Shown here in pieces: positions 1 through 33,991 of a stretch of DNA of 33,991 nucleotides; within the stretch, counting starts at the first letter, position 1; the number at the start of each line of letters is the position of its first letter. This DNA is from Cloacibacterium sp. (GTDB lineage: Bacteria; Bacteroidota; Bacteroidia; Flavobacteriales; Weeksellaceae): contig JAGOJI010000013.1 in assembly GCA_017995195.1 (NCBI GenBank), positions 1-33,991 on the forward strand. The letters are read 5' to 3'. Made by a program: the position numbers and the translations under genes. Under the pieces are notes generated by a model. The model was given only the letters and a program-made list of their open reading frames with translations, searched no databases and was not told where the DNA came from.

Positions 1-2
1 AT

Positions 3-434
3 TTTTTTTATATATCTCTAATATTTGTACTTAAATTTTTAGTTATATATATATCAAAAAATAACAATAAATATTATTCCAATAATTTAGATATTGGTTT
101 TATTGAAAATAATATTATTTTATTTATTTTAGTTGTTATTTTAGTTCCAATTATTGAAACAATTCTTTTTCAAACGCTTCCTACTTTTATTTATAACTTA
201 ATAGGTCCTTTTAGTACCATAAAAGAAACACTAATAATAGTAGTAATTTCTTTATTTTTTTCAATTTCTCACAATTATAATATAACATATGTGTTAGTTA
301 CATTTATTGTAGGTTTTAGCCTAATTGTTTTATCTTTTTTGTTATTGAAATTAAAAAAGAATTATTTTTTTCCAATATTTTTCATCCATGCAACCAATAA
401 TTTAATAGTATTTATAATCGGCTTTTACAATTAG
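3..434 (+). CDS. CPBP (Abi/CAAX) family membrane protein, 5' end outside window
   Basis: The reading frame is open from the left edge to a TAG at 432-434, so the gene is partial at its 5' end. The protein is very hydrophobic. It carries the three marks of CPBP intramembrane proteases: I-E-T-I-L-F-Q (a variant of motif 1, EExxxR), F-S-I-S-H (motif 2, FxxxH) and H-A-T-N-N (motif 3, HxxxN). CPBP proteins beside class II bacteriocin genes are known as immunity proteins; that role is inferred here from the GG-leader peptides and related CPBP genes that follow. The second motif-1 glutamate is Thr and the Arg is Gln, so peptidase activity is uncertain. Base composition is extremely AT-rich, unlike the exporter genes downstream. 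Confidence 0.8.
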   Translation, partial: FFYISLIFVLKFLVIYISKNNNKYYSNNLDIGFIENNIILFILVVILVPIIETILFQTLPTFIYNLIGPFSTIKETLIIVVISLFFSISHNYNITYVLVTFIVGFSLIVLSFLLLKLKKNYFFPIFFIHATNNLIVFIIGFYN

Positions 435-504
435 TTATGAATAAGAAAAATTATATAATAAATTTATTTACTTTTGAAAAAAAAAGTAATAATTATATGA
501 AAAT

Positions 505-687
505 CGAATAGGAGGTCTAAAATTTTATTTTCAGTTAAATATTCAAGAAGTAAAAAAAATAGAGGGAGGCAACAAAGTTATAGATTTTGTAGCTGGTTAC
601 CTAGCTGGAAAAGCTTTAGATTATGTAATTAGTAATTACTCAAGAGATTCAGCATACTATAGATCTGGAGGAGTTATGTTAGGATAA
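505..687 (+). pseudogene. GG-leader peptide without a canonical start codon (module 1)
   Basis: The frame reads ...Q-L-N-I-Q-E-V-K-K-I-E-G-G followed by a 38-residue cargo (NKVIDFVAG...) and a TAA at 685-687. Leader end and Gly-Gly align with the intact leader at 2865 and the module 2 leader. The cargo contains G-Y-L-A-G, a GxxxG helix-packing motif, followed by a Tyr/Ser-rich tail. The frame is open back to a stop at 490-492 but holds no ATG, GTG or TTG before the Gly-Gly. The codon aligning with Met1 of the intact leader is CGA (505-507). I read it as a decayed or silent peptide gene; use of a rare start codon cannot be excluded. The coordinates follow the leader alignment, not a proven start. 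Confidence 0.6.
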
Positions 688-695
688 TATATTAT

Positions 696-723
696 AGCAA
701 CTCTATTTAGTTATAGAGTTGCT
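696..723 (+). terminator. Hairpin between module 1 peptide and its CPBP gene
   Basis: Perfect 11-bp inverted arms, 696-706 (AGCAACTCTAT) and 713-723 (ATAGAGTTGCT), with a 6-nt loop. It starts 9 nt after the peptide stop codon and ends 17 nt before the CPBP start. Only a short T stretch follows, so it may be an attenuator or mRNA-stabilising stem rather than a full terminator. Equivalent hairpins sit at the same place in the other modules. Confidence 0.65.
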
Positions 724-740
724 TTAAAAAATGTTGCAAA

Positions 741-1226
741 TTGTTAAAAAAGTTATATAAACTAAACAAATTTTCTTTTGTAGTTATTGCATCGATTTTA
801 GGGATACTTTTGAATATTGCAGTACCATACTTACTATATATAATGTTCCCTTTTGAATTTGAAACAAATCTAACAAGTAGTGTATCACAAAAAGAAGTTT
901 TTTATCTGATTATACCATTACTTATAGCTCCTTTTATAGAAACATTATTATTTCAAGAACTTTTTTATTTGATTTTTAAAGAAAAAAAGATACTAGAAAA
1001 AAAATATGGTGTAGTACTAATGTGTCTAACTTCAGCTTTTTGTTTTGGTTTATGGCATTTTGAAAGTCCTATTCGTATATTAATTACTACAATAATGGGT
1101 TTTTACCTAATGTTTTTATTTTATTTATCTGCTCAAAAAAGAAAAGATGGAGGATTTTCATCTTTTTTAATACTAGTAATTACTCATTTTTTAATAAATT
1201 TGTCTGTTTTTATTATAAAACTTTAA
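741..1226 (+). CDS. CPBP family membrane protein, probable bacteriocin immunity (module 1)
   Basis: A 161-aa protein with several hydrophobic helices. CPBP motifs: P-F-I-E-T-L-L-F-Q (motif 1 variant), F-G-L-W-H (motif 2) and H-F-L-I-N (motif 3). It is short for the family, which often exceeds 200 aa. The frame starts at TTG 741; an ATG at 731 is out of frame and soon closes, so the true 5' end may be damaged. It follows the module 1 peptide and hairpin directly. Related proteins protect producers of class II bacteriocins such as plantaricins; this function is inferred from position. Motif 1 has E-T-x-x-x-Q rather than E-E-x-x-x-R, which argues for a non-proteolytic or altered role. Confidence 0.75.
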   Translation: MLKKLYKLNKFSFVVIASILGILLNIAVPYLLYIMFPFEFETNLTSSVSQKEVFYLIIPLLIAPFIETLLFQELFYLIFKEKKILEKKYGVVLMCLTSAFCFGLWHFESPIRILITTIMGFYLMFLFYLSAQKRKDGGFSSFLILVITHFLINLSVFIIKL

Positions 1227-1282
1227 AAATTTATTAAATCTTTAATAGCTAGTGTTATTTAAACTTTAAAATTAAACATTTA

Positions 1283-1456
1283 TATAATATAAAGAATTTA
1301 AATTTAGTAGAGCTTGATGCTCAAGAAGTAAAAAAAGTTGAAGGAGGACAAAGTATAAGAGATATTTTTGAAATTCAGGTTGCAATTCTCGATACTATGT
1401 GGAAGAATCGAAACTCAAAATTTGTTAAAGCGTTAACTTCTGGAACAGATCCATAG
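1283..1456 (+). pseudogene. GG-leader peptide with lost start codon (module 2)
   Basis: The frame reads Y-N-I-K-N-L-N-L-V-E-L-D-A-Q-E-V-K-K-V-E-G-G, then a 35-residue cargo (QSIRDIFEIQ...LTSGTDP) and a TAG at 1454-1456. The 22 leader positions align without gaps to the intact leader at 2865, including N-L-V-E-L and Gly21-Gly22. At the Met1 position the codon is TAT (1283-1285). The frame is open back to a stop at 1250-1252 with no ATG, GTG or TTG before the Gly-Gly. A 17-nt stretch of leader DNA (TTAAATTTAGTAGAGCT) is shared with the gene at 2865, showing common descent. Probably a silenced peptide gene; a non-standard start is the alternative. Confidence 0.65.
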
Positions 1457-1464
1457 TATATTTG

Positions 1465-1494
1465 AGGGAGGGCAAATGCTTTTTAGCCCTCCTT
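1465..1494 (+). terminator. GC-rich hairpin after module 2 peptide
   Basis: Arms GGAGGGC (1467-1473) and GCCCTCC (1486-1492), extended by a G-T pair and an A-T pair to 1465-1494, then TTATAAAA. It begins 9 nt after the peptide stop, matching the hairpin position in modules 1 and 3. Its GC content stands out in a very AT-rich stretch. Confidence 0.7.
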
Positions 1495-1601
1495 TATAAA
1501 ACCTTTAGATTTCATTTAAATTTTTACTGAATTTGAATTTTGAATAATTTCTATTTCAGAAATAAGAGTTTTAAAATTGATAAATACGTATAAATTATAA
1601 T

Positions 1602-2117
1602 ATGATTGATCATTTTCAAAAAAAAATTAATATTAAAGAATCTATAAAATTACAGTTTTTAATCTTTTACTTAATTGGTATTACAATAACTCTATTTTTT
1701 CCTACGCTAATTTTTCACCTTACCGGCATGGAATGTTCGGGTATTAATACGATTAAAAATCATCAGAAAATTGATTTTACCGTAAAAATATTTATGTATG
1801 TTTTCGGAGCTGTATTTGAAACCGTAGTCTTTAGTACTCTAATGTTAAATTTTTTACTTTTTTTTTCTTTTTTAAGGGAAAGGCCTATTTTACTACTCCT
1901 TATCTCTCCCATACCATTCGCATTAGCACATTACACTTGTTGGATATATGTATTAGGAGCATATTTTGGAGGCTTAATTCTTAATTTTTATTATCTAAAT
2001 ATCTATAAAAAAACAAAAATTACTTCAAAAGCAATTGTTTATGTATCACTACTTCATTTTTTAATTAATATGACTGGTTTTCTTATAGCAAGATATATTC
2101 TACCTGAGTATTCCTAA
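1602..2117 (+). CDS. CPBP family membrane protein, probable bacteriocin immunity (module 2)
   Basis: A 171-aa multi-span membrane protein starting at ATG 1602. CPBP signatures: F-E-T-V-V-F-S (motif 1 variant), F-A-L-A-H (motif 2) and H-F-L-I-N-M (motif 3). The first catalytic Glu is kept, the second is Thr, and the usual Arg is Ser. It lies about 145 nt behind the module 2 peptide and its hairpin. Just after its stop comes a broken copy of the start of the HlyD gene, the same order as the intact CPBP-HlyD junction near 3940. Immunity to the module 2 peptide is the likely role by analogy with Abi immunity proteins. If the peptide is silent, the gene may serve as orphan immunity against related producers. 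Confidence 0.78.
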   Translation: MIDHFQKKINIKESIKLQFLIFYLIGITITLFFPTLIFHLTGMECSGINTIKNHQKIDFTVKIFMYVFGAVFETVVFSTLMLNFLLFFSFLRERPILLLLISPIPFALAHYTCWIYVLGAYFGGLILNFYYLNIYKKTKITSKAIVYVSLLHFLINMTGFLIARYILPEYS

Positions 2118-2166
2118 TGAGAAACTAAAAAAACTATTTTCAGGATAATTTATTCCTAATATCTAC

Positions 2167-2336
2167 TTGTCTAAGATGCCTAAAACCATTTTCTACTTCT
2201 TGTTTCCTTACCACTTGTATTAATCCCTATCTCTTCCTTCTCAAGAGGTGTTATCCGTTCTGTGCAAGAGAATACACAGGTTTCGGCGGTGGTAAGCGGT
2301 AGAGTAGTAGCAACAAAACTAGAAAAGAATAAGCAA
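2167..2336 (+). pseudogene. 5' remnant of an HlyD adaptor gene
   Basis: This stretch resembles the start of the intact HlyD gene at 3950. Bases 2265-2332 are identical to 4067-4134 (68 nt, checked by eye). The part before is diverged but still encodes a similar membrane anchor, S-L-P-L-V-L-I-P-I-S-S against S-L-P-I-I-N-I-P-I-S-S. A TTG at 2167 (MSKMPKTI...) gives a matching N-terminus, but a frame slip in the membrane segment breaks the reading frame. Homology stops at about 2336, immediately before the XRE gene end. It lies 49 nt after the CPBP stop, mirroring the intact order. It is a scar of module insertion or recombination and cannot make an adaptor. Confidence 0.85.
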
Positions 2337-2340
2337 AGCC

Positions 2341-2676
2341 TTATTTCTGTAGTTTTTGCAATTCTTCCTGAAGAATTTGGCGAATAAAATTTACATCATT
2401 TGTTATAAGAGGTGATTTTATTTCGCCAAGATTAGTTCCTATAGTATTGTTAGAATTGATAAAAATCTGCTGTTTTTCAGAAAATTCAATAACTTCAAGA
2501 GGATTAAGTTCTAATTCATCAAGCAATAACCCTAATTTTGAAACATCAAAATTAGCATCACCATTTTCCAATTTAGAATATTGTGATTGAGAAATATCTA
2601 ATAAATTTGCCATATAATCTTGGGAAAAATCTTTACGGCGTCTTGCTTCACGAATTAGGGTGCCTTTTACTTTCAT
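2341..2676 (-). CDS. XRE-family helix-turn-helix regulator
   Basis: A 111-aa protein. Residues about 6-60 form an HTH_3 (Cro/C1-type) domain with L-I-R-E-A-R..., S-Q-D-Y-M-A-N-L-L and I-S-Q-S-Q-Y-S-K-L-E-N-G, the typical recognition helix and following Glu-Asn-Gly. The C-terminal 50 residues include a Gln/Leu-rich segment (R-Q-I-L-Q-E-E-L-Q-K-L-Q) that could be a coiled coil for oligomerisation. It is transcribed divergently from the intact two-peptide module, with 188 nt between start codons. That gap holds inverted repeats and a TATCTTTG promoter overlapping a palindrome, so it probably controls itself and the peptides. Neither target nor ligand is shown by the sequence. Confidence 0.88.
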   Translation of the reverse strand: MKVKGTLIREARRRKDFSQDYMANLLDISQSQYSKLENGDANFDVSKLGLLLDELELNPLEVIEFSEKQQIFINSNNTIGTNLGEIKSPLITNDVNFIRQILQEELQKLQK

Positions 2677-2685
2677 AATGCATAA

Positions 2686-2703
2686 ATCTTTGTAACAAAG
2701 ATA
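2686..2703 (-). promoter_or_regulatory. XRE promoter -7 element overlapped by a palindromic operator
   Basis: On the minus strand TATCTTTG (2696-2703) matches the Bacteroidota TAnnTTTG -7 element, placed just upstream of the XRE start at 2676. The perfect inverted repeat ATCTTTGT-A-ACAAAGAT (2686-2702) covers it. This fits autorepression by a dimeric XRE protein. No clear -33 element is seen. Confidence 0.5.
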
Positions 2704-2716
2704 AAAGATAATTGCG

Positions 2717-2775
2717 AATAAAATATTTTAATACGAATATTTTATTTTTTCCAGAATAGGAAATATAAAATATTC
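2717..2775. promoter_or_regulatory. Cluster of related AT-rich inverted repeats (candidate operators)
   Basis: Three related arms occur: AATAAAATATT (2717-2727), AATATTTTATT (2736-2746) and TAAAATATTC (2766-2775). The first two are an 11-bp perfect inverted pair. GAATATTTTA (2735-2744) and the third are a 10-bp inverted pair. They lie in the divergent region between the regulator and the peptide genes. Given the AT-richness some symmetry could be chance, but the repeated GAATATTTTA core suggests binding sites. Confidence 0.4.
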
Positions 2776-2864
2776 TTTTCTTCTTTGTCTCAAGAAAAAC
2801 AAACGTGCACAAAGTGTTTTTTGGTGAAACAAAAATTTTAGTTAATTTTAAAAATTTAAACAAA

Positions 2865-3053
2865 ATGAATTTACAAAAATTAAATTTAGTAGAGCTAGAA
2901 ACTTATGAAAAAAGAAATTTGAATGGTGGAGGTGATACATTTTCAGGAACAGCTTTACCAGAAAAAGATGTAGAAAGAGCAGGAAGAGCTTTAGCATATG
3001 TAGCTCATCAAGTTGGAGACTTTTTTAGAGGAGTTTGGGATGGTTTAAAATAA
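2865..3053 (+). CDS. Double-glycine leader peptide A (candidate class IIb bacteriocin subunit)
   Basis: A 62-aa precursor starting at ATG 2865. An in-frame ATG at 2805 would add 20 residues unlike any leader, so it is rejected. Leader residues 1-22 (M-N-L-Q-K-L-N-L-V-E-L...N-L-N-G-G) end in the Gly-Gly cut by C39 peptidases, leaving a cargo of about 40 residues (GDTFSGTALP...VWDGLK). The cargo looks like an amphipathic helix with GxxxG/GxxxA-type motifs (G-R-A-L-A, G-V-W-D-G) and a Trp near the C-terminus. No Cys, so not a lanthipeptide or disulfide type, and no pediocin YGNGV box. Five bases separate it from peptide B. The exporter at 3950-8762 would process and secrete it. No close known bacteriocin is recognised; antibacterial action is inferred. 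Confidence 0.8.
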   Translation: MNLQKLNLVELETYEKRNLNGGGDTFSGTALPEKDVERAGRALAYVAHQVGDFFRGVWDGLK

Positions 3054-3058
3054 AAATT

Positions 3059-3211
3059 ATGTTAGAATTATTAAATACAGAAGAATTAAGAAACATTAGT
3101 GGTGGACACGACGGTACCGCTTATGAAATAGGAAAAGCCATTGGAGATGGTATTAAAAGAGGTGCTATAATTTTTGGAGTTGTTGTAGCCTTTTTTGCAC
3201 CTAAGTCTTAA
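3059..3211 (+). CDS. Double-glycine leader peptide B (candidate class IIb partner)
   Basis: A 50-aa precursor, ATG 3059 to TAA 3209-3211. The short leader M-L-E-L-L-N-T-E-E-L-R-N-I-S-G-G (16 residues) has the classic L-x-x-I-S-G-G ending. The cargo has 34 residues (HDGTAYEIGK...FFAPKS). It contains G-K-A-I-G and G-I-K-R-G, two GxxxG motifs, followed by a very hydrophobic helix (A-I-I-F-G-V-V-V-A-F-F). It sits 5 nt after peptide A and before a single CPBP gene, the standard layout of two-peptide bacteriocins whose helices pair through GxxxG motifs. The two leaders differ in length, so A and B were probably not made by recent duplication. Pairing with A is an inference. Confidence 0.8.
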   Translation: MLELLNTEELRNISGGHDGTAYEIGKAIGDGIKRGAIIFGVVVAFFAPKS

Positions 3212-3220
3212 TAAAAAACA

Positions 3221-3248
3221 AAGGGATTATTAAATATAATAATCCCTT
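3221..3248 (+). terminator. Hairpin between peptide B and CPBP gene (module 3)
   Basis: An 11-bp perfect stem, AAGGGATTATT (3221-3231) with AATAATCCCTT (3238-3248), loop AAATAT. It starts 10 nt after the peptide B stop. A TTG at 3247 that would extend the CPBP gene lies inside this stem, supporting ATG 3262 as the real start. Little T-tract follows, so partial read-through into the CPBP gene is likely. Confidence 0.65.
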
Positions 3249-3261
3249 GTTGTCAATATTT

Positions 3262-3939
3262 ATGTTTTATAATTTATTCAGTCATACAAGAAGACAGTAT
3301 AGTTTTTTTGAAAAATTAAAGAAATTAATTGTATCTTATTTTCTAACATTTCTATTTGTTTTTTTTTCAATTTTTATAATAAATATTATTGATTATATAG
3401 TAATTAATTTTTTTAATACTCCTTCAATATTAACATTATTAAAAAAAACAAATAATGATATTAATAAGTTAGGATGGATAAAAATAGTACTAATTATTCC
3501 ACTAATTGAAGAGATAATTTTTAGATTATTTCTTGTAACAACTAAACTTAATTTACTTTTAACATCTTCCTTTATATTATTTCTTTTTTTTAACAAAAGT
3601 TTTTTTAATATTCAATATAATAGTTACATAACATATCTTTATCTAGTAATAATCATAATAATAAATATTTTGTTAAATAAAAAAATATTTATTATTCAAA
3701 AAATTATAAATAAAAGAATCAATTATTTTTCAACTATGTCATTTCTTTTATTTGGGTTTGTTCACATTATGAATATAAGAGAGCTAAATTTTAGTATATT
3801 TTTTTTATACCCATTTTTTATTTTACCACAAATAATAATGGGTTATTTTATCACTAATATTAGAATTAAACTTGGTTTTTTGTGGGGAGTTAGCTTACAT
3901 TCTTTTATTAATCTAACAGGATTAATATTGTCTACATAA
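3262..3939 (+). CDS. CPBP intramembrane protease, probable immunity protein (module 3)
   Basis: A 225-aa protein from ATG 3262, with about six or more hydrophobic segments. It has all canonical CPBP motifs: I-P-L-I-E-E-I-I-F-R (EExxxR), F-G-F-V-H (FxxxH) and H-S-F-I-N (HxxxN). It is the only one of the four CPBP proteins here with both motif-1 glutamates and the Arg. It follows the two-peptide pair and precedes HlyD by 10 nt. CPBP (Abi) proteins protect producers in plantaricin and sakacin loci, and in several cases the catalytic motif residues are needed. Immunity is therefore the best call; leader processing is less likely since the transporter has its own peptidase. Local GC is very low (11 of 60 bases in 3421-3480). 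Confidence 0.82.
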   Translation: MFYNLFSHTRRQYSFFEKLKKLIVSYFLTFLFVFFSIFIINIIDYIVINFFNTPSILTLLKKTNNDINKLGWIKIVLIIPLIEEIIFRLFLVTTKLNLLLTSSFILFLFFNKSFFNIQYNSYITYLYLVIIIIINILLNKKIFIIQKIINKRINYFSTMSFLLFGFVHIMNIRELNFSIFFLYPFFILPQIIMGYFITNIRIKLGFLWGVSLHSFINLTGLILST

Positions 3940-3949
3940 TTAAATAATC

Positions 3950-5032
3950 ATGTCTAAAAATACCATCTATCTTGGTATTCTTTCTATTATTGTACTTGTT
4001 TTATTTTCTCTACCTATCATCAATATCCCCATTTCTTCCTCCTCAAGAGGTGTTGTGCGTTCTGTACAAGAGAATACACAGGTTTCGGCGGTGGTAAGCG
4101 GTAGAGTAGTAGCAACAAAACTAGAAAAGAATAACCAAACTATAAAACAGGGTGATACCTTACTTATGGTAACTGCAGAGCAGCTAGATACGCAAAAAAA
4201 TCTGCAAACCAACCAAAATGCAGATTACCAAGCACAACTTTCAGACCTGCAAAAAGTGTCTAATGGCAATTTCTCGGGTTTGCAAACACGGCAATACATC
4301 AGAGAGGTTTCAGCCATGCAAGAGCGTATTGCCCAAGTACAGGCACAGCTTACCCTTGCACAAAAAGACTTAGACCGTGCTACTCTGCTCTACAAGCAAG
4401 GCGTAATCCCCAAAGCAGATTATGATAAGGTATTCTACCATTATCAAAACCTAAAAACACAAATTTCTACCATAAAAGAACAACAACTCGCTACTTGGCA
4501 AGCCCAAAAACGTGATGTAGAGAGACAACTTCGGTCTGTAGGTTCAGAGATTATCCGTATAAACCAAGAACAGAAAAATTATATCATTACAGCTCCTGTT
4601 TCGGGCAGACTTATTAATTTTTCGGGGATACAAAAAGGCAATTTCTTGGTACAAGGACAGTCTATCGGAGAAATTTCACCGGAACAAAACTTGGTGGCAG
4701 AGTGTATGGTTTCTCCTAAAGACATCGGTTTTATCAAGAAAAACCAAAAAGTAAAATTCCAAATAGATGCCTACAATTATAACCAATGGGGATTATTAGA
4801 AGGCAAAGTAACCGATATAGACCAAAACATCACCGTAAACCAACAAACAGGCGAGGCGTTTTTCAAAGTTCGCTGTCTCATGGACAAAAACTATCTGCAA
4901 CTGAAAAATGGTTACAAAGCACAAGTAGGAAAAGGGATGACGCTTACTGCACGATTCTATCTCTTAGACCGTACGCTTTGGCAATTGCTGTTTGACAGAG
5001 TAGATGATTGGTTTAACCCTAATTTGAAATAA
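3950..5032 (+). CDS. HlyD-family periplasmic adaptor of peptide exporter
   Basis: A 360-aa membrane fusion protein. A short cytoplasmic N-terminus is followed by one membrane helix (about residues 7-27, I-V-L-V-L-F-S-L-P-I). Next come a lipoyl-like half (V-S-A-V-V-S-G-R-V...K-Q-G-D-T-L-L), a long Gln/Lys-rich coiled-coil hairpin (about 70-205) and the second lipoyl half (I-T-A-P-V-S-G-R-L), then a beta-barrel region. It links the ABC transporter to the TolC-like channel so cargo passes both membranes. It starts 10 nt after the module 3 CPBP gene. Its composition is ordinary (27 of 60 GC in 4261-4320), in sharp contrast with the modules upstream. A damaged copy of its 5' end lies at 2167-2336. 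Confidence 0.93.
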   Translation: MSKNTIYLGILSIIVLVLFSLPIINIPISSSSRGVVRSVQENTQVSAVVSGRVVATKLEKNNQTIKQGDTLLMVTAEQLDTQKNLQTNQNADYQAQLSDLQKVSNGNFSGLQTRQYIREVSAMQERIAQVQAQLTLAQKDLDRATLLYKQGVIPKADYDKVFYHYQNLKTQISTIKEQQLATWQAQKRDVERQLRSVGSEIIRINQEQKNYIITAPVSGRLINFSGIQKGNFLVQGQSIGEISPEQNLVAECMVSPKDIGFIKKNQKVKFQIDAYNYNQWGLLEGKVTDIDQNITVNQQTGEAFFKVRCLMDKNYLQLKNGYKAQVGKGMTLTARFYLLDRTLWQLLFDRVDDWFNPNLK

Positions 5033-5051
5033 TATTAAAGCTTTTCTCGCT

Positions 5052-5084
5052 AACCTTGTCAAGGTTTTGAACCTTGACAAGGTT
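5052..5084. repeat. REP-like palindrome
   Basis: Two perfect 15-bp inverted arms (5052-5066, AACCTTGTCAAGGTT; 5070-5084, AACCTTGACAAGGTT) with a 3-nt loop. Each arm is itself nearly palindromic. It lies between the adaptor and transporter genes. It may act as a terminator or mRNA-stability element, and its form resembles dispersed intergenic palindromes of flavobacteria. Confidence 0.75.
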
Positions 5085-5128
5085 ATTTTAAGTAAGACAC
5101 AAAAAATCTATCCAAAATCTAAAAAAAA

Positions 5129-7360
5129 ATGAAAAAAATATTTTCTCGCAAATCTCCCCTTTCCTTCGGAGAGGGGTCGGGGGTGAGGATTAAACAACAC
5201 GACATCAAAGATTGCGGAGCTGCTTGTTTGGCTTCCGTTTCTGCACATTATGGACTTAAAATTCCTATTGCAAAAATCCGACAAATCTGTCATACAGATA
5301 AAAGAGGAACCAATGTTCTAGGCATGGTACAAGGATTGGAAGCATTAGGTTTTAATGCAAAAGGTGTAAAAGGTGGCGCAGATGCTTTGCCAGAAATTCC
5401 GCTTCCTGCTATTGCACACGTGGTTGTAAAAGAGCAATTGCACCACTTTGTGGTCATTTATAAAGTTTGGCAAGACAAAAAGTCCCTCTCCAAAGGAGAA
5501 GGATTTAGGGTGAGGATAATGGATCCCGCCTTTGGAAAAATAGAGGAATATACCATAGAAGAATTTTCAAAAATTTGGACAGGTGTTCTTATTCTTTTAG
5601 AACCTAATGAGTATTTTGAGCAAAAAGACGAAAGCACCAGTATTTACAGTAGATTTTGGAATTTAGTACAACCTCATAAAAGTATTCTCGTGCAAGCATT
5701 GATAGGTGCTGTGGTTTACACTGTTTTAGGGCTATCAACTTCTATTTATATTCAGAAAATTACCGATTATGTTTTGATAGACGGAAACCGCAGACTTTTG
5801 AATTTGCTTTCCGTAGGAATGATTGTTATTCTCTTGTTCCAAATTTTTATAGGATATATGAAATCTGTTTTGGTCTTACAAACAGGGCAGAAAATGGATA
5901 AACATTTGATATTGGGCTATTATAAACATCTACTCAAACTTCCACAGCGTTTTTTTGACACCATGAAAGTGGGAGAAATTATCTCCAGAGTAAATGATGC
6001 TGTAAAAATAAGAACGTTTATCAATGATGTTTCTATACAGATTTTTGTAAACATTTTTATCATTATCTTCTCTTTTGCATTAATGTTTACCTATTATTGG
6101 AAACTGGCACTCATTACGGCTTTGGTAATCCCATTCTACTTGCTGGTTTATTTCATCACCAATAAACTCAACAAAAAAGTAGAGAGAAAACTGATGGAAG
6201 AAAGTGCAGAATTAGAGAGTCATTTGGTAGAATCTCTTAATTCTGTAAGAACCATTAAGCAATTCGGCGTAGAAACTTTTGCCAATAATAAAACTGATAA
6301 TCGTTTTTCTAACCTGTTAAAGACCATTTACAAGTCTGTTATTAATGCTTTATTCTCGGGAAATTCTTCTGAGTTTTTATCTAGAATTTTCACCATTGTT
6401 CTACTGTGGGCTGGTGCAGGCTATGTAATTGACAGAGAAATTACTCCAGGAGAGTTACTGTCTTTTTACGCTTTAATTGGTTATTTCACTGGTCCTGTTT
6501 CCCAATTAATAGGTATGAATAAAACCATACAAAATGCACTCATTGCTGCCGATAGACTTTTTGAAATCATGGATTTGGAAAGAGAAGAAACTACCGAAAA
6601 AATAGAATTGACGGCAGAAAGCATCGGGAATATTCAGTTTAAGGACATGTTTTTCAGTTACGGAAGCAGAGTAGATGTTTTTGAAGGTTTTAATTGTGAA
6701 ATAGAAAAAGGTAAAACCACCGCTATTGTAGGAGAAAGTGGAAGCGGAAAAACTACGTTGGCTTCTTTAGTTCAAAATCTTTATCCTCTGAAAAGTGGAA
6801 AAATTATGATTGGGGATTATGACATCAATTATATTTCTAATTTCTCATTGAGGAATGTAGTTTCCGTGGTTCCGCAACAAATTGACTTGTTTTCAGGAAA
6901 TGTGGTAGAAAATATTGCTCTTGGAGAAGATCTTCCTGATATTCAAAGAATCATAGACATTACTAAAAAACTGGGAATTTTAGAGTTTATAGAAAAATTG
7001 CCGAATGGTTTTCAAACCTATCTTGGTGAAAATGGCTCGCAACTTTCGGGCGGACAAAAACAACGCATCGCCATTGCGAGAGCCTTGTACAAAAACCCGG
7101 AAATTCTTATTTTAGACGAGGCCACCTCATCTCTGGACACAGAAGCCGAACAAATTATTCAGAAGACTTTAAATGAATTAAAATCTCAAGGAAAAACAAT
7201 GATTGTAATTGCTCACCGATTAAGCACTATTGCTACTGCCGATAAAATATTGGTAATGAAAGACGGAAAAATTATAGAACAAGGAAATCATAAAGAGTTA
7301 CTTATGGTAGATTCGGTTTATAAATCTATGTGGGAAAAGCAAATAATTTCTCTTAATTAG
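5129..7360 (+). CDS. Peptidase-containing ABC transporter (C39 domain), bacteriocin exporter
   Basis: A 743-aa transporter that cuts the leader after Gly-Gly and exports the peptide. The N-terminal C39 peptidase has Q23-H-D-I-K-D-C29-G-A-A-C, with Cys29 as nucleophile, His106 in L-H-H-F-V-V, and Asp132 in M-D-P-A-F-G. A six-helix ABC membrane domain follows (about 185-470). The ATPase has Walker A at 535-543 (G-E-S-G-S-G-K-T-T), signature L-S-G-G-Q at 639, Walker B D663-E664 and H-loop His696. Two palindromic DNA repeats are read in frame, giving S-P-L-S-F-G-E-G-S-G-V-R-I (residues 9-21) and K-S-L-S-K-G-E-G-F-R-V-R-I (118-130). They lie before the Cys box and between catalytic His and Asp. 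All key residues remain, so the protein is probably active. Confidence 0.95.
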   Translation: MKKIFSRKSPLSFGEGSGVRIKQHDIKDCGAACLASVSAHYGLKIPIAKIRQICHTDKRGTNVLGMVQGLEALGFNAKGVKGGADALPEIPLPAIAHVVVKEQLHHFVVIYKVWQDKKSLSKGEGFRVRIMDPAFGKIEEYTIEEFSKIWTGVLILLEPNEYFEQKDESTSIYSRFWNLVQPHKSILVQALIGAVVYTVLGLSTSIYIQKITDYVLIDGNRRLLNLLSVGMIVILLFQIFIGYMKSVLVLQTGQKMDKHLILGYYKHLLKLPQRFFDTMKVGEIISRVNDAVKIRTFINDVSIQIFVNIFIIIFSFALMFTYYWKLALITALVIPFYLLVYFITNKLNKKVERKLMEESAELESHLVESLNSVRTIKQFGVETFANNKTDNRFSNLLKTIYKSVINALFSGNSSEFLSRIFTIVLLWAGAGYVIDREITPGELLSFYALIGYFTGPVSQLIGMNKTIQNALIAADRLFEIMDLEREETTEKIELTAESIGNIQFKDMFFSYGSRVDVFEGFNCEIEKGKTTAIVGESGSGKTTLASLVQNLYPLKSGKIMIGDYDINYISNFSLRNVVSVVPQQIDLFSGNVVENIALGEDLPDIQRIIDITKKLGILEFIEKLPNGFQTYLGENGSQLSGGQKQRIAIARALYKNPEILILDEATSSLDTEAEQIIQKTLNELKSQGKTMIVIAHRLSTIATADKILVMKDGKIIEQGNHKELLMVDSVYKSMWEKQIISLN
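5154..5189 (+). repeat. In-frame palindromic repeat, copy 1, in C39 domain
   Basis: A GC-rich hairpin unit (CCCCT...TCC-TTC-GGA...AGGGG) followed by a GGGTGAGG tail, read as S-P-L-S-F-G-E-G-S-G-V-R. It inserts about 12 residues between the start and the Q-H-D-I-K-D-C-G box. It shares its tail and reading phase with copy 2 at 5482-5516. Confidence 0.8.
5482..5516 (+). repeat. In-frame palindromic repeat, copy 2, in C39 domain
   Basis: Same unit as copy 1 (TCCCTCTCC-AAA-GGAGAAGG, tail GGGTGAGG), read in the same phase as K-S-L-S-K-G-E-G-F-R-V-R. It sits between catalytic His106 and Asp132, where C39 domains usually have only a short beta turn. Confidence 0.8.
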
Positions 7361-7409
7361 TGTAACAAAAAACAACAACCCTCGTCTAATTAAGAAAACT
7401 TTTCTCACA

Positions 7410-8762
7410 ATGAAAAAAATATTTTCAATAGTTTTTATTTCCTTTTTTATTTTTTCCTTTTCGCAAAAAAAATGGAGCTTGCAAGAGTGTGTAGATTATG
7501 CCGTGAAAAACAATTTACAAGTAATTAGTAATCAATACAATGCAGAGGTTCAATCTAAAAATTTAGAAATTTCCAAAAAAGAATACTTGCCAAGTGTTTC
7601 AGCGAGTATTGGCAATAGTGCGAGCTTCGGAGAAAGGCAGGACAATGTGGGTAGGGCATTGAGAACCGATGCTTTTAATAATAATACGAGCATAGGAGCC
7701 AATGTTCAGGTATATAATGGTGGAAGAATCAAAAAAAATATAGAAAAATCTCAATTTGATTTAGAAGCCTCTCAATATGATTTAGAAAATATCAAGAATA
7801 ATATTTCGCTACAAATTGCCCAGCAATATCTGCAAGTTCTTCTTAATAAAGAGGTAGCAAAAATAGCAGAAAGTGCCGTAGAAAATGCAGAAAAAATCTA
7901 CAAAAGGGCTAAAATAACCACAGAAGTTGGCACAACACCTATGACGGTATTGGCAGAATCACAAGCCAATTTATCTCGGGAAAAACAAAGATGGCAATCT
8001 GCAAAAATAGATATAGAAAGAGCCCGCTTCAATTTGGCAATGCTGCTTCAACTTGGAGATTATAAAAATTTTGATGTACAAGATGTTCCGCTTCCGCAAC
8101 TGTTAGAAGGTCCGGAGTCTTCTACCGACACTATTTTGGAAACTGCCTACGCCAATCAGCCTCAAATAAAAGCCGCAGAAATCCGAATAAAATCTGCCCA
8201 AAAACAAACCGAAATATCCAAAACAGGGTTTCTTCCTACGGTAACAGCAAGTGCGGGAATAGGTAGTTTTTATTATAATTCGCTTGTCACCAACAATACA
8301 GGTTTTGATATTACAACCAACACCTACATCAAGGAAAAAGGGCTTTTGCAACAGTATAAAGACAATTTTGGACAGCAATTGGGGCTCAATGTGAATATCC
8401 CAATTTTCAACAAAGGAATTACTAAGTTGCAAGTAGAACAGACCAAAATTAATGAAAGTATTGCCACCAACACACTCAACCAACAAAAACAAGAGTTGAG
8501 ACAAAGTATTCAGAAAGCCTATTTTGATGCTAATGCTAATTATCAAAACTATCTTGCGGCTTTAGAAACAGAAAAAAGCACCCAATTGGCTCTTAATTTT
8601 GCCGAAAAAAGCTACGAAGCGGGCAGAACTACCATTTATGATTTGAACATTGCAAGAAATAACTATGTAAATGCACAAGGTTCTGTTTCGCAAGCAAAAT
8701 ACAATTATATTTTTAGCATGAAATTGCTTAATTTCTATGCAGGAATCCCTTTGAGCCTGTAA
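7410..8762 (+). CDS. TolC-like outer-membrane efflux protein
   Basis: A 450-aa protein with a signal peptide (M-K-K-I-F-S-I-V-F-I...F-S-F-S-Q, about 1-19) and two OEP repeats of long Ala/Gln/Glu-rich helices (for example V-A-K-I-A-E-S-A-V-E-N-A-E-K and R-Q-S-I-Q-K-A-Y-F-D-A-N-A-N-Y). The opening W-S-L-Q-E-C-V-D-Y-A is typical of Bacteroidota TolC relatives. It forms the outer-membrane channel that docks with the HlyD adaptor. It starts 49 nt after the transporter and is probably co-transcribed with it. Together the three genes make a complete type 1-like export path for the GG peptides. Confidence 0.94.
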   Translation: MKKIFSIVFISFFIFSFSQKKWSLQECVDYAVKNNLQVISNQYNAEVQSKNLEISKKEYLPSVSASIGNSASFGERQDNVGRALRTDAFNNNTSIGANVQVYNGGRIKKNIEKSQFDLEASQYDLENIKNNISLQIAQQYLQVLLNKEVAKIAESAVENAEKIYKRAKITTEVGTTPMTVLAESQANLSREKQRWQSAKIDIERARFNLAMLLQLGDYKNFDVQDVPLPQLLEGPESSTDTILETAYANQPQIKAAEIRIKSAQKQTEISKTGFLPTVTASAGIGSFYYNSLVTNNTGFDITTNTYIKEKGLLQQYKDNFGQQLGLNVNIPIFNKGITKLQVEQTKINESIATNTLNQQKQELRQSIQKAYFDANANYQNYLAALETEKSTQLALNFAEKSYEAGRTTIYDLNIARNNYVNAQGSVSQAKYNYIFSMKLLNFYAGIPLSL

Positions 8763-8780
8763 AAAAAAGAAATCAATAAA

Positions 8781-9233
8781 ATGAATGGTAAAATCAAATT
8801 AAAGCTCAATAGAAAATCTTCGATTAAAGGCAATCGTTATGAGGTTTTTATAGATGGACATTTCATAGGAAGTGTAGATGATAGAAATCCTAAAATTGAC
8901 CATATCACCAATCTTGGAAACCATAAAATTTTGGTAAAAACCGAAGATTTCGAGAAAGAATATCATTTTACTTTAAGTTCAAGAAAATTGATTTTACCCA
9001 TAGATATAAATGAAAATTATTTTTGGAGTAAACAAAGTGGGCAATTATCTCAACTTTTTAAAGGGATTATAATAGGTTTTTTATTGGTTTATGCTGTTAT
9101 AATTACATTTTTGACATTATCTAAACAAATACATTTTACGTATCCTTTACTTATTCCATTTCTATTATTAATTCTTTCTTTTATCAGTTTATTTTCAGGG
9201 AAAAATCAAAAATTTGAACTGCACTTTAAATAA
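8781..9233 (+). CDS. Unknown 150-aa membrane protein at end of exporter operon
   Basis: Not recognised. The N-terminal 85 residues look like a small beta domain (Y-E-V-F-I-D-G-H-F-I-G-S-V-D...G-N-H-K-I-L-V-K-T), loosely similar to PEGA-like folds. Two membrane helices follow (about 92-112 and 118-140) and a short basic tail. No signal peptide is seen. It begins 18 nt after tolC on the same strand, so it probably belongs to the export operon. It might be an export accessory or another immunity protein; the sequence does not decide. Confidence 0.7.
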   Translation: MNGKIKLKLNRKSSIKGNRYEVFIDGHFIGSVDDRNPKIDHITNLGNHKILVKTEDFEKEYHFTLSSRKLILPIDINENYFWSKQSGQLSQLFKGIIIGFLLVYAVIITFLTLSKQIHFTYPLLIPFLLLILSFISLFSGKNQKFELHFK

Positions 9234-9374
9234 AGGTGTAAATAATTTATAGTATGATTATCATTCTAAACCGAACAAACAATATTAACAACTGATAATC
9301 GGTAATTTACAATTACAAAATTCCTATAATTTATATTATGTTAAATTGTGTGTTTTTGGATTAAAATATTAGCA

Positions 9375-9731
9375 TCATCTTTGGGAAAGAATCTCCTCCC
9401 TCTGTTTTTTAGATAACGATGAAAATACCAAATCATAGGAATGATTGATAAGCTCCAAAAGTAAGTTTCGTTTTAGCCCTTCTGTGTAAATAGTGTTCCA
9501 GTGTTTTTTGCTCATGTGATAACCCGGTATAATTTGCGGATACTGTTCGCGTAATTCTTCGGACCAGTTGGGATCTGTTTTTACATTAAACGCCAAAGGT
9601 TGTTTTTCCAAGGACATCAACAGAAATAATTTTCCACCTACTTTGAAAACCAAAGTTTCCTGATCGAAAGGAAAACCCTCCGTTGCTCCGGCTTTTGATA
9701 GACAGTAATCTCTAACTTCTTCTGCTTGCAT
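9375..9731 (-). CDS. MmcQ/YjbR family protein
   Basis: A 118-aa protein of the MmcQ/YjbR (CyaY-like fold) family. Typical parts are Y-C-L-S-K-A-G-A-T-E-G-F-P-F, F-K-V-G-G-K-L-F-L-L, K-T-D-P and the C-terminal P-G-Y-H-M-S-K-K-H-W-N-T. The family is thought to bind DNA or partner proteins; its exact role is poorly known. The frame opens with GTG 9734 followed by ATG 9731, and I prefer the ATG. It lies a few bases behind the methyltransferase stop, in the same minus-strand run. Confidence 0.85.
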   Translation of the reverse strand: MQAEEVRDYCLSKAGATEGFPFDQETLVFKVGGKLFLLMSLEKQPLAFNVKTDPNWSEELREQYPQIIPGYHMSKKHWNTIYTEGLKRNLLLELINHSYDLVFSSLSKKQREEILSQR

Positions 9732-9735
9732 CACA

Positions 9736-10503
9736 TTAGTTTTTCTTTACAACTGGTAAAATTTCATTTTCCATCAGTCCAAAACGTATTCTTTCTCGTT
9801 GAGAAAATTGTTTGGAATAAAAATTGGCATCTACTTCAAATCCAGTATTCTTTAGCCTTTCGAAATAATCCATTCCGTACCAGCGAACATGGTCATACTG
9901 TCCGAAGTGTTTTTGGCGTTCCTTGGGATCGGTAATGCTAAAATCTTCATAAGATTTTTCTAAAGAATTTTTCATAGGAACCTGAAAAATTCCCCAACCA
10001 CCCTTTCTCATTACTCGGTAAAGTTCCGTCATTGCTTTTGCATCATCTACAATATGCTCCAAAACATGGTTGCAAAAAATAACATCAAAACTTTCGTCCT
10101 CAAAAGGCAAATCCAAAATATCTGCTTTTACATCTACAATTGGTGAAAACAAATCGGCAGAAATATATTCCAGATTTTTCATTTTCTTGAACCTTCGCAA
10201 AAATTCTTGTTCGGGAGCAATGTGTAAAACTTTATAATTTTGGGTGAAAAAATCGGTCTCATTTTGCAGATAAAGCCACATTTGCCGGTGGCGTTCTAAA
10301 CTTAAAGTTCCCGGAGAAAGTGCATTTTCACGTTGTTCCCCATAGCCGTATGGTAAGAATTTTCGGTAAGATTTTCCGTCAATAGGATCTGTGAATTTTT
10401 CGCCTTTAAAGAATAAATAAATTAATGGACGAAGAAAAATGCTTAAATTAATAAGCATAGGTCTTGGAATTTTATTCAGTAAAAATGATGCGATTTTTTT
10501 CAT
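9736..10503 (-). CDS. Class I SAM-dependent methyltransferase
   Basis: A 255-aa protein from ATG 10503 (M-K-K-I-A-S-F-L-L-N), the start that fits the family pattern. An ATG at 10545 would add 14 residues and overlap the map stop by 4 nt, so it stays possible. The Methyltransf_11 core shows V-L-H-I-A-P-E-Q-E (motif I variant), D-I-L-D-L-P-F-E-D-E-S-F-D-V-I-F-C-N-H-V-L-E-H-I, and V-M-R-K-G-G-W-G. The N-terminus has an amphipathic, partly hydrophobic segment. The substrate is unknown. Confidence 0.88.
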   Translation of the reverse strand: MKKIASFLLNKIPRPMLINLSIFLRPLIYLFFKGEKFTDPIDGKSYRKFLPYGYGEQRENALSPGTLSLERHRQMWLYLQNETDFFTQNYKVLHIAPEQEFLRRFKKMKNLEYISADLFSPIVDVKADILDLPFEDESFDVIFCNHVLEHIVDDAKAMTELYRVMRKGGWGIFQVPMKNSLEKSYEDFSITDPKERQKHFGQYDHVRWYGMDYFERLKNTGFEVDANFYSKQFSQRERIRFGLMENEILPVVKKN

Positions 10504-10541
10504 TAATCTCCAGATATTATGCTCTACCCCTTTTAAATCTC

Positions 10542-11351
10542 TCAAAAATCCATTGTAAAAGGAGCTTCTTCGTCACTCACAATCCCCAAGGCTTCATAAA
10601 TATATTTGAAAGTGGAGAGCAAAACAGGTTTTCCTGCTATTACAGCCACATCGTGCTCGAAATGTGCCGATGGTTTATTATCCAGAGAAGTTACCGTCCA
10701 ACCATCATTATGGAATTTTACGGCACCTGTTCCCAGATTTATCATGGGCTCTATTGCCAGTACCAAACCATCTTTTATTACCCTACCACTACCCTTTCTA
10801 CCATAGTTGGGAACTTGTGGATCTTCGTGCATTTCTCTGCCTAAGCCATGCCCAACCAGTTCTTTCACTACGCCATAACCGTGCTTTTCGCAGTAGGTTT
10901 GTATGGCATGGGAAATATCGCCGATTCTCTTCCCGCGAATACACTGTTCAATCCCTTTATAAAGGGATTCTTTGGTGATTTTCAATAGTTTTTTGGTCTC
11001 CGGAGCCACCTCTCCTACTTCGAAAGAATAGGCATGATCTCCGTAGAAACCATTCATATATACACCACAATCTACGGACAAAACATCGCCTTCTTGCAGT
11101 GGTTTTTTGTTGGGAATGCCATGTACAACTTCGGAATTGGGCGAAATACACAGAGTGTTGGGAAAGCCGTACATTCCCAAAAATCCGGGTTTAGCTCCAT
11201 GATCTTTAATAAAATCGTGAGCGAGTTGATCTAAGTGTAAAGTAGTAACTCCCGGTTTTATTTCTTTGGCAATCATACCAAGAGTTTTGGAAACCAACTG
11301 CGAGCTTTCTCGCATCAATCGAATCTCATCAAGAGTTTTAAGTATGATCAT
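10542..11351 (-). CDS. map: Methionine aminopeptidase, type I
   Basis: A 269-aa enzyme that removes initiator Met from new proteins. The five metal ligands are visible: Asp94 (V-D-C-G-V), Asp105 (Y-G-D-H-A), His168 (G-H-G-L-G), Glu201 (I-E-P-M) and Glu232 (H-F-E-H-D). His77 (E-V-V-H-G-I-P) is the conserved substrate-side His. No N-terminal zinc-finger extension, so a plain type Ia enzyme. Peptide deformylase, which acts before it, is at 22348. An array of 8-mer repeats lies 20-59 nt upstream of the start. Confidence 0.96.
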   Translation of the reverse strand: MIILKTLDEIRLMRESSQLVSKTLGMIAKEIKPGVTTLHLDQLAHDFIKDHGAKPGFLGMYGFPNTLCISPNSEVVHGIPNKKPLQEGDVLSVDCGVYMNGFYGDHAYSFEVGEVAPETKKLLKITKESLYKGIEQCIRGKRIGDISHAIQTYCEKHGYGVVKELVGHGLGREMHEDPQVPNYGRKGSGRVIKDGLVLAIEPMINLGTGAVKFHNDGWTVTSLDNKPSAHFEHDVAVIAGKPVLLSTFKYIYEALGIVSDEEAPFTMDF

Positions 11352-11370
11352 CTATATAATAATTTATTGG

Positions 11371-11410
11371 TGTAACAATGTAACAATGTAACAATGTAAC
11401 AATGTAACAA
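11371..11410. repeat. Tandem 8-mer repeat, five copies
   Basis: Five perfect copies of TGTAACAA. A matching inverted sequence, CATTGTTACATT (11448-11459), pairs with 11401-11412, so the region can fold into a hairpin. It lies between the HAD gene stop and the map start on the minus strand. Copy number could change by slippage. Confidence 0.9.
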
Positions 11411-11465
11411 TGCGATTAGAAAATATTGGTACACTGTTAGACTTCTACATTGTTACATTATTTTA

Positions 11466-11897
11466 TTACCAAAAAAGTCCTTTTTTCTTTTCTTTTTTCA
11501 GTTTAGAATATGCCTGAACTTCGCCTCCTGAAATTCCGAACTCTATTCTTTTGGTGACAATTTCATAGACTTCTCCCCAACCCGGAAAGCCGCCTAAGTT
11601 TCGGTCATCAATAAACAAATCGGCATCTAATTTTCTCGATTGGGTGTTACCATCGAAAACTTCGCCTTCAAAACTTGAGTTGATGGCATAAAACTCTATA
11701 CCATTTTTACGACAAAACTCTACAGCTTCATCTAAGGTTTTTCCGTGTCTGTATGTCCAAAGAATCAATCGGTAACCATCTGCCTGTAATCTTTTTAAAG
11801 TTTCAAAAGCGAAAGTCATGGGTTTACCAATGCTGGGATAAGCATCTTCTACTATAGTCCCATCAAAATCTATAGCTAATTTTTTGTTGCTCGTCAT
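11466..11897 (-). CDS. Small HAD-superfamily hydrolase
   Basis: A 143-aa protein. HAD motif I is D10-F-D12-G-T-I (nucleophile Asp10, acid/base Asp12). Motif II lies near L-I-L-W-T-Y-R (Thr), and acidic motif IV is F-I-D-D-R-N. It lacks a cap domain and resembles the small BT0820-like phosphatases of Bacteroidota. The C-terminal tail is basic (K-L-K-K-E-K-K-K-G). It follows gpmI by 35 nt on the same strand. The substrate is unknown. Confidence 0.88.
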   Translation of the reverse strand: MTSNKKLAIDFDGTIVEDAYPSIGKPMTFAFETLKRLQADGYRLILWTYRHGKTLDEAVEFCRKNGIEFYAINSSFEGEVFDGNTQSRKLDADLFIDDRNLGGFPGWGEVYEIVTKRIEFGISGGEVQAYSKLKKEKKKGLFW

Positions 11898-11932
11898 TTT
11901 TTATTCATTTATGAAGTTGCTAAGATATAAAA

Positions 11933-13459
11933 TTATGAAACAATGATATTCCCCGTCATTTTTTCAGGAATTTTTATTCCCATCACATTGAGGATAGAGG
12001 GTGCAATATCTCCTAACTTTCCGGGTTGGAGTTTCCATTCTTTTTCTTTGTCCATCACAATAAAAGGAACCAAATTGGTGGTATGATTGGTATTGGGCGA
12101 TCCATCGGCATTTACCATATAATCTGAATTTCCGTGGTCTGCAAGAATAAATACGGTATAGCCGTTTTCGTAGCCCGCCATAGCTACATCTTTTATACAC
12201 TCGTCTACCACTTCACAGGCTTTTATGGTAGCTTCAAAAACACCGGTATGCCCTACCATATCGGGATTAGCAAAATTAAGACAAATAAAATCTGCAGTTT
12301 GCTTTTGTAATTCGGGAACTATAGCATTTCGAATATCGTATGCCGACATTTCAGGTTTCAAATCGTAGGTTAAAACATCTCTGGGACTGGCACAAAGAAT
12401 TCTTTTTTCTCCCCTGAATTCTGCTTCTCTACCACCGGAAAAGAAAAACGTAACATGAGGATATTTTTCGGTTTCTGCAATGCGAATTTGTGTTTTCCCT
12501 GCTTTTTCTAAGACTTCTCCTAAGGTTTCATCTATATTTTCTTCATCAAAAACCACTTTTATATTGTTGAAACTTTTATCGTAATTCGTCATAGTTACGA
12601 AATACAAATCCATTTTTCTCATTCCAAAATCAGGAAAATCTCTTTGGGAAAGAACCTCTGTAAGTTCTCGTCCCCTATCGGTCCGAAAATTGAAATAAAT
12701 CACCACATCTCCTTCTTTAATGGTGGCAATGGGCTGATTGTCTTTATCGGTAACAACCATAGGTTCTATAAATTCATCAAAAACTCCTTTGGCATAAGAT
12801 TGTTCGATAATTTCGACAGGGTTTTGGGTCTTTATTCCGGTGGCATTTACCAAGTTATCATAGCCTATTTTAATTCTATCCCATCTTTTGTCCCTATCCA
12901 TAGAGAAAAATCTGCCGGTTACAGTAGCTAACTTGCCTGTTGTTTTGTTGATGTATTGTAAAATATCATCTACAAAAAATTTCCCTCTTTTAGGGTCACA
13001 ATCTCTCCCATCGGTAAAAGCATGAACGAATACATTTTTTAGTTCCATTTCTTTGGCTTCCTCCAAAAGTGCTTTTAAGTGGCTGATATGTGAATGAACA
13101 CCTCCGTCTGACAACAAACCGACCAAATGCACATTTTTATTGTTTTCTTTAGCGTAAGTAAAAGCATCTTGAATCACTTTTTCTTTTCCTAAAGTTCCGT
13201 TTTCTACGGCTAAATTCATTCTTGTGAGATTTTGGTATACTACCCTTCCGGCTCCCAGATTCATATGTCCCACTTCGGAGTTGCCTATTTGCCCTGCGGG
13301 CAAGCCTACCTCTAATCCCGATGCCTGCAATGTAGTATGAGGATATAAGTGGTAACAACTATCCATAAAAGGTGTATTGCCTTGTGTAATAGCACAAGAT
13401 TCAGGATTCTGTGTGAGTCCCCAACCGTCTAATATAGCGAGAATAACTTTTTTTGACAT
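11933..13459 (-). CDS. gpmI: 2,3-bisphosphoglycerate-independent phosphoglycerate mutase
   Basis: A 508-aa cytosolic enzyme that interconverts 3- and 2-phosphoglycerate in glycolysis. It has the metal Asp11 (I-L-D-G-W-G), the phospho-acceptor Ser61 in G-N-S-E-V-G-H-M-N, the phosphatase-type D-G-R-D-C-D-P-K-R-G stretch, and the C-terminal metal motif A-D-H-G-N-S-D-Y-M. Length and domain order match the iPGM family. It is the first gene of a minus-strand run with the HAD and map genes. Confidence 0.97.
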   Translation of the reverse strand: MSKKVILAILDGWGLTQNPESCAITQGNTPFMDSCYHLYPHTTLQASGLEVGLPAGQIGNSEVGHMNLGAGRVVYQNLTRMNLAVENGTLGKEKVIQDAFTYAKENNKNVHLVGLLSDGGVHSHISHLKALLEEAKEMELKNVFVHAFTDGRDCDPKRGKFFVDDILQYINKTTGKLATVTGRFFSMDRDKRWDRIKIGYDNLVNATGIKTQNPVEIIEQSYAKGVFDEFIEPMVVTDKDNQPIATIKEGDVVIYFNFRTDRGRELTEVLSQRDFPDFGMRKMDLYFVTMTNYDKSFNNIKVVFDEENIDETLGEVLEKAGKTQIRIAETEKYPHVTFFFSGGREAEFRGEKRILCASPRDVLTYDLKPEMSAYDIRNAIVPELQKQTADFICLNFANPDMVGHTGVFEATIKACEVVDECIKDVAMAGYENGYTVFILADHGNSDYMVNADGSPNTNHTTNLVPFIVMDKEKEWKLQPGKLGDIAPSILNVMGIKIPEKMTGNIIVS

Positions 13460-13705
13460 AACTAATTTTTAGAATGCGAATTTATCGAATTTTGATGAAA
13501 TAAAGCATTAAACATGAAGTTAAGCAGATAAACACATTAAAACATATATCGAAATCTTTATTAATTAATCATAATAGCCGCAAAGATTTTTTTAACATTA
13601 TCATTATACTGTATATAAAAAACGTTCGGTTTTGTAAAACAATTGTTTTTTATGTGCCTTCAGCTGCACCCACCAAAAGAAGAGAGCGTTTTAGACTAAT
13701 TTTCG

Positions 13706-13713
13706 TAAATTTG
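13706..13713 (+). promoter_or_regulatory. TAAATTTG promoter element before murB
   Basis: Matches the flavobacterial TAnnTTTG -7 element and lies 22 nt before the murB ATG. The rest of the 276-nt gap (13460-13735) shows no gene. Confidence 0.55.
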
Positions 13714-13735
13714 TGGAAAATAATTTTTCTTGTTA

Positions 13736-14767
13736 ATGAAAATCAAAAATCAAGTTTCTTTAAAAAATTATAACACTTTTGGCGTACATATATTTGCCAA
13801 ACATTTTGCTGAAGCTCATTCCGTTGAGGAACTACAAACTATCCTTACTCTGCCTCTTCTTCACTCGACTATTCCGCCGATTCCTGTTTTATTTCTTGGT
13901 GGTGGGAGCAATATTTTGTTTACAAAAGATTTTGATGGTTTGGTTATTCAACTCAACCTAAAAGGTATTTCTGAAGAGAATTTAGATGAAAATCATATTT
14001 TGGTTTCTGCAAAAGCCGGTGAAAATTGGCATCAGTTTGTGCTTTATACATTAGAAAAAAATTATGGCGGGCTGGAGAATCTATCTCTTATTCCCGGAAA
14101 TGTAGGGACTTGCCCTATCCAGAACATTGGGGCTTATGGTACAGAAATAAAAGATGTTTTTCACTCGTGCAAAGTACTGAATTTAGAAAATATGGAGGTG
14201 CAAACGCTTAATCTGGAGCAATGTAATTTTGGGTATCGAGATTCTATTTTCAAAACTTCGGCAAAAGGAAAATATGTGATTTTGGAGGTTACTTTTAAAT
14301 TAACTACAGAAATTCATAAAATAAAAACCGAATACGGTGCTATTTCTACAGAGTTACAAAATTTAGGAATCGAAAACCCCACGATTCAAGATGTTTCCAA
14401 GGCTGTCATTCGTATCAGAGAAAGTAAGTTGCCTAATCCCAAAGTCATTGGAAACGCAGGAAGTTTTTTCAAAAATCCAACAATTTCTTTGGCACAATTT
14501 GAAAATTTGAAACAAAAATTTTCCAACATTCAAGGATACCCAAACAACAATTCTGTAAAAGTTCCTGCCGGCTGGCTTATAGAACAATGCGGCTGGAAAG
14601 GCAAACAAATCGGGAATGTAGCCTGTCATCAACTACAGGCATTGGTAATCATCAATGCTTCGGGAGATGCTTCGGGTAAAGAAATTTTTGATTTTTCGGG
14701 AATGATTATTGATTCGGTTAAAGAAAAATTTGGTATTGAACTGGAACGAGAAGTAAATATTGTTTAG
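13736..14767 (+). CDS. murB: UDP-N-acetylenolpyruvoylglucosamine reductase
   Basis: A 343-aa FAD enzyme that reduces UDP-GlcNAc-enolpyruvate to UDP-MurNAc in peptidoglycan synthesis. FAD-binding parts: N-T-F-G-V, L-G-G-G-S-N-I-L-F, and L-S-L-I-P-G-N-V-G-T-C-P-I-Q-N-I-G-A-Y-G. The catalytic Ser lies in N-A-G-S-F-F-K-N-P, and the C-terminal domain has P-A-G-W-L-I-E-Q-C-G-W-K-G. Type I form. ATG 13736 is preferred over an in-frame TTG at 13730. The usual G-T-V-G-A-A-P is here G-N-V-G-T-C-P, a small variation. Confidence 0.96.
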   Translation: MKIKNQVSLKNYNTFGVHIFAKHFAEAHSVEELQTILTLPLLHSTIPPIPVLFLGGGSNILFTKDFDGLVIQLNLKGISEENLDENHILVSAKAGENWHQFVLYTLEKNYGGLENLSLIPGNVGTCPIQNIGAYGTEIKDVFHSCKVLNLENMEVQTLNLEQCNFGYRDSIFKTSAKGKYVILEVTFKLTTEIHKIKTEYGAISTELQNLGIENPTIQDVSKAVIRIRESKLPNPKVIGNAGSFFKNPTISLAQFENLKQKFSNIQGYPNNNSVKVPAGWLIEQCGWKGKQIGNVACHQLQALVIINASGDASGKEIFDFSGMIIDSVKEKFGIELEREVNIV

Positions 14768-14830
14768 TACAGTTTTCATAATACTATAAGTCATAGAGAT
14801 TTTATCCTCAAAGTTAAAATTCATATTTCG

Positions 14831-14838
14831 TATCTTTG
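14831..14838 (+). promoter_or_regulatory. TATCTTTG promoter element before der
   Basis: Exact TAnnTTTG match 67 nt before the der ATG; TATCTTTGCC is a common flavobacterial -7 form. The leader between is A-rich. Confidence 0.6.
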
Positions 14839-14905
14839 CCTCCGAGTTTATTCTGTTTTTAGTTAAAAAAAACAATAAACCAAACAACAAAACAATCAAA
14901 AAAAT

Positions 14906-16213
14906 ATGTCAAATATAGTCGCCATAGTTGGTCGCCCCAATGTAGGAAAATCTACACTTTTTAATAGATTACTCGAAAAGAGAGAAGCCATTGTAGACAG
15001 TACAGCAGGCGTTACCAGAGACCGTCATTACGGAAAAAGTGACTGGAATGGTGTGGAGTTTACCGTAATAGATACCGGTGGATACGATGTAGGTACCGAA
15101 GATATTTTTGAAGAAGAAATCCGAAAACAAGTACAACTGGCTGTAGACGAGGCTACCTCTATTATTTTTATGGTAAATGTAGAGGAAGGACTCACAGAAA
15201 TTGATGCTGAAATTTATGAACTGTTAAGGAAAGCTAACAAGCCTCTTTATTTGGTAGTCAACAAAGCCGATTCGGCTAAAGAAGAACTTGCCGCTACAGA
15301 ATTTTACCAATTAGGAGTTGAAAAGTACTACACCATGTCTTCGGCAACCGGCTCCGGAACAGGAGAATTATTAGATGATATTGTTGCTGATTTTCCCACT
15401 ACAGAATACAAAGACCCCTTCGAAGGTTTGCCCAGAATTACCATTGCCGGAAGACCTAATGTAGGAAAGTCTACCCTTATCAATGCCTTGTTGGACGACC
15501 AAAGAAACATTGTTACCGATATTGCAGGAACTACAAGAGACAGTATAGAAACCCTATACAACAAATTTGGACACGAATTTGTTTTGGTAGATACCGCCGG
15601 AATGAGGCGAAAATCCAAAGTAAATGAAGATTTGGAATTCTACTCCGTTATGCGTTCCATAAGAGCTATTGAGCATTCAGATGTAGTGATTCTGATGATA
15701 GACGCTACCAAAGGCTGGGAAAGCCAAGATATGAATATCTTCGGGTTAGCTCAAAAAAACAGAAAGGGCATCGTTATTTTGGTTAATAAATGGGATTTAG
15801 TAGAAAAAGAAACCAACTCCATACGGGATTTTGAAAAGGCTATTAAAGACAAAATCGCTCTATTCAACGATGTCCCTATTTTATTTGTTTCAGCTCTTAC
15901 CAAACAAAGAATTTTAAAAGCAGTAGAAACTGCCATGGCAGTAAACGAAAACAGAAAAAAACGAATTAAAACAAGTAAACTCAACGAGATTTTGCTCCCT
16001 ATTATCGAGCAAACGCCACCTCCGGCAATTAAAGGAAAATATGTGAAAATAAAATATATCACACAGCTTCCTACATATACACCACAGTTTGCCTTTTTCT
16101 GTAATCTTCCACAGTATGTAAAGGATCCTTACAAAAGATTTATTGAAAACCAGTTGAGAAAACAATTCGACTTTACCGGTGTGCCTATTGAAGTATATTT
16201 CAGGCAGAAATAA
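14906..16213 (+). CDS. der: Ribosome biogenesis GTPase Der (EngA)
   Basis: A 435-aa protein with two GTPase domains. G1 P-loops G-R-P-N-V-G-K-S-T are at about residues 8-16 and 182-190. Each has D-T-G-G or D-T-A-G-M (G3) and N-K-A-D or N-K-W-D (G4). A KH-like C-terminal domain follows (about 350-435, with [15 protein letters not shown]). It acts in 50S ribosomal subunit assembly. It is led by its own promoter element, with upp 30 nt downstream. Confidence 0.97.
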
Positions 16214-16243
16214 AAGAAAAATACAAAAATATTAATGATCTTC

Positions 16244-16894
16244 ATGGTAACTGAATTTATAAAGCAACACTCTCTCGTAAGCTCTTGGATTAATGAACTA
16301 AGAAACATAGAAACACAAAAAGACCGCCTAAAATTCCGTAGAAATATGGAAAGGATTGGCGAAATAGCTGCCTATTTTATCAGTCAAGAATTAACCTATA
16401 AAGAAATAGAAATACAAACTCCCTTGGAAACAGTAAAGGTTAGCGAAATAGCCGTTCAACCTGTTATTACCACCATTCTAAGAGCCGGAGTTCCTTTGTT
16501 TCAAGGATTGCTTAATTATTTTGACAGAGCCGATTGTGGATTTGTTGCTGCCTACAGAAAACATGATGCCAACGATTATTTCAGTATCAAACAAGATTAT
16601 CTCACTTGCCCCAATTTGGAAAATCGCCCATTAATAGTCGCCGATCCTATGTTAGCAACCGGTGCATCGCTTATTGAAGCCATCAAAGATTTGCTTACGC
16701 ATGGTAAACCTTCTCAAATGCACATTGTAGCAGCCATTGCAAGCCGACAAGGCGTAGAGACCATAAGAAAAGCCTATCCCGAAGCTAAAATATGGGTAGG
16801 AGCTATTGATGAACAATTAACTTCTAAAGGCTACATTACCCCAGGATTGGGAGATGCGGGTGATTTGAGCTTTGGAGAAAAGCTACAGCGATAA
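16244..16894 (+). CDS. upp: Uracil phosphoribosyltransferase
   Basis: A 216-aa salvage enzyme that makes UMP from uracil and PRPP. The PRPP-binding motif is A-D-P-M-L-A-T-G-A-S. The uracil-binding end is G-Y-I-T-P-G-L-G-D-A-G-D. T-I-L-R-A-G-V-P-L is typical of the family. ATG 16244 (M-V-T-E-F) fits homologues; ATG 16235 would add three residues. It ends 28 nt from the convergent pstB. Confidence 0.95.
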   Translation: MVTEFIKQHSLVSSWINELRNIETQKDRLKFRRNMERIGEIAAYFISQELTYKEIEIQTPLETVKVSEIAVQPVITTILRAGVPLFQGLLNYFDRADCGFVAAYRKHDANDYFSIKQDYLTCPNLENRPLIVADPMLATGASLIEAIKDLLTHGKPSQMHIVAAIASRQGVETIRKAYPEAKIWVGAIDEQLTSKGYITPGLGDAGDLSFGEKLQR

Positions 16895-16922
16895 GTATAG
16901 TATCCGATCAGGAAACCTATCA

Positions 16923-17681
16923 CTACCCAAATGCCCCTTTAATGTACTTTTGAGTAAGTTCGTTTTGTGGATTTTCGAACATTTGTTGGGTGTCGCCTTG
17001 CTCCATAATTTCACCCAAATACATGAATATGGTTTTGTCTGCCACACGTTTTGCTTGTTGCATATTATGGGTTACAATAACAATGGTATACTCCTTTTTC
17101 AGTTCCTGAATGAGTTCTTCTATTTTTCTTGTGCTTATAGGATCCAAGGCAGAACACGGCTCATCCATTAAAATTACCTCCGGACGGAGCGACACCGCTC
17201 TGGCAATACACAAACGCTGTTGTTGCCCTCCGGATAATTGGGTAGCGGGCTTCTTCAGTTCGTCTTTCACCTCGTCCCAAATATAGCTTTCTCTTAAAGA
17301 TTGTTCTATAATAATGCTTCTTTCTTTTTCGGGAATATTGTTGATTTTCAGTCCATAATTAATATTTTCATAAATACTTTTAGGAAAAGGATTGGCTTTT
17401 TGAAAAACCATACCAATACGTTTTCTTACTTGCGTTACCGAAGTACTTTTGGCATACAAATCGAAGTTATCTAAGAAAAATTTCCCTTCTACTTTAGCAT
17501 CTGCGTTGAGATCGTGCATTCGGTTGAAACATCTTAGCAAGCTACTCTTTCCACAGCCCGATGGACCTATAAGTGCAGTAACTTTATTTTTCTCGAAATA
17601 CACATCAATATTTTTGAGGACATGTTTAGCCCCAAACCATAGGTTGATGTGTTCTCCGGACAGTTTTATATTATTTATCAT
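16923..17681 (-). CDS. pstB: Phosphate ABC transporter ATP-binding protein
   Basis: A 252-aa ATPase. Walker [10 protein letters not shown] is at 39-47, the signature is L-S-G-G-Q-Q-Q-R and Walker [16 protein letters not shown] and S-A-L-D-P-I-S-T are diagnostic of PstB among ABC ATPases. It powers phosphate uptake through PstC/PstA. It overlaps pstA by 11 nt, showing translational coupling. No phoU follows; the next gene is the convergent upp. Confidence 0.96.
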
Positions 17682-18516
17682 TTTTAGTATGTTTATAGCG
17701 GATAATAAATGCGGCCAAGCTCAACAGAAAAACAACAACAATAAGTACCAGTGCCGTACCATAAGCTAAAGGACGAACCTGCTCAATGGATTGATGCTGC
17801 GTAGAGAGCATATACAAATGATACGGAAGTGCCATAAATTCCTGATTGAGGTAGCCTGTAGAACTATTGATATAAAAAGCTACCCCCGTGAACAAAATTG
17901 GAGCTGTTTCTCCTGCAGCACGAGAGAGTGTAAGTACTACACCTGTAAGAATACCCGGCAAAGCAGAGGGCAATACAACATCTTTAATACTTTCAAATTG
18001 AGTTGCTCCTACTGCCAGAGCTCCTTCTCGTGTTGAATTGGGAATTCTTCGTAATGCCTCTTCTGTAGTAGTAATAATGTAGGGTAAAGATAGTAAGCCT
18101 AATGTAAGTCCGGCAGAAAGCATAGAAGTTCCTAAGCCTAAACCCTGAACAAATAATGCCAAACCAAACAATCCGTAGATAATAGATGGGATTCCCGATA
18201 GATTTCTTATAGAAGCTCGTATAATTTTGGTTAAAGGGGTATTTTTAGCATACTCATTAAGGTAAATAGCACAACATACTCCAAATGGCACACAAAATAG
18301 TGCTGTAAGTGTGGTTAGCATTACGGTTCCTAAAATAGCCGGTAAAATACCACCCTGAGTCATAGATTTTTTAGGCAGTTGGGAAACGAACTCCCAACTC
18401 AAGGAAGAAGAGCCTTTGGATACAATATCGAAAACAATAACTCCGAGAAATAATAGTACTATTCCTGTAGAGAGTAGCAAGAACGACCATTCTATCAATT
18501 TGTTTAGTATTTTCAT
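17671..18516 (-). CDS. pstA: Phosphate ABC transporter permease PstA
   Basis: A 281-aa permease with six membrane segments. The permease loop reads [19 protein letters not shown], the coupling EAA region. [14 protein letters not shown] is typical of PstA. It partners PstC in the inner membrane. It is separated from pstC by 128 nt containing an inverted repeat (AAGATTCAAA and TTTGAATCTT) that could tune read-through. Confidence 0.95.
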
Positions 18517-18644
18517 CTTGTTTGTACTTGTTATTTATTAATTGAAAGATTCAAAGATTGAAAAATTAAAATAAACTATTTGTAAATTTTTCATAGCGCT
18601 ACAAATCTTTATTTTTTTTAACTTTTGAATCTTTAAACTCTCTT

Positions 18645-19541
18645 TTACATCGCATGATACTTCCTGAATCTATTCACAAAATATTCTCCCATTAAATTAA
18701 CAGCCAATGTCATAAAAAACAAAACCGCTGCTATGGCATACAAAGCATAATAGTGAGTTGTGTTATACGGTACTTCGCCCATCTCTATAGCAATAGTAGC
18801 AGTAATGGTTCTTACCGAATCGAAAAAGCTTTTTGGGAAAGCAGCAGCATTACCGGTAACCATGAGTACTGTCATGGTTTCTCCTATGGCACGCCCAATA
18901 CCGAGCATTATGGCTGCAATAATTCCCGGTGCAGCCGCAGGAATAATTATTTTTCTTACCGTTTGCCATTTATCTGCTCCTACTCCATAGCTGGCTTCCC
19001 GATAGCTGTGAGGAACAGAGTTTATTGCATCTTCGCTTACCGTAATAATCGTAGGAAGAGCCATAATCGCCAGTAGAATAGCTCCATTAATAGCATTAAG
19101 ACCATTTGCTTGGTTGGTAACTTCGGCAATATTGGGTCCTAAAAGTACAATTCCCAAAAAACCAATTGCTACAGAAGGAATGGCTGCCAGCATCTCTATA
19201 GCAGGTTTAAGAAAAGCCTTGAGTTTCGGTGGGCAGTATTCCGAAAGAAAAGTTGCTGTTCCTATACCCAAAGGTACTGCAATAGCCATAGCTCCTAAGG
19301 TAACTATAGTCGTACTTACAATGAGCGGTAGAATACCATATTGGGGAGTTAATGCAGATGGATTCCACTGTGTTCCCGAAATAAAATCTAAAGGAGAGAA
19401 CTGGAAGAAAAAAGCAAATGTATTCCATATCAACATCAAGAATATTCCTCCCAAAATGAAAATAACCAACAAGCCTGTGATTTTAAAAATCCATTTAAAA
19501 ATAAAGTCTTTGCGTTCTCTATATAATGCGTTAGTATTCAT
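18645..19541 (-). CDS. pstC: Phosphate ABC transporter permease PstC
   Basis: A 298-aa inner-membrane permease with six helices after a basic N-terminus. Typical stretches are M-L-A-A-I-P-S-V-A-I-G-F-L-G and the EAA loop S-V-P-H-S-Y-R-E-A-S-Y-G-V-G-A-D-K, then G-R-A-I-G-E-T-M-T-V. It shares one base with the end of pstS, so translation is coupled to the binding-protein gene. Confidence 0.95.
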   Translation of the reverse strand: MNTNALYRERKDFIFKWIFKITGLLVIFILGGIFLMLIWNTFAFFFQFSPLDFISGTQWNPSALTPQYGILPLIVSTTIVTLGAMAIAVPLGIGTATFLSEYCPPKLKAFLKPAIEMLAAIPSVAIGFLGIVLLGPNIAEVTNQANGLNAINGAILLAIMALPTIITVSEDAINSVPHSYREASYGVGADKWQTVRKIIIPAAAPGIIAAIMLGIGRAIGETMTVLMVTGNAAAFPKSFFDSVRTITATIAIEMGEVPYNTTHYYALYAIAAVLFFMTLAVNLMGEYFVNRFRKYHAM

Positions 19542-20383
19542 TATTCTACAATATAATATCCCGATTTACTTATGATTTCCATTCCTTTTGCACTTCTTTC
19601 AAAATCAATAAAAGCCTTTGCCTTTTTCCATGATTTTAGTGTAACAAACTGGTATAAAGGGCGTTGAAAATAGTATTTTTTAGCTTTTATAATTTCATTA
19701 TCCAAAGGTGAAAAACTGGTGGAAGTAGCGGTAGCTTTTATTTTTAGAACCTTTACTTTATGGTTGGTATTGTGTAATAAGTAACCTGCTCCCACATAGC
19801 CAATCCCTGTGGGGTCTGCCTTTATTCCTTCAATGATTTGAGCATTGCCATTCATTTCTTTGGCTTTGGGAGAAAAATGAATTTTAAGTTTCTTCTGAAT
19901 AAAAGAATGGGTGCCAGAGTTGCTTTGTCTCCCGTAGATATTGATGGGAGCTCTTTTTTCGCCGAGTTGCTCCCAGTTACTAAGCTCTCCACTCATTATT
20001 TTTGCTAAAGTAGGCACATCTATCTCTGTAAGGGAAATTTCAGGATTAACAATAATTGCAGTAGCATCTTCGGCAAATACAATAGTTTTGAGTTCTATTC
20101 CTGCTTTTTGAAACATTTTTTTTTCGTCATCCGAAAGTGGTCGAGAAGAGTTGGCAATATCTGCCTGACCGTTGTACAACGAAGCAATGCCCATACCGGA
20201 ACCTCCACCGGAAATAGAAACACTAAAATCATTTTTATGAATATGAAATTTTTCGGCAAGTTCTACTGCAAGATTGACCTCTGTATCTGAACCTTTTATT
20301 TTGATAGATTTTTGATTCTCGCTACAAGCCGAAAATAAATACAGCAACAGAAGAAGTACGGGAAAAATATTTTTAGGTCTCAA
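19541..20383 (-). CDS. pstS: Phosphate-binding lipoprotein of PstS family
   Basis: A 280-aa substrate-binding protein. The signal peptide ends in a lipobox L-F-S-A-C20, so it should be a lipoprotein. Phosphate-site patterns: I-K-G-S-D-T, S-G-G-G-S-G-M-G-I, A-N-S-S-R-P and G-R-Q-S-N-S-G-T-H-S-F. The start is TTG at 20383; no in-frame ATG lies before the lipobox. The first gene of the pst operon. Confidence 0.92.
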   Translation of the reverse strand: MRPKNIFPVLLLLLYLFSACSENQKSIKIKGSDTEVNLAVELAEKFHIHKNDFSVSISGGGSGMGIASLYNGQADIANSSRPLSDDEKKMFQKAGIELKTIVFAEDATAIIVNPEISLTEIDVPTLAKIMSGELSNWEQLGEKRAPINIYGRQSNSGTHSFIQKKLKIHFSPKAKEMNGNAQIIEGIKADPTGIGYVGAGYLLHNTNHKVKVLKIKATATSTSFSPLDNEIIKAKKYYFQRPLYQFVTLKSWKKAKAFIDFERSAKGMEIISKSGYYIVE

Positions 20384-20402
20384 GGCTCTTTCTATATATT
20401 AC

Positions 20403-20410
20403 CAAATATA
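20403..20410 (-). promoter_or_regulatory. TATATTTG promoter element before pstS
   Basis: On the minus strand the sequence matches TAnnTTTG, with its 3' end 19 nt from the pstS TTG start. That gives a very short 5' leader. No convincing Pho-box direct repeat was seen. Confidence 0.5.
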
Positions 20411-20509
20411 CCTCTCCTATATCAACTGAATATGAACGCTATATTAAATATATATGAATAGTTTTAAAAAAACTATTGAGAATAAAAAATAGAAATAAAG
20501 CCTATTGTG

Positions 20510-20875
20510 CTATCTTGAGACCATCAATAATACCAAAGCTATAATAGCCGGCAATGCCTGAACAAAAAATATCTTCTTAGAAGCCGAAAAAGCTCCATAA
20601 ATCCCTGCAACAGCTACACAGCCAAGAAAAAATACAGAAATATTGAACTTCCATTCCGGATTTTCGATAAAAAAAGTCCAAAGAAGTCCAGCAGCCAAAA
20701 AACCATTGTACAGACCTTGGTTAGCAGCCATAGATTTAGTTTTAGGAAACAAATCTTCAGGAAATTGTTTGAAATTCTTTTTGCCTACGGTTTCCCACGC
20801 AAACATTTCGAACCAAAGAATGTACAGGTGCTCCGCAGCAATAATAGCAATGAGAATTTGAGATAAAGTATGCAT
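20510..20875 (-). CDS. DUF1304 membrane protein
   Basis: A 121-aa protein with four predicted membrane helices. The N-terminal A-A-E-H-L-Y-I-L-W-F-E-M-F-A-W and the N-Q-G-L-Y-N-G-F-L-A-A-G-L stretch are hallmarks of DUF1304. Function unknown. It lies 30 nt after the mgtC-like gene on the same strand, so the two may be co-transcribed. Confidence 0.88.
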   Translation of the reverse strand: MHTLSQILIAIIAAEHLYILWFEMFAWETVGKKNFKQFPEDLFPKTKSMAANQGLYNGFLAAGLLWTFFIENPEWKFNISVFFLGCVAVAGIYGAFSASKKIFFVQALPAIIALVLLMVSR

Positions 20876-20905
20876 ATTTTATAAAAAGATTTAATTAGAG
20901 TATTT

Positions 20906-21553
20906 TTAGAAATGAAATTTGGAGATTCTTTTATCTTTCATTAAAAATTGAATTAAACGAGTATGGTTTTCTATTTTACCGGATATTCGCCAAACGCTTA
21001 TATTCCTATTTTCATCTTTGGCATTGTTGATTAATGAATACTTCAAATGATAATGTCTGCAGTTTTTTTTCAGGTCTTCAAGGCATTCATAATCATTGCT
21101 TTCAATATTATAATCTCTTATTTTATTGAGGTTGTCAATAAATAATTGAATAGGAGCCAAGAGCCAAAGGACAATCATAACAATTGCAGTTCCGGCGAAA
21201 GCCAGGAAAATATACCCCGAGCCTGCACACATTCCTAAAGAAGCTGTTCCCCAAATGCTAGATGCTGTAGTAACTCCTGTTATTTTATTGTCATCTTTAA
21301 AAATAACTCCTGCTCCCAAAAAACCAATTCCGGTAATAATATTAGCTGCAATTCTATCGGGATTACTTACTCCTATTTTTATTGATAAGATTGTAAAAAT
21401 ACATGAACTGAATGAAATGAGTATGAAGGTTCTAAGTCCGGCATATTTGTTGTGATATTCTCTCTCTAAACCTATGATAAGCCCGATAATAATGGAAGCC
21501 AAAATCATCAAAAATTCGTCTGATACCTGATTGAAGGTGGGAAAAGAAATCAT
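20906..21553 (-). CDS. MgtC/SapB family membrane protein
   Basis: A 215-aa protein. The MgtC domain has I-I-G-L-I-I-G-L-E-R-E-Y, A-G-L-R-T-F, R-I-A-A-N-I-I-T-G-I-G-F-L-G-A-G and T-A-S-S-I-W-G-T-A-S-L-G. About five helices precede a cytosolic C-terminal domain with an ACT-like look. Relatives act in Mg2+-limited growth or acid/virulence settings; the role here is not shown. A weak promoter (TTTG then TATCTTTA on the minus strand) lies within about 55 nt upstream. Confidence 0.9.
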   Translation of the reverse strand: MISFPTFNQVSDEFLMILASIIIGLIIGLEREYHNKYAGLRTFILISFSSCIFTILSIKIGVSNPDRIAANIITGIGFLGAGVIFKDDNKITGVTTASSIWGTASLGMCAGSGYIFLAFAGTAIVMIVLWLLAPIQLFIDNLNKIRDYNIESNDYECLEDLKKNCRHYHLKYSLINNAKDENRNISVWRISGKIENHTRLIQFLMKDKRISKFHF

Positions 21554-21940
21554 AGTTTATATAATTTTGAAAGTAAAGATAATAAATAAAACCTTGCAAA
21601 CTATTCACTCAGGACAAACGTATTAAAAACCTACGAAACTTATTTTGAAATACTAAGCGATTATCAATATTTATCTTTGCGATTAGATTAAATATTTTAT
21701 CCCGAACAGAGGCTATTTAATCACAAGAATGTAAAATTGCAATACTTAGATATGTAGATACTTGATGACATTATTCCACAATATATATAAATTGAAAAGA
21801 TTAAGGTTTTACAGTCATTATGCATAAGTAGTTTAAAATAAGTGTTTTACAATTTAATATTCTACATCTTTGTATCTCTGTACTTATTTTAAAATCCAAT
21901 CGATTCTTCAACAAAAAAAAATCCTTAAATTTGCCACCTT
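21554..21940. other. Intergenic region, no gene seen
   Basis: 387 nt between divergent mgtC-like and ruvX genes. It holds TATCTTTG on the plus strand (21672-21679), far upstream of any reading frame, and a 12-bp perfect inverted repeat TTTAAAATAAGT/ACTTATTTTAAA (21832-21843 and 21882-21893). The ruvX promoter is at 21926-21933. A small RNA is possible but unproven. Confidence 0.6.
21926..21933 (+). promoter_or_regulatory. TAAATTTG promoter element before ruvX
   Basis: TAnnTTTG match only 7 nt before the ruvX ATG, implying a leaderless or nearly leaderless mRNA if this element is used. Confidence 0.5.
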
Positions 21941-22351
21941 ATGGGACAAATTATCGCCATAGATTATGGTAAAAAAAGATGTGGACTTGCTGCTACCGAT
22001 GACCTTAAAATCATTGCAAGTGGCTTGGAAACAGTAGAAACCAAGAGTTTAATGTCCTATTTGCAAGACTACTTTGCTCAAAACAATGTGGAAAGTGTTG
22101 TGATAGGGCTTCCCACAGATTTGAAAGGGGCAATGTCGGATATAGAAACAGATATCCAAGAATTTATTGAAGAGTTTAAAAAGAAATTTCCGCAGGTAGA
22201 AGTTCATCGTTCCGATGAACGCTTTACCTCAAAAATCGCTTCTTATTTCATTAGCCAAAGTGGTAAAAACAAGAAGCAAAGACAAGATAAAGGTTTAATA
22301 GACAAAGTAAGTGCAACACTTATTTTACAACAATATTTAGAACAAAAATGA
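21941..22351 (+). CDS. ruvX: Holliday junction resolvase-like RuvX/YqgF
   Basis: A 136-aa RNase H-fold nuclease. It has I-A-I-D-Y-G-K-K-R-C-G-L-A (catalytic Asp), V-I-G-L-P-T-D-L-K-G, R-S-D-E-R-F-T-S (Glu/Asp) and a late D-K-V-S-A-T-L-I-L-Q. The family acts on branched DNA or in pre-16S rRNA end processing. Its stop overlaps the def start by 4 nt (ATGA), so the two are translationally coupled. Confidence 0.94.
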   Translation: MGQIIAIDYGKKRCGLAATDDLKIIASGLETVETKSLMSYLQDYFAQNNVESVVIGLPTDLKGAMSDIETDIQEFIEEFKKKFPQVEVHRSDERFTSKIASYFISQSGKNKKQRQDKGLIDKVSATLILQQYLEQK

Positions 22352-22920
22352 TTTTACCAATTCGTGCCTACGGCGACCCCGTTCTCCGAAAAAAAGCAAA
22401 AGATATTTCTAAGGACTATCCCGAGCTTGATGTTTTGATTGACAATATGTTTGAAACCATGAAAGATGCCAGAGGCATAGGTTTAGCAGCTCCGCAGATA
22501 GGTCTGGACATTAGGCTTTTTATTGTAGATGTACGCTCGTTGGCAGATGATGAAGATTATCTCGACATTGCCAAAGATTTGAAATCTTTCAGAAAAGTAT
22601 TCATTAATGCCAAAATTTTAGAAGAAAGCGGAAACGAATGGAAATTTAATGAAGGTTGCCTCAGTATCCCCGATGTGAGAGAAGATGTATTGAGAAAAGA
22701 AACCATCACTATAGAATATTTCGACGAAAATTTCGTTCAACATACCGAGACCTATTCAGATATTCGGGCGAGAGTTATTCAGCATGAATACGACCATATT
22801 GAGGGTATACTCTTTACCGACAAACTGAGTGCCTTGAAGAAAAAAATCATCAAAGGAAAACTCAACAGAATAAGCGAGGGAAATGTAAATGTAAAATACA
22901 AAATGAGATTTCCTAAATAA
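22348..22920 (+). CDS. def: Peptide deformylase
   Basis: A 190-aa metalloenzyme removing the formyl group from new proteins. Motifs: G-I-G-L-A-A-P-Q, E-G-C104-L-S, and Q-H146-E147-Y-D-H150, giving the Cys and two His ligands plus catalytic Glu. It overlaps ruvX by 4 nt. It supplies the substrate for methionine aminopeptidase (10542-11351). Confidence 0.97.
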   Translation: MILPIRAYGDPVLRKKAKDISKDYPELDVLIDNMFETMKDARGIGLAAPQIGLDIRLFIVDVRSLADDEDYLDIAKDLKSFRKVFINAKILEESGNEWKFNEGCLSIPDVREDVLRKETITIEYFDENFVQHTETYSDIRARVIQHEYDHIEGILFTDKLSALKKKIIKGKLNRISEGNVNVKYKMRFPK

Positions 22921-23010
22921 TATTTCTCCCTAAGTTTAGATTAAAATTAATTAACACATAAAATTGGCAAAACGGCCAAAAGCCAAAAGCCATCAATAAA
23001 AATAAAAACA

Positions 23011-23430
23011 ATGAAGTTAGAAAAAATCATCTCAATTTCCGGAAAGCCGGGACTTTTTAAATTAGTTTCTCAGTTAAAATCAGGCTTTATTATCGAAGAC
23101 ATTACTACGGGTAAAAAAGTAAGCATCTCCAACTCCAGCCAAGTAAGCCTGTTGGACAACATTGCCATGTTCACTTTCGATAAAGAAGTTCCCTTGTTCG
23201 AAGTCTTCGAAAACATTGCTAAAAACGAAGAGTACAAAGAAACGCTATCGCACAAATCTACCGATGCGGAACTTAGAGCGTTTATGAGCAAATCTCTACC
23301 CGATTACGATTCGGACAGAGTATATATTTCCGATATCAAGAAACTGGCACAGTGGTATAACCTTTTACACAAAGCAGGATACATTACTCCCGAAAGTTTT
23401 GTAAAAACAGAAGAAACCACCGAAGGATAA
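23011..23430 (+). CDS. DUF5606 domain protein
   Basis: A 139-aa protein found across Bacteroidota, with the typical opening K-I-I-S-I-S-G-K-P-G-L-F-K-L and a later D-S-D-R-V-Y-I-S-D-I-K-K-L-A-Q-W-Y-N. Function unknown; no signal peptide and no membrane segment. It follows def by 90 nt and ends before a strong hairpin terminator. Confidence 0.88.
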   Translation: MKLEKIISISGKPGLFKLVSQLKSGFIIEDITTGKKVSISNSSQVSLLDNIAMFTFDKEVPLFEVFENIAKNEEYKETLSHKSTDAELRAFMSKSLPDYDSDRVYISDIKKLAQWYNLLHKAGYITPESFVKTEETTEG

Positions 23431-23455
23431 TCACTTTTCCAAAAAAAATACACGT

Positions 23456-23490
23456 AACTTTGGTAAATTATTTTTTACCAAAGTTTTTTA
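23456..23490 (+). terminator. Rho-independent terminator after the DUF5606 gene
   Basis: A 12-bp perfect stem, AACTTTGGTAAA (23456-23467) with TTTACCAAAGTT (23474-23485), 6-nt loop, then a T run. A TAACTTTG inside the stem looks like a promoter but is better explained by the hairpin. Confidence 0.85.
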
Positions 23491-23496
23491 TTTTTG
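23489..23496 (+). promoter_or_regulatory. TATTTTTG promoter element before mazG
   Basis: TAnnTTTG match directly after the terminator and 16 nt before the mazG ATG. Confidence 0.5.
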
Positions 23497-23512
23497 ATCA
23501 ATACCACAAAAA

Positions 23513-24280
23513 ATGAACCCAAAAGCACAAAAATTAGAAGCATTTTCTCGCCTTATCGATATTATGGACGAGCTACGGGAAAAATGCCCATGGGATAAGA
23601 AACAAACCTTTGAAAGCCTTCGTCATCTTACGCTCGAAGAAACTTATGAGCTTTCAGATGCTTTACTGGAAGGCAATTTACAAGAAATAAAGAAAGAATT
23701 AGGAGATGTGCTTCTTCATATCGTTTTTTATGCTAAAATAGGTTCCGAAACAGGTTCTTTTGACATAGCAGATGTCATTAATTCACTCAACGAGAAACTT
23801 ATTTTTCGCCATCCTCATATCTATGGTAATGTAGTGGCAAACGATGAAGAAACTGTAAAACAAAATTGGGAAAAACTCAAACTAAAAGAAGGCAACACTT
23901 CTATTTTATCGGGTGTTCCAAAAGGATTACCTCCAATGATAAAAGCCTACCGAATACAAGATAAAGTAAAAGGAATAGGTTTCGACTTTCCCAATGCCCA
24001 CGAAGCATGGAAAAAAGTAGAAGAAGAACTGAAAGAATTTCACGCAGAAACCGAAGCCGAAAAAAAAGAAGCCGAATTGGGCGATGTATTTTTTTCTCTT
24101 ATCAACTATGTAAGAACTATCGGGATCAATGCAGATAGTGCCTTAGAAAAAACCAACCTTAAATTTATCTCCAGATTTCAACACATGGAAAAAATAGCTC
24201 AAAAAAGAAACCTAATACTTAGTGAAATGTCTTTAGATGAAATGGATCAACTATGGGAAGAAGCGAAAAAGTACCATTAA
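23513..24280 (+). CDS. mazG: Nucleoside triphosphate pyrophosphohydrolase MazG
   Basis: A 255-aa protein with two MazG domains. The first has C-P-W-D-K-K-Q-T, L-E-E-T-Y-E-L-S-D-A and E-L-G-D-V-L-L-H; the second has V-E-E-E-L-K-E-F and E-L-G-D-V-F-F-S. These E-E-x-x-E and E-x-x-D patterns bind Mg2+. It hydrolyses (d)NTPs to NMP and PPi, cleaning aberrant nucleotides. It ends with the typical L-D-E-M-D-Q-L-W-E-E-A-K. Single gene between a terminator and gpsA. Confidence 0.95.
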   Translation: MNPKAQKLEAFSRLIDIMDELREKCPWDKKQTFESLRHLTLEETYELSDALLEGNLQEIKKELGDVLLHIVFYAKIGSETGSFDIADVINSLNEKLIFRHPHIYGNVVANDEETVKQNWEKLKLKEGNTSILSGVPKGLPPMIKAYRIQDKVKGIGFDFPNAHEAWKKVEEELKEFHAETEAEKKEAELGDVFFSLINYVRTIGINADSALEKTNLKFISRFQHMEKIAQKRNLILSEMSLDEMDQLWEEAKKYH

Positions 24281-24309
24281 ATTATTATTATCAACATAGT
24301 ATAAATCAC

Positions 24310-24317
24310 TATATTTG
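24310..24317 (+). promoter_or_regulatory. TATATTTG promoter element before gpsA
   Basis: TAnnTTTG match 25 nt before the gpsA ATG. Confidence 0.55.
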
Positions 24318-24342
24318 TTCCCCTTAATATAATCATCTTTTT

Positions 24343-25353
24343 ATGGCAAAGAAAAAGACTAAAAACCTACCCAAAGTAGGTGTTGTAGGAAGTGGTAGCT
24401 TTGCTACCGCCATTGTGAAAATGCTTTTGGAGAATAGTAAATCTGTTCATTGGGCGGTACGAAATGAGTTTGTAAAAGGTGCCATTGAACTTCGTGGCTA
24501 CAACCCTACTTATCTTACATCGGTAGAATTTAACACAAAAAAATTGGTTCTTACTACAGATATCAACGAGTTGGTTGCAGCTTGCGACGTAATTGTATTA
24601 GCAACACCTTCCATCTACCTATCAGATACTATTGAACAATTAAATGTAGATATTACCGGTAAATTTTTCTTATCCGCCATCAAAGGAATTGTTCCTAAAC
24701 ACAACGATATTGTAGCTAATTATCTACGAGATGTATTCAAAATAGGTTATCGCAGTCAGGGTGTATTGGCAGGTCCTTGCCACGCCGAAGAAGTTGCCAT
24801 GGGCAGACTATCTTACATCACCATTGCTGCCGCAGAAAAAGAAGATACACAAATGTTAAGCGACTTATTTTCGTCTCATTACATTAAAGTCAATCAGTCG
24901 CACGATATTCTCGGAAACGAATACAGTGCTATTCTGAAAAATATTTATGCCATAGGTGCAGGAATAGCAAGCGGTTTGGGTTATGGAGACAATTTTCAGG
25001 CAGTGTATGTCTCCAATGCCATTCGTGAAATGGAAACCATTTTGGAAGCCATTTACGAAGTTCCCAGAGATGTGAACGACAGTGCCTATTTGGGTGACTT
25101 ACTGGTAACTTCTTACTCTCTTTTCAGCCGCAACCGAATGCTTGGAAACCTTATTGGTAAGGGGTATACGGTAAAATCTGCCATTCAATCGATGAGGATG
25201 GTAGCAGAAGGTTACTATGCCGCCAAAAGCATCTACGAGATCTGCAAGGAAAAAGATTTAAGAACTCCTATCATCAACCATGTATATGGAATATTGTATG
25301 AAGAAAAAAATGCCGAAAAACAATTTGAAAAACTTACCGAGCGATTAAATTAG
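24343..25353 (+). CDS. gpsA: Glycerol-3-phosphate dehydrogenase [NAD(P)+]
   Basis: A 336-aa enzyme that makes sn-glycerol 3-phosphate from DHAP for phospholipid synthesis. Rossmann motif V-G-V-V-G-S-G-S-F-A-T-A lies after a basic N-terminus. A-I-K-G-I, L-A-G-P-C-H-A-E-E-V (usually GPSFA-E) and the catalytic Lys in A-I-L-K-N-I-Y-A-I-G-A-G follow. The GPCHAEE form is usual for Bacteroidota. It has its own promoter and no operon partners. Confidence 0.94.
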   Translation: MAKKKTKNLPKVGVVGSGSFATAIVKMLLENSKSVHWAVRNEFVKGAIELRGYNPTYLTSVEFNTKKLVLTTDINELVAACDVIVLATPSIYLSDTIEQLNVDITGKFFLSAIKGIVPKHNDIVANYLRDVFKIGYRSQGVLAGPCHAEEVAMGRLSYITIAAAEKEDTQMLSDLFSSHYIKVNQSHDILGNEYSAILKNIYAIGAGIASGLGYGDNFQAVYVSNAIREMETILEAIYEVPRDVNDSAYLGDLLVTSYSLFSRNRMLGNLIGKGYTVKSAIQSMRMVAEGYYAAKSIYEICKEKDLRTPIINHVYGILYEEKNAEKQFEKLTERLN

Positions 25354-25695
25354 CCTGAATTTGGGTTAATAAAAATCATAAACAATTGAAAGTAAATGCT
25401 TTATTTTTTTTACATAAAGCCAAATAAAGAAATGAATCATTTTTCAGATTGAGACCAAGCACTCCTTTTTAAGAAAGTAATATAAAATCTTTTAACTCCA
25501 TAACCTTATTAACTTTTAGTCTTCACAAAAAATATTTAACCACGAAGAACACAATTTTCAAAGATAATATAGGACTTTGTGATAACTCAATGATTTCAAA
25601 TTTTTGTCATGTACTCATGTTTTTTTGTATAGAATTAAAGAGAAACCCTACTACAAAAAATTCAGAATAAAAAGAGAAAAACAAGTACAACACTC
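25354..25695. other. Intergenic region, no gene seen
   Basis: 342 nt of AT-rich sequence between gpsA and cinA. No reading frame with a recognisable product, no clear hairpin terminator, no good TAnnTTTG element and no repeat was found. Confidence 0.6.
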
Positions 25696-26949
25696 ATGAA
25701 AAAAGCGGTTCTTATTACCATAGGCGATGAAATTCTTTCCGGCAATACGGTAGATACCAACTCCAATTTTATAGCCCAAAAGCTAAAAGACATCGGTATT
25801 CCCGTTATACAGATATTCACTATTTCCGATGAGGCAGACAACATTAAGAAAACCTTAAAATCTGCTTTAGAATTGGCAGATATTGTTATTACTACAGGAG
25901 GCATAGGACCTACCAAAGACGACAAAACAAAAAAAGCCCTTGCCGATTTTTATAATGATGAATTGATTTTTGATGAAGAAAGTTTCGAACATCTAAAAAA
26001 ACTATTGGAAAGCAGAGGAAGATTGGAAATTTTGGAGCGGAACAGAGAGCAAGCCATGGTACTATCCAAAGCCAAGATTTTTCAAAATCATTATGGTACC
26101 GCTCCCTGTATGATGGTGGAAGAAAATAAAAAAATAGTTTTTTGCCTGCCGGGAATTCCTTTTGAAGTAAAACCCTTGATAAAAAATCAAATCATTCCGT
26201 ATTTAAAAGAAAAATTCCAATTATACCATTTGCTAAGCAGAGTAATATCGGTAGTTGGCATTCCGGAAAGTATTTTGGCAGACCTACTCGAAAATTGGGA
26301 AAATGCTTTACCACAAAATACCTCACTTTCTTATTTACCCATCGGTACAAGGATTAAACTCCGTTTAACAGCCAAAGGTACAGATCTAAAAACTTTAGAA
26401 ACCTTATTGGAAAATGAAATTCAAAAACTATTTCCTATCATTGGGCACAATATTATTGCTACCCAAGAAGATGATATTGAACAAATTTTACACCATATAC
26501 TTACAAAAAAACATCTTAGCATTTCCACCTCCGAAAGTTGTACGGGAGGCGAATTATCGAGACTCATTACTTCTGTTTCCGGAAGCTCCGCTTATTTTGT
26601 AGGAGGCATTGTCACCTATCAAACCAGTAAAAAGACCGAATTTTTGCAAGTATCCAAGCAAACCATACAAGAAAAAACCGTAGTAAGCGAAGAAGTTGCG
26701 TTGGAAATGGCAAAGGGTTGTCAAAATCTTTTCAGAACCGATATTTCGATCTCTACCACAGGAGTAGCAGGTCCCAATACCGATGAGGATAATACCGAAA
26801 TAGGGACTGTATATTTTGCCATTCGCTTCAAAGAGAAAGAATATGTTTTCAAACTTTTTTTACCCCACATGGAGCGGAACGATTTCATTAAATTCGTTTC
26901 ACAGAAGGCTTTGGAAAACTTAGTGAAAATTTTGGTAAATGAAGATTGA
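25696..26949 (+). CDS. cinA: CinA family nicotinamide mononucleotide deamidase-related protein
   Basis: A 417-aa two-domain protein. Residues about 4-170 are a MogA/MoaB-like domain (I-T-I-G-D-E-I-L-S-G-N-T-V-D-T-N, T-T-G-G-I-G-P-T-K-D-D). Residues about 255-417 are the CinA/PncC amidase domain (S-T-S-E-S-C-T-G-G, S-A-Y-F-V-G-G-I-V-T-Y, T-G-V-A-G-P). Members hydrolyse NMN or ADP-ribose in pyridine nucleotide recycling; competence-related naming is historical. Full length. Confidence 0.95.
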   Translation: MKKAVLITIGDEILSGNTVDTNSNFIAQKLKDIGIPVIQIFTISDEADNIKKTLKSALELADIVITTGGIGPTKDDKTKKALADFYNDELIFDEESFEHLKKLLESRGRLEILERNREQAMVLSKAKIFQNHYGTAPCMMVEENKKIVFCLPGIPFEVKPLIKNQIIPYLKEKFQLYHLLSRVISVVGIPESILADLLENWENALPQNTSLSYLPIGTRIKLRLTAKGTDLKTLETLLENEIQKLFPIIGHNIIATQEDDIEQILHHILTKKHLSISTSESCTGGELSRLITSVSGSSAYFVGGIVTYQTSKKTEFLQVSKQTIQEKTVVSEEVALEMAKGCQNLFRTDISISTTGVAGPNTDEDNTEIGTVYFAIRFKEKEYVFKLFLPHMERNDFIKFVSQKALENLVKILVNED

Positions 26950-27005
26950 TTATGTCTTTATAACCATGTCAATACTTTTTTTTAACTTTATCAAAAATTT
27001 ATTTT

Positions 27006-29072
27006 ATGAAAAAAATAATCATAAGTATGGTAGCGTGTTCGGGAATCTTTTTGCTCGACTCTTATACCTCTACACTGTCTGCACAGACTAAAAACAAAGA
27101 ACACCACCAAGGGCACGATCATGGTATTGCTCTCCATTTTATGGATATGGCGGTTCGTCCACAAGACGATTTCTATAATTACGTAAACGGAGGTTGGATG
27201 AAAACAGCCATTATCCCAAGCGATAAATCGAGCTGGGGCTCTTTCAACGAATTGAGAGAAAAAACCGATGAAGCAAGTTTGGCAATTCTCAATAACATTT
27301 TAACCGAAAAATATGCCAAAGGAACCGAAGGACAAAAAATACAAGATCTCTACGCCGCATTTACCAATTGGGACAAAAGAAATGCGGAAGGCATCAATCC
27401 TATTAAGGCTGATTTAGCAAAAATAGATGCCATTACAAATCTCACAGACCTCCAAAAATATCTCAACGATGCTACCCTAAAGGGCGAGAATCCTTTTTAT
27501 GCTTGGCGTGTAGGTTCGGACCTAAAATCTTCCAACGACAATGCCATTTATTTGGGAGGACCAAGCCTTGGATTGGGTAGAGATTATTACCAAAAAGAAA
27601 ACGAAGCCAATACCAAAACATTAGCAGAGTATAAAAACTATGTAGCGAGTATGCTACAGATTTTAGGCTATTCCAATGCCGATACCGTAGCACAAAATAT
27701 TGTAGATTTAGAAAAAAAACTGGCAAAAACACTCTTAACCAACGAGCAAAATAGAGATGCCAATCTCCGATACAACCCTAAAACCAATGCTGAGCTTACA
27801 GAGTTGGTAAAAAATATTAATCTACCTGATTATCTCAAAAAAGTAGGAGTACAGACAGATAGAGTAATATTGGGCGAGCTCAATTACTACAAAAACCTCG
27901 ACAGTTTTGTGAACCAAGCCTCTCTCCCACTTTTGAAGGATTATATGAAATATAATTTCCTTGCAGGTAATGCAGGAAGTTTGGATAAAAGATTAGACGA
28001 ACTAAGATTCAACTTTTACAGCAAATACCTACAAGGACAAAAAGAACAACGAGCCATGAATAAGCGAGGGTTGGAAGTGATCAACGGAACTTTGGGTGAG
28101 GCTTTTGGTAAATTGTACGTAGATAAATATTTTCCTGCCGAGGCTAAAGCAGAGATGGTAAGCCTTATAGACTACCTCAAGAAAAGTTACCACCAACACA
28201 TCAGCAATTTGGATTGGATGTCTCCCGAAACCAAAGTGAAGGCATTAGAAAAACTAAGTAAATTTACTGTAAAAGTAGCGTATCCCGACAAGTGGGAAGA
28301 CTACTCCAAATTGGATATTAAATCTTTAGCAGAAGGAGGAAGCTATTATGATAACCTTCAAAAAATATCTGCTTGGAGATACCAAAAGAATTTGGAAAAA
28401 GTAGGACAAAAAGTAGACAAAACCAAATGGGGAATGACTCCACAAACCGTAAATGCCTACTATAGTGCTTCCAATAATGAGATTGTATTCCCTGCGGGAA
28501 TTTTGCAACCACCTTTCTTCAATTTTAAAGCAGATCCTGCGGTGAATTTTGGAGGAATTGGTGCTGTAATAGGACACGAAATTTCTCATGGATTCGATGA
28601 TGGAGGCTCTCGCTTCGATGGAGATGGAAATCTTAACAATTGGTGGACTGCCGAAGATCGCAAAAAATTTGAAGAACATACCAAAAAACTGGGAGAACAA
28701 TACAGTAAATACGAACCTGTAAAGGGGTCTTTCGTAAACGGAACCTTTACCATGGGTGAGAATATTGCCGACTTGGGAGGTGTTGCTATTGCTTACGATG
28801 CCCTGCAAATGTACCTTAAAGATAAGGGAAATCCCGGAAAAATAAGTGGATACAACCAGAGCCAAAGATTTTTCATGAGTTGGGCTACTGTTTGGAGAAC
28901 AAAATCTACCGAGAAATACCTCATCAACCAAGTAAAAACCGATCCTCACTCGCCGGGCTTCTATAGAGCTTTCGGACCACTGGTAAACGTAGATGCTTTC
29001 TACAAAGCCTTTGATGTAAAAGAAGGAGATCAGCACTACAAAAAACCGGCCGATAGAATCAAAATATGGTAA
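27006..29072 (+). CDS. Secreted M13 family zinc metallopeptidase (neprilysin/PepO type)
   Basis: A 688-aa protein with an N-terminal signal peptide (M-K-K-I-I-I-S-M-V-A-C-S-G). A His-rich stretch follows (E-H-H-Q-G-H-D-H-G), then the M13_N domain (D-D-F-Y-N-Y-V-N-G-G-W). The catalytic C-terminal domain has H524-E-I-S-H528 and E585 in G-E-N-I-A-D-L-G-G as zinc ligands, Glu525 as base, and a late V-K-T-D-P-H-S-P. It ends in I-K-I-W, the usual M13 terminus. Probably periplasmic or a lipoprotein (Cys near residue 12), cutting peptides. It could degrade extracellular peptides, but no link to the GG peptides is shown. Confidence 0.94.
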   Translation: MKKIIISMVACSGIFLLDSYTSTLSAQTKNKEHHQGHDHGIALHFMDMAVRPQDDFYNYVNGGWMKTAIIPSDKSSWGSFNELREKTDEASLAILNNILTEKYAKGTEGQKIQDLYAAFTNWDKRNAEGINPIKADLAKIDAITNLTDLQKYLNDATLKGENPFYAWRVGSDLKSSNDNAIYLGGPSLGLGRDYYQKENEANTKTLAEYKNYVASMLQILGYSNADTVAQNIVDLEKKLAKTLLTNEQNRDANLRYNPKTNAELTELVKNINLPDYLKKVGVQTDRVILGELNYYKNLDSFVNQASLPLLKDYMKYNFLAGNAGSLDKRLDELRFNFYSKYLQGQKEQRAMNKRGLEVINGTLGEAFGKLYVDKYFPAEAKAEMVSLIDYLKKSYHQHISNLDWMSPETKVKALEKLSKFTVKVAYPDKWEDYSKLDIKSLAEGGSYYDNLQKISAWRYQKNLEKVGQKVDKTKWGMTPQTVNAYYSASNNEIVFPAGILQPPFFNFKADPAVNFGGIGAVIGHEISHGFDDGGSRFDGDGNLNNWWTAEDRKKFEEHTKKLGEQYSKYEPVKGSFVNGTFTMGENIADLGGVAIAYDALQMYLKDKGNPGKISGYNQSQRFFMSWATVWRTKSTEKYLINQVKTDPHSPGFYRAFGPLVNVDAFYKAFDVKEGDQHYKKPADRIKIW

Positions 29073-29084
29073 ATTAAATAATGT

Positions 29085-29116
29085 AAAAAACCTCGTTTTT
29101 GGACGAGGTTTTTTTT
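29085..29116 (+). terminator. Rho-independent terminator after the M13 peptidase gene
   Basis: Stem AAAAAACCTCGT (29085-29096) with ACGAGGTTTTTT (29103-29114), 6-nt loop, ending in a run of T. It lies 12 nt after the peptidase stop. Confidence 0.92.
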
Positions 29117-29230
29117 GATAATTAATCTAAATTTAACTTTATAACCCTCTTATCCCGAATAAAGTTTAAAAAATAACAAAAAACAAAATAAAAATTTGTA
29201 TAAAAATGATTGTTTTTAGAATTCAATATT

Positions 29231-29238
29231 TATTTTTG
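29231..29238 (+). promoter_or_regulatory. TATTTTTG promoter element before the terC-like gene
   Basis: TAnnTTTG match 23 nt before the ATG at 29262. No yybP-ykoY-type manganese riboswitch fits in the remaining leader. Confidence 0.5.
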
Positions 29239-29261
29239 CACCAATTAATTTAAAAATAACA

Positions 29262-30065
29262 ATGGATTTATTAGCACTTTCAATGCCTAATTTTGCTGAC
29301 CCACAAATTTGGATCAGTCTTTTAACATTAGCCTTCTTAGAAGTCGTTCTGGGTGTAGACAATATTATTTTCATCTCCATCTTGTCCGACAAACTTCCTG
29401 TAGAGCAACAGAGAAAAGCCCGAAATATAGGCTTATTGTTCGCTATGATTTTTAGAATCTGTTTGCTATTGGCTATCAGTTGGTTAATTGGTTTGAGTGA
29501 GCCTGTATTGAATTTAGGTTGGTTCGAAGATCCTAAAACAGGAGGAGAATTAGCACTAAGCTGGAAAGACATTATTTTACTCTGCGGAGGGCTTTTCCTT
29601 ATTGTGAAAAGTACAATGGAGATTAACCACAAAATGCAGACAGACGAAACCGAAGAAAAACCAAAAAATAATGTAAAAGGAGCTATTACTTCGGTAATTA
29701 TTCAGATTATTTTGGTGGATATGATTTTTTCTCTTGACTCTATCCTTACCGCTGTAGGATTGGTAGACAACGTGGCTATTATGATTATCGCAGTAGTTAT
29801 CTCCATGGGAATTATGATGGCATTTTCCGGAACAGTTGCCAGAATCATCAATACCCACCCGAGTTTACAGATGCTGGCATTATCTTTCTTGGTAGTTATC
29901 GGGGTTTTGTTGGTAGCGGAAGGCGTTCATCAGCACATCAGTAAAAATATTATTTATTCTTGCTTAGCATTTAGTTTAACTGTAGAACTTCTCAACATCA
30001 GACTTCGAAAAAAACAAGAGCTAAAGAAGATAAACGCTACAAAAGAAGAAAGAAATATCGATTGA
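29262..30065 (+). CDS. TerC family integral membrane protein
   Basis: A 267-aa protein with about seven helices. TerC signatures: L-E-V-V-L-G-V-D-N-I-I-F-I-S-I-L and V-D-M-I-F-S-L-D-S-I-L-T-A-V-G, with acidic residues inside membrane segments typical of metal transport. The family includes tellurite-resistance proteins and Mn2+ exporters that help metallate secreted proteins. No tellurite operon neighbours are present, so metal handling is more likely. The C-terminus is basic and cytosolic. Confidence 0.92.
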   Translation: MDLLALSMPNFADPQIWISLLTLAFLEVVLGVDNIIFISILSDKLPVEQQRKARNIGLLFAMIFRICLLLAISWLIGLSEPVLNLGWFEDPKTGGELALSWKDIILLCGGLFLIVKSTMEINHKMQTDETEEKPKNNVKGAITSVIIQIILVDMIFSLDSILTAVGLVDNVAIMIIAVVISMGIMMAFSGTVARIINTHPSLQMLALSFLVVIGVLLVAEGVHQHISKNIIYSCLAFSLTVELLNIRLRKKQELKKINATKEERNID

Positions 30066-30108
30066 TTTTTTATGATGATTCAATAGGAAATAATACAAAA
30101 TCTTCAAC

Positions 30109-30140
30109 CAAGGGCGATTCAAATGTTTGAATCGCCCTTG
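30109..30140 (+). terminator. Long palindromic hairpin after the terC-like gene
   Basis: Perfect 15-bp arms 30109-30123 (CAAGGGCGATTCAAA) and 30126-30140, with almost no loop. There is no strong T run, so it may be a factor-assisted terminator or mRNA end. Confidence 0.7.
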
Positions 30141-30195
30141 AATTTAAATTAAACATTTCACCTGAAATAAGTCCTTTAAATATCTCAAACTTTTC

Positions 30196-30203
30196 TAAAT
30201 TTG
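30196..30203 (+). promoter_or_regulatory. TAAATTTG promoter element before the GNAT gene
   Basis: TAnnTTTG match 17 nt before the ATG at 30221. Confidence 0.5.
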
Positions 30204-30220
30204 TATAAAGCTTTATCGTT

Positions 30221-30703
30221 ATGACTCAATTCCGCATAAGACCAGCCCAAGAAAGCGATGCCACTACTATTTTAAACCTTATAAAACAACTTGCCGAATA
30301 CGAAAAAATGTTGCACGAAGTAGTGGCTACAGAAGAGCAGATCATCAATCATGTTTTTATAAAAAAATACGCCGAAGTCATTATTGCTGAAGAAAACAAC
30401 AAACCAATAGGATTCGCTTTGTTTTTTCATAATTTTTCAACTTTTGTAGGAAAACCCGGAATTTATCTCGAAGACCTTTTTGTAATTCCGGAATGCAGAG
30501 GAAAAGGATACGGCAAAAAATTATTGATAGAATTAGCCAAAATTGCTAAAAACCGAAACTGTGGAAGACTGGAGTGGTCGGTATTGGATTGGAACACCCC
30601 AGCTATAGATTTTTACAAATCTCTAAGTGCTAAACCAATGGACGAATGGACTGTTTTCAGACTTACAGAGAAGGAAATTGCCGAGTTGAGCAACAAAAAC
30701 TGA
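30221..30703 (+). CDS. GNAT family N-acetyltransferase
   Basis: A 160-aa acetyltransferase. The acetyl-CoA loop is C-R-G-K-G-Y-G-K-K-L-L, preceded by L-E-D-L-F-V-I-P-E. R-I-R-P-A-Q-E-S-D-A opens the fold. The pattern L-E-W-S-V-L-D-W-N-T-P-A-I-D-F-Y is like spermidine/spermine N-acetyltransferase relatives, so a polyamine or thialysine substrate is possible but unproven. ComF-like gene 25 nt downstream. Confidence 0.93.
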   Translation: MTQFRIRPAQESDATTILNLIKQLAEYEKMLHEVVATEEQIINHVFIKKYAEVIIAEENNKPIGFALFFHNFSTFVGKPGIYLEDLFVIPECRGKGYGKKLLIELAKIAKNRNCGRLEWSVLDWNTPAIDFYKSLSAKPMDEWTVFRLTEKEIAELSNKN

Positions 30704-30728
30704 TTCTAAAAATTTTCTTTTGAGATGT

Positions 30729-31382
30729 ATGTTCCTGGATTTATTTTTTCCTAATCGTTGTTTAGAGTGCAGTTTGATTATTGAAAACGAAAAACTGATA
30801 TGCGATTTTTGTTTGAACAAAATCAACTTTACGCATTGGCAATGGAACGAAGAAAATCCTCTAAAAACAAAAATGCAACTTCTTATGCCCGTAGAAAAGG
30901 CTTTTGCTTTGTTTCATTTTGAAAGAGAAGGTTTGTCGAGAAAAATTATTCATCAGCTTAAATACCGAAAACAAGAAAAAATAGGAATCATATTAGCTAA
31001 TTGGGTTGCAGAAAGACTTCATTTTAATGAAGATAAACCTGACGTATTGGTACCCGTTCCCCTACACCACAAAAAACTAAAGGAAAGAGGCTATAATCAG
31101 TTACATCTTTTTACAGAAACTTTATCTCAGTTGTATGAAATCCCTTTTAATCACGATTTGCTCAAAAGAAACTCTTACAACAAGGCTCAGGCAAAACAAA
31201 ACAAACACCAAAGACTGGAGACCCAATACGATTTTGGCGTAACCAAAACTATTGAAAATCAACACCTATTGCTTATAGACGATGTGTTGACCACAGGAAA
31301 TACTTTAAGCACAATGGCATGGGAAATCCTAAAATCGGGCAACAACCGAATAAGCATTTTGGTTATGGCAGTTGACGGTTAA
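30729..31382 (+). CDS. ComF family phosphoribosyltransferase-like protein
   Basis: A 217-aa protein from ATG 30729; an in-frame TTG at 30720 is a poorer start. The N-terminus has a zinc-finger-like pair C-L-E-C and C-D-F-C. The PRTase domain has V-P-V-P-L-H-H-K-K-L-K-E-R-G-Y-N-Q and the PRPP loop L-L-L-I-D-D-V-L-T-T-G-N-T. ComF proteins help DNA uptake in naturally competent bacteria; in Bacteroidota the role is less clear. Probably in one mRNA with the GNAT gene. Confidence 0.92.
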   Translation: MFLDLFFPNRCLECSLIIENEKLICDFCLNKINFTHWQWNEENPLKTKMQLLMPVEKAFALFHFEREGLSRKIIHQLKYRKQEKIGIILANWVAERLHFNEDKPDVLVPVPLHHKKLKERGYNQLHLFTETLSQLYEIPFNHDLLKRNSYNKAQAKQNKHQRLETQYDFGVTKTIENQHLLLIDDVLTTGNTLSTMAWEILKSGNNRISILVMAVDG

Positions 31383-31515
31383 AATCAACTCTGTTCAGAA
31401 TAGGTTATAAAGTTAAGGGGTTATAGAGCTACTAAGTTTTGTATTGAGTTGCCTCTAATCTTAAACCAATTTGGTTGAACTTAAAAAAGCAAAATGGATT
31501 AAAAAAATCATTATA

Positions 31516-31542
31516 AAAGCCATCTGCTCTGCAGATGGCTTT
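31516..31542. terminator. Hairpin between convergent comF-like and deoC genes
   Basis: A 12-bp perfect stem, AAAGCCATCTGC (31516-31527) with GCAGATGGCTTT (31531-31542), 3-nt loop, A-rich before and T-rich after. It can end transcription from both sides. Confidence 0.85.
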
Positions 31543-31568
31543 GTTATGTTTTAGTGATTTAGATGACA

Positions 31569-32315
31569 TCAATATCCAGAATCCGAGATTTCTTTGTCGC
31601 CTATCAAGGCTTTGGCCGAAGAGGTTCCTATTCTCTTAACACCTCTACTAATCATATCTATAGCTTCTTGAGGTGTTCTCACTCCACCCGCAGCTTTTAC
31701 AGGAAGTTCGCCCGCATTCTGAAGCATTATATTAATTCCGGATACGGTAGCTCCGTTGGGTTTTCCACCTTCTGTAGCATAAAAACCTGTAGATGATTTC
31801 ACAAAAATATTTTTGAAGTCTGAAACATCAAAGTTTTGCTTTGCCCATTGCCAAATATCGGAGGTTATATTGGCTATTTGCTCATCGGATAATGCTGCAA
31901 TTTCAATAATCCATTTGGCAATTTTTCTGTGTTTGAGGCATAATGCTGTACATTGTAAAAACTCGTTTTTAACGAGTTCTTTCTCTCCTTTTTTATATGC
32001 CTCATAATTGATGACAAAATCCAACTCATCAGCACCATTTTGTATAGCCAAAGCAGCTTCTGCCAATTTTTTTTCGGTACTTGTCGTTCCTTCGTGAAAA
32101 CCTATTACAGTACCTACTACTACAGCGTTTTTCTTTTCTTTTAGGTAATCTTTTACTTGTTTTATATAATCCGGGCGAATCATAACGGCAAAAAATTGCT
32201 CATCAACTGCTTCTTGAACCAAGCCGAAAACCTTAGATAGGTTTTCTTCTTCTGATAAGCCCGATTGTAAAGGAGTTTTAAGGTAGGTGGAATCTAAAAA
32301 ATTTCTGATATTCAT
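31569..32315 (-). CDS. deoC: Deoxyribose-phosphate aldolase
   Basis: A 248-aa class I aldolase that splits deoxyribose-5-phosphate into acetaldehyde and glyceraldehyde-3-phosphate in nucleoside breakdown. D-S-T-Y-L-K opens the barrel. Catalytic parts are E-L-D-F-V-I-N, V-K-S-S-T-G-F (Schiff-base Lys) and V-K-A-A-G-G-V-R-T. It stands alone, without other deo genes beside it. Confidence 0.95.
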   Translation of the reverse strand: MNIRNFLDSTYLKTPLQSGLSEEENLSKVFGLVQEAVDEQFFAVMIRPDYIKQVKDYLKEKKNAVVVGTVIGFHEGTTSTEKKLAEAALAIQNGADELDFVINYEAYKKGEKELVKNEFLQCTALCLKHRKIAKWIIEIAALSDEQIANITSDIWQWAKQNFDVSDFKNIFVKSSTGFYATEGGKPNGATVSGINIMLQNAGELPVKAAGGVRTPQEAIDMISRGVKRIGTSSAKALIGDKEISDSGY

Positions 32316-32394
32316 ATTTACAATATAGGGTAAAATTTACTACTCCCATAAAATTATGGAAATATAATTGAGTCTTGGGATTACATTAAAAAAA

Positions 32395-32865
32395 TTATAC
32401 TCTTAGCTGTCGGCTAATGCTTTGCTCTAAAGAGATAAAAGTTTCCGTTCTGGTAACACCTTTTAGAACTTGGATTTTATTTAAAATCTGCATCAAATGA
32501 TCGTTGTCTTTACACAATACTTTTAGAAAAACGGTATAATTCCCTGTAGTATAGTGAGCTTCTACTACCTCATTGATGTCTTGTAATGATTTTACAATAT
32601 CTTTGTAATGGCTCGGTTGATCCAAGTAAACTCCTATGTAGGATACTACTTTGTACCCAATTTTTCTAGGATTCAGAAACGAGATAGAATTTTCTATAAC
32701 ACCCGCTTGTTCCAATTTTTTAATTCTTTGATGGACTGCTGTTGTAGAAATTCCTACATTTTTGGAGATATTTGCTAATGATGTTTTAGCATTGTCCATT
32801 AACATGTAGATGATTTCTTTGTCGGTTGCATCAAGATGATACCCTAAACTTGTTACACTTTTCAT
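32395..32865 (-). CDS. Lrp/AsnC family transcriptional regulator
   Basis: A 156-aa protein. The N-terminal winged helix has D-A-T-D-K-E-I-I-Y-M-L, I-S-K-N-V-G-I-S-T-T-A-V-H-Q-R-I-K-K-L-E-Q-A-G-V. A C-terminal ligand-binding RAM domain follows (Y-I-G-V-Y-L..., T-G-N-Y-T-V-F-L-K-V). It probably senses an amino acid and acts as an octamer or dimer. It lies 18 nt after the nuclease/phosphatase gene on the same strand. Confidence 0.94.
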   Translation of the reverse strand: MKSVTSLGYHLDATDKEIIYMLMDNAKTSLANISKNVGISTTAVHQRIKKLEQAGVIENSISFLNPRKIGYKVVSYIGVYLDQPSHYKDIVKSLQDINEVVEAHYTTGNYTVFLKVLCKDNDHLMQILNKIQVLKGVTRTETFISLEQSISRQLRV

Positions 32866-32883
32866 TTTGTTCCTATTTTAGTT

Positions 32884-33837
32884 CTAATTTGTTTTTCTTT
32901 TTTTAAATTCCACAAATACGGGATAATGATCGCTATAGCCACCTAAATATCTGGTTCCTGCATAAGTTCTAAAGGGTCTTCCTGCAAACCTTTTGTCCTT
33001 ACTTTTAATAGACTCATGGCTAAATACAACCGCTTCTTTGAATTCCAAGACAGAACTTGTGGTATAAAAATCCTGAGAAAGAATAATTTGATCAAACAAC
33101 AAGCCCTGCTTATGATGAAATGTAGAAAACATTCTATTTTTGTACAACTCCACATAGGGATTCTCCAAAATTTTATCTATTCCGTTGTTAAAAAGTAAAA
33201 AATTCATGTTCTCTGCAGTGGGATTTTCATTAAAATCTCCACAAACAATTACGGCTTCTTTTCTCTGAACAATGTCGGCTATCTTTTCGTTTATATTTTT
33301 AAGAATATAATCTCTTTTGGACTGGTTGATGTCTTGCTCTCTTTTAGAAGGCAGGTGCAGTACAAATACATGAATTTTTTCTCCTTCATACTCTACTTGG
33401 CTGTGCAATACATCTCTCGTAGTATCTACATTTTCTTGGTTATTTCCGATTTCGAAAACAAAACTTATCGCTTCCGAATCTACCAATTTTATTTTGCTTT
33501 TGTCGTACAGAAGAGCTGTATCTACTCCTCTTTCATCTAACGAATCATAGTGTACAAAACCATATCTGTCACCAAAAGGCTGCATTTGTATAAGATCTTC
33601 CAATACCTTGTCGCTGTTTATCTCTGCTAAACCTATCAGCATTGGCAAAACTCCTCGATCTTTTTCTATCAACTGAAATACATGAGCTATTTTTTCTAAC
33701 TTATTTTTGTACCTCCATTCTCCCCACTTCTTAGGTCTGTTCAATTGATCTTTTGGGTTTATTCTCGCTCTTTCCATAGGCGAAAAAAGATTTTCTACAT
33801 TGTAGAACGAGACCAATTCATTAGAAGATTCAATCAT
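32884..33837 (-). CDS. Endonuclease/exonuclease/phosphatase (EEP) family protein
   Basis: A 317-aa protein. EEP motifs: S-F-Y-N-V-E-N-L-F, I-G-L-A-E-I-N (metal Glu), V-F-V-L-H-L-P-S-K-R, V-C-G-D-F-N-E-N-P and G-Y-S-D-H-Y-P-V. The W-G-E-W-R-Y-K-N-K-L motif is typical of Bacteroidota members. No signal peptide is seen, so it is cytosolic. Substrate (nucleic acid or phosphoester) unknown. Confidence 0.92.
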   Translation of the reverse strand: MIESSNELVSFYNVENLFSPMERARINPKDQLNRPKKWGEWRYKNKLEKIAHVFQLIEKDRGVLPMLIGLAEINSDKVLEDLIQMQPFGDRYGFVHYDSLDERGVDTALLYDKSKIKLVDSEAISFVFEIGNNQENVDTTRDVLHSQVEYEGEKIHVFVLHLPSKREQDINQSKRDYILKNINEKIADIVQRKEAVIVCGDFNENPTAENMNFLLFNNGIDKILENPYVELYKNRMFSTFHHKQGLLFDQIILSQDFYTTSSVLEFKEAVVFSHESIKSKDKRFAGRPFRTYAGTRYLGGYSDHYPVFVEFKKRKTN

Positions 33838-33865
33838 TATTTAGTTTAATGTTTGTAAATTTAAT

Positions 33866-33991
33866 TCATTTTTTTAATAAATCGGGACGTTTTTGCTCAG
33901 TAATTTCTAATGCTTTTTCGTATTTCCAATCTTCGATAGCCGCAAAATTGCCACTCAGAAGCACTTCGGGCACCTTTAGACCTTTGTATTC
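33866..33991 (-). CDS. trmD: tRNA (guanine-N1)-methyltransferase, C-terminus only
   Basis: 41 residues, cut by the right edge. The frame reads [20 protein letters not shown], then R-P-D-L-L-K-K and a [12 protein letters not shown]-(N/D)-H-like followed by the R-P-D-L-L end is the conserved TrmD C-terminal region. It would methylate G37 of certain tRNAs. It lies 28 nt before the EEP gene on the same strand. Confidence 0.88.

Follow-up and report, generated by a model that had tools for sequence, protein, structure and literature searches.

A probable class IIb-like two-peptide bacteriocin and a candidate CPBP-type immunity protein encoded in Cloacibacterium and related Bacteroidota

Two-peptide (class IIb) bacteriocins have, to our knowledge, been almost exclusively Gram-positive so far. 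A pair of small genes in a 33,991-nucleotide stretch of DNA from the flavobacterium Cloacibacterium sp., referred to here as the window, raises the question of whether a Gram-negative producer uses the same design, as was originally predicted from this stretch alone. Comparative sequence evidence (gene order, covariation and motifs) supports this prediction, and the activity is inferred. With a probability of roughly three in four, the two products, A and B, together constitute an unmodified class IIb-like two-peptide bacteriocin, which would leave the cell through a C39/HlyD/TolC route and be accompanied by probable CPBP-type immunity, none of the killing, the synergy or the protection having been put to the test. 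The pair and its partners are:

2341..2676, minus strand: HTH_3 (Xre-like) regulator (E 2.2e-10), divergent from A
2865..3053, plus strand: peptide A precursor, 62 aa, leader MNLQKLNLVELETYEKRNLNGG, cargo GDTFSGTALPEKDVERAGRALAYVAHQVGDFFRGVWDGLK
3059..3211, plus strand: peptide B precursor, 50 aa, leader MLELLNTEELRNISGG, cargo HDGTAYEIGKAIGDGIKRGAIIFGVVVAFFAPKS
3262..3939, plus strand: CPBP-type membrane protein, probable immunity, 225 aa, with EExxxR, FxxxH and HxxxN motifs
3950..5032, plus strand: HlyD-type adaptor (HlyD_3, E 9.7e-16)
5129..7360, plus strand: C39 peptidase-ABC exporter (Peptidase_C39, E 7.5e-32; TIGR01193 above its curated cut-off)
7410..8762, plus strand: TolC-like outer-membrane protein (OEP, E 2.8e-58)

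The two precursor genes are separated by 5 nt and encode no Cys. The leader of A has 22 residues and ends in NLNGG, a third glycine (GGG) leaving the cut site ambiguous by one residue, whereas that of B has 16 residues and ends in NISGG. The cargo of A, of about 40 residues, carries GVWDG (a GxxxG motif) near its C-terminus, and the 34-residue cargo of B carries AYEIGKAIG (YxxGxxxG) near its N-terminus. The original prediction had described the two adjacent genes and their spacing, the Gly-Gly leaders differing between subunits, the lengths and Cys-free nature of the cargos, the CPBP gene after the pair and the C39 exporter downstream; all were borne out, and the coordinates and translations were right. 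Each cargo was predicted by AlphaFold as one helix (residues 33-61 in A; residues 20-46 in B, pLDDT about 80), and these single-chain models say nothing on pairing. No clear Bacteroidetes-type promoter was found 5' of A. The HTH_3 regulator sits inside the inserted cassette and may control it, a link that has not been shown.

The pair meets the class IIb criteria of two distinct peptides from neighbouring genes, double-glycine leaders together with a C39-ABC exporter (cleavage being inferred), a GxxxG-type motif in each peptide (significant only family-wide), and linear peptides without a modifying-enzyme gene (none was seen in positions 1-9000 of the window; the peptide product itself is unanalysed). 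Gram-positive class IIb systems such as lactococcin G, plantaricin JK/EF and carnobacteriocin XY share with it the neighbouring genes with GG leaders, short cargos that lack Cys, contain GxxxG and are helical (by prediction only for A and B), a C39-ABC exporter and a single gene for membrane-protein immunity (putative here), which is of the Abi/CPBP type in some of them (PMC6957408). The differences are that the producer of A and B is Gram-negative, with HlyD and TolC-like partners, that A has no sequence relative, that the A and B leaders differ, and that cassettes are stacked before hlyD.

The CPBP-type protein at 3262-3939 matched the NCBIfam CPBP model only weakly (E 2.6e-6, short of the cut-off) and nothing in Pfam, but EEIIFR, FGFVH and HSFIN are readable in its sequence. 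It is most closely related to the CPBP that accompanies the pair in L019 (collected loci are numbered with L), and the equivalent gene in L020, L021, L022 and L130 matched the Pfam Rce1-like family above the cut-off. Further genes and remnants lie upstream of A:

3..434, plus strand: CPBP-like gene 1, truncated by the contig end
493..687, plus strand: decayed peptide R1, LNIQEVKKIEGG (leader, its 5' part lost) followed by NKVIDFVAGYLAGKALDYV...
741..1226, plus strand: CPBP gene 2, after R1 (Rce1-like, E 1.9e-10)
1286..1456, plus strand: decayed A-type peptide R2, leader IKNLNLVELDAQEVKKVEGG followed by QSIRDIFEIQ..., with ATA at the start codon where ATG is expected
1602..2117, plus strand: CPBP-like gene 3, after R2, without a family match
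2223..2337, plus strand: remnant of the hlyD 5' end at the junction of the cassette insertion, 115 bp, 94% to 4025-4139

R2 is matched by the A family profile (E 1.1e-8), and the G+C content of the cassettes is 22-23% versus 36% elsewhere. The hlyD remnant marks the site where the newest cassette entered. Most simply, cassettes of toxin and immunity genes would insert before hlyD, the old toxins then decaying while the old immunity genes stay. Positions 1-2340 of the window, with three older CPBP-like genes, two of them beside start-less peptides, resemble an archive of orphan immunity.

The CPBP-type protein encoded after B is probably the immunity protein for A and B, an inference drawn from its position, from the retention of such genes beside dead toxins and from Gram-positive two-peptide systems, some of which rely on Abi-type immunity (PMC6957408); its function is untested. 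A role in production cannot be excluded. That it acts there as a maturation or trafficking protease and not in immunity, a doubt confined to the CPBP step, seems unlikely: the catalytic-type EExxxR motif and the histidines are kept, and the CAAX protease SilX of Streptococcus anginosus, which affects the production of a bacteriocin, provides a precedent (PMC9298176), but the upstream CPBP genes persist beside start-less peptides, as retained immunity would, and related loci without CPBP have small membrane look-alikes instead.

Searched singly against 99 relatives, A and B each returned only the window itself at a convincing score, and B had no match in plasmid records. Since A and B diverge too fast for direct search, loci were gathered through the conserved HlyD adaptor, and GG-leader peptides were sought near HlyD in each. 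The order A-B-CPBP-HlyD recurs in Chryseobacterium and relatives; the loci that show it are L019, which is closest to the window, L020-L024, L029, L031, L130, L132, L136 and L139. A-B pairs without the exact CPBP-HlyD context were found in Sphingobacterium (L042), in a second family of Flavobacteriales (L160, L168) and elsewhere in Bacteroidota, and pairs also occur in Flavobacterium. The producer belongs to the Chryseobacterium family: its sister genomes there carry the exporter, and the closest named matches are mostly from Chryseobacterium and Epilithonimonas. The exporter is nearly unchanged between loci while A and B differ radically. The B nearest to that of the window is the one of L042. 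A point against the two-peptide reading is that the A of the window is only weakly similar to the A of L019, the nearest relative. Between close pairs, dN/dS was 0.08-0.24 for A and B, indicating purifying selection.

Profiles of the two families matched the window genes with E 1.9e-16 (A) and 4.9e-15 (B). In 320 family genomes, all 15 strong A-profile matches adjoin a B match and strong B matches adjoin A, and no orphan mature-spanning B was found at high score; most of these 15 pairs had helped to shape the profiles, the exceptions being G136:4445237/4445440 and G181:1357781/1357617. Among 16 adjacent pairs from new Flavobacteriales loci, six matched the A profile with the first gene and the B profile with the second, each above shuffles at p<=0.025, about 0.01 such pairs being expected. 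Over all 16, the preference for this order fell short of significance (10/16, p 0.065), owing to an admixture of other peptide families. Distances among A peptides correlated with those among B peptides (r 0.86, and 0.85 with HlyD distance removed; partial Mantel, p 2e-4), also without near-identical loci (0.63, and 0.61 with HlyD removed; p 2e-4). A/B/CPBP cassettes thus evolve and move as units before a conserved exporter. A lack of co-conservation would have refuted the original prediction; A and B co-occur in order and covary, and the prediction passed this check.

The GxxxG motifs on which the prediction also rested are present in both peptides and enriched across their families, but show no excess in this locus alone (one motif in A, p 0.54, and two in B, p 0.17, against shuffles). 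As these window counts do not exceed chance, the case for A and B must come from relatives. GxxxG occurred 19 times across the A family against 8.0 expected (p 4e-4) and 22 times across the B family against 12.5 expected (p 0.003), the neighbouring motif spacings being at chance in both. In mature A (17 sequences), the only columns conserved at >=90% are G34 and G38, which form a GxxxG that typically reads GFxDG. In mature B, Y6 and G13 are near-invariant and G9 is frequent, giving YxxGxxxG; the similarity of mature B to lactococcin G-alpha and plantaricin K lies at this motif.

The original prediction had recognised no described family for the cargos, which holds for A, whose mature profile found nothing, but not entirely for B. 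The best PDB match of the mature-B profile was lactococcin G-alpha (E 0.011, the next being 9.2; 177,635 sequences), a weak match that rests on about 11 residues; the B profile with leaders placed lactococcin G-alpha first and plantaricin K second, the alignment lying in the mature part. Curated cut-offs were not reached by B (PF10439, 20.4 versus 27.1 bits; TIGR03949, 10.7 versus 21.5; NF038035, 21.1 versus 37), and A matched none of these three models. Curated 'class IIb' family labels were rejected as evidence, since these matches are leader-driven and vanish without the leader.

It might be supposed that A and B are two independent one-peptide bacteriocins, which share an exporter and travel together without synergy. 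Such an arrangement would suit the L020, L029 and L132 loci, in which one A stands beside two copies of B, the L027 and L028 loci, which have a single GG peptide, both of these exceptions also weighing against the two-peptide reading, and the extended runs of GG peptides seen elsewhere in Bacteroidota. We consider it distinctly unlikely in view of the fixed A-then-B order with a separate conserved motif in each peptide, the covariation of the two, the lack of high-scoring orphan B across the 320 genomes, and the resemblance of B to one partner of a known two-peptide system.

For the two-peptide reading, sequence shows the genes and their order, the leaders, the exporter, the joint conservation and covariation of the pair and the enrichment of the motifs; the events beyond them are inferred, cleavage and secretion from the protein families and helix pairing via GxxxG from the class IIb analogy and motif conservation. 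The C39 domain would cut both leaders during export via ABC-HlyD-TolC, and outside the cell both short peptides would fold as helices at the target membrane, probably having first crossed the outer membrane of related bacteria. A (GVWDG) and B (YEIGKAIG) may then pair via their GxxxG faces into a membrane-permeabilising complex that kills the target, while the CPBP-type protein encoded right after B would protect the producer. A, B and CPBP would form a low-G+C cassette that is swapped as a unit before the conserved exporter.

Two known bacteriocin systems of Gram-negative bacteria share some of these features. The bacteroidetocins (PMC6671954) are also from Bacteroidota and have a GG leader, a C39-type ABC exporter and a cargo of about 40 residues, but each is a single class IIa-like peptide with four Cys, a thiol oxidoreductase gene and no immunity gene; A and B have no Cys, and no thiol oxidoreductase gene was recognised in the cluster. 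Caulobacter CdzC/CdzD (PMC5380434) is a bacteriocin made of two glycine-motif proteins, with a type I secretion route and a small membrane protein for immunity, but it forms contact-dependent cell-surface aggregates and has no CPBP. That A and B are a contact-dependent glycine-zipper system of this kind, and not a diffusible bacteriocin, is suggested by the Gram-negative host, the type I route and the two small proteins with Gly motifs; it is very improbable, as the Cdz proteins are 84-86 aa long against cargos of 34-40 aa and precursors of 62 and 50 aa here, which have C39-type GG leaders and short GxxxG helices, and as the partner is of CPBP type and not the three-TM CdzI. It is hardly tenable that only one of the two peptides is a toxin, its companion being a secreted operon-inducing signal like the BlpC/EntF-type pheromones, which have the same kind of leader: a few B precursors weakly match BlpC/ComC/EntF models, but only via the leader, these matches being gone for mature B, which is a 34-residue GxxxG helix, and neither a sensor kinase nor a response regulator is present in the cluster.

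As a general class such peptides are not new, because the IIBacFinder survey predicts class II precursors in bulk across Gram-negative phyla, Bacteroidota included, although the available portion of that account does not describe the A/B pair, its motifs, the CPBP linkage or the look-alikes (PMC12648078). No description of the family or of these features was found in the open-access literature, most subscription papers and all preprints being outside the scope. Dozens of natural A/B/immunity combinations before one exporter provide matched sets for tests of pairing, specificity and immunity, and narrow-spectrum agents of this type could act on Gram-negative Bacteroidota.

Many sister clusters without CPBP encode a 30-56 aa protein, usually directly after the pair, which lacks a GG leader, has a single membrane helix and mostly a basic N-terminus, and in one segment strikingly resembles a toxin peptide of the same locus. 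Such look-alikes are:

L037:7452-7580, look-alike LYLLISVIEYPEAFKAGFLGR, compared with A of the locus, LYLMISVIEYPQDFVDGLLGR
L026:993-1154, look-alike GYAIGKFMAHWENSK, compared with the toxin segment GYAIGKFHAHSENNK
L039:10000-10140, look-alike with a 30-residue match to its own toxin peptide, score 82
L070:12107-12265, look-alike
L083:3043-3210 and 3802-3915, two look-alikes
L088:5784 on, look-alike
L096:8183-8305, look-alike
L045:799-888, look-alike
L059:12066-12176, look-alike
L140:5192-5299, look-alike (strand turned so that HlyD is plus)
L169:14372-14500, look-alike (strand turned likewise)

Matches to a toxin of the own locus exceeded those to other loci at score >=45 (5/199 versus 10/15037, odds ratio 39, p 1e-6) and at score >=38 (9/199 versus 47/15037, p 4e-8), the thresholds having been picked after examples were seen; in held-out new loci the effect was weaker (2/39 versus 3/507 at score >=38, p 0.043). 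Look-alike and CPBP are nearly exclusive: among multi-peptide clusters, 22 have CPBP only (23 with L019, whose CPBP escaped the motif filter used in this count), 10 a look-alike only, one both and about 25 neither. A look-alike was sought in the window and none was found. For two look-alikes recognisable in locus pairs, dN/dS was 0.38 and 0.20. Judged from these sequence comparisons, the look-alikes are candidates for immunity by mimicry of a toxin subunit, for which an independent test is needed, the thresholds being post hoc; decay of a toxin copy fits badly, the leader having been replaced by a basic membrane anchor.

It was stated that the working of two-peptide bacteriocin immunity proteins 'remains a mystery' (PMC6957408). 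The look-alikes bear on this question and make one specific mechanism directly testable. Evidence and doubt are about evenly balanced for the wider proposal that Bacteroidota possess fast-diversifying class IIb two-peptide bacteriocins, distant kin of lactococcin G-alpha, with interchangeable immunity provided either by CPBP or by a look-alike that mimics a helix and blocks assembly.

In a comparison with a Gram-positive system, CbnZ, the proven 42-aa carnobacteriocin XY immunity protein, scored 28 against CbnX (shuffle p 0.056; against CbnY, p 0.61), which is suggestive only. In the L157 locus, the CbnX/CbnY query matched at 100%. A 42-residue ORF at L157:1516-1641 fits CbnZ by length and position, and its IGRSIG end is loosely like LGNMVG of CbnX. 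At L141:5201-5305 (HlyD turned to plus), a look-alike related to that of L140 stands with toxins of another type, possibly as an orphan immunity gene.

In some Chryseobacterium loci, a 38-42 aa membrane protein of a conserved type is encoded between A and B (L021:7208-7333, L141 4675-4854 and L023:7144-7257). At L173:4173-7525, about 19 tandem GG-leader peptides lie upstream of an HlyD gene, many with near-identical TSPLCIGVIIGLTITI cargos. GG-leader peptides of Pedobacter and Dyadobacter with long Ser/Asp/Gly-rich cargos (GLFGNSDSS..., LLGLGNSND...) represent a different secreted family beside a similar HlyD, located near position 7500 in L048, L052-L054, L058, L060, L066, L067, L071, L074, L075, L080 and L082.
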